Shown: positions 1 through 64,000 of the stretch, in pieces | Layout: every line of letters starts with the position of its first letter | Position numbering within the stretch: position 1 is the stretch's first letter | Assembly: GCA_023382455.1 (NCBI GenBank) | Contig: JAHDVX010000001.1 | Span: 1 to 64,000 of the forward strand | Origin: Flavobacteriales bacterium | GTDB taxonomy: Bacteria; Bacteroidota; Bacteroidia; Flavobacteriales_F; PHOS-HE28 | Direction: 5' to 3' | Length of the DNA stretch: 64,000 bases | Translations under genes and position numbers: made by a program | Notes under the pieces: generated by a model | The model's input: the letters and a program-made list of their open reading frames with translations, nothing else | Databases searched by the model: none | What the model was told of the DNA's origin: nothing

Positions 1-112
1 TTCCTTGCAGGTGCTTGTCAATGGTTCACGATGCGAACATATGAGGGTCTCCGCCTCGGGACCCTGCGCCCTGTGCTTTTTCGCTGTCCGAGGTTTTCAT
101 CCGTGCTGCTCC

Positions 113-132
113 GTGAAGTCTTCGGACTTCAC
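113..132. repeat. Perfect hairpin with TTCG loop
   Basis: Arms GTGAAGTC and GACTTCAC enclose TTCG. As RNA this would be an 8-bp stem closed by a very stable UUCG tetraloop. It lies in gene-free sequence and has no adjacent T-run, so an intrinsic terminator is not supported. Confidence 0.6.
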
Positions 133-172
133 CACCAAGGGTTCAATGCGGCTCCAAGGTAAGCAGGCGCGT

Positions 173-190
173 GGCAGTCTGAAGACTGCC
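173..190. repeat. Second perfect inverted repeat
   Basis: Arms GGCAGTCT and AGACTGCC are separated by two bases, about 40 bp after the TTCG hairpin. Related words (GGAAGACC, GGAAGTCTGCC, GGAAGACTTGC) follow within 100 bp, which suggests a family of degenerate copies rather than one isolated hairpin. Confidence 0.5.
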
Positions 191-409
191 GGAAGACCCG
201 CCCTCAGGTTCGCCCCACGGAAGTCTGCCTCCCACAAGTCGCCCGGCCTGTTCACGCTTTGAACGCACTACATGCTTGGGCCGGAAGACTTGCGGGAGTG
301 AGGGGAGCTTACATGGTCAGCTTGGCCTGTCGGTCCTGATGGTCAAAGAATCCGGCGGAGGGGCGCTTCTTGTTCATGCCTCAAAGAGATCGATCAACCC
401 ACCACTTTG

Positions 410-1156
410 TCAAGATCGGTATGGCGGAAGTTGTCCACAGGTTCTTCGAACTACCCTGTAGTATACACCTACATTACCCTCCAAGGTCCTGCTGGAAGTG
501 AATCGCACCGACTCCTCACTCACCCAAGGTGTCAGTAGGAGTTCCACACCTCCTCCAAAGCCCAAACGCCACCGATGTGAAAGGTCGACCTGTAACTCCA
601 TTACCAAGGATCCCGACAAGTAAACGGGGTGAAAGGCTTCCGGCTTCCGGCCCTCATACGCCCAATAAACCGGACCGGGATAGTTGAATACATTCCCTGC
701 TGAATCGGTCCATTGCAGTAACCGGATGTCGAACCCATGGCCTTGCGAACTGTGGACCTGTGTCGCGGTCAGGCCGAAACCTGGTCCCAGATATAGGGCG
801 GCTCTCCCGAAGGAGGCCACGTTCCAAAGCCGTGCCCCCTTGATCGTATACCGGGTGAGCTGATGCTGGCTCACGTTCGCGAAGCTTGCGTTCGTGATGA
901 ATTGCCGTGCATCATACCGGAAGTCCAGGTCATCACGGAGCAGTGCGCACGCAATCAAGTTGCCGTCCGCACCTTTCAGGGACCAAGATATCCCGATGTA
1001 CGGAGAAGCGGTGACCGCGTAATCGGCGTAATACAGGTCTTTATCATTGGGAGTGAAGAAGCGGACATCCGTTTGGCCAACACGCAGACCAATAGCGGAT
1101 TGACCAAACGCCAAATCGACGACCATGCAACACACGAACACCGATGGCCACTTCAT
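410..1156 (-). CDS. Small outer-membrane barrel-like protein
   Basis: A 248-residue protein of unrecognised family. It opens with a signal peptide (MKWPSVFVCCMVVDLAFGQ), followed by alternating hydrophobic and polar stretches, and glycine/aromatic-rich segments (LGPGFGLTA, LGFGGGVELLL) of the kind seen in small outer-membrane beta-barrels. It ends in a basic tail rather than the terminal aromatic residue many barrels have. Its ATG overlaps the TGA of the GH16 gene (ATGA, 1153-1156), so it is translationally coupled as the last gene of the three-gene surface operon. A porin-like or surface-assembly role is inference from context only. Base composition appears lower in GC than the rest of the window. 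Confidence 0.6.
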   Translation of the reverse strand: MKWPSVFVCCMVVDLAFGQSAIGLRVGQTDVRFFTPNDKDLYYADYAVTASPYIGISWSLKGADGNLIACALLRDDLDFRYDARQFITNASFANVSQHQLTRYTIKGARLWNVASFGRAALYLGPGFGLTATQVHSSQGHGFDIRLLQWTDSAGNVFNYPGPVYWAYEGRKPEAFHPVYLSGSLVMELQVDLSHRWRLGFGGGVELLLTPWVSEESVRFTSSRTLEGNVGVYYRVVRRTCGQLPPYRS

Positions 1157-3066
1157 TCCAATTGGCCATTGACGACCAGCGCATGAGACCTACGAACACC
1201 TTGATGGTACACTGACACGAGATAGATTCCCTCTTGGGCATTCATGAGCCTCAATCGTACGCCGGAGTTTGTCATTTCAGTAGTGAACCGTACCTCATTG
1301 CCGAGAATACCTTGAACATTGACGTCTTCTGAGGCAACCGTCATCTCAGTATCCAGCACTAGGACGGTTTCACCCTTAGACGGATTCGGAGTAAGGGTAA
1401 AATCCCAGCTTGGCACGCTCGTATCGGCATGCGCCAGAGCCGTTGTATCCAACCCACCACCGAGCAATGGATCAAATTCGACCCCACGTACAAATTGGGC
1501 ACCATTCGGAATCACGTGCGGCTCGATAGGGGCAGATTTGAACGCATGCACGTAACCGCCTATCAAAATTCCCTGCCCTTGTGTACATGCATTCCTCAGT
1601 TCGATGAGGACATTGTAAACATCACCGCTCTCAATCCCGGCACCATCCCACACACAGATCAAGGTTTGGCCCGGGGCAATGGATCCTGATCCACTAAAGA
1701 AAGGTACGTTCCATGGCGACGTTGTCACCGTCACGGTGTAGGAGGTGGCACCACTAGCTTGGATGCAGTAGTTATCGTTCACCCCATCCCCGTTCGGAGT
1801 GAAGACGTTCGGTCGTTCGCCGATGAGGACGATGTCACAGCAGGGTATGACTTCCGGTTGAATGCGGGTCGTGAAGTATGCTCCAGTACTAATCTCGGAG
1901 CCTGGTTGAAGGTCAATCTCTTCTGTCGCGATCAACGCGAGGTTCTGGCCATTCTGCAATTGGACGCCCGATTGCACGGTAATATTCTCTGCACATACAT
2001 AGTTGTAAACCTCCGGGTCATTGTTCAGACCTAAGCTGGCATTGTCCGACAATGTCACATCACCGCAACAAGCATCTTTCTTGTAGTACTTGATATAATC
2101 AATCTCAAAATCGGCTGATTCGAACTCGGGTAGCGGGGCATTATCCCCCCGGAACACAGCCATGTTGAAGATGATATACCCACCATAGTTTGGCCAATAC
2201 GGCCGTTGGAAAAGTATCTGGTTACTAACGTTCTCGCCGCATTCGACCATATTGCCTCCGGCTGTGACATACCTCGTCTTCTTGTGCAGAAGCAACCCGT
2301 CCAAATACCAAGATATATGGTCAAAATCGTACACACCTTTAATCACATGCCATTGATTGAAATCGGCTATGTTCTCGACCTTTTCAGCGCAGAAATTGTT
2401 GCAACCGTTACCCTCACTATCATGGTGCAGCGTGCCAAGCCAGCTATTGGGTTCATGCCCGACCAGTTCGAACCAGTCAATCTCGTTCCAGATATTGTCA
2501 ATGCTGCTGAATATCCAGAATGCCGGGAACATCCCAGGCTGTACATCCACCCTGAATCTAATCTCATAGGTGCCTTGGCCGAACCGGAACGATGACCAGA
2601 TGTTGGAAGAGGTAAAATCGAAGGATCGAAGATTGGGAAGACCATCTCCAAGGATTACCTCATCTCCCAAGTATCCGATAGCCCGACGTGTGACGTTCTC
2701 TCTTCGCGCGATCACATGGCAGGTGCCATCTTGAACGACTATGTTGTCCAGTGAGTTGTACTCCTGGACATCGTCGGTGGTCAAATAGGCCTGGCCCCAA
2801 GGTTGGATCCTCCATGCCCTGCTGTCCAGATCGGTCCCACTGAATTCATCATCGAACAGTAAAATCTCGGACCGGCCATCGCATTGGGGGAAGGAGGGAT
2901 AGAATGCGGCCTCTGGAGTGCCGTAGGAGCAACTACCGCCCGTCACGCCGTACCAGAACTCTTCAAGCCATCCTTCGGGACCACATTGGGCCGGTGCAAT
3001 GGGTGCCAACACCATAGTAGTCACCAAGACTCCAGTCCTCAAGCCGGAACACAGTATCTCTCGCAT
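1153..3066 (-). CDS. T9SS-exported GH16 family glycosidase
   Basis: A secreted glycoside hydrolase family 16 enzyme (beta-glucanase/laminarinase/galactanase superfamily), about 637 residues from the chosen ATG. The GH16 jelly-roll runs over roughly residues 65-330 and contains the catalytic signature EIDWFE, which supplies nucleophile, helper Asp and acid/base. Next come a short beta-rich linker, an FTPNGDGVND block typical of Bacteroidota surface proteins, and a C-terminal type A T9SS sorting domain beginning near LTPNPSKGE. A GTG at 3105 overlaps the upstream stop (GTGA), but ATG 3066 places a normal signal peptide (MREILCSGLRTG...) at the N-terminus and is preferred. The substrate cannot be read from sequence. 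It is coupled by ATGA to the barrel gene downstream. Confidence 0.85.
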   Translation of the reverse strand: MREILCSGLRTGVLVTTMVLAPIAPAQCGPEGWLEEFWYGVTGGSCSYGTPEAAFYPSFPQCDGRSEILLFDDEFSGTDLDSRAWRIQPWGQAYLTTDDVQEYNSLDNIVVQDGTCHVIARRENVTRRAIGYLGDEVILGDGLPNLRSFDFTSSNIWSSFRFGQGTYEIRFRVDVQPGMFPAFWIFSSIDNIWNEIDWFELVGHEPNSWLGTLHHDSEGNGCNNFCAEKVENIADFNQWHVIKGVYDFDHISWYLDGLLLHKKTRYVTAGGNMVECGENVSNQILFQRPYWPNYGGYIIFNMAVFRGDNAPLPEFESADFEIDYIKYYKKDACCGDVTLSDNASLGLNNDPEVYNYVCAENITVQSGVQLQNGQNLALIATEEIDLQPGSEISTGAYFTTRIQPEVIPCCDIVLIGERPNVFTPNGDGVNDNYCIQASGATSYTVTVTTSPWNVPFFSGSGSIAPGQTLICVWDGAGIESGDVYNVLIELRNACTQGQGILIGGYVHAFKSAPIEPHVIPNGAQFVRGVEFDPLLGGGLDTTALAHADTSVPSWDFTLTPNPSKGETVLVLDTEMTVASEDVNVQGILGNEVRFTTEMTNSGVRLRLMNAQEGIYLVSVYHQGVRRSHALVVNGQLE

Positions 3067-3101
3067 GTTGCGCGTAATGGAAAAGGCCACACAATGAGCA
3101 A

Positions 3102-4724
3102 TCACTTGTTGATGCCGTTCGCAACCTTCAGGTGCTCCAACTCATCTTCAAGGGCTGACACTTTCTTGTTCACTTCGATCAAGTATAGCGTCAACTCTTC
3201 CACCTTCTCCAGCAGGATCTCGTTCGCACGCACCAAGTCCAAGCCGTTCTCTTGGACCTCTTGTGCGGAAGGCACCCCCGGCAGATGCCCGTTAGCACGG
3301 ACAAAGAGGTCGACCTCATGAATCGGTCGTAGTGCATAGCTCGTTCTGAACACATAATCTGGCCAGTTCTCCACAAGGCTCACCTTTACCCTTTCCGTCA
3401 GGATGCCCTTGCCCACGAACAGGCTGTAGTCGTCATTGGGCATATCCTCCGTGCCGATGCCCACCTTGTTGTACTTGAAGGTCATGATGGGGTGCGGGTT
3501 GTTCCAATCCCCCAGGATATGGCCGTTCCCCAAAGGGTCGATGGACAGCCCCCATGCCGCGAGGTTGTTGCGGGCCCAGATCACTTGGCCCGTGGTAGCG
3601 GAGTAGGAGGTGATGATGTCATGGTTCACGCCGCCACCTACGCGGAAGTCACCCGAGACATCCAAGCTGGTTGAAGGGGTAGTGGTCCCGATGCCCACCT
3701 TACCGTTTGTATTGATGCGCATGCGCTCCACGGCATTGGTCACCAGTTTCAAGGGCCGGTTGCTCAAGGTGCCCAGTTTCGGTTCTTGGTCAGGGCATAG
3801 CTGGGTGAAGTCGTTGCCGGTGGTTTGCCAATAGGGCATGGACGGGAGCAAGTAGCAACGTCCGACAGGCAATGTGGGAACCGTTCCGCCGCCGATTTTC
3901 AATGCACCGCTTGCATCGCGGTAGAGCGGCCCGAAGGTGGTGTCCGCTCCCCACAAGCCGATGCTCCCATCGGCTTTCAGGCGCAGCCTTTCCTGCCCGT
4001 TGCTTTTGAAGACCACGTCCTTTTCATCGCTGGTACCGATGTACTGGCTGGCGGGGTCGGTGCCGCTGTCGCCGGCCTTGGACCATACGTTGCGTTCGGG
4101 CTGGGTGAGGAAGGCCGTTTCGGATTTCACCCAGCATTGGTTGGCATCGCGTACCACCACGAAGTACTTCTTGCCGCCCAAGCCACTGCGGTCCTGGCTG
4201 GTGGCGCTGTCATTCCACAAGTATGTATAAGGTGGCACGCCTTGGCCCACCGTTACGTTGATGCTGCCGTTGTAGCAGTCCGTGCAGCTTATGTTGAAGT
4301 TGTTGGGGTATACGTAGGGCTCCAGCACCGCGATGATCTGCTGCGGCTCGGTGAGGGTGATGTCCGCCTCGGCCATGGCGGAGTCGGCATCCAACACCTG
4401 CAGCTTATAGTAGCCTGCGGGCAGGTTGCTGAGATCCTCGGTGACGGCCCCGTTGGTCCAGAGGTATTGGAAAGGTGCAGTGCCTCCGCTCACGGTGGCA
4501 TTGATCTTTCCGTTCTGCTTGCCGAAGCAGCTAACGTTGTAACCGCTATAGTTGGAGGCTTGTAAGCTCACAGCCAGCGGAGTCTGTGCCTGGGCGGTTT
4601 GCAAGGATGCCGCCAACATGATCAATGGAACGAGGCCCGGCCAGCTACGCCCGGCCCATCCGTGCCGCGTTAGGCTTAGCGATGCTTGCCACTGTCTTCT
4701 TGCGGGGGGGGGGCAGATAATCAT
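3102..4724 (-). CDS. SprB-repeat / tail-fibre-like surface protein
   Basis: A 540-residue secreted protein. After the signal sequence there are two SprB-type repeats (NVSCFGKQNGKINATVSGG... and NISCTDCYNGSINVTVGQG..., roughly residues 60-210). The middle contains KVGIGTTTPSTSLDVSG, the motif of Bacteroidota tail-fibre/cell-wall-anchor-like proteins. The C-terminus holds the matching HLPGVPSAQEVQENG block and a heptad coiled coil (EILLEKVEELTLYLIEVNKKV) that probably trimerises the protein. It is the first gene of the operon with the GH16 enzyme. The start codon is followed at once by a ten-C run (codons 4-7). I found no usable alternative start before the signal peptide, so the tract decides the frame. 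Confidence 0.8.
   Translation of the reverse strand: MIICPPPARRQWQASLSLTRHGWAGRSWPGLVPLIMLAASLQTAQAQTPLAVSLQASNYSGYNVSCFGKQNGKINATVSGGTAPFQYLWTNGAVTEDLSNLPAGYYKLQVLDADSAMAEADITLTEPQQIIAVLEPYVYPNNFNISCTDCYNGSINVTVGQGVPPYTYLWNDSATSQDRSGLGGKKYFVVVRDANQCWVKSETAFLTQPERNVWSKAGDSGTDPASQYIGTSDEKDVVFKSNGQERLRLKADGSIGLWGADTTFGPLYRDASGALKIGGGTVPTLPVGRCYLLPSMPYWQTTGNDFTQLCPDQEPKLGTLSNRPLKLVTNAVERMRINTNGKVGIGTTTPSTSLDVSGDFRVGGGVNHDIITSYSATTGQVIWARNNLAAWGLSIDPLGNGHILGDWNNPHPIMTFKYNKVGIGTEDMPNDDYSLFVGKGILTERVKVSLVENWPDYVFRTSYALRPIHEVDLFVRANGHLPGVPSAQEVQENGLDLVRANEILLEKVEELTLYLIEVNKKVSALEDELEHLKVANGINK
4704..4713 (-). repeat. C10 homopolymer inside the start region of a surface gene
   Basis: Ten G on the plus strand give ten C in the coding strand, covering codons 4-7 of the SprB-repeat gene. 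A slip of one or two bases would shift the frame before the signal peptide. This is the layout of a phase-variable contingency locus. It could also be an assembly error, because long homopolymers are error-prone. Confidence 0.75.
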
Positions 4725-4744
4725 GGTCGCACAATTTTACAAGG

Positions 4745-4752
4745 CGAACCTA
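4745..4752 (-). promoter_or_regulatory. -7 promoter element of the surface operon
   Basis: TAGGTTCG on the minus strand fits the TAnnTTCG variant of the Bacteroidota -7 element seen before many genes here. It lies about 20 bp upstream of the ATG of the SprB-repeat gene. Confidence 0.45.
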
Positions 4753-4850
4753 TGAAAAGAATCTCAAAACTTGAGTCTATTGAACCCTTTTCTGCTGTCT
4801 ACGGTACTGGATTTTGCACCTGAGCTTGGCCCAATGAAGCACCTCTCCCT

Positions 4851-5447
4851 TCAGTCCCCGCAATTGCATGGCAGGGAGAAGTAGATCTTGGTAGCGGGGA
4901 AAAGGGATCTGATCCGGTCCATTTCCTTTTCGGAGAATTGGATCACGCGCAGGTCCAGGAAGCGTAAGCCGGCCATGCCGCTGAGCTCATCGGGGAACAC
5001 GCCCAGCTCATTGCTCCATAGGTCCAGCGAATAGAGCTCCTTGAGGTTGCCCATGCAGGGGGGCAGCCCTTCCAGATGATTCTTGTGCAGGTCGAGGCGT
5101 TTGAGGTGCTTCCACTGGCAGACAGCATTGGGCACCTTGGAAAACTTGTTGCGCCCGGCGCTGAACTCCTGCATGTACCGGAGCTCATTCATCCAGCCGG
5201 GCAGGTCGCGCAGTTTGTTTCGGCCCAGGTCCAAGGCATTGAGGTTCTTCAGCTGGCGGACCTCCTCGGGCAGCACCTTCAACTTGCGGTGCGAAAGGTC
5301 CAGGCGGTAAACGCTGTCCGGGTGCTGCAGTGCGCGCTCCAGGTTGCGCCAGGTACGGGCGGAATCCAGGGCGGCCTGGGAAAGCAGCTGGGCATGGGCC
5401 GGTGGGGCGAGCAGCAAAATGGGCAGGAGGAGGATCAAGCGCCTCAT
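4851..5447 (-). CDS. Secreted leucine-rich repeat protein
   Basis: A 198-residue protein with a signal peptide (MRRLILLLPILLLAPPAHAQ) followed by about five leucine-rich repeats of the plant-like/bacterial LxxLDLxxNxLxxLP type, at roughly residues 45-170 (LDLSHRKLKVLP, LDLGRNKLRDLP, LDLHKNHLEGLP, LDLWSNELGVFP). The short C-terminus ends in CNCGD. LRRs give a curved protein-binding surface, but the partner is unknown. It starts 9 bp after the ribF stop, so it is probably co-transcribed with ribF, though no functional link is evident. Confidence 0.75.
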   Translation of the reverse strand: MRRLILLLPILLLAPPAHAQLLSQAALDSARTWRNLERALQHPDSVYRLDLSHRKLKVLPEEVRQLKNLNALDLGRNKLRDLPGWMNELRYMQEFSAGRNKFSKVPNAVCQWKHLKRLDLHKNHLEGLPPCMGNLKELYSLDLWSNELGVFPDELSGMAGLRFLDLRVIQFSEKEMDRIRSLFPATKIYFSLPCNCGD

Positions 5448-5456
5448 GGACGGATA

Positions 5457-8065
<2,609 letters not shown>

Positions 8066-8103
8066 CCCCGCACGGTTCCAGCTTTCATCCTTCAGCTTTC
8101 AAC

Positions 8104-8340
8104 ATGGACCTCCAGATCATCACCCCGGACAAGGAGCTCTTCAAGGGCGAGGCCAAGCGCATTTCGGTGCCCGGCGTGGACGGCAGCATGGGCTTCCTGG
8201 ACCACCACGCGCCCCTGATCACCGTGCTGAAGGCCGGCGATGTGAAGGTGACCCTGCCCGACAACAAGACCGAGGTGTTCACCCTGAAAGGCGGCGTGGT
8301 GGAAGTGAGCCACAACAAGGTGATCGTTCTGGCAGAGTAA
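8104..8340 (+). CDS. atpC: ATP synthase F1 epsilon subunit
   Basis: A 78-residue protein corresponding to the N-terminal beta-sandwich of epsilon (MDLQIITPDKELFKGEA..., PGVDGSMGFLDHHAPLIT). It lacks the C-terminal helical hairpin of the roughly 130-residue proteobacterial form. The short version is usual in Bacteroidota, and it implies that inhibition by an extended epsilon C-terminus does not operate. It lies 38 bp after atpD and is followed by a strong terminator. Confidence 0.95.
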   Translation: MDLQIITPDKELFKGEAKRISVPGVDGSMGFLDHHAPLITVLKAGDVKVTLPDNKTEVFTLKGGVVEVSHNKVIVLAE

Positions 8341-8358
8341 ACCGCCCCTATCGAATGG

Positions 8359-8392
8359 AAAGCCCGCTCCGACCTATGGGGCGGGCTTTTTT
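8359..8392 (+). terminator. Rho-independent terminator of atpDC
   Basis: Arms AAAGCCCGC and GCGGGCTTT flank a short loop and end in a run of T. It lies 18 bp after the atpC stop. Confidence 0.85.
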
Positions 8393-8495
8393 CGTGGTGC
8401 GCCGGGTACGCTTGGGATGATCACGGGCTGAACTTTGGCACCATTCCTGTGTACAGCACCTGGAACAAGCCTTGATCTCCCTTCACCCCATCCAC

Positions 8496-10091
8496 ATGCG
8501 CATCCTCCCGTCGCTCTTCATCGCCCTGCTCCCCGCCTTGGCCTGGGCACAGTCCGGTCCTGCGGCCACCCTGGTCCCCTCCCGGGTGGCCACGGCCAAG
8601 GTCTTCCTGCGCGGCGCCCAGGTGGAACGCACGGCCAAGGCCACCGTGGCCGCGGGTCCGGGCACCCTGGTGTTCACCGGACTCCCGCAGGGGCTCGATC
8701 CCCAAAGCCTGCAAGTGGCCGGCAAAGGGGCATTCAGCATCCTGTCGGTGGCCCACCGCATCAACTACCTGGCGGAAGGCCCGGGGAAAAAGGAAGTGGA
8801 GGACCTGCAAGCCCTGATCAAGACCAAGGAACATGACCTCCATGTGGAGGAAAACACCAAGGCCATCTGGGACCAGGAAGAGCAGCTACTGTTGAAGAAC
8901 GCCTCCGTGGGCGGGCAGCAGAACGGCGTATCGGCCGCGCAGCTCCAGGCCGTGAACGACTATGTGCGCGAGCGCCTCAAGGTGGTGAAGGCGGGCCAAC
9001 TCCAGCAGGCCGGGAAGTTGGAGGACATGGGCCGTGAGCTCGACAAGCTGCGCCGGCAATTGCAGCAGCTGCAGGCCCAGGCCGCACGGCCCACCAGCGA
9101 GGTGGTACTGGAGGTGCAGGCCGCTTCCGCCGTTGCGGCCAGCTTCACCCTCGCCTACTTCGTGCCGAATGCCTCCTGGACCCCGGCCTACGACCTGCGG
9201 GCCATCGGCACCGGCAAGCCCCTGGAGCTGGTGATGAAAGGCCAGGTGGTGAACAATACCGGCGAGGATTGGGACAAGGTGGACCTGTCGCTCAGCAGCG
9301 GAAACCCCACTTTGGGCGGGGTGATGCCGGCCCTTCAGCCCTGGACGCTGGGCTTCCCCTACGTGATCCGCCATCAGGCCGATCAGCCGCGGCCATCCAT
9401 GGCGGCGAAGAACATCGACAGCGACTCCGGGGCCGCCCTGTACGAGGCCATCACCCATGTGCCCAACACCGTGCTGCAGCGCACCACCACCATGGAATTC
9501 AACATCGATGCACCGTTCAGCATCCCGGCGGACGGCCTGGCGCACAGCGTGGTGGTGCAGCATCAAACCCTGCCCGCCACCTACCGGTACTACTGCACCC
9601 CCAAGCTGGACCGCGACGCCTTCCTCTATGCCCGGTCCACCGGCTGGGAAGACCTCCACCTGCTGCCCGGCGAGGCCAACGTGTTCTTCGAAGGCACCTT
9701 CGTGGGCAAGAGCCACCTGGCGCTGGACCAGCCGACGGACACGTTGGACATCTCCCTGGGCCGCGACAAGGGCATCGTGGTGGAGCGCGTAAAACGCAAG
9801 GGCGGCAACGACAAGTCCGTGCTTGGCGGCAAACGCACCATCAGCGTGGGCTGGGACATCACCGTGCGCAACACCAAGGCCGTGCCCGTGGAGCTTGAGC
9901 TGCGGGACCAGTACCCGCTGAGCCCGCGTAGCGAAGTGGAGGTGAAGCTCACCGAAGCCGGTGGCGCCACGGTGGACGACCAGAACGGCCTGCTCACCTG
10001 GACGTATTCCCTGGCCCCAAAGGAAAGCAGGAAGACCGGCTTCGCCTACACGGTGAAGTTCCCCAAGGACATGCCCGTGGTGGTGGAATAG
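8496..10091 (+). CDS. MuiA-like protein (DUF4140/DUF4139)
   Basis: A 531-residue exported protein of the 'mucoidy inhibitor MuiA' family. Start ATG 8496 gives a clean signal peptide (MRILPSLFIALLPALAWAQ). The N-terminal DUF4140 domain (VATAKVFLRGAQVERTAKA) is followed by a coiled coil (about residues 140-200, rich in Q, L and E) and the DUF4139 domain (SWTPAYDLRA, NNTGEDWDKVDLSLSSGNP) to the C-terminus (WTYSLAPKESRKTGFAYTVKFPK). The molecular role of the family is not established; the name comes from an Enterobacterial mucoidy phenotype. It is probably transcribed alone after the atpC terminator. Confidence 0.85.
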   Translation: MRILPSLFIALLPALAWAQSGPAATLVPSRVATAKVFLRGAQVERTAKATVAAGPGTLVFTGLPQGLDPQSLQVAGKGAFSILSVAHRINYLAEGPGKKEVEDLQALIKTKEHDLHVEENTKAIWDQEEQLLLKNASVGGQQNGVSAAQLQAVNDYVRERLKVVKAGQLQQAGKLEDMGRELDKLRRQLQQLQAQAARPTSEVVLEVQAASAVAASFTLAYFVPNASWTPAYDLRAIGTGKPLELVMKGQVVNNTGEDWDKVDLSLSSGNPTLGGVMPALQPWTLGFPYVIRHQADQPRPSMAAKNIDSDSGAALYEAITHVPNTVLQRTTTMEFNIDAPFSIPADGLAHSVVVQHQTLPATYRYYCTPKLDRDAFLYARSTGWEDLHLLPGEANVFFEGTFVGKSHLALDQPTDTLDISLGRDKGIVVERVKRKGGNDKSVLGGKRTISVGWDITVRNTKAVPVELELRDQYPLSPRSEVEVKLTEAGGATVDDQNGLLTWTYSLAPKESRKTGFAYTVKFPKDMPVVVE

Positions 10092-10141
10092 GCAGGCCCT
10101 CCGAGCGAAGCTGGCGGTTTCGTGCGGCGGCCCCGCCGGCG

Positions 10142-10149
10142 TACCTTGG
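10142..10149 (+). promoter_or_regulatory. Possible -7 element of the CotH gene
   Basis: TACCTTGG differs at one position from TAnnTTTG and lies 25 bp before the putative ancestral ATG at 10167. It suggests that the broken gene once had, and may still have, its own promoter. Confidence 0.3.
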
Positions 10150-10166
10150 TCGGGCCATCATCGTGC

Positions 10167-12242
10167 ATGCTCCTCCACCGGTAATTTCCGCTGCTGCTCC
10201 CGGCCGCCTGTCCATTGCTGTTGGCGGCACAGACCTTCACCGGAAACGGGGCGAACATCCCCGACGATGGTACAGCCCTGGAGATCCCGTTGGCGGTAAC
10301 CGGCCTATCGGACCTGGACACCGTGGGGTTCGGCCTCGAACAGGTCTGCATCACCATCGACCACTCCTGGGTCTCGGACCTCGAAGTGAAACTGGTGGCC
10401 CCCGACGGCACCGCGGTGCTGCTCGTGTCCGGCCAAGGCGGGGATAGCGACCATTTCACTGGCACCTGCTTCCGGGGAGATGCCGGTACGCCCATCACCC
10501 AAGGCACCCCTCCCTACTCCGGCACCTTCCGTGCATTGGGCGACCTGGGTACCATCAACAATGGCCAGAGCGGCAACGGAACATGGACGTTGTACGTGAT
10601 GGACAACTATCCCTTTGCCGATGCGGGTGCCGTGGCCTCCTGGTCCATCACCTTCGGCAGCGACCCGGCCACGCCGTTCACGCTCGGCTCCTCGGCACTG
10701 CCCATCGTGGTGATCAACACCAACGGCCAGCCCATCCCCGATGAAGTGAAGATCACGGCGCACATGGGCGTGGTGGACAACGGCCCGGGCAACCTGAACC
10801 ATCCCCAGGACCCGTTCAACGGCTACAACGGCGACATCGGCATCGAGATGCGGGGCAACAGCTCCCTGTGGATGTCGCCCAAGAAATCCTACACGGTGGA
10901 GTTGCGCACCGGTTCGGGCCTGGACCTCGAAGTTCCCCTGCTGGGCATGCCTGCCGAAAGCGACTGGGTGCTGCAGGCCAACTACTTCGACAAATCGTTG
11001 ATGAACAACACCCTCACCCACCACCTGTTCCGCGCCATGGGGCACTACGCACCCCGGCAGCGTTACGTGGAAGTGGTGCTGAACGGGACCTACGTGGGGA
11101 TCTATGTGCTGACGGAAAAGATCAAACGGGGCGCCGACCGGGTGAACATCGCGAAGCTGCAACCGGACGAGACCTTCGGCGACGACCTCACCGGGGGGTA
11201 CATCCTCAGCGTGGAGCGGGACGAGGGCAACGGTTTCATATCCGAACATCCGCCGATGGCCTCTCCTTACGGGCAATACGTTTTCCTGGAATACCGCTAC
11301 CCGAAGCCGGACAACATCGTGCCCGATCAGGAAGCCTACATCCAAGGCTTCATCGGTGCCTTTGAGGATGCCTTGGCCGGCCCTGCGTTCCAGGACTCCA
11401 CCACCGGCTACAGGGCTTACATCGACGTTCCTTCATTCATCGACCTGTTCCTCATCAATGAACTGAGCCGCAACGTCGACGGCTACCGGTTGAGCACTTT
11501 CCTTTACAAGGACAAGGACAGCAACGGCGGTTCGCTGCACGCCGGGCCGGTCTGGGACTACGACATCGCCTGGGGGAATGCCGACTACTGCCAGGGTTCG
11601 GACATCGCGGGATGAGCCTACATGTTCAGCGATATCTGCCCGGACCATTCGAATCAGATGCCCTTCTGGTGGCATCGGCTCCTGGAGGACAGCGCCTTCG
11701 TGGACGCGGTGCGCTGCCGTTGGGACGAGCTCCGCGACGGCATCCTCTCGCCCGCCCATGTGGCAACCTTTGCCGACTCGGTGGCCACCCTGTTGCAGGG
11801 AGCGCAGGAGCGCAACTTCACGGTGTGGCCCATCCTGGGGCAGTACGTGTGGCCCAACCCCTCGCCCATCCCGGCCACCTACGCCGGTGAGGTGCAGGAG
11901 TTGAACGATTTCATGGAAGACCGCTGGGCATGGCTGGATGCGAACCTGCCGGGTGACCCGTCCTGCGCCACTTCCACCGGCCTGCACACCATCAGCACCG
12001 TTGTGGAAGCCCCCTTCCCCAACCCGTTCGGCACCATCGCCTACTTCCGTACCGTATCGGGGTCACCGGTGATGGTGCGGCTACTGGATCCGCTGGGGCG
12101 GGTGGTGGCCTCGGCAGGCCCGTTCATGGGGAAGGGAGCCATGCACCACCTGGCGGTTCCGCAGGAACTGGCACCCGGCACGTACCTGCTGAAGGCCACG
12201 GACCGGGATGGCAACCGAAGCAGTTTCCGGCTGCAGCACTGA
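10167..12242 (+). pseudogene. P-domain/CotH-kinase/T9SS protein, disrupted
   Basis: One reading frame holds a complete secreted protein interrupted twice. ATG 10167 starts MLLHR, then TAA at 10182, then a signal-peptide-like FPLLLPAACPLLLAAQ. A proprotein-convertase P-like domain follows (to about 10660), then a CotH kinase-like domain (RGNSSLWMSPKKSYTVEL, FDKSLMNNTLTHHLFRAMG, YVGIYVLTEKIKRG, GPVWDYDIAWGN). A TGA at 11613 falls where GSDIAG-stop-AYMF suggests a lost tryptophan. The frame then stays open through the rest of the CotH domain to a T9SS sorting domain (APFPNPFG... to the end). Both stops can arise by single substitutions. CotH proteins are atypical kinases or surface proteins; this copy is probably inactive, unless sequencing errors are responsible. 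Confidence 0.75.
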
Positions 12243-12263
12243 AGACCTGCGGTAGACCGTCCG

Positions 12264-13340
12264 TTACGCGGCCATGCCCACCCGGCGCAAGTGCACCAAG
12301 TGGCTGCGCAGCGCGCTCCACAACGTGGGAAACTCGTGGTAGGTCACGTTGAACTCCGCACATACCTGCTTCAGCCGCTTGTTGAGCGCGGGGTAGTGCA
12401 CGTGGCTGATCTTGGGGAACAGGTGGTGCTCCACTTGGAAATTCAAGCCGCCGAACAACCAGTTCCATAGCCTATTGCCCGTGGCGAAATTGACGGTGGT
12501 GGCCACCTGGTGCACCGCCCATTCAGACTCAACCCGCTCGCCCTTCCCATGGGGATCCACGAAATCGGCCCCCTCCACCACGTGGGCCAGCTGGAACACC
12601 ACGGCAATGAACAGGCCGGTGACGAACACCATCACCCCGTAGCCCACCAGCGTGGGCACCACACCGGCGAAATACATCGGCATCCCGATGAAGACGGCCA
12701 CATAGCCCACCTTGGTGACCCAGAATATGACATGCTCCCAAGGTCCCATAGGCTGCCTGCGGGTGCCATCGGCGATCTTGCCGGTGAAATACTTCCGCAT
12801 GTCGTTGTAGAAGATCCAGAACAGGTAGGTGAGGCCGTACAGCAGCAGCCCGTAGATGTGCTGGAAGCGGTGGAACCAATGCTTGGGCTGGCCGGTGTGC
12901 GTGCGGATCCACGGTTTGATGTCGATGTCGTCATCCATGCCCTCCACGTTGGTGAAGGTGTGGTGGTTGATGTTGTGCTTCTGCTTCCAGAAGAGCACGC
13001 TGCCGCCGAGCAGGTTGAGCGAATGGCCCATCACCTCGTTCACCCACTTGCGGCTGCTGTAGCTGCCGTGCGCCCCGTCGTGCATCACGTTGAAGCCCAC
13101 GCTGGCCACCACCAGGCCGAGCAACGCGCACAAGGCCAGTGCCAGCAGCGTGGAGGACGGGGTGAAGAACACGAGCCAGGTATACAGCCCGGCCAAGGCG
13201 GTCATCAGGATCACGGTTTTCCAGTAAAGGCTGGCATTCCCGGTCTTGCGCAGGTTGTTCTCCTTGAAATAGGCGTCCGTCACCTCTCGGAGGCGCTGGA
13301 AAAACACCGGCGGTGTCTTGGCGAAAACGTTTTGGGCCAT
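12264..13340 (-). CDS. Membrane fatty-acid desaturase
   Basis: A 358-residue integral-membrane, di-iron acyl desaturase (front-end/linoleoyl-CoA-desaturase-like family) that introduces a double bond into fatty-acyl chains. The three histidine boxes are present: HDGAH (about residue 87), HNINHH (about 122) and QVEHH (about 302). Hydrophobic segments lie around residues 45-80 and 195-245. It is convergent with the broken CotH gene (21-bp gap) and divergent from the RRM gene. Such enzymes help adjust membrane fluidity at low temperature; pairing with an RRM protein fits that but does not prove it. Confidence 0.92.
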   Translation of the reverse strand: MAQNVFAKTPPVFFQRLREVTDAYFKENNLRKTGNASLYWKTVILMTALAGLYTWLVFFTPSSTLLALALCALLGLVVASVGFNVMHDGAHGSYSSRKWVNEVMGHSLNLLGGSVLFWKQKHNINHHTFTNVEGMDDDIDIKPWIRTHTGQPKHWFHRFQHIYGLLLYGLTYLFWIFYNDMRKYFTGKIADGTRRQPMGPWEHVIFWVTKVGYVAVFIGMPMYFAGVVPTLVGYGVMVFVTGLFIAVVFQLAHVVEGADFVDPHGKGERVESEWAVHQVATTVNFATGNRLWNWLFGGLNFQVEHHLFPKISHVHYPALNKRLKQVCAEFNVTYHEFPTLWSALRSHLVHLRRVGMAA

Positions 13341-13362
13341 GAGGCGGCGCGTTGAAGCGGCG

Positions 13363-13370
13363 CGAAATTA
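13363..13370 (-). promoter_or_regulatory. -7 promoter element of the desaturase
   Basis: TAATTTCG on the minus strand, 23 bp upstream of the desaturase ATG. Confidence 0.45.
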
Positions 13371-13514
13371 CGCACCTGCCGATGGGAGAAGGCCCCCGTG
13401 GAAGGCACTGTTGGTGTTCCAAGGCCGGGGCAAGGCGGGTACATCTCCCAAACCGGTTCCGTCCGAAAAAGCACAAAAAAGCCACCAACCCCTTGCGGGA
13501 ACGAAGGTTAGTCC

Positions 13515-13522
13515 TAAATTCG
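13515..13522 (+). promoter_or_regulatory. -7 promoter element of the RRM gene
   Basis: TAAATTCG, 76 bp before the ATG. The implied leader of about 70 nt is long for this window. Long leaders are common on cold-inducible RNA-binding protein genes. Confidence 0.4.
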
Positions 13523-13597
13523 CCCCGCTTTGCCCCTCGGTTCTTTGGCGAGACCCCAGTGGGACGGCACTAAACCAACACTCACTCAGTAGACCTC

Positions 13598-13945
13598 ATG
13601 AACATTTACGTCGCCAACATCGCGTACTCCGCACAAGACCAAGACCTCCGCGAGCTTTTCGAGGCTTATGGCGAAGTAACCTCGGCCAAGATCATCATGG
13701 ACAAGGCCACCAACCGGAGCCGCGGCTTCGGCTTCGTGGAAATGGCCAACGATGACAACGGCCGTGCCGCCATCGAGGCAACCAACGGCAGCTCGTTCCA
13801 CGGGCGCGACCTGGTGGTGAACGAGGCACGCCCCCGCACGGAAGGCGCCCGCCCCGGAGGATTCCGTGGCAACGACCGCGGCGGCTACCGTAACGACCGT
13901 GGTGACCGCGGCGATCGCGGTGGCTATCGCCGGGACGAATACTAA
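13598..13945 (+). CDS. RRM-type RNA-binding protein
   Basis: A 115-residue protein with one RNA recognition motif at residues 1-78: RNP2 is IYVANI (3-8) and RNP1 is RGFGFVEM (about 44-51). An RGG-like basic tail of repeated RGGYRNDRGDRGD units follows. This is the small single-RRM protein family common in Bacteroidota and Cyanobacteria, which binds single-stranded RNA in the cytoplasm and is often cold-induced. It is monocistronic, between a promoter with a long leader and a perfect-palindrome terminator. Confidence 0.93.
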   Translation: MNIYVANIAYSAQDQDLRELFEAYGEVTSAKIIMDKATNRSRGFGFVEMANDDNGRAAIEATNGSSFHGRDLVVNEARPRTEGARPGGFRGNDRGGYRNDRGDRGDRGGYRRDEY

Positions 13946-13966
13946 GCCCTGCATCCACGAAGACTG

Positions 13967-14002
13967 AAAGCCCCCTGATCGATCAGGGGGCTTTTTCTTT
14001 TC
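13967..14002 (+). terminator. Rho-independent terminator of the RRM gene
   Basis: A perfect 14-bp palindrome (AAAGCCCCCTGATC and its complement) runs into TTTCTTTT, 22 bp after the stop codon. Confidence 0.9.
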
Positions 14003-14083
14003 TGCCCACGGCGGAATGGTCAGGGCTGCCGTCGCCATAACAGAACTTGGCGGGTCATACCGACGGGCATTCTCCTCCCCGGG

Positions 14084-14091
14084 TACTTTTG
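14084..14091 (+). promoter_or_regulatory. -7 promoter element of the TonB-type barrel
   Basis: TACTTTTG is an exact TAnnTTTG match only 7 bp before the ATG at 14098. Transcription would then start about 2 nt before the start codon, giving a nearly leaderless message. Confidence 0.55.
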
Positions 14092-14097
14092 CCTTTC

Positions 14098-16590
14098 ATG
14101 TGGCCGAGGATCGGGCTTTTCATCCTGCTGTTTTCACCGGCCCTGCTATTGGCACAGCGCGGCCCCGGTGGTGGTGGCGCTTTCGGCGAGGTCTACGGGA
14201 AGGTCTTGGATACGGACCGGAAGCCGGTACCCTTCGCCTCGGCCAGCGTACTGCTCGGAGATAGTGTGGTTGGTGGTGCGCTGGTGCAGGAGAACGGTGA
14301 GTTCCGGATCACCCGGCTTCCCATGGGATCGCTGCGGCTGAAGGTGGTGGGCATGGGCTATGCCCCGCTGGAGAAGCCGTTCACCCTCTCCCCTTCACTT
14401 TCCCCCTTGGACCTGGGCAACCTCCGCCTGGAGGCCGATGCCGTGGTGCTGCAGGCGGCGGAGGTCACCAAGGAACGGGCCACACAAGTACTACAGGTGG
14501 ACCGGCGGGTATACAACGTGGACAAGGACCTGAGCGTGACCGGAGGCGATGCCACGGACGTGATGAAGAACATCCCCGGCCTGAGCGTGGACGCTGACGG
14601 CAACGTGGAGATGCGCGGGAAGAACCCGCGTGTGTTCGTGGACGGGCGGCCCAGCCAGCTCACCCTGGAACAGATACCGGCGGCGGACATCGAACGCGTG
14701 GAAGTGATCACCAACCCGAGCGTGATCTTCGACGCCAGCTCCACCGGCGGCATCGTGAACGTGGTGCTCAAGCGGAGCACACGCCCCGGCTACAGCGGGC
14801 AGTTGCAGGCTGGTGCAGGGAACAACGAACGCTACAACGTGAACGGCAATCTGCTGGTGCGGCAAGGCCGGCATGCCTTCACCCTGAACGCCGGGCTGGG
14901 CGGGGGGGCCTCACCCGGCTACAGCTGGAACAACCGGACCGACCTGGCCGATGGCCTGCCCACGGGCCGCTTCGAGCAGGACGCCACCTCGGTGAACGAG
15001 CGGATGCGCAAGAACCTCCGCTTGGGCTGGGACTGGAACATGAGCAACCGCAACACGCTCAGCCTGATGCAGAGCGTCGGCTTCTTTGACCGCAACAGCA
15101 CGGAGGACCAGGACTTCACCAGCACCGATGCGGCGGGCATCACCATCGGCAGCGGCCGTCAGCGCAACACTTCAGAGGGTGGACACGGCAACTTCACCTC
15201 CCGCGTAGGCTTCAAACGCACCACCACCAAGCCCGGCAAGGAGTGGAGCACCGACATCACCTACGACTACGGCGAGAATGATTCGCCTTCGTTGACCGAA
15301 CAATACAACCAAGGCGACAATGGCATCCTTCCCGGCAGCAGCTTCCAGCGCCGGGATTCCAAAGGCAGCGACCATGAACTTTCCTGGCAGCTGGACGTCA
15401 CGGACCCGTACGCCGACAACCGGAAACTGGAGTGGGGCTTCAAGGTGGACTACGAGCTGAACATCTCCAGCATGGACGTCACCTATGACAACGACACGTT
15501 GGCGGGCCCGTTGCGCGATGTTGGGCTGAGCAACGCTTACCGGATCGGCACCTTGGTGAACGCGGGCTATGTGAACTGGAGCACCCGGCTGAGCCCGCAT
15601 TGGAGCATGCAGACCGGACTGCGCGTGGAGCAGAACGGCATGAACGCCAAGCGCACGGACATGGACATCGACTTCAGTTATTCCTATCCGGATGGATTGA
15701 AGGACCTTGGGCGCATCCTTTTCCCCGCCGCGTACTTCAGCCGGAAATGGGACGCTCCCGAAGGCGAGTTGCAACGGGAGCTGCAGGTGAACATCTCGCG
15801 CAAGGTGCGCCGCCCCAACTTCTGGCAGCTCATGCCCTACCTGATGCCGACCGACGCACGCAGCTACCGCATGGGCAATCCGGTATTGCGCCCGGAGATG
15901 AGCACCATCGTGGAAGTGAACCACCTGCTTCCCTTTGCCGGCAAGGGCAATTGGCTCACCTCGCTGTATGGCCGCTTCACCGCGGATGTGATCACCAGCT
16001 TCACCGCTCCCTTGGAAAGCGACCCGAACATCCTGCTCACCTCCTACGTCAATGGTGAGCAGAACCACGGCTTCGGGTGGGAGAACACCATAAAGCTCAC
16101 CCTGTGGAAGGGATCCGAGGCCACATTGAACGGCAACGTGCAGTGGACCCGGATCGGGCTGGCGCAGGACGGTGTGGATTACACCAATAGCGGGATCAAC
16201 TTCGACGGCAAGGTGGGCATCTCCCAACGATTGCCCAAGGGTTTCTCCATGCAGGCGAACGCGGACTACGATGGGCCGCGCGTGGTGCCGCAAGGGCACT
16301 CGCTGGAACGGTACTCTCTGGACTTCACCGTGCGCAAGGAATTCGGCAAGCACTTCTTCCTGACCGCCAGCCTGAACAACATCCTGGACTCGCGGGGTTG
16401 GGGCAATTACTATGAGACGCCGTACTTCGTGCAGGAGGGCTTCCGCAGCTGGGGCTCGCGCGAGGTGCGGGTGAACGCCACCTGGCGCTTCGGCAAGCAG
16501 GACACGTCACTCTTCCGCCGGCGCAGCACCGGACCCACCGAGCGCCGTGAACCAGGAGGCGGGGGCGGCGGCGAAGGCGAGGGCATGTGA
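14098..16590 (+). CDS. TonB-dependent-receptor-like outer-membrane barrel
   Basis: An 830-residue outer-membrane protein. ATG 14098 gives the signal peptide MWPRIGLFILLFSPALLLAQ; upstream codons of the frame overlap the promoter. A carboxypeptidase-regulatory-like domain (VYGKVLDTDRKPVPFASASV, about residues 35-120) is followed by a TonB plug (DVMKNIPGLSVDADGNVEMRG, RVFVDGRPSQLTLEQIPA, IERVEVITNPSV) and a long barrel resembling the OMP_b-brl_3 family. It ends in an unusual Gly/Glu-rich tail (EPGGGGGGEGEGM) instead of the usual terminal aromatic strand. Substrate unknown. It is convergent with the HmuY-like gene. Confidence 0.88.
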   Translation: MWPRIGLFILLFSPALLLAQRGPGGGGAFGEVYGKVLDTDRKPVPFASASVLLGDSVVGGALVQENGEFRITRLPMGSLRLKVVGMGYAPLEKPFTLSPSLSPLDLGNLRLEADAVVLQAAEVTKERATQVLQVDRRVYNVDKDLSVTGGDATDVMKNIPGLSVDADGNVEMRGKNPRVFVDGRPSQLTLEQIPAADIERVEVITNPSVIFDASSTGGIVNVVLKRSTRPGYSGQLQAGAGNNERYNVNGNLLVRQGRHAFTLNAGLGGGASPGYSWNNRTDLADGLPTGRFEQDATSVNERMRKNLRLGWDWNMSNRNTLSLMQSVGFFDRNSTEDQDFTSTDAAGITIGSGRQRNTSEGGHGNFTSRVGFKRTTTKPGKEWSTDITYDYGENDSPSLTEQYNQGDNGILPGSSFQRRDSKGSDHELSWQLDVTDPYADNRKLEWGFKVDYELNISSMDVTYDNDTLAGPLRDVGLSNAYRIGTLVNAGYVNWSTRLSPHWSMQTGLRVEQNGMNAKRTDMDIDFSYSYPDGLKDLGRILFPAAYFSRKWDAPEGELQRELQVNISRKVRRPNFWQLMPYLMPTDARSYRMGNPVLRPEMSTIVEVNHLLPFAGKGNWLTSLYGRFTADVITSFTAPLESDPNILLTSYVNGEQNHGFGWENTIKLTLWKGSEATLNGNVQWTRIGLAQDGVDYTNSGINFDGKVGISQRLPKGFSMQANADYDGPRVVPQGHSLERYSLDFTVRKEFGKHFFLTASLNNILDSRGWGNYYETPYFVQEGFRSWGSREVRVNATWRFGKQDTSLFRRRSTGPTERREPGGGGGGEGEGM

Positions 16591-16601
16591 CCCCGCGGGC
16601 G

Positions 16602-17579
16602 CTACAACGGCATCACCTCGAAGGTGGGCGAGCCGCGCTGGCCTTGGGCATCGTAGAAATCAACGAAGTGCAGTTTGTAGAAGTATCCTTCCCTGTCCTG
16701 CACGATGTAGATGCGGTCCGCATAGACCTCGTACGTCGCGGATTCGAAGGAGTAGTCCTTCCAATCGTAGCCGATCACATCCTGATCGGTGCTGAACGGA
16801 TGGCTCAAGGTGTCTTCCAGCGACACACTGTCGAAATCACCGGTGAGCTCCGCCACGCGTGCTTCGCTGAAGCCGTTCACGGTTCCGGTGACGAGGTAGG
16901 CGAGGTAGGGATCGGGGGGCCGGAATTGCTCCGTGTACTGGGTGAACACCAGGTCATAGCTGCCCAATGGCGGCGCGATGGCCACCGTGGCACCGGTGTT
17001 GAAGCTGAAATGCACGTAGGCCCGTGAAGGGTCCTTTTGCACGGAGAACTCCTGTACGTTGGCCCCATTGATGGAGGAGGAACGGAACTGGTACGCATCG
17101 GCGGTCACGTCCACCACCTGGACCTTCCGCAAGCCGATGGGCAGGCCGATCACGCTGTAGCCCATGTCCACCACGAAGATGGGATGCTCCTGGCGCCAAT
17201 CACCGAAGGCCAGGCTGTCCGGCCGGCCATCGGGCAGGTCCACCTTCCAGGTATTGCCGTAACCGGTGGTGTCCGTAGGCACGTCCATGGCATCTTGGCC
17301 GGTGCGGTGGGCACGCATGAGGCGTGCATGGTTCAGGCGCACCTGCCACCCGTCGGCACCGCACTCAAAGGCCAGGTCCCAATCCATCTTGCTGTTCTGG
17401 GCCACCACGCTGTGGCTCCCCAGGTCGAACCAGACCTGATCGCCATAGTCCGTTCCCATGCTGGCCACGCATTGCACGGCATCGCCCCGGGGGCGCGCAG
17501 GTACCGGCAACTCCTCCTTCAAGCAGCCGCTGAGCAGGATGGCGGCCGATGCCGCCGCTGGAAAGATCGCCTTCTTCAT
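16602..17579 (-). CDS. HmuY-like haem-binding lipoprotein
   Basis: A 325-residue lipoprotein. ATG 17579 overlaps the receptor's TGA (ATGA) and starts MKKAIFPAAASAAILLSGC, a signal peptide with lipobox LSGC; the frame upstream of it is receptor coding sequence. The body resembles the HmuY family: paired segments KMDWDLAFECGADGWQVRLN near the N-terminus and VIGYDWKDYSF...YFYKLHFVDFYD near the C-terminus. HmuY binds haem at the surface and hands it to the TonB receptor HmuR, and here the receptor gene is immediately upstream. Haem ligands cannot be assigned from sequence alone. It is a paralogue of the protein at 20066-21310. Confidence 0.82.
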   Translation of the reverse strand: MKKAIFPAAASAAILLSGCLKEELPVPARPRGDAVQCVASMGTDYGDQVWFDLGSHSVVAQNSKMDWDLAFECGADGWQVRLNHARLMRAHRTGQDAMDVPTDTTGYGNTWKVDLPDGRPDSLAFGDWRQEHPIFVVDMGYSVIGLPIGLRKVQVVDVTADAYQFRSSSINGANVQEFSVQKDPSRAYVHFSFNTGATVAIAPPLGSYDLVFTQYTEQFRPPDPYLAYLVTGTVNGFSEARVAELTGDFDSVSLEDTLSHPFSTDQDVIGYDWKDYSFESATYEVYADRIYIVQDREGYFYKLHFVDFYDAQGQRGSPTFEVMPL

Positions 17580-19879
17580 GGGTTCACGGGCTTGGGCGTG
17601 CCGCTCAGGTTGAGGGCCAGGCGCAGGAAGAATGTACGGCCGGTGGCCAAGGGCAGGCTTCCGGTGGACGCATCGCCATGCGCCCCTCCATTGCCGATCG
17701 TGGCGTTCAGGTCGGTGACGTCGAGGATGTTCTTGCACCCGACGGAAGCCGTGAGCCGCTCGCCCCAGAGCTGCTTGGCCACGGAGGCGTCCGCCATCCA
17801 GTAGTCATCGATGGAGCCGCGGCCCAGCGTACCGTCGGCCAGGTACATGTAGTTGCGCCGCTCACCGGTGTACTTGGCAAAGGCGGTGATGCTCCATCCC
17901 TGCTTCCTCCAATAGCGGGTCACGTTCAGGTTGGCCTCCGGCGCGAACTCATAGGCCGATGCGCCCGTGGCCATGCCCAGGGTATCGTAGCGGCCGGTCA
18001 GCGCGGTCCCCGCACCCACCGACCAATGGCCCGCTTCCCAGCCCAGGCCGAAGCTGCTGCAAATGGTGCGGTACTCCCCCACATTGACGTAGGAATAGAG
18101 CGTTCCCTGCACTTGGGCCAGTGTGATCAGGTTATGGACCCGGTCATGCGAGGCCGCGAATTCACCGCGCAACACGCCCTTGTCCGTGGCCTTGCGGTAG
18201 CCGAGCGAGAGCGAATAGCTGTTCGAGGCCTCCGCCACCAGGTCCGGGTTGCCCTTGATGTCGTGGTTCACGTCCTTGAAGGAGAGGTGCAGTTCCTTCA
18301 GGGATGGTGCACGGAATCCTTGGGCAAATGACGCGCGAAGGGTGAAGGCCGAATCCAGTTGGAGGCGCACGTCGAGCGAGGGCACCACGGGTGCGTCGTA
18401 CTGCGTGTTGTAGGCGTATCGGGCACCCGGCCGTACCACCAGCCGTTCCATGGGCTTCCATTGGGCGCTGGCGAATACGGCATAGTCGCCGGCGTGCTGC
18501 ACCTGTCCGCCGGCCACGCGCTCCCCAAGCGCGGTCTCCACATTGATGTCTGTGCCCAGCTCATAGCCGAGGGACAAGCTATCGCCCGCGTTGGCGAACG
18601 TGAAGCGCGCATTGGTGAGGGTGAAGCGCGCATCATCGGCCTCCCCGGGCACGGGTGTTGTCCCCAGGTTGGTCAGGTTCCGGACCCACGTGGTCCGGGC
18701 TCTTTCGTAGATATCGTAGGCCACCAGGCCTTCCAGGCGTCGCCCTTGGCCCAGCTCGCCCTTGGCGAAGAGGGCATTGTCCAGCCTCCAAGTGAGGAAC
18801 TCCGCATCAAAGGCGCTTTCCTTGTAGGGCATGCGTGGCATGCCTCGTTCGGTGATGCGGTCCTGCATGGCTTCCCCCTTGTAGTTGAGCGTCCAGCGGG
18901 GATTGAGCGTGAAGCGGTAGTTGAGGCGGCCGAAGTACTGCTCGCGGGGCTTCCACGGCTTGTAGCGCGTGGAGTCGGCCGGGTTCGCGGTGAAGTCGTA
19001 CACCACATCCTGCCCCGGCACCCAGCCGCCGAAGAAGTTGCGGCCCATGGTGACCAGCAGGTCGCTCTTGCCGAAGCGCTGACCGGCGGACACCGACAGA
19101 TTGAGGCGTCCAACGAGCTCGCTGTAGGCGATGGCCTTCACGTTCGGTGTATTGCCCGTGCTTTTGCGGGTAATGAGGTTGATGGTGCCGGCGAGTGCAT
19201 TGGTTCCGTAGTTCACGCTCAACGGTCCTTCCAGCACCTCCACGCGCTCGATGCCGCTGAGGTTGATCTGGGCCAGGTCGAGGTCGCCGTCCTGCCGGCC
19301 GATCACGGGCACGCCGTCCACGAGGATCTTCACGTTTTCCCCGCTGAGGCCGCGCATGCTGATCGAGGTGCCCAGCACATTGTCCTGGGAGAGGCGCATG
19401 TTGAGTTCCTGGCCCAACACATCGGCCAGGTTCTGGGCGGCCATGCGTTGGATGCGGTCCGCACCGATCACACGCATGCGTTGCACGGCGCGGTCCGCGG
19501 AGGTGGGCCGGTACTGGCCGGTGACCACCAGTTCATCGAGGTTGAACTGAGCGGCACGTTTCAAGTGGTAGGTCTTGGACGCCACGCTCCTCAAGGTGTC
19601 CAGCGTAGGCTTGTACCCGATGAAATCGATCCGGACCGCCACGCCGGCAGCCGCCCCGGCCTCCGGCCAAGGCACCATGCACCGGCCATCCGGATCAGCC
19701 ACGGCCACGCCCCTCTGCCCGGTACCCAGCTGGTGCCACGCCACATGCGCGTAGGGCACGGTCTCGTCCGAGGCAGCGTCCTTGATGACCAGCGGTACCT
19801 GGGCGATCGCGGCGGCAGGGGGCGTGATGGCCGCGAACAGGGCCAAGGCCTTGATCATTCGGCGATGCCGACCGGTCAT
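17576..19879 (-). CDS. HmuR-like TonB-dependent haem receptor
   Basis: A 767-residue outer-membrane receptor. After the signal peptide (MIKALALFAAITPPAAAIAQ within the N-terminus) comes a carboxypeptidase-regulatory-like domain. The plug follows (DELVVTGQYRPTSADRAVQR, SMRGLSGENVKILVDGVPV, RVEVLEGPLSVNYGTNALAGTINLI), then the barrel. The barrel contains FRAPSLKELHLSF...GNPDL, i.e. the FRAP and NPNL-type boxes of haem receptors with two histidines between them. Starts at 19903, 19879 and 19858 are all possible; 19879 gives a normal-length n-region. It is coupled to the HmuY-like lipoprotein, so transport of haem or another porphyrin is the best call. Confidence 0.85.
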   Translation of the reverse strand: MTGRHRRMIKALALFAAITPPAAAIAQVPLVIKDAASDETVPYAHVAWHQLGTGQRGVAVADPDGRCMVPWPEAGAAAGVAVRIDFIGYKPTLDTLRSVASKTYHLKRAAQFNLDELVVTGQYRPTSADRAVQRMRVIGADRIQRMAAQNLADVLGQELNMRLSQDNVLGTSISMRGLSGENVKILVDGVPVIGRQDGDLDLAQINLSGIERVEVLEGPLSVNYGTNALAGTINLITRKSTGNTPNVKAIAYSELVGRLNLSVSAGQRFGKSDLLVTMGRNFFGGWVPGQDVVYDFTANPADSTRYKPWKPREQYFGRLNYRFTLNPRWTLNYKGEAMQDRITERGMPRMPYKESAFDAEFLTWRLDNALFAKGELGQGRRLEGLVAYDIYERARTTWVRNLTNLGTTPVPGEADDARFTLTNARFTFANAGDSLSLGYELGTDINVETALGERVAGGQVQHAGDYAVFASAQWKPMERLVVRPGARYAYNTQYDAPVVPSLDVRLQLDSAFTLRASFAQGFRAPSLKELHLSFKDVNHDIKGNPDLVAEASNSYSLSLGYRKATDKGVLRGEFAASHDRVHNLITLAQVQGTLYSYVNVGEYRTICSSFGLGWEAGHWSVGAGTALTGRYDTLGMATGASAYEFAPEANLNVTRYWRKQGWSITAFAKYTGERRNYMYLADGTLGRGSIDDYWMADASVAKQLWGERLTASVGCKNILDVTDLNATIGNGGAHGDASTGSLPLATGRTFFLRLALNLSGTPKPVNP

Positions 19880-19959
19880 GCGTTCATTCCTGTTCAGGTC
19901 CATTCAAGCAAGGCCCTTGCGGCCCGTAGATCCCGGTTTGCTTATGGGCTCGCGAAATT

Positions 19960-20035
19960 CCATGTGCGGGCCCATGTGTCCGTCACTGGTATGTCATACC
20001 TGCGCCAAAGCGCCCCCGGCAGATGAGGCCATGTG
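19960..20035. repeat. Three CCATGTG repeats upstream of the haem receptor
   Basis: CCATGTG occurs at 19960-19966, 19972-19978 and 20029-20035. The first two are direct repeats 12 bp apart, about one helical turn, in the region expected to hold the receptor promoter. This could be a regulator-binding site; the motif is short enough that chance is not excluded. Confidence 0.3.
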
Positions 20036-20049
20036 CCGGGGGGCTTTGG
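20005..20049 (-). terminator. Large hairpin after the T9SS HmuY-like gene
   Basis: CCAAAGC plus a C/G-rich arm pairs with its complement across a 10-nt loop, with a one-base bulge, giving a stem of about 16 bp. It lies 16 bp beyond the stop of the minus-strand gene at 20066. The stem ends in AAAGC/GCTTT as other terminators here do, but no clear T-run follows, so it may act as a weak terminator or as 3'-end protection. Confidence 0.5.
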
Positions 20050-20065
20050 TAAAGGCCATGAATGA

Positions 20066-21310
20066 TCACTCAACCACGAGCTTGGTGTTCACCACCTTGC
20101 CGGCGGCCTCGAAGCGCAGGGCGTAGATGCCCGGCTTGAGACCACTCACGTCCAGCGTGCGGTTCGTGAGGCCGTTAAGCCCGCCGAATGCCTGCTGCAT
20201 GACCTGTTGGCCGGCCGTATTGAACACATGAAGCACGCCCTTGGAGGCATTCACGTCGAACACCAATTGGACCTGCCCGTTGGGGGCGGGGTTGGGCCAT
20301 GCGGCCAGTGTGCCCTGGTCGGCCCCGGTTTCAGCCACGCCCATGTTGCTCACCAGTTCCTGGGTGAAGGTCATGTCACCGTTGGCGCTGCCGCCGTATC
20401 CGATGAAGATGAGCTTCCAGATGTTGCCGGCCACATCCTTCACGAAGTAGGTACGGTCAGCCACCGTGGTGTAGGCTCCTTGGTTGAAGTCATAGGATTT
20501 CCAGTCGGATCCGATCACATTCATCTGGGTGCTGAACACCCCGGAAGTCCAAAGTGCGTCGCCGGTGGGTACACCGTCCACTTGCAGGGCGGTGACGCCC
20601 TTGTTCTGCAACACGCCGGCCACCGGGTAGGGCGTGGGCACGAAGCCGGTGTACTTGGTGAAGGTGAGATCCCAGTCGGTGGTGGCCGGCTCACGGTCCA
20701 AGGTGGCATTGGTGTCGAAGGACCAGTAGCCGAAGTTCTTGCCCGTGAAGTTCGCCTTCACCACTTGCGCATCCTGCAGGTCCGTGCCGTCCAGGTTGGC
20801 GTAGGTGAAGGAATAGACTCCACCGGCCAACGAGTTGATGCGCAGCTTTTTCCAGGTGGTACCATCCGCCAACAGGATCGCATAGACCTTGTTACCGGCG
20901 ATCACATGGGTGACCATGTTGTACACACCCCAGCCTACGTTCAGGCCATCGGGATTGCTCAGGTCGTTCCCGTGGGTAAGCGCACCGGCGGACCAGCTGG
21001 TATCCTGATTCTGGATCAGGGTCCAGTTCGCGGTATCGGCCGTGGTCAAGGCATCCCAATCACCGATGCCGGCCGTGGTCTCATAGATGGACAATCCTTT
21101 GGCGGTATTCACCAGGATGGAGCTGCTGAAGCCGGTCATCTCGAAGGCCAGGTCCCATTCGGCCATGGCGGCTACGCCAGCTTCGCCGTTCTGGAGGCTG
21201 TACCAGACCTGCTCCGCATTGCCCGGAGCGGTGGAAACAGTAACGGAAGTTTGAGCCCCGGCAGTGGTGGCCAACCCGGCCAGGAACAGAGGGAGTATGG
21301 TTCGTTTCAT
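20066..21310 (-). CDS. HmuY-like secreted protein with T9SS sorting domain
   Basis: A 414-residue protein. ATG 21310 gives signal peptide MKRTILPLFLAGLATTAGAQ. Residues of about 20-330 are a paralogue of the lipoprotein at 16602-17579: EQVWYSLQNG...AEWDLAFEM matches DQVWFDLGSH...MDWDLAFEC, and VIGSDWKSYDFNQGAYTTVADRTYFVKD matches VIGYDWKDYSFESATYEVYADRIYIVQD. The last 80 or so residues (AAWPNPAPNGQVQLVFDV... to KVVNTKLVVE) are a type A T9SS sorting domain, so this form is secreted or attached through T9SS rather than by a lipid. It lies just upstream of the receptor gene on the same strand. A released haem scavenger is inferred. Confidence 0.82.
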   Translation of the reverse strand: MKRTILPLFLAGLATTAGAQTSVTVSTAPGNAEQVWYSLQNGEAGVAAMAEWDLAFEMTGFSSSILVNTAKGLSIYETTAGIGDWDALTTADTANWTLIQNQDTSWSAGALTHGNDLSNPDGLNVGWGVYNMVTHVIAGNKVYAILLADGTTWKKLRINSLAGGVYSFTYANLDGTDLQDAQVVKANFTGKNFGYWSFDTNATLDREPATTDWDLTFTKYTGFVPTPYPVAGVLQNKGVTALQVDGVPTGDALWTSGVFSTQMNVIGSDWKSYDFNQGAYTTVADRTYFVKDVAGNIWKLIFIGYGGSANGDMTFTQELVSNMGVAETGADQGTLAAWPNPAPNGQVQLVFDVNASKGVLHVFNTAGQQVMQQAFGGLNGLTNRTLDVSGLKPGIYALRFEAAGKVVNTKLVVE

Positions 21311-21405
21311 GGTGGCGCAAAGGACCGGCGGGGCCATTTCGCGAGCCATACCCCGATCGTGGTATTCATCGCGGGCTTTGTCACGGAAATGTGCTTAGCC
21401 TTAAG

Positions 21406-21422
21406 GGTTCTTCGAGGCACCC
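21406..21422 (+). repeat. 17-bp repeat, copy 1
   Basis: GGTTCTTCGAGGCACCC, identical to 51362-51378. Both copies are intergenic. This one lies between the HmuY-like gene and the divergent histidine kinase gene. Confidence 0.5.
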
Positions 21423-21513
21423 TACAGGCCGGCCCGGCCACCTTCCAACAGATGTGAAGGAAAATGCCGTGCGCGGGATCCATGCCTAACATTGTGGAGC
21501 CTGCCTTCCGCAC

Positions 21514-22848
21514 ATGCGCCGCCGCACCTTGGGCATATTGATCCTGCTGGCCGTCCTGAGCCTCACCGGAGTGGTGACCACACAGGTGATCTGGCTGAAC
21601 CGGGCCCAGCAGCACGAGCAGGAGCAGGCCGCCCTGCAACAGCAGCGGCAGCAGCAGCTGGACAAGCAATTCAACGACCGGGTAGTGATCGCGCTCACGG
21701 ATGTCACCGAGCGGATTCTCTCCATCACCAAGGACCCGAGCGACCTCTTCGATGCGGTAAAACAGGAACGACCGAACTACTTCGCGGTGACGATCAACGA
21801 CACGATCCACCCCTACCTGCTGGAGTCTTTGCTGAAGCAGGAATTCAAGCGGCGGGACATCAATGAGGATTTCGAGTACGGCATTTATGACTGCTTCACG
21901 GACAGCATCGTGTACGGCAACTACGTGGGCCAGGGTGACAGCCTGGCGCCGGATTCGGCGCGCCACAGCCGCCTGCTGAAGCTGGACAAGGACGGGCACT
22001 ACTTCGGGGTCTACTTCCCCCGGCGAACGGCCACGGTATGGCCGGACGCCGGCGGCAGCACCATCACCTGGGCCTACCCGGCGGTGGTCACGTTGATCGT
22101 GTTCGCCTTCTTCGTTTACAGCCTTTGGGTGATCCTGCGGCAGAAGCGGCTGGACGAGATGAAGAATGACTTCATCGGCAACATGACGCACGAGCTCAAG
22201 ACGCCGATCAGCACCATCGCCCTCAGCAGCGAAGTGCTGTCGGACCCCGGGATCATCCATGAACCGGACCGGCTGCGGAGTTATGCCGGGATCATCCGCA
22301 CGGAGAACGAGCGGCTGCGCCAGCAGGTGGAGCGGGTGCTGCAGCTGGCCTCCATGGAGAACCTCGCCCAGAAGCTCAAGTTGGAGGCCGTGGACCTGCA
22401 CGGGGTGATCCAGGACACGGTGGACTCGTTCGACATCCTGCTGAAGGAGCGCGGAGGCCGGTGCACCTTGGACCTGCAGGCCGCAGCACCCTTCGTTCAC
22501 GGAGACCGGGTACACGTGGGCAACATCCTCTTCAACCTGGTTGACAACGCCGTGAAGTACTCGAAGGATGCGCCCGAGATCCGCATCAGTACCCGGAACC
22601 GGCCGGGCCTGGTGCTGGTGGAGGTGGCCGACAAGGGCATCGGCATGCACAAGGAGGACCTGCGCAACATCTTCGAGCGCTTCTTCCGGATCCACACCGG
22701 CAACGTACACGACGTGAAGGGATTCGGCCTTGGCCTGCACTACGTGGCCGGCATGATGCGTGCACATGGCGGCAAGGTCCGCGTGGAAAGCAGCTGGGGC
22801 AAGGGCAGCACCTTCACCTTGGAGTTTCCCTCCCTGAATGAAACCTGA
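21514..22848 (+). CDS. Sensor histidine kinase
   Basis: A 444-residue inner-membrane kinase of a two-component system. One transmembrane helix lies at about residues 7-27, a periplasmic sensor domain of about 160 residues follows, and a second helix spans about 188-208. The HisKA domain has the phospho-accepting H226 in NMTHELKTP. The ATPase domain contains the N box NLVDNAVKYS, the G1 box DKGIGM and the G2 box GFGLGL. A glutamine-rich segment (EQEQAALQQQRQQQ) follows the first helix. The response-regulator gene starts 12 bp downstream. Its neighbourhood suggests control of the haem locus, by inference only. Confidence 0.95.
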   Translation: MRRRTLGILILLAVLSLTGVVTTQVIWLNRAQQHEQEQAALQQQRQQQLDKQFNDRVVIALTDVTERILSITKDPSDLFDAVKQERPNYFAVTINDTIHPYLLESLLKQEFKRRDINEDFEYGIYDCFTDSIVYGNYVGQGDSLAPDSARHSRLLKLDKDGHYFGVYFPRRTATVWPDAGGSTITWAYPAVVTLIVFAFFVYSLWVILRQKRLDEMKNDFIGNMTHELKTPISTIALSSEVLSDPGIIHEPDRLRSYAGIIRTENERLRQQVERVLQLASMENLAQKLKLEAVDLHGVIQDTVDSFDILLKERGGRCTLDLQAAAPFVHGDRVHVGNILFNLVDNAVKYSKDAPEIRISTRNRPGLVLVEVADKGIGMHKEDLRNIFERFFRIHTGNVHDVKGFGLGLHYVAGMMRAHGGKVRVESSWGKGSTFTLEFPSLNET

Positions 22849-22860
22849 TCACGAAGCAAG

Positions 22861-23574
22861 ATGCAGAACGACGGACCGAAAACGGGAATAGGCACCCTGA
22901 TGCTGGTGGAGGACGACCCCAACCTGGGGTTGGTGATCCAAGATGCACTGAAGCGCCAAGGCTACGCGGTGGACCTGTTCCGGGACGGCAAGGAAGGGTT
23001 GCAACATTTCAACCGGCACCGGTACGACCTGTGCCTGCTGGACGTGATGCTGCCGCAGAAGGACGGGCTGAGCTTGGCGGAGGACATCCGCCGCACGGAC
23101 GGCCGCGTGCCCATCATCTTCCTCACGGCCAAGGGGCAGACCGAGGACCGCATCGCGGGCTTCAAGGCCGGCGGGGACGACTACATCACCAAGCCGTTCA
23201 GCAAGGAAGAGTTGCTGCTGCGGATCGAGGCCATCCTTCGGCGCACCCGCGCCAAAGGCCCTGCGCCGGACGACCGCACGGTGTTCCAGTTGGGTGCGTT
23301 CGAGTTCGACAGTGCGAACAACACCCTGAAGCATCCGGCCGGGGAGCGGCGCCTGACCAAGAAGGAATCCGCCGTGCTGCGCCTGCTCAGCATGCACCCG
23401 GACCAGGTGCTGCCGCGCGAACTGCTGCTCAACATGGTCTGGGGCGACGACAGCTACTTCCTGGGCCGCAGCCTGGACGTGTTCATCAGCCGCCTGCGCA
23501 AGTACCTGAAGGATGACCCGAACGTGCGCATCGTGAACGTGCACGGGGTGGGCTTCAAGATGCAGGTGGACTGA
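22861..23574 (+). CDS. OmpR/PhoB-type response regulator
   Basis: A 237-residue DNA-binding regulator. The receiver domain (about 12-125) has the acidic pair EDD (17-19), the phospho-acceptor D61 in LCLLDVMLPQKDG, and the conserved Lys in DDYITKPFSKEEL. The C-terminal winged helix (about 140-237) contains LTKKESAVLRLL, the transactivation-loop region VLPRELLLNMVWGDDSYFLG and RSLDVFISRLRKYL. It is the partner of the kinase encoded immediately upstream. Targets cannot be read from sequence. Confidence 0.96.
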   Translation: MQNDGPKTGIGTLMLVEDDPNLGLVIQDALKRQGYAVDLFRDGKEGLQHFNRHRYDLCLLDVMLPQKDGLSLAEDIRRTDGRVPIIFLTAKGQTEDRIAGFKAGGDDYITKPFSKEELLLRIEAILRRTRAKGPAPDDRTVFQLGAFEFDSANNTLKHPAGERRLTKKESAVLRLLSMHPDQVLPRELLLNMVWGDDSYFLGRSLDVFISRLRKYLKDDPNVRIVNVHGVGFKMQVD

Positions 23575-23660
23575 CCGCCAAGGCGGAAGGAAACGCCCCA
23601 AACGGCAGCGACGCGCGTTTTTCAACGCACGCCGCCACCTTCCCTACCCTGTAGGGGCGC

Positions 23661-24116
23661 TCAGCTTCCGCTGAGCAATTTCTTCACGATCGCCGCCACG
23701 GCACTGCCGTCCGCACGGCCGGCCACCTTCTCGTTCACCGCCTTCATGGCCCGGCCCATGTCCTTCATGGAGGTTGCACCCACCTGCGTGAGCACGGTCT
23801 TCACCACGCCCTCCAGCTCGTCCCCGCCCAGCTGCGCGGGCAGGAAGGATTCGAGGATCGCGGCCTGGGCATCCTCCTCGGCGGCCAGGTCTGCCCGGCC
23901 CTGCTGATGGTAGATGGCCGCGGCCTCGGTGCGTTGCTTGTGCAGCTTCTGCAAGATGCGCAGGGCGGCCTCGCTGCTCACCTCGTGGGAACCGCCCTCT
24001 TTGGTCAACTCCAGCAGGAGCGCGCTTTTGATGGCGCGGAGCACGTTGAGCCGGTCCTTGTCGCGGGCCAGCATGGCGGCCTTGATGTCATCGTCGATGC
24101 GCTGCTGAAGTTCCAT
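23661..24116 (-). CDS. GatB/YqeY domain protein
   Basis: A 151-residue cytoplasmic protein that is all YqeY domain (MELQQRIDDDIKAAMLARDK, ALLLELTKEGG, FLPAQLGGDELEGVV, DMGRAMKAVNEKVAGRADGS). The domain is homologous to the tRNA-binding C-terminus of GatB amidotransferase; the function of the free protein is unclear. It starts 6 bp after the ftsZ stop and is the last gene of the dcw operon, a position I recall as common in Bacteroidota. Confidence 0.92.
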   Translation of the reverse strand: MELQQRIDDDIKAAMLARDKDRLNVLRAIKSALLLELTKEGGSHEVSSEAALRILQKLHKQRTEAAAIYHQQGRADLAAEEDAQAAILESFLPAQLGGDELEGVVKTVLTQVGATSMKDMGRAMKAVNEKVAGRADGSAVAAIVKKLLSGS

Positions 24117-24122
24117 GGCCGA

Positions 24123-25700
24123 TCAATCCACGTTGTCGTGCAGGTAGGGGTTGTTCCGGCGCAGTTCCACCTGGCGCTCCCCCATCTCGTTGGTGCCCTC
24201 GGTGAGGGTGTAGCGGCTGATGTTGCTGTCCGTGCTGTGCGGGGTGTCGCCGAGGACGACATTCCTGCGCATGTAGGCCGGTTCACGCTCCATCTCGGCC
24301 AGTCCTCCGGGGGTGCGCAGGCGCATGTTCACTTCGCGCATCTGGGCCAGCCGGTCCTCCACGCGGGCCTGGTGCTCAGCAGGGGTGAACGTAGTGGCCT
24401 GCGGCCGTTGCTCCGCCGGTTGGCCCATCTGCGCCACCGGGGCCGCGGGCGTTTCCACAAGGTCATTCTCATGCAGCTCATGCACCACCTTCTCCTCCTT
24501 CACGGCGGAGGGAACGGCGGCCGTCGGGGCCTCGGCCTCGAACGCCAGGCGAGGCTGTACCTGGACCACCGGCTCCACGGGTTTCAGGTAAGGCTCATTG
24601 GACACGGCCTCGGGTGCTTTGGCCTGCTGGGCAAGGCCTTGCAGGGGGTTGGTGATCGGCGCGGTGATCATGGTGGGCAGGTCCGCGTCCAGGGCGTTCA
24701 CCTTCCGTTCGGGCAGGCGCTGCTCCAGGCTGCTGCCGATCTCGTTCTGGTTGAAGCCGGTGGCGATCACCGTGATGCGGATCCGGTCACCCAGGGTTTC
24801 ATCGGTGCAATAGCCCCAGATCACGTCGGCGGTGCTGCCCGCCTGGCTTTGGATGAAGTCGGTCACCTCGGACATCTCGTCCATGGAGATGTTGCGCGTG
24901 CCGAGCGCGATGTTGAGCAGCACGTACTTGGCGCCCTTGATATCATTGTCATTCAACAGGGGCGAAGCCAGCGCTTCCTCGGCGGCGCGGATGGCCCGGT
25001 CTTCTCCTTCGGCCTCGGCCATGCCCATGATGGCCACGCCGCTGCCGGACATGACGGTGCGCACATCCTCGAAATCCACGTTCACCGTGCCGGTCATGGT
25101 GATGATCTCGGCGATGCCGCGGGCGGCGGTGGCGAGCACATTGTCCGCATGGGCGAAGGCCTCGGAGATGTCGAGGTTTCCGTAGAGGTCGCGCAGGCGG
25201 TCGTTGTTGATCACCAGCAGGGTGTCCACGGCCTGGCGCATTTCCTCGATGCCCTGCGCCGCCTGCTGGATGCGCTTGCGGCCTTCCCAGTTGAAGGGCA
25301 CGGTAACGATGCCGACGGTGAGGATGCCCATGTCCCGGGCGATGCGTGCCACCACCGGGGCCGCCCCCGTGCCGGTGCCGCCGCCCATGCCGGCGGTGAC
25401 GAAGAGCATCTTGGTGCGGGTGCTGAGCAGTTCACGGATCTCCTCGATGCTCTCCTGTGCCGCGGCCGATCCGCGCTCGGGCTTGCTGCCAGCGCCGAGG
25501 CCCTCGGTCAGGGAAACGCCGAGTTGGAGCTTCACGGGCACGGGGCTCATGTCCAGGGCCTGCTTGTCGGTGTTGCAGATCACGAAGTCCACGCCCTTGA
25601 TGCCCTTGGCGTGCATGTGGTTGACGGCGTTGCCGCCGCCGCCTCCCACTCCGATCACTTTGATGATGGATGAGAGCTCCTTGGGAAGGTCGAATTTCAT
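24123..25700 (-). CDS. ftsZ: Cell division GTPase FtsZ
   Basis: Tubulin-like GTPase that forms the division ring. The 525-residue product is longer than the roughly 380-residue proteobacterial protein because of a C-terminal linker, as is typical in Bacteroidota. The nucleotide site has VIGVGGGGGNAVNHM (15-29) and the tubulin signature GGGTGTG (106-112); the T7-loop region is NVDFEDVRTVM. The linker is rich in Pro, Ala, Val and Glu (about 340-450), then a basic tail (RRNNPYLHDNVD) presumably contacts FtsA. It is the penultimate gene of the dcw operon, 44 bp after ftsA. Confidence 0.98.
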   Translation of the reverse strand: MKFDLPKELSSIIKVIGVGGGGGNAVNHMHAKGIKGVDFVICNTDKQALDMSPVPVKLQLGVSLTEGLGAGSKPERGSAAAQESIEEIRELLSTRTKMLFVTAGMGGGTGTGAAPVVARIARDMGILTVGIVTVPFNWEGRKRIQQAAQGIEEMRQAVDTLLVINNDRLRDLYGNLDISEAFAHADNVLATAARGIAEIITMTGTVNVDFEDVRTVMSGSGVAIMGMAEAEGEDRAIRAAEEALASPLLNDNDIKGAKYVLLNIALGTRNISMDEMSEVTDFIQSQAGSTADVIWGYCTDETLGDRIRITVIATGFNQNEIGSSLEQRLPERKVNALDADLPTMITAPITNPLQGLAQQAKAPEAVSNEPYLKPVEPVVQVQPRLAFEAEAPTAAVPSAVKEEKVVHELHENDLVETPAAPVAQMGQPAEQRPQATTFTPAEHQARVEDRLAQMREVNMRLRTPGGLAEMEREPAYMRRNVVLGDTPHSTDSNISRYTLTEGTNEMGERQVELRRNNPYLHDNVD

Positions 25701-25744
25701 GGGAAGGAAGTTTACAGGGTTGGGTGGTCGGGTTGCGGTTGCGG

Positions 25745-27019
25745 TCAGGCTTCGTCGTCGCGGAAGATGTCGCGCACCAGGTCGAAGAACTTGCCCATGG
25801 GTGTGCCTTGGGTGAGGACTTTCTCGCGGGTGGCGGGGCCATCCATGTGGCTCCGGTGCTGCTCCAAGTGATTGAACCCACGGAGCACCAGGCCCACGCC
25901 GGTGGCGAACAGCGGGCTGGTGACATCCTCCACCTTGCTGTTGGCCAGGTGTTCATTGGGGTAGCCGATGCGGGTGCTCATGCCGGTAACGTACTCGGTG
26001 AGGTGGCGCAGGTGCTTGAGCTGCGCGCCTCCGCCGGTGAGCACGATGCCGCCGCTGAGCTGCTTTTCCAGGCCGCTGTTCTTGATCTCGAAGTACACGT
26101 GGTCCAGGATCTCCTCCATGCGGCTTTGGATGATGTGGGCCAGGTTCTTCAGGCTGATCTCCTTGGGATCGCGCCCGCGCAGACCGGGGATGCACACCAC
26201 CTCGTTCTCCTTGTTCTCCGAGGCCAAGGCGCTGCCGAAACGGCTCTTGAGCAGTTCGGCCTGGTCGCGCAGGATGGCGCAGCCCATCTTGATGTCGTCC
26301 GTGATCACATTGCCGCCGAAGGGGATCACGGCGGTATGGCGGATGATCTGGTCGCTGAAGATGGCGATGTCGGTGGTGCCTCCGCCGATGTCCACCAGCA
26401 CCACGCCGGCCTCCTTCTCCTCGGTGCTGAGCACGGCATCGGCGCTGGCCAGGGGTTCCAGGATCAGCCCGGTGACATCGAGGTTGGCGCGGGCCACGCA
26501 CTTGTTGATGTTGCGGGCGGCGGTCACTTGGCCGGTGATGATGTGGAAGTTGGCCTCGAGCCTCACCCCGCTCATGCCGATGGGGTTCTTGATGCCCTGC
26601 TCGCCGTCCACGCAGAACTCCTGGGGCAGCACGTGGATGATCTCCTCCCCGGGCACCATGGCGAGCTTGAACATGTCACCGACCAATTGATCGATGTCGC
26701 CTTGGCGGATCTCGTCATCGTTGCTCCGTCGGGTGATCATGCCGCTGTGGTGCATGCTGCGGATGTGCTGTCCGGCGATGCCCACGTTCACGTTGGTGAT
26801 CTCCACGCCGGCGCTGTCCTCGGCCTGCTGCACGGCTGCCTGGATGCTCTCAACGGTGCGCTGGATGTTGGTGACCACGCCCCGGCTCACTCCGTCGCTG
26901 CGGCTCTTGCCCATGCCCAGGATCTCCAGCTTGCCTTGCTCGTTCTTGCGGCCCACGATGCAGGCGATCTTGGTGGTGCCGATGTCCAGGCCGGCCACTA
27001 TTTCCTCGTTGTGCTCCAT
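25745..27019 (-). CDS. ftsA: Cell division protein FtsA
   Basis: Actin-like ATPase that anchors FtsZ to the membrane. The 424-residue product starts MEHNEEIVAGLDIGTTKIAC (phosphate-1 motif). It contains VVLVDIGGGTTDIAIF (phosphate-2) and GIVLTGGGAQLKHLRHL (adenosine motif), with the FtsA-specific 1C domain between. The C-terminus (FDLVRDIFRDDEA) resembles the amphipathic membrane-targeting helix. The frame runs open to 27292, but the start at 27019 gives the family N-terminus, and upstream codons overlap ftsQ. Confidence 0.97.
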   Translation of the reverse strand: MEHNEEIVAGLDIGTTKIACIVGRKNEQGKLEILGMGKSRSDGVSRGVVTNIQRTVESIQAAVQQAEDSAGVEITNVNVGIAGQHIRSMHHSGMITRRSNDDEIRQGDIDQLVGDMFKLAMVPGEEIIHVLPQEFCVDGEQGIKNPIGMSGVRLEANFHIITGQVTAARNINKCVARANLDVTGLILEPLASADAVLSTEEKEAGVVLVDIGGGTTDIAIFSDQIIRHTAVIPFGGNVITDDIKMGCAILRDQAELLKSRFGSALASENKENEVVCIPGLRGRDPKEISLKNLAHIIQSRMEEILDHVYFEIKNSGLEKQLSGGIVLTGGGAQLKHLRHLTEYVTGMSTRIGYPNEHLANSKVEDVTSPLFATGVGLVLRGFNHLEQHRSHMDGPATREKVLTQGTPMGKFFDLVRDIFRDDEA

Positions 27020-27057
27020 CTTGCTATGCGCTCTTTCGGGCTTTGTTGTTACAGTGT

Positions 27058-27864
27058 TCAGTAAGCGGTCCGCCGGGTGCATACCACTTGGTCGTCGAAC
27101 CGGAGGTCGATGGTGGCGTACCGGCGCCAGTCGGTTTGCGGGATGCCTTCCCGGTAGAACAGGCGCAGCTTGGCCAGCCGCTGGTGCAGGTGGCTTCCGT
27201 CGCCGATGCGGATGCGGGCCATGCCCACGGCGGGGATCAGGGTGATCTCGCCATCGGCCTCCACCACGGCCTGGGTGAAGAGTGCCTTCCACAGTGGGTC
27301 GCTGCCCAAGGTGAGTGCCATGGTGTAGAGGGCGCGGCTATGGCCGTTGGCCACCAGGCTGTCGGTGGCTTCGGCCAGGTTGACGGGTGCACCGTTCGCG
27401 TAGGGCTCGGCCAGCTGGCCGGTGGCCACCAGCACGCGGGCGGTGAAGTTGTCGTTGAGCGGCATGGTCCATCCTTCCTTGTCGATGTAGAAGCCGGATC
27501 CGTCGGCGTTCAACACGCGGATGATGGGCTCGCGTTGGCGCGCCTTCACATGCAGGATGCCGTCCATGGTGTGGTACACATCGGCCTCGGCCACGCATGG
27601 AATGGCGCGCAGGTGGCGCTCGATGGCGGTCTCGTCCACCCGGCCTACCGGGGTGCCGATCACGGGGCCGGCTCCTTGAAGCACTTCCTGCTTGATGGCC
27701 TCCCCGTCGATGAAGTGTACGCCGTCGGCCTGATCCATGTCCACGCGGATATCGCGCACCGGCAGGCTTCCGCCGCTCTTCTCCACGAAGCCCAAGGCGG
27801 CCAGCACGGCCACGCCTGCGGCGATCTTCGCCACCACGCGCGCGATATGCCGGGCCTTGCTCAT
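27058..27864 (-). CDS. ftsQ: Cell division protein FtsQ/DivIB
   Basis: A 268-residue bitopic membrane protein of the divisome. A single transmembrane helix lies at about residues 10-28 (VVAKIAAGVAVLAALGFV). A POTRA-like domain follows (LPVRDIRVDMDQADGVHFID, AIERHLRAIPCVAEADVYHT, LHVKARQREPI), then the beta domain. ATG 27864 overlaps the murC stop (ATGA). Sequence conservation is low, as expected for FtsQ, but position between murC and ftsA and topology make the call firm. Confidence 0.9.
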   Translation of the reverse strand: MSKARHIARVVAKIAAGVAVLAALGFVEKSGGSLPVRDIRVDMDQADGVHFIDGEAIKQEVLQGAGPVIGTPVGRVDETAIERHLRAIPCVAEADVYHTMDGILHVKARQREPIIRVLNADGSGFYIDKEGWTMPLNDNFTARVLVATGQLAEPYANGAPVNLAEATDSLVANGHSRALYTMALTLGSDPLWKALFTQAVVEADGEITLIPAVGMARIRIGDGSHLHQRLAKLRLFYREGIPQTDWRRYATIDLRFDDQVVCTRRTAY

Positions 27865-29240
27865 CCTTTCCTGTTCAGTGCCGCCGCAATGGCCGGGACC
27901 AGCAGGTCGATGTCCCCGGCGCCAAGGGCCAGCAAGATGTCCACATCGCGCGCCTCCAGCAGCGGTATCAACTGCTCCTTTGTGCACAGGGTGGTGTTAG
28001 TCCCTTTCACTTGTCCCATCAGCCATTCGGAGGTGATGCCGGGCAAGGGTTCCTCGCGTGCGGGGTAGATCTCCAGCAGGATCAGCTCATCGAGCAAGGC
28101 CAGGCTTCGCGCGAAACCCTCGGCCAGGTCGCGGGTGCGGCTGTAGAGATGGGGCTGGAAGATGCCGGTGACCTTGCGCCCCGGGAAGAGCTCGCGCACG
28201 CTGCGGATGCAGGTTTCCAGCTCGGTGGGGTGGTGCGCATAGTCATCGATGAAGACGCTGCGGGAGGTGCGGGCACGCACCTCGAAGCGGCGGTGCACGC
28301 CTTGGAAGGAGGCCAGTCCCTTTCGGAGCGCGGCCGGTTCCAGGCCTTCATCCAGGGCCATGGTGGCCGCGGCCACGGCGTTCTCCACGTTGTGGCGCCC
28401 GGGCATGCCCAGGGTAAGGCCCTCGATCACCCGGTCGCCGATCACCAGGTCGAAGCGGTAGGCGCCGTTCTCCACGGCGATGTTGGCGGCATGCGGCCCG
28501 TCCGGCTCATCGATGGCGTAGGGCACGGTTTCCGGCAGGCCGTGGGCATGTTGCTTCAGGCGCTGCAGCACACGCCGGTGCACCAGCAGTTTCCCGGTGA
28601 CCAGGGCGGCAAAATCGGCGTAGGCCCGGTACATGGCCTCGGCATCGCCGTAGATGTCCAGGTGGTCGGGGTCCATGGCGGTGATGATGGCCCGCTCCGG
28701 GTTCAGGGCGAGGAAGCTGCGGTCGTACTCATCGGCCTCCACCACGTTGAGCACGGCCTTGGCGTTGAGCAGCACGTTGGTGCCGTAGTTGGCGCTGATG
28801 CCGCCGAGAAAGGCGTTGCAAGGAATGCCCCCGGCATTGAGCAGGTGGCCCAGCATGGTGGTCACGGTGGTCTTGCCGTGCGTGCCGGCCACGGCCAAGG
28901 TGCGGCGGTCCTTGGTCACCAGCCCGAGCACCTCGCTCCGCTTCTTGATGAGGGCACCGCGCTGTTGCCACCATGCGATCAGCGGGTTATCCATGGGCAC
29001 GGCCGGCGTGCGCACCACGAGCACCTTGGCGGGGTCGGCCGTGCGGAACTCATCGGGAATGTTGCGCGGGTCGTTGCTGTAGCTCACGTCGATGCCCTCG
29101 TGGGCCAGTTGCGCGGCCACCTCGCCCGGGGTGCGGTCGTAGCCCGCCACGGTGGCACCTTGCCGGCGGAAATAGCGGGCCAGGCCGCTCATGCCGATGC
29201 CTCCGATACCGATGAAATAGAGCAGTTCCGGGCGTTCCAT
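27861..29240 (-). CDS. murC: UDP-N-acetylmuramate--L-alanine ligase
   Basis: Adds L-Ala to UDP-MurNAc, the first amino acid of the peptidoglycan stem. A 459-residue Mur ligase with the Rossmann start LLYFIGIGGIGMSGLARYF, the ATP loop AVAGTHGKTTVTTML, the EADEYDRSFL motif and the domain-III segment DDYAHHPTELE. ATG 29240 is chosen over the longer frame to 29318 because MERPELLYFIGIGG is the family N-terminus. Its stop overlaps the ftsQ start; murG ends one base upstream. Confidence 0.97.
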   Translation of the reverse strand: MERPELLYFIGIGGIGMSGLARYFRRQGATVAGYDRTPGEVAAQLAHEGIDVSYSNDPRNIPDEFRTADPAKVLVVRTPAVPMDNPLIAWWQQRGALIKKRSEVLGLVTKDRRTLAVAGTHGKTTVTTMLGHLLNAGGIPCNAFLGGISANYGTNVLLNAKAVLNVVEADEYDRSFLALNPERAIITAMDPDHLDIYGDAEAMYRAYADFAALVTGKLLVHRRVLQRLKQHAHGLPETVPYAIDEPDGPHAANIAVENGAYRFDLVIGDRVIEGLTLGMPGRHNVENAVAAATMALDEGLEPAALRKGLASFQGVHRRFEVRARTSRSVFIDDYAHHPTELETCIRSVRELFPGRKVTGIFQPHLYSRTRDLAEGFARSLALLDELILLEIYPAREEPLPGITSEWLMGQVKGTNTTLCTKEQLIPLLEARDVDILLALGAGDIDLLVPAIAAALNRKG

Positions 29241-29241
29241 G

Positions 29242-30372
29242 TCACGTGTTGTTCGTTGATCTCTCCATGATCGGCCTGCCCAGGCGGACCACCTCGGCGG
29301 CGATGGCCTCGGCGGCATTGCGCATGCCCATGGAGGCCATGGCGGCGCGCAGCTTCTCGCGTGCCCCCGGGTCGCGCACCAGGCGGATGATCTCGCCGCC
29401 GAGCTCCTGCACGGTCCGGGCGTCCTTCACCAACACGGCCGCACCGATGGAGGCCAGGGCTTTGGCGTTGCTGGTCTGGTGGTCCTCCGCGGCCGTGGGC
29501 AGGGGCACCAGGATGGACGGCAGCGCGGTGATGCAGAGCTCGCTGACGCTGATGGCTCCGGCGCGGGCCACCACCACGTCGGCCACGGCATAGGCCAGGT
29601 CCATGCGGTCGATGAACTCATGCACCCGGGCATCGGCGTAGCCCGCATCCTTCACGGCCTGCACGGCCTGTGCGTGGAACGGGGTACCGGTCTGCCACAG
29701 CAACTGCACGCCTGCATCGCGCAACTGCGGCAGGGCGGCGGCGATGCCGAGGTTGATGCCGCGCGCGCCCAGGCTGCCCCCGGTGACGAGGACCACGGGC
29801 GCGTCCTCGCGCAGGCCGAACTGCTCGATGCCGCGCGGGCGCTTGCCGGCCAGGCGCACCATGTCCTGCCGCACGGGGTTGCCGGTAAGGCGGATCTTCT
29901 CCTTGGGGAAATAGCGCTCCATGCCTTGGTACGCCGTGCAGATGATGTCTGCGCGCTTGGCCAGCATGCGGTTGGTGGCACCGGCATGGCTGTTCTGCTC
30001 CTGGATGAGCGTGGGCACGCCGGCACGCTGGGCCGCGGCCAGTACGGGCCCGCTGGCGTAGCCGCCCACGCCCACGGCCACGTGGGGGCCGAAGTCGCGC
30101 ACGATGCGGCGGGCCGTCCACAGGCTCTTCAGCAGGCGCCAGGGCAGCCCGATGTTCTTCAGCGGCGCATGGCGCTGGAAGCCGCGTATCGGCAACCCGA
30201 TGATCTCGTATCCCGCGGCCGGCACGCGCGTCATCTCCATCTTGCCCTCGGCGCCCACGAACAGGAAGCGGGCATCGGGCACCTGCTCCTTCACCGCGTT
30301 GGCAATGGCGATGGCCGGGAAGATGTGCCCCCCCGTTCCTCCCCCTCCGATCAGGACCTTAAGCTGTGGCAT
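29242..30372 (-). CDS. murG: Lipid II synthase (GlcNAc transferase) MurG
   Basis: GT28 transferase that adds GlcNAc to lipid I at the cytoplasmic face of the membrane. The 376-residue product shows the N-terminal glycine loop LIGGGGTGGHIFPA, HVAVGVGGYASGPVLAA, QEQNSHAGATNRMLA, and the C-terminal donor-site loop VLVTGGSLGARGIN. Start ATG 30372 lies inside the end of ftsW (14-bp overlap), giving MPQLKVLIGGGGTGG. Confidence 0.97.
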   Translation of the reverse strand: MPQLKVLIGGGGTGGHIFPAIAIANAVKEQVPDARFLFVGAEGKMEMTRVPAAGYEIIGLPIRGFQRHAPLKNIGLPWRLLKSLWTARRIVRDFGPHVAVGVGGYASGPVLAAAQRAGVPTLIQEQNSHAGATNRMLAKRADIICTAYQGMERYFPKEKIRLTGNPVRQDMVRLAGKRPRGIEQFGLREDAPVVLVTGGSLGARGINLGIAAALPQLRDAGVQLLWQTGTPFHAQAVQAVKDAGYADARVHEFIDRMDLAYAVADVVVARAGAISVSELCITALPSILVPLPTAAEDHQTSNAKALASIGAAVLVKDARTVQELGGEIIRLVRDPGAREKLRAAMASMGMRNAAEAIAAEVVRLGRPIMERSTNNT

Positions 30373-31546
30373 GCCGGGGAGCTTCGGTTGTCCGTGGTTT
30401 TGGGGCATCGCTTGGCGGCGCATCGTACACGCTCCGGCTCACGCTGAGAATGATGCCGATCGACAGGCAGGTGAACCACATACTGGTGCCGCCCATGCTC
30501 ACCAGGGGCAGGGGCTGGCCGGTCACGGGCAACAGGTTCACGCCAACGGCCATGTTCACCAGGGCCTGCATCACCAGGCCGAGGGCCAAGCCCACGGCCG
30601 CCAGGGCGCCGAACTCCTTCTCGCAGCGGTTGGCTATCCGCACCGCGCGCGAGAGCAGGATGAGGTAGAGCAGCAGCAGGCCCAGGCCGCCGATCACCGA
30701 GCCGTACTCCTCGATGATGAAGGCGTAGATCATGTCGCTTTCCGGGTGCGGCATGAAGTTGCGCGAGGTTCCCGTGCCCGGCCCGTTGGGCAGGAATCCG
30801 CCGTGCACGATGGCGATCTTGGCCTTGTTCACCTGGTAGTTGGCATCGCGGTCCTCCCCGCCGTGGTTGCTCAGGCGCGACTCCCAGGTCTGCAGGCGGG
30901 GCAGCAGCTCCGGGTTGGCCTTGGCCAGCAGCAGCAGCAGGGCGAAGGCGCCCGCGGCGATGCCGATGATCGAAAGCAGGTGCCGCATCGGGACATGGCC
31001 GATGAACATCAGCACCATGCACGTGGCGAAGAGCAGGGCGGCCGTGGAGAAGTTGGCAGGCAGGATGAACCCGCACACGGCACCCACGGGCAGGATCAGT
31101 TGCAGGATCACCTCGCGGAAGGTCCACGGCGTTTCGCGGTGGCGGCCCAGCACCCGGGCGAGGTACACCAGGATGACGACACGCGCCAGGTCGCTGGTCT
31201 GGAACGTGATGCCCAGGCCCGGAATGGCCAGCCAGCGGGAGGCGCCGTTCACGTTGCTGCCCACCAGCAGCGTAAGGACCAGCAGGGCCACCGTGACGCC
31301 GAGCAACAATTGGGAGAGCTTGGAATAGACGGTGAAGCGCAACTTGCTCGCCGCGTACATGATGCCACCACCGGCCGCCAGCATCAGGCCGTGCTTCACC
31401 AGGATGCGGAACGTGCCGCCATCGTGCCGCCATCCCATCCACGAGGAGGCGCTGTACACGGCGAGCAGGCTGGTGACGCCCAGCAGCAAGGCCACCACCC
31501 AGATGGTGCGGTCGCCTTTCAGATGTTGCTCGAACAGGTGGTTCAT
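30359..31546 (-). CDS. ftsW: SEDS peptidoglycan glycosyltransferase FtsW
   Basis: Polytopic SEDS-family glycan polymerase of the divisome, paired with FtsI. The 395-residue product has about ten hydrophobic helices and the SEDS motifs GASRWLAIPGLGITFQTSDLAR, the HPESDMIYAFIIEEYG segment, NLLPVTGQPLPLVSMGGTS, and the large loop with the LPNGPGTGTSRNFMPH region. It ends with a hydrophilic tail that overlaps murG. The gene just upstream in the operon is the orphan MurD-domain protein. Confidence 0.96.
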   Translation of the reverse strand: MNHLFEQHLKGDRTIWVVALLLGVTSLLAVYSASSWMGWRHDGGTFRILVKHGLMLAAGGGIMYAASKLRFTVYSKLSQLLLGVTVALLVLTLLVGSNVNGASRWLAIPGLGITFQTSDLARVVILVYLARVLGRHRETPWTFREVILQLILPVGAVCGFILPANFSTAALLFATCMVLMFIGHVPMRHLLSIIGIAAGAFALLLLLAKANPELLPRLQTWESRLSNHGGEDRDANYQVNKAKIAIVHGGFLPNGPGTGTSRNFMPHPESDMIYAFIIEEYGSVIGGLGLLLLYLILLSRAVRIANRCEKEFGALAAVGLALGLVMQALVNMAVGVNLLPVTGQPLPLVSMGGTSMWFTCLSIGIILSVSRSVYDAPPSDAPKPRTTEAPRHATA

Positions 31547-31555
31547 CGGGCTTGC

Positions 31556-32053
31556 TCAGAGGTCGTTCACGGCGCGTTCGAACTCGGCGCTGCGCTGGGC
31601 ATTGTTGGCAAAAACACCGCCGGCCGGTGCGGCCGGGCTGAACAGCACACGACCGCCGGCCTTGGCCAGCTCGCGTGCGGCAAACACGGCCGTGCGCAGG
31701 CTGGCCGTGCAGTAAACCCGGCCCAGTTCGGCGTCCAGGGCGTCCACATCACCCTGATCGGCCTCACCGTGGAACACGAGCGCATCCACCCGCTCCGCCA
31801 CGAACTCCTTGATGCGCGGGTCCATCGCCGCCACCACGGAGGCATCGGCGATCCATACGAGCGGTGCCCCGAGGTCGAGGATGGCGAACAGGGCGGCATC
31901 CAGGAAGGTGCTCGCGCCGTCATCCAGGAATTCCACTCCGTCCAAGGTGGCCACGGTGCGTAATCGGCCCGGACCATGGCCAACGCCGCGAAGGCCTTCA
32001 CCGCGCATGGCGATCAACGTCCTGGCCAGTTCGGATGTGCGTGCTGTTTCCAT
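31556..32053 (-). CDS. Free-standing degenerate MurD C-terminal domain
   Basis: A 165-residue soluble protein that aligns along its length with the C-terminal ligase domain of MurD encoded next door. TLDGVEFLDDGASTFLDAALFA matches [29 protein letters not shown] matches IWVMGGV, IKEFVAERVDALVFHGE matches [17 protein letters not shown], and VLFSPAAPAGGVF...EFERAVNDL matches [13 protein letters not shown]...RFKAAVRAL. The N-terminal substrate and central ATPase domains are absent, and DSKATN has become DDGAST, losing the conserved Lys. It cannot be an active ligase. It sits 9 bp after ftsW's start side and 24 bp from murD, inside the operon. A regulatory or scaffolding role is inference; a decaying tandem duplicate is the alternative. 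Confidence 0.75.
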   Translation of the reverse strand: METARTSELARTLIAMRGEGLRGVGHGPGRLRTVATLDGVEFLDDGASTFLDAALFAILDLGAPLVWIADASVVAAMDPRIKEFVAERVDALVFHGEADQGDVDALDAELGRVYCTASLRTAVFAARELAKAGGRVLFSPAAPAGGVFANNAQRSAEFERAVNDL

Positions 32054-32077
32054 GGGCTCCCGGGTTGCTGCAAGGGA

Positions 32078-33412
32078 TCAAAGGGCCCGCACGGCGGCCT
32101 TGAACCTGCGGCCGCGGTCCTCGTAGTTTTCGAACAGGTCGAAGCTGGCGCAGGCCGGGCTGAGCAGCACCACGTCGCCGGGATCGCCCAGTTCGTAGCT
32201 GGTGTTCACGGCCTGCTCCGCGGAGAGGGTGTCCACGATGGTGGGCACGATGTCGCCGAAGGCCTGGTGGATCTTGGCGTTGTCCTTGCCCAGGCAAACA
32301 ATGGCCTTCACCTTTTGGCGCACCAGGTCGCGCAGCTCGCTGTAATCGTTGCCCTTGTCCACGCCGCCCATCACCCAGATCACGGTCTTCTCCATGCTTT
32401 CCAGGGCGTACCACGTGCTGTTGACGTTGGTGGCCTTGGAGTCATTGATGAACTCCACGCCGTTGACCATGCCGACGCGTTCCAGGCGGTGCTCCACGTT
32501 CTGGAAATCACCGAGGGCCTCGCGGACCACGTCCTTGCGCACCTCGAGCACGCGTGCGGCAATGCCCGCGGCCAGGGAATTGTACACGTTGTGCTTGCCT
32601 TGCAGGGCGAGTTCAAGAATGCTCATGTTGAATGTGGATTGGTTGAGGGTGATGTGGATCTGTTGGTCGAGGAGGCAGCCGCCCTGTTCAATGGGCACCT
32701 GGATGGAGAAGGGCCACTGCCGGGCCCGGATGGTGTGCCGGCGCAGGCCTTCGCGGGTCTGGGGATCGTCCGCGCAGTAGATGAAATGGTCGTCGGGCCG
32801 CTGGTTCATGGTGATGCGGAACTTGGCGTCCACGTAGTTCTCCATGCGGTTGTCGTAGCGGTCCAGGTGGTCGGGCGTGATGTTGGTAAGCACGGCGATG
32901 TGCGGCCGCATGGTCCACGTGCCGTCGAGTTGGAAGCTGCTGAGCTCAAGCACGTACAGGTCGTGGCGCTCCTTGGCCACCAGTGCGGCGAAGGAGGTGC
33001 CCACGTTCCCGGCCAGGCCCGCATCCAGGCCCGCCTTGCGCAGGATGTGGTGTACCAGCAGCGTGGTGGTGGTCTTCCCGTTGCTGCCGGTGATGCCGAT
33101 GATGGGCGCATCGGTATGGCGCGCGGCGAACTCCACCTCGGCGATCACGGGTATGCCCTTGTCACGCACGGCGCGGACGATGGAGACCGTCTCGGGGATG
33201 CCGGGGCTCTTCACCACTTCCTCCGCCGCCAGGATGCGCGTCACCGAGTGGCCGCCCTGTTCATAGTCGATGCCGGCCTTCTCCAAGCGCTCGCGGAACC
33301 CGTCCGGGATCCGGCCGGCGTCGCTCACGAACACGGGCATGCCCAGCTTCTTGGCGAGCAGCGCCGCACCCACGCCGCTCTCCTGTGCACCCAACACCAC
33401 CAGTCCGCTCAT
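32078..33412 (-). CDS. murD: UDP-MurNAc-L-alanine--D-glutamate ligase
   Basis: Adds D-Glu to UDP-MurNAc-L-Ala. A 444-residue ligase with the three Mur domains: the N-terminal Rossmann domain ([20 protein letters not shown]), the central ATPase with [28 protein letters not shown] and [10 protein letters not shown], and the C-terminal domain with NDSKATN and [15 protein letters not shown] 33412 overlaps the mraY stop (ATGA); the longer frame to 33748 is mraY shadow. The orphan domain protein immediately downstream is homologous to residues of about 300-444. Confidence 0.97.
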
Positions 33413-34659
33413 CGCAGCTTCAGGGTTACGAGGGTGAACACGGCGAGCATCACGCCCACGATCCAGAAGCGCGTGACGATCTTGCTTTCGTGGTAGCCGA
33501 GCTTCTGGTAATGGTGATGCAGCGGGGCCATCTTGAAGATCCTCCGCCCCTCGCCATAGCGCTTGCGGGTGTACTTGAACCAGGAGACCTGCATCACCAC
33601 GCTGAGGTTCTCCACCAGGAACACGCCGCACAGCACCGGGATCAGCAGTTCCTTGCGCACGAGGATGGCGAGGGCCGCGATCACCCCGCCGAGCGCCAGG
33701 CTGCCGGTATCGCCCATGAAGACCTGCGCGGGGTAGGCGTTGTACCACAGGAAGCCGATGCAGGCCCCGAGCAGTGCGCCCACGAACACCACCAGTTCAC
33801 CGATGCCGGGGATGAACATCACGTCCAGGTACTGGGCGAACACAATGTTGCCACCGATGTAGGTGAGCACGCCCAGGGCCAGCACGATGATGGCGCTGCT
33901 GCCTGCCGCCAACCCGTCGATGCCGTCGGTGATGTTGGCGCCATTGCTCACCGCGGTGATGATGAACACCACCACCAGCACGTAGAGCACCCAGGTGTAC
34001 TTCCTCGCCTCGCGCCCGAACAGGCCGAGCACCGAGGAGTAGTTGAATTCATTGCCCTTGATGAAGGGGATGGTGGTGTTCGGCTGGCGCCGGTCCAGCA
34101 GGTAGCGCACGTTGCCATTCTCCTCCTGGAAGGTGGTGACCTCGGCCTCCTCGAACTGCTCGGCGATCACCTGGGGCACCTCCACCTTGGTGCGGATGGC
34201 TGGATGGAAATAGACGGTGAGGCCGATCACCAGGCCGAGGCCCACCTGGCCCACCACCTTGAAGGAGCCGGCCAGGCCGCGCTTGTCCTTCTTGAAGACC
34301 TTGATGTAATCATCGAGGAAACCGATGGCGCCCAGCCAGAGAATGGCCAGCAGCATCAGCAGGATGTAGATGTTGTTCAGGCGGGCGAAGAGCAGCGTGG
34401 GGATCACCGTGGCGGCGATGATGATGAGGCCGCCCATGGTGGGTGTCCCCTGCTTCTCCAGCTGCCCGTGCAGGCCGAGGTCGCGCACGGTTTCGCCCAC
34501 CTGCAGGCGTTGCAGCAGGCGCACGATACCCTTGCCCCACCAGAGGGAGATCACCAGCGAGATGATCAGGGCCATGCCCGCCCGGAAGCTGATGTAGTCG
34601 AACACGCCCGCGCCGGGGAAGTGGAGATCGAGGCCTTTGACCAAGTGGTAAAGCATCAC
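33409..34659 (-). CDS. mraY: Phospho-MurNAc-pentapeptide transferase MraY
   Basis: Makes lipid I by transferring phospho-MurNAc-pentapeptide to undecaprenyl phosphate. The 416-residue product has about ten helices. Motifs include [26 protein letters not shown], the aspartate-bearing [39 protein letters not shown] and [13 protein letters not shown]. The central insert with [13 protein letters not shown] and RYLLDRRQP makes it longer than the roughly 360-residue proteobacterial enzyme, as is common in Bacteroidota. It is coupled to murE and murD by overlaps; murF is not in this cluster. Confidence 0.97.
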
Positions 34660-36116
34660 TTACGCAGGAGTTCAAGGGTTTCCTTCAACACTTCCACGTC
34701 ATCGAAATGGTGGCGCACACCGCACACCTCCTGATAGGTCTCGTGTCCCTTCCCGGCCAGGAGCACCACGTCGCCGGGGGCGGCCATGGCCACAGCCTGG
34801 CGGATGGCCTCGCGGCGGTCGGCGTTGACGAAGGCGCGGGCGAGGTCCGCGGGGAGCAGACCGGCCCGCATCTCTTCGATGATGGCGCCCGGCTCCTCGC
34901 TGCGCGGGTTGTCCGAGGTGAGCACCACCGAGCGGCTCATGGAGGCGGCGATGGCGGCCATCAGTGGGCGCTTGCCCCGGTCGCGGTCACCGCCGCAGCC
35001 CACCACGGTGATCACGCGGCCGCGGTCGCCGCACACGGCGACAATGGTGCTGAGCACGTTCTTCAAGGCATCCGGCGTGTGGGCATAGTCGACGATGCCG
35101 ATGATGTCCCCGCCACGCACCACCTGGAAGCGGCCCGGCGGGGGCTCCAGCCCGCTCAGTGCGGTAAGCACGTCCAAGGGTCGCTCACCGAGCAGCATGG
35201 CTGCGGCGTGCACGGCCAACAGGTTGCTGGCGTTGAACTCGCCCACCAGGCGGGAGTAGACGTCGTGCCCGTCGATGTTGAGGTGCAGCCCCGTGAGCTG
35301 GTTCTCCAGGATACGGGCCCGGTGGTCGGCCACGTTGTGCAGGGCGTAAGTATGCTTGGCGGCCTTGGTGTTCTGCAGCATCACCGCGCCGTGCGGGTCA
35401 TCCGCATTCACCAGCGCCTTGGCCGTGGCGGGCAAGGCGTCGAAGAAGCCCTTTTTGGCGCGGATGTAGGCATCGAACGTCTTGTGGAAATCCAGGTGGT
35501 CCCGGGTGATGTTGGTGAAGATGCCGAGCACGAACTGCAGCCCTGCGATGCGCTGCTGCACCACGGCGTGGCTGCTCACCTCCATGAAGCAATGGCTCAC
35601 CCCGGCATCGGCCATCCCGGCCAGCAGCCGGTTCAGTTGCACCGGATCGGGCGTGGTGTGGGTGGCCGGTCGCGCCTGGCCCGACACGCGCACCTCCACG
35701 GTGGAGATCAGGCCGCAGGCATGGCCCAGCGCCGTATATAGCTCGTACAACAGCGTTGCCACGCTGGTCTTGCCGTTGGTGCCGGTGACGCCCACCAGCT
35801 TCAGCCGCCGGTCCGGGTGGTCGTGGAGGTTGCCGGCCATGATGGCCAGTGCATGGCGACTGTCCGCCACGCGTACATAGGCAATACCTTCCTGCAACTG
35901 CGCGGGCATCTCCTCGCAGATGATGGCGGCCGCGCCCTTGGCGATGGCGGCATCGATGAAGCCATGTCCGTCGCCTGCGGTGCCGCGCACGGCCACGAAG
36001 GCGGTGCCGGGCTTCACCTCGCGGCTGTCGAAGGCCACTTGGGCGATGGGGGTGTTGGTGTCCCCCGCCACCTGCTCCAGCCGGGCCTGGTAGAGAATGT
36101 CCTTCAGTGGTTTCAT
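34656..36116 (-). CDS. murE: UDP-MurNAc-tripeptide synthetase MurE
   Basis: Adds the third stem residue (usually meso-diaminopimelate in Bacteroidota) to UDP-MurNAc-L-Ala-D-Glu. A 486-residue Mur ligase with [19 protein letters not shown], the ATP loop [44 protein letters not shown] and [13 protein letters not shown]. The DNPR motif is the one linked to diaminopimelate specificity. ATG 36116 overlaps the ftsI stop by 4 nt, and its own stop overlaps mraY. Confidence 0.97.
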
Positions 36117-38227
36117 GTGGCGAGCTCAAGGGTCACGGTGGCACCTTTCATCGACCTCGTCCCGGGGGCGGGCCATTGCTTCTTCACCAGGCCGCTTCCG
36201 CTGAGCCTTACACGCAGGCCTTGGTTCTCCAGGATGTACAGGGCATCGCGCAAGCCCATGCCGAGCACGTTTGGCATGATGCCGGCCCCCTGCCCGGCCA
36301 CGGCACGGGGGCTCACCACCACCACACTGTCGGAGGCCTCGGTGCGCGCCCATTCCCCTTCGCCTTCAACCTGCACGGGGATCTTCAGGCCGTCGAACAC
36401 GGTGAGCAGGTCGGCGCGGTTGCCGCCGAAGGACACGGGTGTGCGGAAAACCGTATCGGCCTGGGCCAGCTGGGTCTGCATCTCCAGGCGGTTGCTGTAG
36501 ATCTTGTCGGCGATCTCGCGGAACACGGGGCCGGCCACTACGTTGCCGTACACGCCGCGCATGCTGGGGGAGCTCACCACGATGATGCAGGTGTAGCGGG
36601 GCGCATCGGCGGGGAAGTAGCCGACGAAGGAGGCCTGGTAGCTGATGCCATTGACCTTATAGCCGGCCTTGTCGGAGGCGATCTGCGCGGTGCCGGTCTT
36701 GCCGGCGATGCGGAAGTGGGCGCTGCGCAGGTTCACGGCGGTGCCGGAATCGACCACGCCCTCCAAGGCATGGCGCAGCTTTTCCAACGTGGCCTGCGAG
36801 CAGATGCGCTCGTTGAGCACCACGGGCGGGAAGCGCTCGGTGATCTTGCCGTCGCGCGAGATGGCGTGCACAAACTGGGGCTGCACCATCTTACCACTGT
36901 TGGCGATGGCGTTGTAGAAGGTGAGCATGCGCAGGGGCGTCTCGCTCACCTCGTAGCCGATGCTCATCCAGGGCAGGCTGGTGCCGCTCCAGAGCTTCTT
37001 GTCCTCGGGGCCGCGGAGCACGGGCATACCCTCACCGGGCACGCGCACGCCCAGCGGGGAGCCGAATCCCAGGCGGCGCAGGCCTTCCACGAAGCGGGCC
37101 GGTTCGGTGCGGTAGGCTTTGTCGATCACCTGGGAGATCCCGGTGTTGCTGCTCAGTTCAAGGGCACGTTGCAGGGTGATCCGGCCGTAGCCTCCCTCAT
37201 GGGAGTCGCGCATCACACGGTCGTAGAAGCGGACCTTCCCGTCGCGGGTGTCCACCACCTGGTCCATGGAAGCGCGTCCGTCTTCCAGGGCCACCATCAG
37301 GGCGGCGGTCTTGAAGGTGCTGCCCGGCTCGGTGGAGGCACCCACGGCATAGTTGTAGTCCTCGGTGTAGGAGCTGTCCTTCTGCAGGGTGAGGTTGCTG
37401 ATGGCCTTGATGTATCCGGTCTGCGTCTCCATCACCACCACGCATCCGTGGTGGGCTCCGTTTTTGCGTAGTTGTGCGGCCAGCGCGGCATCGGCCACGT
37501 CCTGCAGGTTCATGTCGATGGTGGTGTGCACATCGCTGCCGGGAATGGGGTCCTGTCCCTCGCCGCCGTCCACGGGCATCCAGACGCCACCGGTGAGGCG
37601 CCGCTCCAGCCGCTTGCCGGATACACCCTGCAACCAAGGCGCGAAGCCGGCCTCCAGGCCGATGGCCGTGCTGTCCTTCAGCAGGTAGCCCACGGTACGC
37701 GAGGCCAGGCGGCCGAAGGGCCGGATGCGGACCATGTGCTTGTCGGCGATGAACCCGCTCTTGTTGCGGCCGAGCCGGAACAGGGGCATGGCGCGCAGGG
37801 CTTGCAACTGCTCATGGTCGCAGTTGCGCCGGAGCAGATGGTAGCGTTCGCCGCGCGCATGGGCATCCACCAGGGAGCGGCGGTACTCCTGCATGGGGCG
37901 GTCGCCGAACAGCTTGGCCAGGCACCAGCTGAGCGAATCGATGTTGGCGTTGAAGAGTTCGTCGGTGAGCCCGTCGGCACGCATGTCCATGCGGATCTCG
38001 TACACGGGTACGCTGGTGGCCAGCAGGCGGTCGTCGTCGCTGAAGATGTGCCCCCGCTCGGATCGCACGTCGCGCATGGCCACGGCCACGCTCTCGGCCT
38101 TGGCGCGCCACTTGTCGCCCTCCAGCAACTGGATGCTGAACAGGCGCACGGCGATGGCCGCACCGAAAAGGATCAGGGCGGCGTGCACCACGGCCATGCG
38201 CATGCGGCGGGGGTTCTTCTCGCTCAT
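36113..38227 (-). CDS. ftsI: Division transpeptidase (PBP3/FtsI) with PASTA domain
   Basis: Class B penicillin-binding protein that cross-links septal peptidoglycan. The 704-residue product has one N-terminal helix (about 10-32), the dimerisation/pedestal region with RGHIFSDDDRLLA, and the transpeptidase domain with active-site STFK (303-306, within GASTEPGSTFKTA), SSNTG (near 360) and GKTGTAQIA (near 510). A single C-terminal PASTA domain (about 640-704, MPNVLGMGLRDALYILENQG) may bind glycan or muropeptides. Overlapping start/stop codons couple it to the ftsL-like gene and murE. Confidence 0.96.
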   Translation of the reverse strand: MSEKNPRRMRMAVVHAALILFGAAIAVRLFSIQLLEGDKWRAKAESVAVAMRDVRSERGHIFSDDDRLLATSVPVYEIRMDMRADGLTDELFNANIDSLSWCLAKLFGDRPMQEYRRSLVDAHARGERYHLLRRNCDHEQLQALRAMPLFRLGRNKSGFIADKHMVRIRPFGRLASRTVGYLLKDSTAIGLEAGFAPWLQGVSGKRLERRLTGGVWMPVDGGEGQDPIPGSDVHTTIDMNLQDVADAALAAQLRKNGAHHGCVVVMETQTGYIKAISNLTLQKDSSYTEDYNYAVGASTEPGSTFKTAALMVALEDGRASMDQVVDTRDGKVRFYDRVMRDSHEGGYGRITLQRALELSSNTGISQVIDKAYRTEPARFVEGLRRLGFGSPLGVRVPGEGMPVLRGPEDKKLWSGTSLPWMSIGYEVSETPLRMLTFYNAIANSGKMVQPQFVHAISRDGKITERFPPVVLNERICSQATLEKLRHALEGVVDSGTAVNLRSAHFRIAGKTGTAQIASDKAGYKVNGISYQASFVGYFPADAPRYTCIIVVSSPSMRGVYGNVVAGPVFREIADKIYSNRLEMQTQLAQADTVFRTPVSFGGNRADLLTVFDGLKIPVQVEGEGEWARTEASDSVVVVSPRAVAGQGAGIMPNVLGMGLRDALYILENQGLRVRLSGSGLVKKQWPAPGTRSMKGATVTLELAT

Positions 38228-38622
38228 GGGGTGTGCAAGGCTTCCGCCTCCTTTTCGTCCACGGTGAGGCGCAAGGGCGGCTGGCGGCTTTCACGTAGGC
38301 CCAGTCCGGCGATGTCGTCGGCCACTTGGCTCTGGCGCTCGGCCTTCTCCAGGTGGCTGCGGATGGTGATGTACTCCGAGCGCATCTCCTTGAGTTCGCT
38401 GCTGGTACGGTCCAGGTCGCGCACGGTGCGCTCGGTCCAATAGCCGTAGCCGATGTAGAAGAGCATCAGCCCGGCGATGAACAGCAGGAAGGGCATGTTG
38501 GCCAGCACCTTCTCGCGGGTGAGGAAGGTGCCGTTGAGCACGTTCACCAGGCCGCGGCCGAAGCTCCGCCCGGGTCCCTTGGCCGCCTGCTTGGCGGGTA
38601 TTTCCTGCCTCAGCTTGTTCAC
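38224..38622 (-). CDS. ftsL: FtsL-like divisome protein
   Basis: A 132-residue bitopic protein with a basic cytoplasmic N-terminus, one transmembrane helix (about residues 42-60, MPFLLFIAGLMLFYIGYGYW), and a coiled coil (about 62-105, RDLDRTSSELKEMRSEYITI). Position between rsmH and ftsI, size and topology match FtsL, whose sequence is poorly conserved. It would act with FtsQ and a DivIC/FtsB partner encoded elsewhere. It overlaps both neighbours by 4 nt. Confidence 0.82.
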   Translation of the reverse strand: MNKLRQEIPAKQAAKGPGRSFGRGLVNVLNGTFLTREKVLANMPFLLFIAGLMLFYIGYGYWTERTVRDLDRTSSELKEMRSEYITIRSHLEKAERQSQVADDIAGLGLRESRQPPLRLTVDEKEAEALHTP

Positions 38623-39533
38623 TTGCGTACTGATGTTCTGAGTCGCGCGCTGCGCGCCCTCGGGTTGTTGGCCTGCTCCTCCGCCGATGCCTGCACCGGC
38701 TTGCCGTGCAGCGGGTCGAAAGGCCGTTGGCTGCGGCCGTAGATGTCCTTCTCCTCCTTGCCCTCCAGGCTGCCGGTCTTCATCCAGTTCTTCACCAGGC
38801 GGTCCTCCAAGCTGTGGTAGCTCATCACCACCAGGCGCCCTCCCGGCTTGATCATGGCCGCACTGTCGCGCAGCAGCTGTTCCAGCGCACCCAGCTCGTC
38901 GTTCACGGCGATGCGCAGCGCCTGGAACACCTGGGCCATGAAGCTGTTCTCCTCGCCCCGGCGCGCCATGGGCCGCAGGATGGCGGTGAGCTGGCCAGTG
39001 GTCTCCACGGGCCCTTCCTTGCGGGCCTCCACGATCCGGCGGGCCACCTTGTGGGGCTGTTCCACCTCGCCGTAGTTGCGCAGCAGGGTGGTCAATGCCT
39101 GTTCATCCAGCCCGTTCACCAGGTCTGCTGCGGTGCGTGCCGAGGCCCGCCCCATGCGCATGTCCAGCGCGGCATCGTAGCGGAAGCTGAATCCGCGCTC
39201 AGCGGTGTCGAACTGGTGGCTGCTTACGCCGAGGTCGGCCAGCAGGCCGTCCACGGGGAGCTTGCCCAGGAAGCGCAGGTGGTTGGCGGCCCAGCGGAAA
39301 TCGGAGGGCACCAGGGTGAAGCGGGGGTCGTCGATCCGGTTCCGGCGGGCATCGGCATCGCGGTCAAAGGCCACCAGCGAACCTTGCGGGCCCAGTTCGG
39401 CGAGGATGGCCCGGCTGTGGCCGCCGCCGCCGAAGGTCACATCCACATACGTGCCGGACGGGCGGATGGCGAGGGCTTCAATGCAGGCATGCAGGAGGAC
39501 AGGCTCATGATATGTTCCCTGGAGCCTGCTCAT
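38619..39533 (-). CDS. rsmH: 16S rRNA m4C1402 methyltransferase
   Basis: SAM-dependent N4-methylation of C1402 in 16S rRNA. The 304-residue product has TYHEPVLLHACIEAL at the start, the SAM loop YVDVTFGGGGHSRAIL, LLADLGVSSHQFDTAERGFSF, ALDMRMG, and the C-terminal MSYHSLEDRLVKNWM. The start lies 29 nt inside mraZ; this N-terminus matches the family (YHEPVLL), so the overlap is judged real rather than a frameshift. Confidence 0.97.
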   Translation of the reverse strand: MSRLQGTYHEPVLLHACIEALAIRPSGTYVDVTFGGGGHSRAILAELGPQGSLVAFDRDADARRNRIDDPRFTLVPSDFRWAANHLRFLGKLPVDGLLADLGVSSHQFDTAERGFSFRYDAALDMRMGRASARTAADLVNGLDEQALTTLLRNYGEVEQPHKVARRIVEARKEGPVETTGQLTAILRPMARRGEENSFMAQVFQALRIAVNDELGALEQLLRDSAAMIKPGGRLVVMSYHSLEDRLVKNWMKTGSLEGKEEKDIYGRSQRPFDPLHGKPVQASAEEQANNPRARSARLRTSVRK

Positions 39534-39981
39534 TCCCCAAGCTGCCCATTACCTCCTCGGCCAGCGCGGAGAGATCCACCTTTTCGCGACGCATCTGCAG
39601 GTAGCCGGCCTTGCTCCACACCTCCACCCGGTCGCCCAGCCCCACCAGCTTGAGCTCCTTGCCCAGCTTGGGGTCGTCCATCAAGGCTTTGGGCAGCAGC
39701 AGACGCCCGCTGCCGTCCAGCTCCAGGTGTGTGGCCCCCGAAGTGAAGCGCCGGATGAAATCCATGTTCTTCTCCACGAAGCGGTTCAAGCGCCCCAGCA
39801 TGCGGCTGGTACCCTCCCACACCTCGAAAGGATAGAGCACCAAACAGGGGCGGAACACGTCGCGGTTGATCACGAAGCCCTTCGACAGCTGGTCGGCCAA
39901 CTGCTTCTTCAGCCCGGAAGGCAGCACCAGGCGCCCCTTGGCGTCCAGCCGCACATCGTATTCCCCGAGCAGGTTGAGCAT
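39505..39981 (-). CDS. mraZ: Transcriptional regulator MraZ
   Basis: AbrB-like DNA-binding protein that represses the dcw operon, first gene of the cluster. The 158-residue product has two SpoVT/AbrB-type halves: LLGEYDVRLDAKGRLVLPSGL (4-24), and FTSGATHLELDGSGRLLLPKAL in the middle. Family members bind TGGGN repeats spaced by 5 nt; such repeats lie just upstream at 40027-40051. The ATG at 39981 is 28 bp below a good -7 element. Confidence 0.95.
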   Translation of the reverse strand: MLNLLGEYDVRLDAKGRLVLPSGLKKQLADQLSKGFVINRDVFRPCLVLYPFEVWEGTSRMLGRLNRFVEKNMDFIRRFTSGATHLELDGSGRLLLPKALMDDPKLGKELKLVGLGDRVEVWSKAGYLQMRREKVDLSALAEEVMGSLGNEQAPGNIS

Positions 39982-40008
39982 GCGTAGTCATCGTGGGCGG
40001 GATGGCCG

Positions 40009-40016
40009 CGAAAGTA
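40009..40016 (-). promoter_or_regulatory. -7 promoter element of the dcw operon
   Basis: TACTTTCG on the minus strand, followed by about 27 bp to the mraZ ATG. The MraZ-type boxes begin 10 bp upstream, where bound protein would cover the -33 region. Confidence 0.55.
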
Positions 40017-40026
40017 GGCCCCTATG

Positions 40027-40051
40027 CCCCACTTTCCTCCCTATAACCCCA
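40027..40051 (-). promoter_or_regulatory. Putative MraZ operator
   Basis: On the minus strand there are three pentamers with 5-nt spacers: TGGGG, a degenerate GGGAG, and TGGGG, at an exact 10-bp period. Each outer box sits in an AAAGTGGGG-like or GTGGGG context. MraZ from E. coli and Mycoplasma is known to bind 10-bp-period TGGG repeats upstream of its own gene, so autorepression of the dcw operon is the natural reading. Confidence 0.6.
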
Positions 40052-40136
40052 CTTTGTTCAAAACTATTGCCCTGCAAACGTAATCGAAGTTCTGTGACTG
40101 ACAAAAAACTTCAGTATCCACGGCCTATTTAAGTGG

Positions 40137-40151
40137 TGGGGAAATGTGGGA
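40137..40151 (+). promoter_or_regulatory. Second MraZ-like box pair, arabinose-cassette side
   Basis: On the plus strand TGGGG and TGGGA are separated by 5 nt, the same 10-bp period as the dcw operator, about 115 bp before the UbiA-type gene. Two boxes only, and G-rich words are common in this genome, so this is tentative. Confidence 0.3.
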
Positions 40152-40267
40152 GAATTGTTTCAACACCATCCTGTCACGTCCCTTGGACCCGATCGGTGGT
40201 CCAGGACCCCTGCCACAACCGGGTGGTGGCACGATCAGCGGCGGCCGGCTTTACTTTGCCATTCACC

Positions 40268-41164
40268 ATGGAGCAAGCGGCCGGTCGTCCGTTCACCTTG
40301 AGCACCCTGCCCAGGTTGCTGCGGGTGAACCATTGGATCAAGAATGGCTTCGTGTTCTTCCCGGCGTTCTTCGCCACGGTGATCCTGCAGCCCGAGGTGT
40401 TATGGCGCACCGGCGCAGGCTTCCTCTGCTTCAGCCTGGGAGCCTCGGCTATCTACCTGTACAACGACCTGCGCGATGTGGAGCAGGACCGGCTCCATCC
40501 GGAAAAACGCCTGAGGCCCATTGCCGCCGGCGAAGTGCCCGTGGCGGTGGTGCCGTGGATCAGCGCGCTACTGGCCGTGGCGGCCATGGTGGGCGCCTGG
40601 CTCACGGAACCCCTGTTCGCCTGGGTACTGGGGACCTACCTGATCATGAATCTGCTGTACTCGGCGCGCCTGAAACACATTCCCATCGTGGACGTGGCGA
40701 TCATTGCCCTGGGGTTCAACCTGCGCATCCTCGCGGGGGGCATCCTGGCCCGGGTGCCCAACTCGCAATGGATCTACCTGATCACCTTCCTGCTGGCCTT
40801 GTTCATCGCCTTGGCCAAACGCAGGGACGACCTGGTGCAGGCGGACGGCGGGGCGGGCCTGCGCGCCAGCCTGCGGGGCTACAACCTGCAGTTCGTGGAT
40901 GCCGGCATGATCATGTTGGCCGCGCTCACCGTGCAATCCTACATCCTCTACACGGTGAGTGGCGAGGTGACGGCAAGGCTCCAGACCGACCGGCTATACA
41001 TGACCAGTGGCTTCGTGGTCCTGGGCATGCTCCGGTACTTCCAGATCACCTTGGTGGAAAAGCGCAGCGGCTCCCCCACCAAGCTCGTCTATTCCGACTG
41101 CGGCCTGCGCCTGGTCCTGCTGGGTTGGATCATCTCCTTGGCCGTCATCCTCTATGCGCGCTGA
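40268..41164 (+). CDS. UbiA-family DPPR synthase-like prenyltransferase
   Basis: Probably transfers phosphoribose from PRPP to a polyprenyl phosphate, the first committed step to polyprenyl-phosphoryl-arabinose. The 298-residue product has 8-9 helices, the N-terminal RVNHWIKNGFVFFPAFF, and the metal-binding NDLRDVEQD (66-74) followed by PEKRLRPIAAGEVP, which closely follows mycobacterial Rv3806c/UbiA. The second Asp-containing loop lies near KRRDDL. The frame is open from 40133, but ATG 40268 gives the family N-terminus. The DprE1-DprE2 fusion overlaps its 3' end by 11 nt, which supports this substrate over quinone or haem prenylation. Confidence 0.88.
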   Translation: MEQAAGRPFTLSTLPRLLRVNHWIKNGFVFFPAFFATVILQPEVLWRTGAGFLCFSLGASAIYLYNDLRDVEQDRLHPEKRLRPIAAGEVPVAVVPWISALLAVAAMVGAWLTEPLFAWVLGTYLIMNLLYSARLKHIPIVDVAIIALGFNLRILAGGILARVPNSQWIYLITFLLALFIALAKRRDDLVQADGGAGLRASLRGYNLQFVDAGMIMLAALTVQSYILYTVSGEVTARLQTDRLYMTSGFVVLGMLRYFQITLVEKRSGSPTKLVYSDCGLRLVLLGWIISLAVILYAR

Positions 41165-43247
41165 ACACGGCCGGTGGAGCAATTGGGGCCTGTGGCCATG
41201 GATCACGGGCACCGTTTGGTGGCCCCGGAATGCGCCGGAAGCCGCAGCGCTGGCCCAACGTACGGACCGGCTGACACCACGGGGCAACGGCCGTTCCTAC
41301 GGCGATGCCTCGCTGGGCCGCCGCATGGTGAACGGCTTGGAGCTGGACGAGGTCTTCGAGCTGGATGAGGCAGCGGGAACCTTGCGCTGCAGCGCCGGCA
41401 TGTTGCTGGACGAGATCCTCCTGCGCGTGGTGCCCAAGGGGTTCTTCCTGCCGGTAACCCCCGGTACGCGCCTGGTGAGCATCGGCGGGGCCATCGCCGG
41501 GGACATCCACGGCAAGAACCACCACGTGGACGGCTGCTTCTCGGCCTTCGTGGACGCCATCACGCTGATCGATGGGGCGGGCCGCACCGTGCATTGCTCA
41601 CCCTCCCTCCTGCCTGACCTGTTCCGGGCCACGTGCGGCGGCATGGGCCTCACGGGCTTCATCACCGAGGCCACCATCCGCCTGCGGCGCATCTCCTCCG
41701 CCTACATCCGCCAGCGCAGCATCAAATGCCGCGACTTGGACAGCCTGTTCACGCGTTTCGAGGAGCACGGCCATGCGACATACAGCGTGGCCTGGATCGA
41801 CCTGACCGCAAGGCCCAACCGTTCCGTGCTGCTGCTGGGCCAGCACGCCGAAGCCTCCGAGCTGAAGGGATCCGCAGCCGCCAAGCCACTGCGCACGCAT
41901 GGCCCCACCAGGCTGAAGGTCCCCTTCTTTTTCCCCGGCTTCGTTCTCTCGCCCCTCACGGTGCGCATCTTCAACCTGCTTTACTACCTCAAGGCCGGAG
42001 GTGGAGATCGGGAGACCCTGGTCCACTACGCCCCCTACTTTCATCCGCTGGATGCGGTGCACGAATGGAACAAGATCTATGGGCGGCGGGGGTTCGTGCA
42101 ATACCAGTTCGTGGTCCCCTTGGAAGGCGGCCGTCCGGTGATGGCCTCCATCCTGGACACGCTGCGCCGCGAGGGACTGGTGAGCTTCCTCGCCGTGCTC
42201 AAGCGCTTCGGCCCGGGCCACCCCGATGCCATGATGAGCTTCCCTATGGAGGGCTACACGTTGGCCTTGGACATCCCCTTGCGCAAGCGGACCCTGGCGG
42301 TGCTGGCACGGTTGGATGAACAAGTGGCAGCGGCCGGTGGGCGCATCTATATGGTGAAGGACGCCCGCATGGCACCGGCCATGATGGAACGCACTTACCC
42401 AAGGCTTGGCCGCTTCCGCGAACTGGCGGCCCAATACGGGCATGGCCGGTACACCAGTGCGCTGGCCGAACGGCTGGGCCTGTTGGGAACGGCGCGCCCG
42501 GAAGCCGGCTGGGACCCCGACCGTGTACTGGTGCTGGGCGCGGGCTCCGGCATGGCCATGGAACTGGCGAGGGAATTCGCCCGGGAAGGCCGGTCCTTGG
42601 TGCTGGCCATGCGCGATCGCGGAGCGGCCGAAGCGCTCTGCCGGTCCATCCATGCAGAGACCGGCGCCTCCTGCACCGCCGTGGACTTCGATGCGGAAAA
42701 GCCGGAAAGCCATGCGGCATTCTATGCCTCGCTGGACCCGCGGCCCGGCATCGTGGTATGCGCCTTCGGCCTGTTGCCGGACCAGGCAAGCGCACAGGAA
42801 CAGCCCGGAGGCGGCCTGAAGGCCATCGCGGTGAACTACACCGGTGCCGTCAGCATCCTGGAGGAAGCCGCACGCGACCTGGAACAGCGCGGCGGCGGCG
42901 GCATCATCGGCATCAGCTCGGTGGCGGGCGACCGCGGCCGCGCCAGCAACTACTTCTACGGCAGTGCCAAGGCCGGCTTCACCGTCTACCTCAGTGGACT
43001 GCGCAACCGGCTGCAGGCATCGGGGGTGCATGTGCTCACCGTGAAACCGGGCTTCGTGCGCACGGCCATGACCGAGGGCCTGCCCTTGCCCGCACCACTG
43101 ACGGCCAGCGCCGAACAGGCCGCCAAGGCGATCCACCGGGCGTGGGTGAACCGGCGCAATACGGCATACGTCATGGGGCGTTGGCGCTGGGTGATGCTGG
43201 TGATCAAGCTGTTGCCTGAAGGGATCTTCAAACGCCTGAAGCTGTGA
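41154..43247 (+). CDS. DprE1-DprE2 fusion (polyprenyl-P-ribose 2-epimerase)
   Basis: A 697-residue single chain joining the two enzymes that epimerise polyprenyl-phosphoryl-ribose to arabinose. Residues 1-450 are DprE1-like FAD oxidase: RGNGRSYGDASL (about 43-54), TPGTRLVSIGGAIAGDIHG and KNHH (about 102-124), VKDARMAPAMMERTYPRL, and TSALAERLGLL. Residues of about 455-697 are a DprE2-like short-chain reductase: VLVLGAGSGMAMELAREFA (NAD loop), ISSVAGDRGRASN, the catalytic YGSAK, and VKPGFVRTAMT. In mycobacteria these are separate proteins that work as a pair. ATG 41154 overlaps the UbiA gene; its TGA overlaps the HAD start. Confidence 0.88.
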   Translation: MRAEHGRWSNWGLWPWITGTVWWPRNAPEAAALAQRTDRLTPRGNGRSYGDASLGRRMVNGLELDEVFELDEAAGTLRCSAGMLLDEILLRVVPKGFFLPVTPGTRLVSIGGAIAGDIHGKNHHVDGCFSAFVDAITLIDGAGRTVHCSPSLLPDLFRATCGGMGLTGFITEATIRLRRISSAYIRQRSIKCRDLDSLFTRFEEHGHATYSVAWIDLTARPNRSVLLLGQHAEASELKGSAAAKPLRTHGPTRLKVPFFFPGFVLSPLTVRIFNLLYYLKAGGGDRETLVHYAPYFHPLDAVHEWNKIYGRRGFVQYQFVVPLEGGRPVMASILDTLRREGLVSFLAVLKRFGPGHPDAMMSFPMEGYTLALDIPLRKRTLAVLARLDEQVAAAGGRIYMVKDARMAPAMMERTYPRLGRFRELAAQYGHGRYTSALAERLGLLGTARPEAGWDPDRVLVLGAGSGMAMELAREFAREGRSLVLAMRDRGAAEALCRSIHAETGASCTAVDFDAEKPESHAAFYASLDPRPGIVVCAFGLLPDQASAQEQPGGGLKAIAVNYTGAVSILEEAARDLEQRGGGGIIGISSVAGDRGRASNYFYGSAKAGFTVYLSGLRNRLQASGVHVLTVKPGFVRTAMTEGLPLPAPLTASAEQAAKAIHRAWVNRRNTAYVMGRWRWVMLVIKLLPEGIFKRLKL

Positions 43248-43834
43248 GGACCATCGCCCTCTTCGACCTGGATGGCACCATCACCAGGAAGGACACCATG
43301 TTGGCCTTCCTGCGCATGGAACGTGGCCGTGCAGGACTGGTGGTGCTGCTCGCCCGCATCCTGCCCCAACTGGTCGGTGAACGCCTGGGCCTGCTTCCCG
43401 CCGATACGGCCAAGAAGGCCTTGGTGAAACGCGCCTTCGGTGGCAGGCCGGTGGCCGCGCTGGAGGAATCGGCAGCCCGCTTCCAGGTGGAGATGATGCC
43501 CGGCCTGTTGCGCCCTGCAGCCATGCAGCGCATTGCGCAATACAAGAAGGAAGGCGACCGCGTTGTCATTGTCACGGCTTCCTGCTCGCTGTGGGTGGAA
43601 GCGTGGTGCCGCCAACAGGGCCTGGAGCTGATCGCCACGGAGCTGGAAAAGGCGGGCAGCTGCTTCACCGGCCGCTTGGCCACACCCAACTGCAGGGGGG
43701 CGGAGAAAGTGCGCCGGATCCACGAGGCACTGGGCGACCTCACCGGCCGGGACGTGCATGCCTATGGCGACACGGCCAGCGACAAGCACATGCTCGGGAT
43801 GGCCCGTTTGGGCCATTACCGGCCATTTCGATAG
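43244..43834 (+). CDS. HAD-superfamily phosphatase (HAD-IB type)
   Basis: A 196-residue phosphatase of the SerB/phosphoserine-phosphatase-like HAD subfamily: nucleophile loop FDLDGTITRKD (7-17), motif II VIVTASCS, and motif IV YGDTASDKHML. The GTG start overlaps the fusion gene's TGA (GTGA), indicating tight coupling. In the polyprenyl-arabinose pathway a phosphatase must remove the 5-phosphate from the UbiA product. Mycobacteria use an unrelated PAP2 enzyme, and this HAD protein is the obvious candidate here; that role is inference. Confidence 0.8.
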   Translation: MRTIALFDLDGTITRKDTMLAFLRMERGRAGLVVLLARILPQLVGERLGLLPADTAKKALVKRAFGGRPVAALEESAARFQVEMMPGLLRPAAMQRIAQYKKEGDRVVIVTASCSLWVEAWCRQQGLELIATELEKAGSCFTGRLATPNCRGAEKVRRIHEALGDLTGRDVHAYGDTASDKHMLGMARLGHYRPFR

Positions 43835-43848
43835 ATTGCGGTTTCCAG

Positions 43849-44310
43849 ATGGGCCTGCACCAGGCGCTCCACACTCCCGGCTTCCGTTGGCGTTTCTGCG
43901 CCCTTGCAGCCTTGCTGGGTGTGTTGGGCTACACCGCCGTGAACGCCATCCAGGGGCCGGTTCCCCAGGACGATGTGGCAGGCACCTACCGGCTGGCACC
44001 ACACCGGCTGCTACCGGTGGACAGCCTGCCCGCCGGCCTGCAATTGCATGACGACGGCACCCTGATCCTGCTCTCCGGAACAGGGGACACATTGAAGCGC
44101 TGCCAGTGGCACTGGGAGGAGGCGGAACGGTTGGTGCGTACCAGCGCACCCGACTGGGACCGCCGGATCCGTATACGAAGCTCCTTGGGCGGGCACCGGC
44201 TCGCGGTCCGCATCGCAAGTACACCCCTGATATTGGACGACAACGAGCGATTCGAGGAGGCGGAATACATCCGATCGGCCATTGCGCCGGAAAACGCCAG
44301 GCACCCGTAA
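43849..44310 (+). CDS. Small one-helix envelope protein, family not recognised
   Basis: A 153-residue protein. A short basic N-terminus precedes one hydrophobic helix (FCALAALLGVLGYTAVNAI, about residues 16-34); the rest is soluble, beta-rich and probably periplasmic (DDVAGTYRLAPHRLLPVDSL, LQLHDDGTLILLSGTGD). The DGT and 'G-YRL' pattern is loosely lipocalin-like. It lies between the HAD phosphatase and the GT-C gene, with 14-bp and 3-bp gaps, so it belongs to the cassette. No function can be assigned. Confidence 0.6.
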   Translation: MGLHQALHTPGFRWRFCALAALLGVLGYTAVNAIQGPVPQDDVAGTYRLAPHRLLPVDSLPAGLQLHDDGTLILLSGTGDTLKRCQWHWEEAERLVRTSAPDWDRRIRIRSSLGGHRLAVRIASTPLILDDNERFEEAEYIRSAIAPENARHP

Positions 44311-44313
44311 GCG

Positions 44314-46014
44314 ATGCCGGAAAAACACTCCTTCACCACTGGTCGCCTGCACGACCCTCCGGGCTCCGGATGGGTTGCCATGCTTCTTCTCCTGTTCATG
44401 CTCGTGTTGGCCCTGCTACCGGCCCTACGGTCCGTGCAAGGCCTCACCACCGGTGCGGTGGTGGACCTTCACCGGGATGAAGCCTTCGTGCGCGCCATAA
44501 TGGAGGGCCATTACGGCGTCGACCCCACCTATCGCGAAGGAGGGCTCTGGTACACGCCGCTTAACGCATGGATCGAAACAGTGGCCGTGTGGATCACGGG
44601 GCTACCGGTGGCGGAGGTGATCGTGCAGATGGGTCCCTGGTTCAACCTGTTGGCCCCGGTGAGCTTCTTCATCATGGCCTGGTACTTCCTGGGGCCCTTG
44701 CGTGCTGCCGCATCCACGGCGGCTTTCCTGTTCTTCTCGGTGGGCCAGGAACCGGGCTGGGCCGTGGCCACCTATGCCGCGCGCATGATCCCATCGTCCG
44801 CCAGCCAGTGGCTCTTCTACTTGGAACTCATCCTCATCCACCGGGCGGTGCGCTCCGGGCGTGCAGGGCCGTTTGCCGTTGCCGGCGCCGGGGCGGGCAT
44901 CACCTTTCTGGCCCACGCCGCCCCTGCCTTCATCGCGGTGCTGCTCATTGCTTGGGCGACCATCCGGCGCTTCATCACATCATGGCGGCACGGAGACAAG
45001 CCGGCGATGCTGGGCGCAGCAAGGGCCGGGCTCGTGGCCGGGGCCGCCTTCCTGGTGGCCACCCTGCCACTCACCTGGTACCTGTTCGGCAATGGCACCC
45101 AGGTCCTGAACCGGGCTGGCGCCCAATACACCTATTACTCACTGAGCCTGGACGGTGCCCGGATCTTCCTGTACCACAACCTCTCCTTGTTCAACCTCTT
45201 CGGCTTGGCAGGATTGTGGTTGATCATCCGCGGGCATGCCCTCCGCGAACTGGAAGGCCGGGGCATCCTGCTGGCCTGGCCGGTACTGTCCGTGGCCTTG
45301 GCCGGGTACTGCTACAGTGTGGCCGTGCTGGAATCCCGGTTCGGCATCCATCTGCCCACCTTGGTCCCGTCCTTCCATTTTTACCTGTACACCAAGGGTG
45401 CCCTGGCCTTGTTCGCCGGCATTGCGGCCTGGGAGCTGTTCAGCTGGATCCGGAGCCGGGCCTTGCCCAAATCGGATGCCCCTCCACAGCAAGCGATGTT
45501 CAGCTTTATCGCCTTGATCGCCTTGGCCTGCACAGTGCACTATCCCTCCTATGCCACGCGGCGGGACCTGGCGGTGGTGCGCGCGCGCAACCTGGCCTTC
45601 AAGGAGGACCGGCCGGGCGTGGAGGCTGCTGCGGCGATCAACCGGCTCGTGCCCTGGGAAGGCGTGGTGCTTTGCAGCATCGACCTCAGCCTTTGGCCGG
45701 TGCTGCCGTCGGCCCGCCATGTGGTGGCCACCGCATCCACCATGAGCAATCCGTACCTGGATGCACGCCGGCGGCTGGATGACAATGAGCAGCTCTTGGA
45801 TGCCATGCGTTCGCCCCGCACGGGCACCGCGCAACGCCTGGAGCAATACGGCGTGACCCACCTGCTGGTGCGCGCCGACGGCCTGGCCGGCATGCCCGAG
45901 GCCAAGCGCTGGTTCCCTGTTGAAGTGTTCCGCAATGAGGCTTACGTATTGCTCGCGCGAAGACCCGCACACGGTGAAAGACCTCAGCACCTACATTTGG
46001 GCATCCACGGGTGA
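44314..46014 (+). CDS. GT-C-type membrane glycosyltransferase candidate
   Basis: A 566-residue polytopic protein with about 10-12 helices over residues 20-410 and a soluble C-terminus (about 415-566). The first loop carries the acidic motif DLHRDEAFV (near 50-58), then YREGGLWYTPLNAWIE, the arrangement of polyprenyl-phosphosugar-dependent GT-C enzymes, whose catalytic Asp/Glu sits in the first external loop. As the last gene of a polyprenyl-phosphoryl-arabinose cassette it is a candidate arabinofuranosyltransferase, comparable in layout to AftA-type enzymes. Specificity is inferred from context only. Confidence 0.65.
   Translation: MPEKHSFTTGRLHDPPGSGWVAMLLLLFMLVLALLPALRSVQGLTTGAVVDLHRDEAFVRAIMEGHYGVDPTYREGGLWYTPLNAWIETVAVWITGLPVAEVIVQMGPWFNLLAPVSFFIMAWYFLGPLRAAASTAAFLFFSVGQEPGWAVATYAARMIPSSASQWLFYLELILIHRAVRSGRAGPFAVAGAGAGITFLAHAAPAFIAVLLIAWATIRRFITSWRHGDKPAMLGAARAGLVAGAAFLVATLPLTWYLFGNGTQVLNRAGAQYTYYSLSLDGARIFLYHNLSLFNLFGLAGLWLIIRGHALRELEGRGILLAWPVLSVALAGYCYSVAVLESRFGIHLPTLVPSFHFYLYTKGALALFAGIAAWELFSWIRSRALPKSDAPPQQAMFSFIALIALACTVHYPSYATRRDLAVVRARNLAFKEDRPGVEAAAAINRLVPWEGVVLCSIDLSLWPVLPSARHVVATASTMSNPYLDARRRLDDNEQLLDAMRSPRTGTAQRLEQYGVTHLLVRADGLAGMPEAKRWFPVEVFRNEAYVLLARRPAHGERPQHLHLGIHG
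45992..45999 (+). promoter_or_regulatory. -7 promoter element of the alpha/beta hydrolase
   Basis: TACATTTG, an exact consensus match inside the last codons of the GT-C gene, 18 bp before the hydrolase ATG. It separates the arabinose cassette from the older hydrolase-engB unit. Confidence 0.55.
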
Positions 46015-46016
46015 GC

Positions 46017-46778
46017 ATGGTTCACGAGTTGAAGGAAGCAGGGGAATTCAAGTACATCGATGTTGGCGATGGTCCGCCGCTGCTGTTCCTGCACGGGCTG
46101 TTCGGGGCGCTGAGCAACTTCGGGGACACCACGGACCATTTCGCCCGCCGCTACCGCGTGGTGATGCCCATGCTGCCCCTCTACTCCCTGCCGATGCTGA
46201 ACACCAACGTGAAGGCATTGGCCGCATTCCTCGACCGCTTCATCCGGCACTTGGGCCTGAGCCAAGTGAACCTGCTGGGCAACTCCCTGGGCGGCCATGT
46301 GGCCCTGGTCTATTGCAGCCAGCACGCGCAAACCGTGCGTACCCTTTCGCTCACCGGCAGCAGCGGCCTGTACGAGAATGCCTTCGGGGGCAGCTTCCCG
46401 CGGCGCGAGGACAAGGAGTTCATCCGCAAGAAGGTGGCCGTCACCTTCCACGATCCGAAGTTCGCCACGGATGAACTGGTGGATGAGTGCTTCGAGACGG
46501 TGAACGACCGCGCCAAGCTGATCCGCATCCTTTCCCTGGCCAAGAGCGCCATCCGGCACAACATGGCGGCCGAGCTGCCCAAGCTGAACATGCCGGTGTG
46601 CCTGATCTGGGGCAAACAGGACACCATCACCCCGCCGCACGTGGCCGAGGAATTCCACCAGCTGATCCCCCACAGTGAGCTCTTCTGGATCGACCAATGC
46701 GGCCATGCCGCCATGATGGAGCAACCCGCGGAGTTCAACGCCATCCTGGACGCGTGGCTGACGAAGACCTTGGGGTGA
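46017..46778 (+). CDS. Alpha/beta hydrolase
   Basis: A 253-residue alpha/beta-fold hydrolase: oxyanion loop LLFLHGLFGALSNF, nucleophile elbow GNSLGG (Ser about residue 90), the acidic residue in LIWGKQDTITPP and the catalytic His in DQCGHAAMMEQP. A GTG at 46011 is in frame, but ATG 46017 suits the promoter at 45992. Substrate unknown. I recall this protein as a regular neighbour of engB and mraZ in Bacteroidota; here the arabinose cassette separates it from mraZ. Confidence 0.9.
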   Translation: MVHELKEAGEFKYIDVGDGPPLLFLHGLFGALSNFGDTTDHFARRYRVVMPMLPLYSLPMLNTNVKALAAFLDRFIRHLGLSQVNLLGNSLGGHVALVYCSQHAQTVRTLSLTGSSGLYENAFGGSFPRREDKEFIRKKVAVTFHDPKFATDELVDECFETVNDRAKLIRILSLAKSAIRHNMAAELPKLNMPVCLIWGKQDTITPPHVAEEFHQLIPHSELFWIDQCGHAAMMEQPAEFNAILDAWLTKTLG

Positions 46779-46870
46779 TGGCCTTTGCTTCCGGCTGCCG
46801 GGACCGGGCAGTAGCCCTGGTTGCGATGCTTTCCTGACAACCGAAGCCGGAGACACCTAGAACGGACGAA

Positions 46871-47500
46871 ATGGAAAACCTCAGGGCCGAGCACCTCGGC
46901 AGCGGGCGCACCGCTGCGCACTGGCCCAAGCCCCTGTTGCCGGAATACGCCTTCATCGGGCGCAGCAACGTGGGCAAGAGCTCGCTGGTCAACATGCTGG
47001 TGGGCATCAACCGCCTGGCGCGGGTGAGCGGCACGCCGGGCCGCACACGCAACGTGGAGCACTTCCGCGTGGAGGCACACAAGGGCAGCCCCACCGCCTG
47101 GCTGCTGGCTGACCTGCCCGGGTACGGGTTCGCCAAGATCAGCAAGACCGAGCGGGAGGAATGGCACAAGATGGTGCGGGCCTACCTGCGGGAACGGGAG
47201 AACCTGCAATGCGTCTTCCTCCTGGTGGACGTACGCCACGAACCCCAGGCCAACGACCTGGAGATGATCCACTGGTTGGGCACCGAAGGCATTCCCTTCG
47301 TCATCGTCTTCACTAAGAGCGACAAGCTGAAGCAACCGTCCATCGTGCACAACGTGGCCTTGATGAAACGCGCGCTGAAACGGACGTGGGAAACCCTGCC
47401 CCATCTGATCATCACCTCGGCGGAATCCGGCAAGGGGCGCGATGAACTCCTGGACTTCATCGCGGAGGTGAACTCCAGGTGGGGTGCCGCCCCGGCGTAG
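46871..47500 (+). CDS. engB: Ribosome biogenesis GTPase YihA/EngB
   Basis: TRAFAC GTPase needed for assembly of the large ribosomal subunit. The 209-residue length is standard. G1 is GRSNVGKSS (30-38), the G2 region is SGTPGRTRNVEHF, G3 is DLPGYGFAKI, G4 is FTKSDK and G5 is TSAE. It lies 92 bp after the alpha/beta hydrolase on the same strand and is convergent with gldC. Confidence 0.96.
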   Translation: MENLRAEHLGSGRTAAHWPKPLLPEYAFIGRSNVGKSSLVNMLVGINRLARVSGTPGRTRNVEHFRVEAHKGSPTAWLLADLPGYGFAKISKTEREEWHKMVRAYLRERENLQCVFLLVDVRHEPQANDLEMIHWLGTEGIPFVIVFTKSDKLKQPSIVHNVALMKRALKRTWETLPHLIITSAESGKGRDELLDFIAEVNSRWGAAPA

Positions 47501-47537
47501 GACGCGAAAACGGACCGGGGTACCGCAACGGCGGTGA

Positions 47538-47870
47538 CTACTTCTTCTTCAGGTCGGGCAGCATGTGCTCCGCGAAGTAGTCCGCGAAGTCGCGCATCTG
47601 GGCGGCCATTTTGTTCTCATTGGTGGCGCGCTCGAACGTATCGGCCAGCGTAAGGATGTTCTGATGGAAGAAGGCCTTCATTTCTTCGATGGTCATCTCC
47701 TTCGTCCACAGGTCGATGCGCAGGGTATTCAGTTCCTGGGCGTCCCAAAAGCTCATCAGCATGGCCTTGCTCACGCCTTGCTGGTCCCCGTCCTGGGCTT
47801 TCCACTCGATGTGCTCGGGCACGTGGTTCGCATCGGTGTGCACACGGATGATGATGTCGGATTCCTTCAT
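47538..47870 (-). CDS. gldC: Gliding motility protein GldC
   Basis: A 110-residue cytoplasmic protein matching GldC: MKESDIIIRVHTDANHVPEH, IEWKAQDGDQQGVSKAMLMS, DLWTKEMTIEEMKAFFHQN, and DFADYFAEHMLPDLKKK. In Flavobacterium johnsoniae GldC supports gliding, probably by stabilising GldB, which is encoded just upstream here as well. A G9/C9 tract lies 15 bp before the ATG, in the ribosome-binding region. Presence of gldBC with T9SS cargo indicates a gliding or T9SS-proficient lineage. Confidence 0.92.
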   Translation of the reverse strand: MKESDIIIRVHTDANHVPEHIEWKAQDGDQQGVSKAMLMSFWDAQELNTLRIDLWTKEMTIEEMKAFFHQNILTLADTFERATNENKMAAQMRDFADYFAEHMLPDLKKK

Positions 47871-47884
47871 GATCGCTGGTTGTT

Positions 47885-47893
47885 GGGGGGGGG
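47885..47893 (-). repeat. C9 homopolymer in the gldC leader
   Basis: Nine G on the plus strand (nine C in the message sense) end 15 bp before the gldC ATG. Length changes here would alter the spacing in the translation-initiation region without changing the protein. This is the second long poly-C tract in front of, or within, a surface/motility gene in this window. Confidence 0.5.
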
Positions 47894-47930
47894 TGCGGCC
47901 GGCGCGTGTTGGTCCGCTGTCCGCTGTTCG

Positions 47931-48968
47931 TCACCTGGGTTTGTAGGCCTTCAGGATCGCCTGCGGGTCCTTCATGGCAAAGAGCTGTGCAAAGGTCACG
48001 TCCGGATGGGCCCGCAGGTAGGCCTCCACCATGCGGAAGCCGATCCATTCGCCGATGTGGCCGGGGCTTTCACGCGGGAAGCCGGGGGTGAACGGTCCGT
48101 CGTTCAGGAACCGGTCGATCTCCTTGGGGTCCTTCGAGTACAGCAGTTCCTTGGCCACGATCTCCCGCCAGATGTTGAACTCATTGTCCTCGCACCATTT
48201 GAGCTGGGCAGGCGTGAAGGCGAACTTCAGGCTGGCGTCGGTTTCCGGGAGCAGGGCGTCCAGCAAGGCCATCACCTTGCCGATGGCCACCAGATTCTCC
48301 AGCAGGCTTTCGCCGCGCGTGTCCCGTGTATAGTGCACCTGGAGCCATCCCTTCACGGCGGAAGGCACCAGCATGTCCGGGCGCATGCGCTCCTTGCGGT
48401 ACTGCGGGAAGGCCTCCGGGGAGAGGTACTGCACCACGGGGCTGGCATTGCCCACGAACCACTCCACGCCGAAGCCCAGCACGCTGTCCGTGGGCAGCAC
48501 ACCGTAGTTGAAGCCGGAGTTGTAGGCGATGATGCGCGGCGTGAGGCTGTCCGGGAAGAAGGCCTTCAACCGGCCGAACGCCTCGCTGAAGCCCGCTTCC
48601 TGTGCGGCCATGTCGCCCAGCACACTGTCCGCCGTACGCTGCACGCCCGCCCAATCGGGATCGTGCACAAAGCGGCCCAGGGCCATCGGCAGGCGCGGGT
48701 CCGTGAAGGGCGCCGCCTGCAGCACGCGTTCCACGTACAGCTTGTAGAACTCGCCGTACTTGGCATAGAGCCGCAGGTTGAAATTGCCCGCGGTGTCGTC
48801 CGCCATGGCGAAGAGGTCCTGGTCCAGGCGCTCCACCTGGAGGTGCATGTCCACGGCCGGCAACGGTTTCCCGGTACGCTCACCTTGGCAAGCCCACAGC
48901 GCTGTGGACAAACACACGAACAAGGCCCACTTTGCCCACACCGGACCACGCTTACATTTGACCTCCAT
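47931..48968 (-). CDS. gldB: Gliding motility lipoprotein GldB
   Basis: A 345-residue lipoprotein with signal peptide and lipobox (WALFVCLSTALWAC, Cys about residue 27). The rest matches GldB: VERLDQDLFAMADD, YGEFYKLYVERVL, PRIIAYNSGFNYGVLPTD, GFGVEWFVGNASPVVQYLS, GKVMALLDALLPETDASLKF and the C-terminal IGEWIGFRMVEAYLRAHPDV. GldB is required for gliding; its biochemical role is not established. The ATG at 48968 lies within the promoter of the divergent PorT-like gene; an in-frame GTG about 8 codons later is an alternative start. Confidence 0.92.
   Translation of the reverse strand: MEVKCKRGPVWAKWALFVCLSTALWACQGERTGKPLPAVDMHLQVERLDQDLFAMADDTAGNFNLRLYAKYGEFYKLYVERVLQAAPFTDPRLPMALGRFVHDPDWAGVQRTADSVLGDMAAQEAGFSEAFGRLKAFFPDSLTPRIIAYNSGFNYGVLPTDSVLGFGVEWFVGNASPVVQYLSPEAFPQYRKERMRPDMLVPSAVKGWLQVHYTRDTRGESLLENLVAIGKVMALLDALLPETDASLKFAFTPAQLKWCEDNEFNIWREIVAKELLYSKDPKEIDRFLNDGPFTPGFPRESPGHIGEWIGFRMVEAYLRAHPDVTFAQLFAMKDPQAILKAYKPR
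48953..48960 (+). promoter_or_regulatory. -7 promoter element of the PorT-like gene
   Basis: TACATTTG, an exact consensus match 26 bp before the ATG at 48986. It overlaps codons 3-6 of gldB on the other strand. Confidence 0.55.
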
Positions 48969-48985
48969 AACCAGACCGCAAACCT

Positions 48986-49657
48986 ATGAAGAAGGTATAC
49001 GTCCTGCTCTGCCTGCTCGCACTCGGGTCCGCCACCGCGCAGGCCCAGGACCGCACGTTCCGTTTCGGCATCAAGGCCGCCCCGAACCTCGGCTTCCTGA
49101 AACCGGACACCAAGGAACTCAAGAACGATGGAACCCGCCTGGGCTTCACCTTCGGCCTGATGGGCGATTTCATGCTTGGTGGCAATGAGAATTACGCCTT
49201 GGCCACCGGCCTATTCCTGAACAACGTGGGTGGCAAGACCACCTTCCCTTCCGGCGACCAGAACCTGGGGACTGAATCGAAGTACCAGTACATCGAGCTG
49301 CCGATCACCCTGAAGCTGAAGACCAACGAGATCGGCTACATGACCTATTTCGGCCAGATCGGCTTCGGTACCGCATTCAACATCTCCGCAAAGTCCGATT
49401 TCGACATGTATGACCCCGTGGCCAAGAAGGTGACGCGTGTGACCGATGAGGACATCATGGACCACACCCAGCTGTTCAAGGCCTCGCTGGTCCTGGGGGC
49501 GGGCATGGAGTTCAACTTCAGCGGGAACACCTCCGCCATGGTGGGCGTCACCTACAACAACGGGTTCACCAACATCAACAAGGACATCAAGGCGGGCGAT
49601 CAGGAGCTCAAGGCCAAGCTGAACTACCTGGAGCTTTCCCTGGGTGTGTTCTTCTGA
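48986..49657 (+). CDS. PorT-family outer-membrane barrel
   Basis: A 223-residue protein with signal peptide MKKVYVLLCLLALGSATAQAQ and an eight-stranded OMP_b-brl_2/PorT-type barrel (FRFGIKAAPNLGFLKPD, YQYIELPITLKLKTNEIG, TYFGQIGFGTAFNISAKS, LNYLELSLGVFF), ending in the terminal Phe required by the barrel-assembly machinery. The family includes PorT of T9SS, but also many small barrels of unknown role, so the specific T9SS assignment is uncertain. It is monocistronic, with a promoter and a terminator of its own. Confidence 0.85.
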   Translation: MKKVYVLLCLLALGSATAQAQDRTFRFGIKAAPNLGFLKPDTKELKNDGTRLGFTFGLMGDFMLGGNENYALATGLFLNNVGGKTTFPSGDQNLGTESKYQYIELPITLKLKTNEIGYMTYFGQIGFGTAFNISAKSDFDMYDPVAKKVTRVTDEDIMDHTQLFKASLVLGAGMEFNFSGNTSAMVGVTYNNGFTNINKDIKAGDQELKAKLNYLELSLGVFF

Positions 49658-49675
49658 CCCCCGATCCTTCCACAT

Positions 49676-49710
49676 GCCCCGCACGCCGCACGGCTTGCGG
49701 GGCTTTTCTT
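49676..49710 (+). terminator. Rho-independent terminator of the PorT-like gene
   Basis: Arms GCCCCGCA and TGCGGGGC are followed by TTTTCTTT, 18 bp after the stop. The T-rich tail also lies where the nadE promoter would be (nadE ATG at 49717). Confidence 0.85.
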
Positions 49711-49716
49711 TGCGGC

Positions 49717-50514
49717 ATGCTGAACGTTGAAGGCACCGTTTCCCACATCACGGACTGGTTGCGCGGCTATTGCACGGCGAACCGGCAGAACGGCTTCGTG
49801 GTGGGCATCAGCGGCGGCATCGACAGCGCCGTGGTAAGCACGCTCTGCGCCCGCACCGGGCTGCCCGTGCTCTGCGTGGAGCTGCCGATCCACCAGCCGC
49901 CAAGCCACGTACAGCGTGCGCAGGAGCACATCGCCTGGCTGCGTGCCCGGCATCCGCACGTGCAGGAACAGCGCGTGGACCTCACCGCCACGTTCGATGC
50001 CCTGGTGGCGGCCTTCCCGGCCCGGCAGGAGGATGCCGTGTGCGCCCTCGCCCTGGCAAACACCCGCGCCCGCCTGCGCATGTCCACGCTGTACTATCTG
50101 GCCGGCATACACCGGTTCCTGGTGGCCGGCACGGGCAACAAAGTGGAGGACTTCGGCGTGGGCTTCTTCACCAAGTACGGCGATGGCGGCGTGGACCTCA
50201 GCCCCATCGCGGACCTCACCAAGACCGAGGTGTATGCCTTGGCCTCGGCCTTGGGCATCGTGCAAAGCATCCGGCAAGCCAAGCCCACGGACGGCCTCTT
50301 CGGCGACGACCGCAGCGATGAGGACCAGCTCGGCGCGAGCTATCCCGAGCTGGAATGGGCCATGGCCCTGCGTGAAAGCGGCCAGGAGCCCGATCCGCCC
50401 ACGGACCGCCAACGCGAGGTGCTGGCCATCTACGACCGCCTGCACGCCGCCAACGCGCACAAGTGGAAGCCCATTCCCGTTTGCAAGCTGCCGAAGCACC
50501 TGCGGCAAGATTGA
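49717..50514 (+). CDS. nadE: NH3-dependent NAD+ synthetase
   Basis: Converts deamido-NAD+ to NAD+ with ATP and ammonia. The 265-residue product is the short form without a glutaminase domain: P-loop VVGISGGIDSAVVS (28-41), VAGTGNKVEDFGVGFFTKYGD, VDLSPIADLTKTEVYALA and PTDGLFGDDRSDEDQLG. It lies only 6 bp after the previous terminator's T-tail. I recall nadE near gldB in other Flavobacteriia. Confidence 0.96.
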   Translation: MLNVEGTVSHITDWLRGYCTANRQNGFVVGISGGIDSAVVSTLCARTGLPVLCVELPIHQPPSHVQRAQEHIAWLRARHPHVQEQRVDLTATFDALVAAFPARQEDAVCALALANTRARLRMSTLYYLAGIHRFLVAGTGNKVEDFGVGFFTKYGDGGVDLSPIADLTKTEVYALASALGIVQSIRQAKPTDGLFGDDRSDEDQLGASYPELEWAMALRESGQEPDPPTDRQREVLAIYDRLHAANAHKWKPIPVCKLPKHLRQD

Positions 50515-50569
50515 ACGCGGCCACCGGACTTTTGGAACCCTTGTCACACAAGGCGCAGTTCCAGCCCTG

Positions 50570-50577
50570 TACCTTCG
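50570..50577 (+). promoter_or_regulatory. -7 promoter element of the rhodanese lipoprotein
   Basis: TACCTTCG, 38 bp before the ATG at 50608. Confidence 0.4.
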
Positions 50578-50607
50578 CGCGCTCGCATCAACATCCCACT
50601 TGGAACA

Positions 50608-51045
50608 ATGAACATCTCCCGCACCCTCCTCACCGGCCTGGCCATCGCGGCCGCCACATGGTTCATCGCCTGCTCCTTCCAGAAGCCCGCCGATCCCTGG
50701 ACCAAGGACCAGCTGAAGGATCCGGCGGTGCTGGCCAAATCCATCCAGGACAACAAGGCCCCCGTGATCTTCGACATCGGTCCGTCGGGATCGATCAAGG
50801 GCAGTGTGGAGATCGGTGCCACCGAGAGCAAGGAGGCCATGGCCTTGCTGGGCAGCAAGTTGGATGCACTGGATAAAAACACGGAGGTGGTGATCTACTG
50901 CGGCTGCTGCCCCTTCAGCAAGTGCCCCAACGTGCGGCCCGCCTTCAACCTGCTGAAGGAAAAAGGCTTCGTGAACGGCAAGCTGCTCAACCTGCCGCAG
51001 AACCTGAAGACCGACTGGATCGACAAGGGTTATCCGATGCAGTAG
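50608..51045 (+). CDS. Rhodanese-like lipoprotein
   Basis: A 145-residue protein with an N-terminal signal and lipobox (AAATWFIAC, Cys about 22), so it is probably periplasmic and lipid-anchored. The rest is a compact rhodanese fold with the active-site loop YCGCCPFSKCPN (about 98-109), which is unusually cysteine-rich (three Cys) compared with the usual single-Cys loop. It ends NLPQNLKTDWIDKGYPMQ. Sulfur transfer or thiol redox chemistry in the envelope is possible; the substrate is unknown. Confidence 0.8.
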   Translation: MNISRTLLTGLAIAAATWFIACSFQKPADPWTKDQLKDPAVLAKSIQDNKAPVIFDIGPSGSIKGSVEIGATESKEAMALLGSKLDALDKNTEVVIYCGCCPFSKCPNVRPAFNLLKEKGFVNGKLLNLPQNLKTDWIDKGYPMQ

Positions 51046-51379
51046 GGCCGGTGGCGCACGCCTGCAACCGCCGTCGCCCGAAGCAGCTTCCCCTTTAGGA
51101 TTCCTCGTAGAACCTCGCTCCGGTCTCTTGTATCATAGCTCCTTGCTCCGCCGAAGCGGCTACGCAAAGGCGAAGTCAGCGACGGCGCACGGCGTCCATG
51201 GCAAGCACGCATAGCGGTCTTCGTTTGCTCCCATTCGCCCATACTTCTCCCGTCAAGTCGGGATGTAACAGTTGCCTCCTTAGTCGGATACTTCGTTCCA
51301 GTATCCTCTCTTCGGAGCGCCTCGTCTGAGCGAATGGTAACTGCGCGCGCCAACCGTTCGAGGTTCTTCGAGGCACCCA
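51046..51379. other. Long intergenic region with repeat-like sequence
   Basis: 334 bp between the rhodanese gene and the end of fbp. No credible gene: the minus-strand frame across it (51030-51380) is arginine-rich and has no signal, domain or promoter. The stretch differs visibly from the coding sequence around it and is dotted with TTCG-centred words and short inverted segments. Its right end carries the 17-bp word also found at 21406. A dispersed intergenic repeat element is likely. Confidence 0.45.
51362..51378 (+). repeat. 17-bp repeat, copy 2
   Basis: GGTTCTTCGAGGCACCC, identical to 21406-21422, immediately beyond the fbp stop codon. It is preceded by GTTCGAGG, so TTCGAGG occurs twice in tandem. 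Confidence 0.5.
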
Positions 51380-52348
51380 TTACATCACCTGCTCCACCAT
51401 TTTCTTGCTGCCGATGAAGAGCGGGCAGCGCTGGTGCAGCTTTTCCGGTTTGATGTCAACGATGCGCGTCCTGCCGTCCGTGGCCGCGCCGCCCGCCTGC
51501 TCCACCAGCATGCTCAGGGGATTGGCCTCGTACACCAGGCGCAGCTTGCCGCCGGGCTTGTCCGTGGTACCGGGGTACATGTAGATGCCGCCCTTGAGCA
51601 GGTTGCGGTGGAAATCGGCCACCAGGCTACCGATGTAGCGGGCGCTGTACTTCTTGCGCTTGCACGCATCGATGTAGTTGCGCACCGGCTCGGGGAAGTC
51701 GAAGTAGTTGCCCTCGTTCACCGAATAGATCTTGCCGTCCTCGGGGATGCGCATGTTCGGGTGGCTCAGGCAGAACACGCCGATGCTGGGGTCAAGCGTG
51801 AAGCCGTTCACGCCGTTGCCGGTGGTGTACACCAGCATGGTGCTGCTACCGTACACCACGTAGCCTGCGGCCACCTGTTGGTTTCCGGGTTGCAGGAAGT
51901 CGTCCACGGTCACCTTCTCCGGGTCGAGGCGGCGGTAGATGCTGAAGATGGTGCCGATGCTCACGTTCACGTCGATGTTGCTCGATCCATCCAGCGGGTC
52001 CATGGCCACCACATACTTGCCACTGCGGGATGTGGGTGTGTCGAAAACGATGTGCTCGTCGTTCTCCTCGCTGGCCACGGCGCACACCGCGCCCTGGTTG
52101 CGCATGGCGGTGATGAACCGGTCATTGGCGTACACGTCCAGCTTCTGCTGCTGTTCGCCTTGGATATTGTGCTGGTCGGTGGCCCCGAGAATGTCCGTCA
52201 CCAGGCCGGCCTTGTTCACCTCGCGGTTCACCAGCTTCGCCGCCAGGCGGATGGAGGTGAGCAGCTGCGACAGGTCGCCGGTGGCGAAGGGGAAATCCTT
52301 TTCACGCTCGATGATGAATTCCGAAAGGGTCTGCACGGGTTTGGCCAT
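51380..52348 (-). CDS. fbp: Class I fructose-1,6-bisphosphatase
   Basis: Gluconeogenic hydrolysis of fructose-1,6-bisphosphate to fructose-6-phosphate. The 322-residue length is typical. Metal and substrate motifs include [30 protein letters not shown] (the lithium-sensitive phosphatase signature), [40 protein letters not shown] and [18 protein letters not shown] 52348 gives [15 protein letters not shown]; the longer frame to 52459 has no family support. It is divergent from the GNAT gene. Confidence 0.97.
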
Positions 52349-52428
52349 GTTGATCAGAAAATCAGGTGATCCGACGATCAGTGGATCGGTCCGTTGCAAA
52401 TATCGGCCGGAGGCGATCTTTGGGCACC

Positions 52429-52911
52429 ATGAACGTAACGATCCGCAAGGCGGAACCACGCGATGTACCCCGCATGCTGGAGCTGGTGCTCGAACTGGCC
52501 ACCTTCGAGAAGGAACCCGATGCCGTGACGGTGACCGAGGCGCACATGCTGGACGCCGGCTTCGGCAAGCAGCCCGTGTGGTGGGGCTGGGTGGCGGTGG
52601 ATGAGGCGGAGCGCATCCTGGGCATCGCGATCTGCTACGAGCGCTACTCCACTTGGCGTGGCCGGGTGGGTTACCTGGAGGACATTGTGGTGAGCGAGGC
52701 GGCGCGCGGGCATGGCATCGGTGAGCAGCTGTTCAAGGCTTGCGCCAAGGAATGCGTGCGGCGCGGCTACCATCACCTCACCTGGCAGGTGCTCGATTGG
52801 AACGATGGCGCCATCCGTTTTTACGAGCGCCTAGGCGCGGACCTGGACGGCCAGTGGTTGAACGGCCGGCTTTCGGCGGCGCAATTGCAGCGGACCGCGG
52901 AAGGCGCCTGA
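52429..52911 (+). CDS. GNAT-family N-acetyltransferase
   Basis: A 160-residue acetyl-CoA-dependent acetyltransferase covering one GNAT domain: [20 protein letters not shown] (motif C region), [20 protein letters not shown] (motif A with the R-G-x-G-I-G acetyl-CoA loop, about residues 80-99) and [14 protein letters not shown] (motif B). The layout resembles diamine/spermidine acetyltransferases (SSAT-like), but the acceptor is not certain. ATG 52429 starts at [12 protein letters not shown]. Confidence 0.88.
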
Positions 52912-52996
52912 TGGACCAACCCATCTGAAAGCCGCGCCCGGAGCGGCATACAGGACCTTCGCACAACGTGTTTGGAAAATTGAAGCGCCGTGCGTT

Positions 52997-53004
52997 TACC
53001 TTTG
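52997..53004 (+). promoter_or_regulatory. -7 promoter element of the SAM-controlled operon
   Basis: TACCTTTG, an exact TAnnTTTG match. Transcription would start near 53009, about 20 nt before the riboswitch, so the whole aptamer is transcribed. Confidence 0.6.
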
Positions 53005-53029
53005 CGCCGCGTTCTTTCCCACAACAGCA

Positions 53030-53136
53030 CTTATCCAGAAAGGTGGAGGGTTCAGGCCCTGTGAAACCTTGGCAACCGGTCAGCCCCACGGCTGACAGCG
53101 GTGCCAACTCCTGCCCCGGCAACGGGGAGAGATAAG
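53030..53136 (+). promoter_or_regulatory. SAM-I (S-box) riboswitch
   Basis: P1 pairs CTTATC (53030-53035) with GATAAG (53131-53136). Between them are the S-box landmarks GGTGGAGGG, CCCTGTGAAACCTTGGCAACC, GGTGCCAACTCC and a final short hairpin (CCCCGGCAACGGGG) before GAGAGATAAG. It precedes a methionine-pathway operon. Binding of S-adenosylmethionine should stabilise P1 and favour the terminator hairpin at 53153, switching the operon off when SAM is plentiful. Confidence 0.92.
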
Positions 53137-53152
53137 ACGATCAACGACCTCC

Positions 53153-53191
53153 AACGGTCCCTATCGGCTTATCCGGCAGGGACCGTTTGCA
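53153..53191 (+). terminator. Riboswitch expression-platform hairpin
   Basis: Arms AACGGTCCCT and AGGGACCGTT form a 10-bp stem with a 15-nt loop, followed by a T-rich but interrupted tail. The loop contains CTTATC (53168-53173), identical to the 5' strand of riboswitch P1 and able to pair with its 3' strand GATAAG. That provides an alternative fold that competes with both P1 and the terminator. Confidence 0.65.
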
Positions 53192-53286
53192 TTTTCAGCC
53201 ATCGGCTGTGGTGCGGCGGTCCGGTTCCGGAAGCTTTTCTGGCTGGGTGTTCACACGTGAAAACCAACACACAACCAACAGCCGGA

Positions 53287-54465
53287 ATGAGAACAGAGAC
53301 CCGCCTTTTGCACGCCCTGCCGAACGATCCGCTTACCGGAGCCGTTTCGGTGCCCATCCACCAGACCAGCACCTTCGCCCAGGAGGCGCCCGGGGTAAAC
53401 AAGGGCTTCGACTACAGCCGCACCAACAACCCCACGCGCCAGGCGCTGGAAACGCTGCTCGCCGAGCTCGAGGGCGGCACCCGCGGCATCGCCTTCAGCA
53501 GCGGCCTCGCCGCCGTGGACGCCGTGCTGAAGCTGCTCAGCGCTGGCGATGAAGTGATCGCGGTGGACGACATCTATGGCGGCACCTACCGCGCGTTGCA
53601 CACCATCTACAACCGGCTTGGCATCACGGTGAAGCACGTGGACACCAGCGACCCCGGCAACGTGCTGGAAGCCATCACCCCGCGCACCCGGCTGGTGTGG
53701 CTGGAAACGCCCACCAACCCCACGCTGAAGATCAGCGACATCAAGGCCATTGCCTCCATCACCAAGGCCTCGGGCGCGTTGCTGCTGGTGGACAACACCT
53801 TCTGCTCCCCCGCGGCCCAGCAACCCCTGAAGCTCGGCGCGGACATCGTGCTGCACAGCCTCACCAAGTATATCGCGGGCCACAGCGATGTGATCGGTGG
53901 CGGCATCGTGGTGAAGGACGAGGAGCTGGGACAGCAACTGCGCTACATCCAGAACGCCACCGGCGCCGTGCTGGGCCCGCAGGACAGCTGGCTCACCATC
54001 CGCGGCGCGCAGACGTTGCATCTCCGCTATGAGCGCATCAGCCGTAACGCACAGGCGGTGGCGGAATTCCTGCACGCCCATCCCGACGTGGCCGGTGTGA
54101 ACTATCCCGGCCTGCGCTCGCACCCCGGACATCTGGTGGCCCGCTCGCAAAGCACCGCCTTCGGAGGCGTGATCAGCTTCTGGCTGCGTGATGACCGCGT
54201 GGAGGCCGCAGCGGAGCTGGTGAAGCACACGCGGCTGGTCACGCTTGCCGAAAGCCTCGGCGGCGTGAAGAGCCTGGTGTGCGTGCCCTGCCGCATGACC
54301 CACGCCTCGGTGCCCCGCGAAGCGCGGCTGGCCGCCGGGATCCAGGACAGCCTGGTGCGCCTTTCCATCGGCCTGGAACATCCCGACGACCTGATCGAGG
54401 ACCTCAACCGTGCGCTCGCCGCCTTGCAAGCCCCTGCCCAACAGAAAGCCGCGCTTGTACCATGA
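53287..54465 (+). CDS. Cys/Met-metabolism PLP enzyme (MetB/MetZ type)
   Basis: PLP-dependent gamma-replacement enzyme of the cystathionine gamma-synthase/O-acylhomoserine sulfhydrylase family, 392 residues. Motifs are the N-terminal PIHQTSTFAQEAPG, YSRTNNPTRQALE (about 43-55), SSGLAAVDAVLKLL, WLETPTNPTLK, and the PLP lysine K194 in HSLTKYIAGHSDVIGG. The frame is open from 53101, but ATG 53287 lies beyond the riboswitch and gives a family-like start. Its stop overlaps the hom start (ATGA). Whether it makes cystathionine or homocysteine cannot be settled from sequence; SAM control argues for a biosynthetic role. Confidence 0.88.
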   Translation: MRTETRLLHALPNDPLTGAVSVPIHQTSTFAQEAPGVNKGFDYSRTNNPTRQALETLLAELEGGTRGIAFSSGLAAVDAVLKLLSAGDEVIAVDDIYGGTYRALHTIYNRLGITVKHVDTSDPGNVLEAITPRTRLVWLETPTNPTLKISDIKAIASITKASGALLLVDNTFCSPAAQQPLKLGADIVLHSLTKYIAGHSDVIGGGIVVKDEELGQQLRYIQNATGAVLGPQDSWLTIRGAQTLHLRYERISRNAQAVAEFLHAHPDVAGVNYPGLRSHPGHLVARSQSTAFGGVISFWLRDDRVEAAAELVKHTRLVTLAESLGGVKSLVCVPCRMTHASVPREARLAAGIQDSLVRLSIGLEHPDDLIEDLNRALAALQAPAQQKAALVP

Positions 54466-55649
54466 ACCCCGCACCACCCCTCACCATCGGCACCTTCGGC
54501 AACGGCTGTGTTGGCCAAGGATTCCTGCACCTGCTGAACACCAACGGCCGCGAAACCGCCCGGGTGAAACACGTCTGCGTGAAGGAACGCGACCGCCCCC
54601 GCGACATCGGCAATGCCCGGCTCACGTACAACGCCATCGATATCCTCGGCGACGGGCAGGTGCGCGCCATCGTGGAGCTCACCAACGACCCGGCGTTGGC
54701 CATGGACGTGATCCGGAAGGCGCTTACCAGCGGCCGCGATGCCATCACCGCAAGCAAGAAGGTGGTGGCCGAGCACCTCGCCGAATTGATCGCTTTGCAA
54801 CGCGCCACCGGACGCAGCGTGCTGTACGAAGCCTCCTGCGCCGCCAGCATCCCGGTGCTGCACAGCCTGGAGACGCACTTCAGCAGCGAGCGCGTGGAGC
54901 GCATCGAAGGCATCCTCAACGGCACCACGAACTACATCCTCACCAAGGCGGCCGAAGGAAGCAGCCCCCAGGAGGCCCTGCACCTGGCACAGGCGCAAGG
55001 CTTTGCGGAAAAGGACCCCACGTCCGACCTGAGCGGCGACGATGCCCGCTACAAGCTTACCATCCTCATCGCCCATGCCTTCGGCACGGTGGTGAAGCCC
55101 GGCCGCCTCTTCCGCGCCGGCATCCAGCACTTGTCCGCCGAGGACCTGGCCTACGGTGCCACGCGGGGTTGGACGGTGCGCTCCATCGCCAGTGCACGCC
55201 TACGGAACAACGTCCTCACCGCACAAGTGCTGCCCACGTTCGTTGCCGCCAACGATGCCTTCGCCCATGTGCACAACGAATACAATGCGGTGCGCATCAC
55301 CGGCGCGCATTCCGGCGAGCATGTGTTGCAGGGCAAGGGCGCCGGCAGCCTGCCCACCGGTCTCGCCGTGCTGGGCGATGTGCAGCGCTTGGTGCGTGGC
55401 GGTGGCTACACCTATGCCAAGGTGAATGCCGATGCACCGGCCTTCTCAACCAACGGTGAGCGCGTGCACGTGTACCTGCGCCTGCCTGTGACGCACCAGG
55501 AACTCCTGGGCCGTTTCGATGCCGTGCAGGTGGTGGGCACAACGGAGGATTGCGTGCAGGTGGAAGGGATCATCCTTCTCGATGAACTCGCCGGCATCAT
55601 CGGCGAAGGGCGGGAGGAATTCCAAGTGATCGCGCTGCCGCATCTTTAG
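54462..55649 (+). CDS. hom: Homoserine dehydrogenase
   Basis: NAD(P)-dependent reduction of aspartate semialdehyde to homoserine, the branch precursor of Met and Thr. The 395-residue product has the Rossmann loop TIGTFGNGCVGQGFLHLL, ITASKKVVAEHL (catalytic Lys region), RIEGILNGTTNYILT and the substrate motif AQAQGFAEKDPTSDLSGDDARYKL. The end of the protein (VYLRLPVTHQELLGRFDAVQ) may be a reduced ACT-like region. It stands as a separate gene rather than fused to aspartokinase (ThrA form). It is coupled to the metB-like gene by ATGA, so it shares SAM control. Confidence 0.94.
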   Translation: MNPAPPLTIGTFGNGCVGQGFLHLLNTNGRETARVKHVCVKERDRPRDIGNARLTYNAIDILGDGQVRAIVELTNDPALAMDVIRKALTSGRDAITASKKVVAEHLAELIALQRATGRSVLYEASCAASIPVLHSLETHFSSERVERIEGILNGTTNYILTKAAEGSSPQEALHLAQAQGFAEKDPTSDLSGDDARYKLTILIAHAFGTVVKPGRLFRAGIQHLSAEDLAYGATRGWTVRSIASARLRNNVLTAQVLPTFVAANDAFAHVHNEYNAVRITGAHSGEHVLQGKGAGSLPTGLAVLGDVQRLVRGGGYTYAKVNADAPAFSTNGERVHVYLRLPVTHQELLGRFDAVQVVGTTEDCVQVEGIILLDELAGIIGEGREEFQVIALPHL

Positions 55650-55670
55650 GCCCTCTTGAGCGGACTCCCG

Positions 55671-56927
55671 ATGAAGGTCTTCAAATTCGGCGGCGCCAGC
55701 GTGAAGGACGCGGCAGGCGTGCGCAATGTGGCAACGGTGGTGAAACGCCACGCGCAGGACGACCTGCTGATCGTTGTGAGCGCCATGGGCAAGACCACCA
55801 ACGCGCTGGAGGAAGTGGTGCGGGCCTGCCGCGAAGGAGCGGATGCCAAGCCGTTGATCGCCGCGCTGCGGGCCACACACGAAGCCGCCTTGCGCGAGGT
55901 GGCACCGGACGACGGGCATGCGGCGACCGCGCTGGCCGATGCGTTCGACGCGCTGATGCGTTACGTGGGCAGGGCCATGGAAGGACCCGCCGACAGGAAC
56001 TATGACCACATCGTCTCTTTCGGCGAAGTGTGGAGCACGATCATCGTGGCGGCGCACCTGAATGCGGCCGCCCTGCCCTCGCATTGGCTCGATGCCCGCG
56101 AGGTGGTGGCCACCGACGGACTGCACCGCGCGGCCCGCATGGATTGGGAGCGCAGTGCGGCGAATGCGCAAAAGGTGCTCAAGCCCCTGCTGACCGGCCA
56201 ACCGGCGCGTGTGGTCACCCAGGGCTTCATCGGAAGGAGCACGGAAGGGTACGACACCACATTGGGCCGCGAAGGTTCCGATTTCAGCGCGGCCATCTTC
56301 GCCTACCTGCTCGATGCCGAAAGCGTCACCATCTGGAAGGACGTGGCCGGCATGTACAACGCGGACCCGAAGAAGTTCGCGGACACGAAGTTGCTGGAGC
56401 ACATCAGCTACAAGGAGGCCATCGAGCTCAGCTATTTCGGCGCCAGCGTGATCCATCCGCGCACGCTGCAACCCTTGCAGCAAAAGAGCATCCCGCTCTA
56501 CGTACGCTCCTTCGTGGACCCGGAGGCCACCGGCAGCACCATCGACCATCAAAGCGCGAACGACTCCCTGATCCCGTCGTTCATCCACAAGCCGGGGCAG
56601 GTGCTGATCTCCATCACTCCCCGCGACCTCTCGTTCGTGGTGGAGGAGAACCTCAGCGGCATTTTCGCCGCCTTTGCACGGCACGGGGTCCACATCAACC
56701 TCATGCAGAACAGCGCCGTGGCCTTCACCGTCTGCGTGGACAACAGCCACCGCGTGAAGCCGCTGGTGCTCGAATTGCGCGGTGAGTACGAGGTGCGCTG
56801 GAACGAGGACTGCGAACTCATCACCGTACGCCATTTCGATGAGGCGACGGTCAAGAAACTGCTTCAAGGAAAGGAACCGCTGATCGAGCAGCGTAGCCGT
56901 AACACCGCCCGCTTCGTGGTGAAGTGA
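55671..56927 (+). CDS. lysC: Aspartate kinase
   Basis: Phosphorylates L-aspartate, the first step to Lys, Met and Thr. The 418-residue monofunctional enzyme has MKVFKFGGASVKDAAGVRNV (KFGG motif), SFGEVWSTIIVAAHLNA, TQGFIGRSTEGYDTTLGREGSDFSA and two C-terminal ACT domains (about 290-418, with ISITPRDLSFVVEENLSGIF). An in-frame TTG at 55656 is possible, but ATG 55671 fits the family exactly. It lies 21 bp after hom and completes the SAM-controlled operon, so one riboswitch governs entry to the pathway and the Met branch. Confidence 0.95.
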   Translation: MKVFKFGGASVKDAAGVRNVATVVKRHAQDDLLIVVSAMGKTTNALEEVVRACREGADAKPLIAALRATHEAALREVAPDDGHAATALADAFDALMRYVGRAMEGPADRNYDHIVSFGEVWSTIIVAAHLNAAALPSHWLDAREVVATDGLHRAARMDWERSAANAQKVLKPLLTGQPARVVTQGFIGRSTEGYDTTLGREGSDFSAAIFAYLLDAESVTIWKDVAGMYNADPKKFADTKLLEHISYKEAIELSYFGASVIHPRTLQPLQQKSIPLYVRSFVDPEATGSTIDHQSANDSLIPSFIHKPGQVLISITPRDLSFVVEENLSGIFAAFARHGVHINLMQNSAVAFTVCVDNSHRVKPLVLELRGEYEVRWNEDCELITVRHFDEATVKKLLQGKEPLIEQRSRNTARFVVK

Positions 56928-56995
56928 ACAGGGCAGTCTCCTCACGGTTTGGTCCGCGCAGGGGCATGGCCATGGGCAGAGGCTTCTCCCGGCGA

Positions 56996-57003
56996 TAGAT
57001 TCG
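56996..57003 (+). promoter_or_regulatory. -7 promoter element, apparently leaderless gene
   Basis: TAGATTCG ends 4 bp before the ATG at 57008. A start about 5 bp past the element would fall on the start codon itself. Confidence 0.4.
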
Positions 57004-57007
57004 CCCC

Positions 57008-58033
57008 ATGGTGCGCTTGCTGAACTTCCGAACGGCCGTGTGGGCGTCACTGGGCCTTCTTGCGGTGCAACTCACCGCGCAATCATCCTTGCCCATGGAC
57101 AGCGCGAAGGCCGAATTGGTCCGCCTGCGCGCCGCCATGACCACGGCGGACAGCAGCAACCAGCTGGATGCGGCGTACATGGCCCGCATGCAACTGGCAC
57201 CGCTGGTGAAAGGGAAAGAGGCCGTGATCCTGCTTCAAAAGGCCGCTTCCTTGGCCGACAGCCTGGGCAGGCCGGACCTTGGTGCAAGCGCGCATGCCGC
57301 GCTGGGCGCGCGTTTTGCCGGAATGGGAAACCACGCGGCAGCCTACGCGGAAACCCTGCTGGCCGATTCGTTGGAGCGAGAGGTCCACGTACGGGAGAAC
57401 GCACACCAACTGGATGAACTGGACCGGCTTGCGGCGGAACGGGACAGCATCGCGCGGGCCGGGCTGGACCGCGAGCAGCGGATGGCCATGGCCTTGGTGG
57501 AGGTACAGCGCAATGCAGACCAATGGATGAAGGTGGCGCTCGCCGCCATGATCACCGGCCCCTTGCTGCTGCTCCTGCTGCTCTTCCGCATGGGCACCAG
57601 GAACCGCAGGACTGCCGCCACCATCCAGGACCTGCGCAAGGAAGTTGATGCTCTCAAGGAGCAAAGCGCATCAAAGAACCGCGCTGAGCGCGTCGTCCCC
57701 GAGGTGCAGATGGAGCAGCGGGCCGTGCCGGTTACGGCCCCACCGGTGGAGCAGCAGATGAAGCCGGTGGTGGAAGGCATGTTCCGCAAAGCGGGCCCGG
57801 AACGCCTGAGGACCTTGCAGGAAGCGCGCAGGAGCGGTGACCATGAAAAAGTGGTGCGCGTGGTGGCCTCGCTGAAACCCCAACTGCTGGCCTTCGACCC
57901 TCAGCGCTTCGCACCGCTGATCACCCGCCTGAAGGCGCCCGGTGCGGCCATGGACCGCTCACAGTGGACGGCCGACCTCGATGCCCTGGAGCAAGGATTG
58001 ATGCAACTGCTCGACGGCCTGCCCGGTCAGTGA
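57008..58033 (+). CDS. One-pass membrane protein with Hpt-like C-terminus
   Basis: A 341-residue protein. The signal peptide is MVRLLNFRTAVWASLGLLAVQLTAQ. A helical, alanine-rich periplasmic region follows (about 28-165) with TPR-like character (LLQKAASLADSLGRPDLGAS, AAYAETLLADSLERE). Next come a transmembrane helix (about 178-196, ALAAMITGPLLLLLLLF) and a cytoplasmic coiled coil (TIQDLRKEVDALKEQ). The last 85 residues (RLRTLQEARRSGDHEKVVRV, VASLKPQLLAFDPQRFAPLI) resemble an Hpt helical bundle with Ala where the phospho-accepting His would be. No family recognised; the Hpt reading is tentative. Confidence 0.65.
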   Translation: MVRLLNFRTAVWASLGLLAVQLTAQSSLPMDSAKAELVRLRAAMTTADSSNQLDAAYMARMQLAPLVKGKEAVILLQKAASLADSLGRPDLGASAHAALGARFAGMGNHAAAYAETLLADSLEREVHVRENAHQLDELDRLAAERDSIARAGLDREQRMAMALVEVQRNADQWMKVALAAMITGPLLLLLLLFRMGTRNRRTAATIQDLRKEVDALKEQSASKNRAERVVPEVQMEQRAVPVTAPPVEQQMKPVVEGMFRKAGPERLRTLQEARRSGDHEKVVRVVASLKPQLLAFDPQRFAPLITRLKAPGAAMDRSQWTADLDALEQGLMQLLDGLPGQ

Positions 58034-58860
58034 TCCCCAGCGACCAAACGCATGGCCTTCACCGGATCATCCGTGATCAGGCCGTCCACGCCAAACGCGA
58101 TCATGCGGCGCATGGCCGCCTCCTCGTTCACGGTCCACACCAGCAGGCCGATCCCCTTCCGCCGAAGCGCAAGCACCAAGCCCTCGGTCACCAGTTCCAC
58201 GTCGGGGCTGTAGAACCGGGGCGTGAAGTCCAGCCGCGCCAGGTTCTGCTCCAGGCCATCCGCATTCTCCACCAACAGGGCCAAGGGAACGTGCGGCTTC
58301 ATGCGATCGGCGGCTTCCAATACGGCGGGGTCGAAGCTTTGGATGAGACAGCGGTCCTCCAGCCCAAGCTCCTTCACTTGCTGCAACACCAGCTCCGCGA
58401 AACGCACCGAACGGGGCTGGAAGCTGCCGTAATGCGCAGGATCGCTCTTCACCTCGATGTTGAACGACGGTGCCGCCATGCCCAGGCGTCGCGCTTCCGC
58501 ATCCACGGCATGCACGGCCTCCGCGAGCAGCGGCTTGCATACCGGACCATCGGCAGGTTCTTTCCCATTCACCGCCAAGCAGCGGTAGCGCTGCACTTCC
58601 TGCAGCGTCATTGCGAAGATGTTCAGCGTGCGGCCTGTTGCCGGATCCAAGGCACGGCCGTCATAGTCCAGGCAACTGCGGTGATCGATCCACGGCTCAT
58701 GGCTCACCAGCACCTGTGCATCGCCGGTGATCACCACGTCCAGCTCGATCCATGGGCAACCGGCGCTGGTGGCGGCCAGGAACGCGGGTACGGTGTTCCC
58801 GGGCGTCGCACCATGCAGGCCGCGGTGTGCATGTACTTGGGTGTGTTCTCCGGCGGGCAT
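58027..58860 (-). CDS. Glycerophosphodiester phosphodiesterase
   Basis: A 277-residue TIM-barrel GDPD that hydrolyses glycerophosphodiesters to glycerol-3-phosphate and an alcohol. Motifs include VHAHRGLHGATPGNTVPAF (catalytic HRG and E/N positions), WIELDVVITGDAQVLVSHEP (metal-binding E-x-D and the second catalytic His), FNIEVKSDP and LVWTVNEEAAMRRMIAFGVD. There is no signal peptide, so it is probably cytoplasmic. It overlaps the convergent membrane-protein gene by 7 bp at the 3' ends. Confidence 0.92.
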   Translation of the reverse strand: MPAGEHTQVHAHRGLHGATPGNTVPAFLAATSAGCPWIELDVVITGDAQVLVSHEPWIDHRSCLDYDGRALDPATGRTLNIFAMTLQEVQRYRCLAVNGKEPADGPVCKPLLAEAVHAVDAEARRLGMAAPSFNIEVKSDPAHYGSFQPRSVRFAELVLQQVKELGLEDRCLIQSFDPAVLEAADRMKPHVPLALLVENADGLEQNLARLDFTPRFYSPDVELVTEGLVLALRRKGIGLLVWTVNEEAAMRRMIAFGVDGLITDDPVKAMRLVAGDH

Positions 58861-58898
58861 GGCGGTATCAGGGGTTCACGCGGAGGCGCCCTTCGGGT

Positions 58899-59849
58899 TC
58901 AGAGCCTTCCGTCCGCAATATCGCGCAGGATCTTGTCCGCGAGCACATTGGCCAGCTTGAAGTAGCTCTCGGCCGTGATGCCTGCCACATGCGGGCTCAG
59001 CAACACCTTGTCGCACGCGTAAAGGCGCTGTTGCACCGGGTTCGGCGCGGACCCTTGCAGGCCCCGGAGCGATCGCTCCTCGAACTCCAGCACGTCCAGG
59101 CAGGCACCACGCACCTTGCCGGCATCGATGGCATCGAGCAGCGCGGCCGTGTCCACCAACGGGCCTCGCGCGGTGTTGATGAACCAGGCGGATCTTCCCA
59201 AGGCGTTGAAGAAGGCGGCATCGGCGTAGTGTTCCGTCTCCGGGGTCAAGGGCAGGTGCAGGCTGACCACATCGCTGCGCTCCAACAATTCCTCGCGCGT
59301 CACCTCTTCCACGTGGGCATTGGCGAAGCCCTTCCGGTACTTGTCATGGGCCAGCACCTTCACGCCGAAGCCATTCAGGCGCTGTGCGAAGGCGGTGCCC
59401 ATCTGGCCGAAACCGACGATGCCCACCGTGCCGCCGCAGAGCTCGTTCCCGGAATTCGCGATGCGGTCCCAGATGCCCCGGCGTACCTCGCGATCCGCCT
59501 TGGGCAGGTGGTTCATCAGCGCCAGCAGCATGCCCAGGGCATGTTCCGCCACCGAGTCGCGGTTGCCTTCCGGCGAATTGTAGAGCCTTATGTTTCGCGC
59601 CGTGCAGACCGCCTGGTGGATATTCTCCATGCCCGCCCCTGCCCTGGCGATGAAGCGCAGCTTCGGGGCATGGTTCAGCACCGCCTCATCGATCACCAGG
59701 CGGCTGCGCACCACCAGGCCTTCCGAATCGTGCAACTGCGCCAGGAGTGCGTCGCCGTCGTATTCGCTGAGGTCCTCGCAGGTGTGGCCTGCCACGGTGA
59801 GGCGCTCGCTCAGTACGGGGTGCACGCTATCGACGAAGTTGATCTTCAT
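58899..59849 (-). CDS. D-2-hydroxyacid dehydrogenase (SerA-like)
   Basis: A 316-residue NAD-dependent dehydrogenase of the phosphoglycerate-dehydrogenase superfamily: VVRSRLVIDEAVLNHAPKL, FIARAGAGMENIH, the NAD loop GGTVGIVGFGQMGTAFAQRL, the catalytic-Arg motif WFINTARGPLVDTAALLDAI, the Glu region CLDVLEFEE and the catalytic His in LLSPHVAGITAES. There is no C-terminal ACT domain. ATG 59849 overlaps the mgtE stop (ATGA), so it is translated from the mgtE message. Phosphoglycerate is a plausible but unproven substrate; the longer frame to 60398 is mgtE shadow. Confidence 0.9.
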   Translation of the reverse strand: MKINFVDSVHPVLSERLTVAGHTCEDLSEYDGDALLAQLHDSEGLVVRSRLVIDEAVLNHAPKLRFIARAGAGMENIHQAVCTARNIRLYNSPEGNRDSVAEHALGMLLALMNHLPKADREVRRGIWDRIANSGNELCGGTVGIVGFGQMGTAFAQRLNGFGVKVLAHDKYRKGFANAHVEEVTREELLERSDVVSLHLPLTPETEHYADAAFFNALGRSAWFINTARGPLVDTAALLDAIDAGKVRGACLDVLEFEERSLRGLQGSAPNPVQQRLYACDKVLLSPHVAGITAESYFKLANVLADKILRDIADGRL

Positions 59850-61240
59850 ATCAGGATCTCCCGCAGGAAGAACGTCGCAATGGAGAAGTAGATCAGCAGC
59901 CCGGTGACGTCCACCATGGTGGCCACGAAGGGTGCGGAACTGGTGGCGGGGTCGAGGCCAAGCCGTTTGAGCAGCAGCGGGAAGAGCGAGCCGATGAGAT
60001 TGCCCCAGAGCACCACGCCCACGAGCGAAAGGGCCACCACACCGGCCACTTGGGCCCAATGCGGTCCATAGAGATCGGTGAATTGACTCCAGACGGCCAC
60101 GCGTATGAAGCCCACTGCGGCCAGCAGCACGCCCAGGATGAGGCCCACGCTGCATTCGCGCCTGAAGATGCGCCACCATTCCCTCAGGGTGATATCGCCC
60201 AAGGCCAACGCCCGGATGATGAGCGTGCTGGCCTGCGAACCGGTGTTGCCGCCGCTGGAGATGATGAGCGGGACGAAGAGCGCAAGCACCACCGCTTTCG
60301 CGATCTGGTCCTCGAAGTAGCCCATGGCGGTGGCCGTGAAGCTCTCGCCGATGAAGAGCACCGCGAGCCAGCCGAAGCGCTTCTTCACCATATCCCACAG
60401 GCTGCTGTTGCTGTAGGAATATTCCAGCACGCCCATACCGGCCATCCGCTGGGCATCCTCGGTCTCCTCCTCGCGGATGGCGTCCAACACGTCATCCACG
60501 GTGATGCGCCCCAGCAGGCGCCCGCGCTCGTCGGTCACGGGCATCATCACCAGGTCATACTTTTCCATCAGGCGGCTCACCTCCTCCACGTGTTCGTGGG
60601 CCTTCACGCTGATCACGTCCGGGTCGTACACCTCCTTCACCGGCGTGCGCAACGAGGTGGTCACCAACAGTTTCAGTTGGATGGAGCCCACCAGGCGGTC
60701 GTGGTCGTCCACCACCAGGATGGCATAGACATCATCGATGTGCTCGGCATGCTGGCGCAGGGCACGCACGCAATCAAGCATGGAGCTGTCCGCATGCACC
60801 TTCACCAGCTCCTTGGCCATCAAGGCCCCGGCGGTGTGCTCGTCGTAGGTGAGCAGTTCGGCGATCTCGCTGCGCTGCTCCTTGTCGCCGATGTTGGCCA
60901 GCACTTCCTCCCGCACCTCCTCGGGCAGCTCGGAGATCACGTCGGCGGCATCGTCGGAGTCGATGTGCTCGATGAGCTCCTGCGCGATCTCCTTGCCGGT
61001 GTAGTTCCCCAGCAGCTCGTCGCGCCGGTCCTCGGGCACTTCCAGGATCACCTCCGCCGCGAGCTCGGGCTCCAGCCGCTCGAAGAGGTACTGCGATTCC
61101 TTGGTCTCCAGGTTGTCCAGCAGCTCGGCGATGTCCGCCGGGTGCAGGCCTTTCACGGAGGCCAGCAGCTCCTCATCGCCCTGCTGGGCCACGAGCTCCT
61201 GGATGCGGTCCAGGCTGGCTTTGCTGATGGTGTAGCTCAT
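59846..61240 (-). CDS. mgtE: Magnesium transporter MgtE
   Basis: Mg2+-gated magnesium channel of the inner membrane, 464 residues. The N-terminal helical domain (about 1-130: LHPADIAELLDNLETKES, ELPEEVREEVLANIGD) is followed by two CBS domains (about 135-260: HAEHIDDVYAILVVDDHDRL, LMEKYDLVMMPVTDERGRLL). Five C-terminal helices follow (about 285-464), with the pore segment IISSGGNTGSQASTLIIRAL. A downstream dehydrogenase gene is coupled by ATGA. The predicted leader is short, so no Mg2+ riboswitch fits. Confidence 0.96.
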   Translation of the reverse strand: MSYTISKASLDRIQELVAQQGDEELLASVKGLHPADIAELLDNLETKESQYLFERLEPELAAEVILEVPEDRRDELLGNYTGKEIAQELIEHIDSDDAADVISELPEEVREEVLANIGDKEQRSEIAELLTYDEHTAGALMAKELVKVHADSSMLDCVRALRQHAEHIDDVYAILVVDDHDRLVGSIQLKLLVTTSLRTPVKEVYDPDVISVKAHEHVEEVSRLMEKYDLVMMPVTDERGRLLGRITVDDVLDAIREEETEDAQRMAGMGVLEYSYSNSSLWDMVKKRFGWLAVLFIGESFTATAMGYFEDQIAKAVVLALFVPLIISSGGNTGSQASTLIIRALALGDITLREWWRIFRRECSVGLILGVLLAAVGFIRVAVWSQFTDLYGPHWAQVAGVVALSLVGVVLWGNLIGSLFPLLLKRLGLDPATSSAPFVATMVDVTGLLIYFSIATFFLREILI

Positions 61241-61274
61241 GGCGCAAGTGGTTCCGGCGGGAATGAAAGGCCCG

Positions 61275-61282
61275 CGAAACTA
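61275..61282 (-). promoter_or_regulatory. -7 promoter element of mgtE
   Basis: TAGTTTCG on the minus strand, 34 bp before the mgtE ATG. Confidence 0.45.
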
Positions 61283-61309
61283 CACAATGGGGCAAGGCGA
61301 TGCCCGCGA

Positions 61310-62077
61310 TCAACCCTTGCAGCACCCGGCCAAGGCCAGGAAATCCTCCTCGGACAGTTCCTCGGCGCGTTTCCTCGCGTATTCCGCAGGCACCCCGTCG
61401 GGCAGACCGGCGAAGCCTTTCAATGCATTGTGGAGCGTCTTGCGGCGCTGGCCGAAGGCCGCCTTCACCAGGCTAGTGAGCAGGCGCTCATCCACGGGGA
61501 GCTGCGTACGGTCATTTCGCCGCATGCGGATCACGGCGCTGCGCACCTTGGGCGGCGGAATGAAGGCATCGGCTTCCACGATGAAGAGTGGTTCCACCGT
61601 GTACCAGAGGCGCGTCAGCACGCTGGTGATCCCGTAGGTGCGGCTGCCCGGCCCGGCGCTCAGGCGATCGGCCACCTCCTTCTGGAACATGCCCACCACC
61701 TCGGGCACGCGGTCGCGGTTTTCGAGCACCTTGAAGACGATCTGGGTGCTGATGTTGTACGGGAAGTTGCCGATGATCGCCAGCGGCCCTGTGGTTATTG
61801 TGCCGAGGTCCATGCGCAGCAGGTCGCCCTCGATCACCCGCAGGCCGGGCCATTGCTCCTGGAGATGCGCCACGGATTCACGGTCCAGTTCGATGCAGGC
61901 CAGATCGATATCGGTGCGCTCCAGCAGGTGCGTGGTCAGCGCTCCGGTACCGGGGCCCACTTCCAGCACCTGCCGGTAGCCGCCATGGAACAGGAGGCTG
62001 TTGGCGATCCGCCGTGCCGCCTCCTCGTCCTTCAGGAAGTGCTGGCCGAGGTGCTTCTTGGCGCGGACGAAGGTCAT
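61310..62077 (-). CDS. rsmA: 16S rRNA A1518/A1519 dimethyltransferase
   Basis: KsgA family, 255 residues: RAKKHLGQHFLKDEEAARRI at the start, the SAM loop VLEVGPGTGALTTHLL, and the catalytic IIGNFPYNISTQIVF (NFPY, equivalent to the NLPY motif). The C-terminal domain contains FIPPPKVRSAVIRM. ATG 62077 overlaps the DUF4286 stop (ATGA). This places it third in a minus-strand operon behind a TPR gene. Confidence 0.97.
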   Translation of the reverse strand: MTFVRAKKHLGQHFLKDEEAARRIANSLLFHGGYRQVLEVGPGTGALTTHLLERTDIDLACIELDRESVAHLQEQWPGLRVIEGDLLRMDLGTITTGPLAIIGNFPYNISTQIVFKVLENRDRVPEVVGMFQKEVADRLSAGPGSRTYGITSVLTRLWYTVEPLFIVEADAFIPPPKVRSAVIRMRRNDRTQLPVDERLLTSLVKAAFGQRRKTLHNALKGFAGLPDGVPAEYARKRAEELSEEDFLALAGCCKG

Positions 62078-62382
62078 GCGGTGTGGATCACCTCCAGGAG
62101 GGTGCGGAAGGCCACGGCCTTCACGCCGTAGTATTTCTCGGATTCAGCCCGCAGGCGGTCGGCATGCAGCGCGGAGTAGAGCTCGTACTCCGCCAAGTCC
62201 TTGCAGGTATACTGCACGGCGTAGGTCACCCCGGTATCGCCTACGCTGAGCACGCGGCAGATCCGCGCGTCCAGGAAGTGGCCGGTGGCCATCACGTCGG
62301 GCAGGTGGGTGTTGCGCATCCAGGCCAGCCACATCTCGTGTACTTCCTGGTCCACGTTCACGGTGACGTTGTAGATGATCAT
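62074..62382 (-). CDS. DUF4286 family protein
   Basis: A 102-residue ferredoxin-like alpha/beta protein of the DUF4286 family, seen mainly in Bacteroidota: MIIYNVTVNVDQEVHEMWLA, WMRNTHLPDVMATGHFLDAR, VTYAVQYTCKDLAEYELYSA. It resembles dimeric alpha-beta barrel (ABM/EthD-like) folds. Function unknown. Start and stop overlap the TPR and rsmA genes by 4 nt each, so all three proteins are made from one message. Confidence 0.88.
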   Translation of the reverse strand: MIIYNVTVNVDQEVHEMWLAWMRNTHLPDVMATGHFLDARICRVLSVGDTGVTYAVQYTCKDLAEYELYSALHADRLRAESEKYYGVKAVAFRTLLEVIHTA

Positions 62383-64000
62383 GGGGCCGGGCCTAGGAGG
62401 AATTGTTGTTCGGGCGTTTTCAGGTCGTCGTGGTCGCCACGCAATCGGCGGAAGCGTTCGCGCGCCTGCACGGTGAAAATGCTGCCGCTTTGTTCGAACA
62501 GCAACTTCTCATACCATTTCTTCGCTTGTTCGGCATCCTTCAGGTCGTTCTCGTAGAGGCGCCCGAGGTCGTACATGGCATTGTCCACCAGGATGTCGTT
62601 GGGATAGAGCTCCACCACCTTCTCCAGGTAGCCGGCGGCCTCGGTGAACCGATGGCGTGCGTGGGCGATGCGGAAGCGTTCGTACAGGATGTCGTCACCC
62701 ATCTTGTCCATGGGGTAGCGGGCCTGCAGGGTGTCCAGCACGGCCAGTGCGCTGTCATACTGGTGCTGCACCACCAGCAGCTGGGCGTTGGCGAAGAGGC
62801 TCAGCGGCGCGCTCACCGTGTCCGTGCCCAGGTTGTCGCTGATGAGCAGCGACAGCTCCATGGCATCGTTGGAAATGAGCTTGCTGGTGCTGGCCTTCAG
62901 CACGTCGAGCTGGGCCTTGGCCCAAAGGAAATCGCCCGTGTAGAAGCTCACTTTGGCATTGCGGAGCCGCGCCTCGTGCCCCAAGGGATCACCCTTGAAG
63001 TCGAGGTCCACCTGGGAGAAAAGCAGTGAGGCATCCCAGATATCGCCGTTCAGGATTTGGATGTCGCCCAACTGGAGCTTCAGGCCGGCCTGTTCCTTGC
63101 GCCCGAGGCCCGGCATGGGGATGGCCCGCTCCAGCACCTGCACCGCGCCGGGGGAATCGTTGAGGTAATAGGCCTCCAGCCGGGCGAGCCCGCTGATGAG
63201 CTTGATGTTGGCCGGGGTACTTCCCAGCTCAGCCAGGGTTCCCAAGTAGAGCTGCTTCAACTCCTGCAGCTCCTGCGGTGCGGGTTCCGGCTGGCCGGTC
63301 ACCTGGGCGTCCTTGGCCATCACCTCCCCTATCCGGGCCGCACCGTACCACGGGAAATCGGTACCGAGCGAAACTACATAGGCGTAGCATTTCGCGGCCG
63401 TTGCCCAATCCTGGTTGTTCACGGCCATGTCGCCCAGGGCCATCACGCGCTGGCCACCCTCGTTGAAACGCTTGTCCATGGCCTTGCTCTGGACCAGGGC
63501 GCTGGCCAGGTCCTTGCGCTGGATGTACACCCAGATGAGCATCTCAGGGAAGAGCGCATTGTCCGGCTGTTTCTGGATGCGGCGCAGCAGCTCGGTGCGC
63601 AGCAGGTCCGAGCGCGGGTCGGCACTGTCGAAGTCGATGAAGCGGCCCAGGCCGTTCTGCACGGCCTGCAGGTAGGCCGGGTTCACCTGCAAGAGGTCCA
63701 GGTAATCGCTGATGGTGCCCGCCACATCACCCTTGGCGGCACGGAGGTTCGCGGTTTCGTAAAAGAAATCACTGCCGCTGCGCAGCAGTTTCCGTCCCTT
63801 CTCGTAGGTCTGCAGCGCGAGGTCGAGCTCGTTGTTGCGCGTGAAGGCGTTGGCCAGGTTGCGGATGGCGACCTGGTCGGCGGTGAGGTTCTTCAAGGCC
63901 TTGTCGAACTGCTGTTGGGCCTTGGCCGTGTCGCCCGCGAGCTTCAGGACCATGCCCAGGTCCACCAGGTAGCGGGAGGCGTCGTTCTCCTTGCGTAGGC
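62379..64000 (-). CDS. TPR protein, 5' end beyond the window
   Basis: At least 540 residues, open through the right edge, so the true N-terminus (and probably a signal peptide) is missing. The visible part is a string of tetratricopeptide-like repeats (AKAQQQFDKALKNLTADQVA, ELDLALQTYEKGRKLLRSGS, RFTEAAGYLEKVVELYPNDI, MYDLGRLYENDLKDAEQAKK), ending RFRRLRGDHDDLKTPEQQFLLGP. Such proteins act as scaffolds, often in the Bacteroidota envelope. It is translationally coupled to DUF4286 and rsmA. No enzymatic domain is visible. Confidence 0.85.
   Translation of the reverse strand, partial: LRKENDASRYLVDLGMVLKLAGDTAKAQQQFDKALKNLTADQVAIRNLANAFTRNNELDLALQTYEKGRKLLRSGSDFFYETANLRAAKGDVAGTISDYLDLLQVNPAYLQAVQNGLGRFIDFDSADPRSDLLRTELLRRIQKQPDNALFPEMLIWVYIQRKDLASALVQSKAMDKRFNEGGQRVMALGDMAVNNQDWATAAKCYAYVVSLGTDFPWYGAARIGEVMAKDAQVTGQPEPAPQELQELKQLYLGTLAELGSTPANIKLISGLARLEAYYLNDSPGAVQVLERAIPMPGLGRKEQAGLKLQLGDIQILNGDIWDASLLFSQVDLDFKGDPLGHEARLRNAKVSFYTGDFLWAKAQLDVLKASTSKLISNDAMELSLLISDNLGTDTVSAPLSLFANAQLLVVQHQYDSALAVLDTLQARYPMDKMGDDILYERFRIAHARHRFTEAAGYLEKVVELYPNDILVDNAMYDLGRLYENDLKDAEQAKKWYEKLLFEQSGSIFTVQARERFRRLRGDHDDLKTPEQQFLLGPAP

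Follow-up and report, generated by a model that had tools for sequence, protein, structure and literature searches.

Results

A five-gene cassette in the genome of an uncultured Flavobacteriales bacterium probably makes polyprenyl-phosphoryl-D-arabinofuranose and hands this donor to a periplasmic glycosyltransferase. The lipid-linked arabinose would very probably be the one on which cell-wall synthesis in tuberculosis bacteria depends. On sequence evidence the donor pathway is very likely, and a structural model and gene linkage make it likely that the GT-C protein of the cassette transfers the arabinosyl residue. Donor synthesis is well supported because of the identities of the UbiA-type, DprE1-DprE2 and HAD proteins, together with the fold of the GT-C protein.

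Organization and genomic setting of the cassette

The window (the whole stretch of DNA analysed, 64,000 nucleotides) carries the cassette as five ORFs on the + strand (Table 1), with the positions, overlaps and gaps that a first-pass annotation had read from the sequence. A codon-usage gene caller picked all five ORFs, placing two starts further in; the small ORF scored weakly (12, cf. 54–216 for the other four). Conservation among relatives ruled out chance ORFs: 8/8 cassette-bearing members of the genus had kept the donor genes, and six of the eight also the small-protein and GT-C genes.

Table 1. Features of the cassette and its flanks, in window coordinates.
Feature	Position	Strand	Details
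mraZ	39505-39981	-	divergent; head of dcw cluster; flanks cassette upstream
UbiA-type polyprenyl-phosphate phosphoribosyltransferase (DPPR/PPPR synthase)	40268..41164	+	298 aa
DprE1-DprE2 fusion	41154..43247	+	697 aa; 11-bp overlap with UbiA
Fusion joint (approximate), short linker between DprE1 and DprE2 halves	42480..42515	+	from alignment and junction comparison
HAD-IB phosphatase, proposed to remove the 5-phosphate	43244..43834	+	196 aa; GTG start; 4-bp overlap with fusion
Small membrane-anchored protein	43849..44310	+	153 aa; 14-bp gap after HAD
Polytopic GT-C-fold protein, proposed arabinofuranosyltransferase	44314..46014	+	566 aa; 3-bp gap after small ORF
Alpha/beta-hydrolase gene	46011-46778		flanks cassette downstream

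The cassette forms an island between mraZ and the hydrolase gene (window 39981-46011), after which follow genes for a YihA-type GTPase, gldC, gldB and nadE. The mraZ-hydrolase interval lacked the cassette in 14 genus genomes checked, measuring a few hundred bp in 13 of these and holding an 827-aa kelch-like ORF in G020 (L167). The interval thus carries variable cargo (L165-L169), namely the cassette in six genomes, the kelch-like ORF in G020 and nothing in the rest; two further genomes (G012, G013) carry the cassette elsewhere in the genome. Because the composition of the cassette resembles that of its host (GC 65.5%, cf. 63.5% for the window), recent transfer from a distant source is unlikely. 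Elsewhere in the window, a SAM riboswitch (53028-53138, + strand; Rfam RF00162, 77.6 bits) lies upstream of a cystathionine gamma-synthase-like ORF, an instance of ordinary methionine regulation.

The GT-C protein and its small partner

The GT-C protein had no match in Pfam, NCBIfam or PDB sequences, whether searched as a protein or as a profile. An AlphaFold model built from a ten-sequence alignment (pLDDT 77, pTM 0.81) was compared with known structures using Foldseek, and the highest TM-score was to AftA (8if8; TM 0.61/0.58, E 1.5e-8) at a large rmsd of 6.3, while STT3 and ArnT reached TM ~0.5 with E-values similar to that of AftA. Residues D51, R54 and D55, just past the first transmembrane helix, were invariant, so that the modelled GT-C fold is accompanied by acidic residues (D51/D55) in the first extracytoplasmic loop. 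The GT-C assignment of the first-pass annotation was thus upheld as an AftA-like predicted fold. The likeness to AftA is one of predicted fold, with no membership by sequence similarity, and we consider that the protein may work like AftA as a non-member of its family. The small protein was predicted to have one transmembrane helix and a lipocalin-like beta-barrel (model pLDDT 81); its fold matches to lipocalin-like structures were weak, and one relative weakly matched a lipocalin-like Pfam domain. Its gene lies upstream of that for the GT-C protein in six cassettes, in three standalone GT-C loci and in G138.

Few genomes had a member of the GT-C family (7 of the 396 sampled from the class). 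Within the genus its tree splits into two clades, one of six cassette-linked and one of five standalone proteins, and a recognisable small-protein gene adjoins four of the five standalone loci. Copper or heavy-metal efflux genes also adjoin four of these five loci (L170, L171, L172, L190, L191). UbiA and DprE were either both present or both absent in the 13 genomes checked. Two relatives (G022, G138) had a standalone GT-C gene and neither UbiA nor DprE, and another (G017) had the donor genes without a GT-C of the cassette family or the small-protein/GT-C pair. In other Bacteroidota, sequence-unrelated GT-C-like proteins, some of them PMT_2-like, adjoin the same donor genes. Because of these patterns, the donor unit is regarded as stable and the transferase as swappable. 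A single GT-C family for all Bacteroidota cassettes was unsupported (hhalign probability ~0.1% for the Chitinophagaceae-type partner), and the idea that the GT-C protein belongs obligatorily to the arabinose pathway was rejected, given its relatives without donor genes.

We considered whether the donor genes make lipid-linked arabinose for some other transferase while the cassette GT-C moves a different polyprenyl-phosphate sugar. The relatives that have one part without the other favour this alternative, but the cassette-linked GT-C proteins form their own clade (6/6 linked), a GT-C homologue adjoins donor genes in another family as well (G130), and AftA gave the highest TM-score; we regard it as unlikely, though the most serious of the competing readings. 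The description of the cassette as a self-contained five-gene module did not hold, as donor genes and GT-C occur separately in G017, G022 and G138 and no flippase is linked to the cassette. No GtrA-family protein was found in the genome (99.95% complete), and its MATE proteins sit on contigs other than that of the cassette.

The DprE1-DprE2 fusion protein

The 697-aa protein comprises an FAD oxidase half (~aa 9-443) and an SDR reductase half (~aa 454-697). For the first half (residues 30-443), no model scored better than DprE1 (379 bits, E 3e-113), and for the second (residues 454-696) DprE2 led the functionally defined models (196.5 bits, E 6e-58), both below the NCBIfam equivalog cut-offs (500 and 250 bits, respectively). 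The first half was thus filed as DprE1-like rather than as a strict equivalog of the mycobacterial enzyme. PDB chains of DprE1 and DprE2, both of which are contained in entries 21gq, 21gr, 21gt and 43fx, matched successive halves. The first half has the FAD-binding fold PF01565 with Y49, H119, K121, Q316, Q318 and K402 invariant among 97 sequences, and the second has the SDR fold PF00106 with the catalytic Ser and the Tyr and Lys of YxxxK invariant among 94. By these profile and motif matches, the ORF is a genuine fusion of DprE1 and DprE2 in which every catalytic motif is present, in agreement with its original annotation.

The cysteine that benzothiazinones attack in mycobacterial DprE1 is Cys387, and the corresponding position was Ala or Thr in 97/97 DprE1 homologues. 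Because the target residue is replaced, these homologues should be insensitive to benzothiazinones.

The scores below the cut-offs would also be compatible with a fusion whose substrate is a different sugar, lipid-linked or free, in which case the operon would make a different pentofuranose donor, e.g. a C3 epimer; Citrobacter makes other pentofuranoses from the same lipid-ribose entry point (PMC11127046). We consider this quite improbable, since DprE1 and DprE2 were nonetheless the leading models, the catalytic residues are conserved, and the xylofuranose system relies instead on one SDR epimerase to which these enzymes are unrelated (PMC11127046).

The uninterrupted fusion is fixed in the genus (8/8 cassette-bearing members), whereas elsewhere dprE1 and dprE2 are mostly adjacent, often in frame with one intervening stop. 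Three more fusions were found (G033, Flavobacteriales UBA10329 and a Cloacimonadota MAG), in each of which a Met resembling the old DprE2 start persists at the junction, pointing to loss of a stop codon as their probable route. On the tree, the fused state needs four changes. One ancestral event for all fusions was weakly rejected (p-AU 0.039, for a group defined post hoc from the tree), and one origin for the Bacteroidota fusions was not rejected (p 0.41); there were thus probably at least two origins, and up to four.

In M. tuberculosis, DprE1 and DprE2 co-purify as an active complex in which DprE1 turns over faster owing to DprE2, and N-terminally truncated DprE2 no longer binds DprE1 (PMC9993113). 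Among the sequences that we compared, actinobacterial DprE2s start with a conserved tail of ~10 residues (DAxGxPQ type), while the tail is ~0-4 residues long in Bacteroidota and most Pseudomonadota and ~6-7 in Bradyrhizobium. The fusion joint coincides with the site of the actinobacterial tail, and the covalent linker may substitute for the absent docking tail.

The UbiA-type and HAD-IB proteins

The UbiA-type protein matched decaprenyl-phosphate phosphoribosyltransferase (Rv3806c type), as had been proposed. It passed the curated equivalog cut-off of NCBIfam NF008977 (DPPR synthase) marginally (235 bits, cf. 234) and has the Asp-rich NDxxDxxxD motif; the annotated stretches NDLRDVEQD and RLRPIAAG were both found. 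At least 93% of the 81 homologues compared retained N66, D67, D70, D74 and K184-R185. Neither of the computational outcomes named as refuting the first-pass annotation, a UbiA protein of quinone or haem type or a fusion without DprE1 similarity, was obtained. The reading of the UbiA-type protein as a prenyltransferase of quinone or haem synthesis with unrelated neighbours can be dismissed for practical purposes: the protein does match the general UbiA Pfam model, but all three further UbiA-family genes of the genome outscore it there, the haem and quinone models were more than 40 orders of magnitude weaker than that of DPPR synthase, and its sole PDB relatives were DPPR synthase structures (8j8j/8j8k, E 1e-37).

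The HAD protein scored 119.8 bits against TIGR01490 (cut-off 98.3), and D8, D10, S113, K155, D176 and D180 were kept across 52 loci, which supports an intact HAD-IB phosphatase suitably placed for the dephosphorylation step. The earlier proposal that a HAD enzyme replaces the mycobacterial PAP2 phosphatase stands in so far as the phosphatase is intact, but the swap is not particular to this genome, being the norm in Bacteroidota and already described for this step in Citrobacter. In Pseudomonadota, many of the UbiA ORFs are ~180 aa longer, and the one scanned was a full-length HAD-UbiA protein, an architecture that joins phosphatase and transferase in Citrobacter (PMC11127046). Orthology of the cassette HAD with the UbiA-fused HAD domain of Pseudomonadota was unsupported, with weak matches only.

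Distribution of the donor operon

Of 396 genomes sampled from the class, 55 contained DprE homologues. A genome scan gave 80 loci from Bacteroidota, Pseudomonadota, Actinomycetota, Kiritimatiellota, Cloacimonadota and Binatota. In the survey of gene order that the first-pass annotation had suggested, 44 of the 59 DprE1 loci sampled from Bacteroidota had the order UbiA-DprE1-DprE2-HAD, as a rule with dprE1 and dprE2 as two genes, and so did 1 of 33 Pseudomonadota and Actinomycetota loci; the loci were selected by similarity to the fusion of the window, so these counts are not a census. The four-gene operon is common in Bacteroidota, and we found no account of it, or of Bacteroidota DprE or D-Araf, in the open-access papers searched. 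DprE1/DprE2 pairs also occurred in Kiritimatiellota (L063, L126), Cloacimonadota (L068, which includes a separate DprE1-DprE2 fusion) and Binatota (L092), phyla for which we know of no reported arabinan.

Discussion

In the pathway that we propose, the lipid carrier is probably undecaprenyl. Following the phosphoribosyltransferase step, the HAD-IB enzyme would strip the 5-phosphate, the FAD-containing DprE1 half would oxidise the lipid-linked ribose at C2, and the unstable 2-keto intermediate would pass to the tethered DprE2 half for NAD(P)H reduction to the arabinose epimer. The lipid would then be turned over by an unlinked flippase, and the GT-C protein, with its membrane-anchored barrel partner, would transfer arabinofuranose to an envelope acceptor. 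The enzyme identities up to the epimerization draw on conserved catalytic residues and other sequence evidence, and the final transfer on predicted fold and gene linkage; we infer the flipping step, the acceptor and the lipid, as well as all of the activities. Weighing against the pathway are the DprE scores under the equivalog cut-offs, the marginal UbiA score, the missing linked flippase and GtrA protein, and the separate occurrence of GT-C and donor genes.

A more specific version of this pathway is that a natural single-chain epimerase channels the keto intermediate and that a new AftA-like GT-C family with a lipocalin-like partner builds a D-arabinofuranose envelope glycan in some Flavobacteriales. 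We hold this version tentatively, at slightly less than even weight; if true, such a glycan would be one so far undescribed for Bacteroidota. The natural fusion is independent evidence that both epimerase enzymes act as a unit; as a single chain, it also lends itself to structural and kinetic study of a drug target. The genes for the arabinose-donor pathway, a target of anti-tuberculosis drugs, are widespread in Bacteroidota and arranged in a compact operon, from which we predict D-Araf glycans for genera that can be cultured, among them Chryseobacterium and Chitinophaga.

Compared to the mycobacterial DPA pathway (Rv3806c, Rv3807c, DprE1, DprE2, AftA/Emb), the cassette has a homologous phosphoribosyltransferase, oxidase and reductase, and a GT-C enzyme whose predicted fold resembles that of AftA. 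It differs in that DprE1 and DprE2 are fused rather than working as a complex, a HAD phosphatase stands in place of the unrelated Rv3807c, the GT-C protein lacks sequence similarity to known families, there is no Rv3789/GtrA-type flippase, and the benzothiazinone-reactive Cys is Ala. The three-component pentofuranose system of Citrobacter youngae (Kelly et al. 2024, PMC11127046) likewise combines a PPPRS, a HAD phosphatase and a GT-C protein and runs through a polyprenyl-phosphate pentofuranose; the cassette holds all three components together without the linked flippase of that system. In Citrobacter UbiA carries a fused HAD domain and the cluster includes a MATE flippase, whereas here the HAD-IB protein is separate, the two epimerase enzymes form one chain and the cassette has no linked flippase. 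DprE1/E2 homologues have been reported for Araf systems (PMC11127046). In the pilin D-Araf system of the Gram-negative Pseudomonas aeruginosa (Harvey et al. 2011, as cited in PMC11127046), a PPPRS homologue has been proposed as the source of polyprenyl-P-Araf, the phosphatase is of another structural family and pilin is the acceptor. The P. aeruginosa DprE2 lacks the N-terminal residues, yet is a separate protein, unlike the fusion here. The concept as such thus has precedents in mycobacteria, Pseudomonas and Citrobacter. What appears not to have been described so far is the fused arrangement and the form of it that is widespread in Bacteroidota, and the new elements are the fused epimerase, the operon with a standalone HAD-IB phosphatase and the pairing of the GT-C with the small protein.
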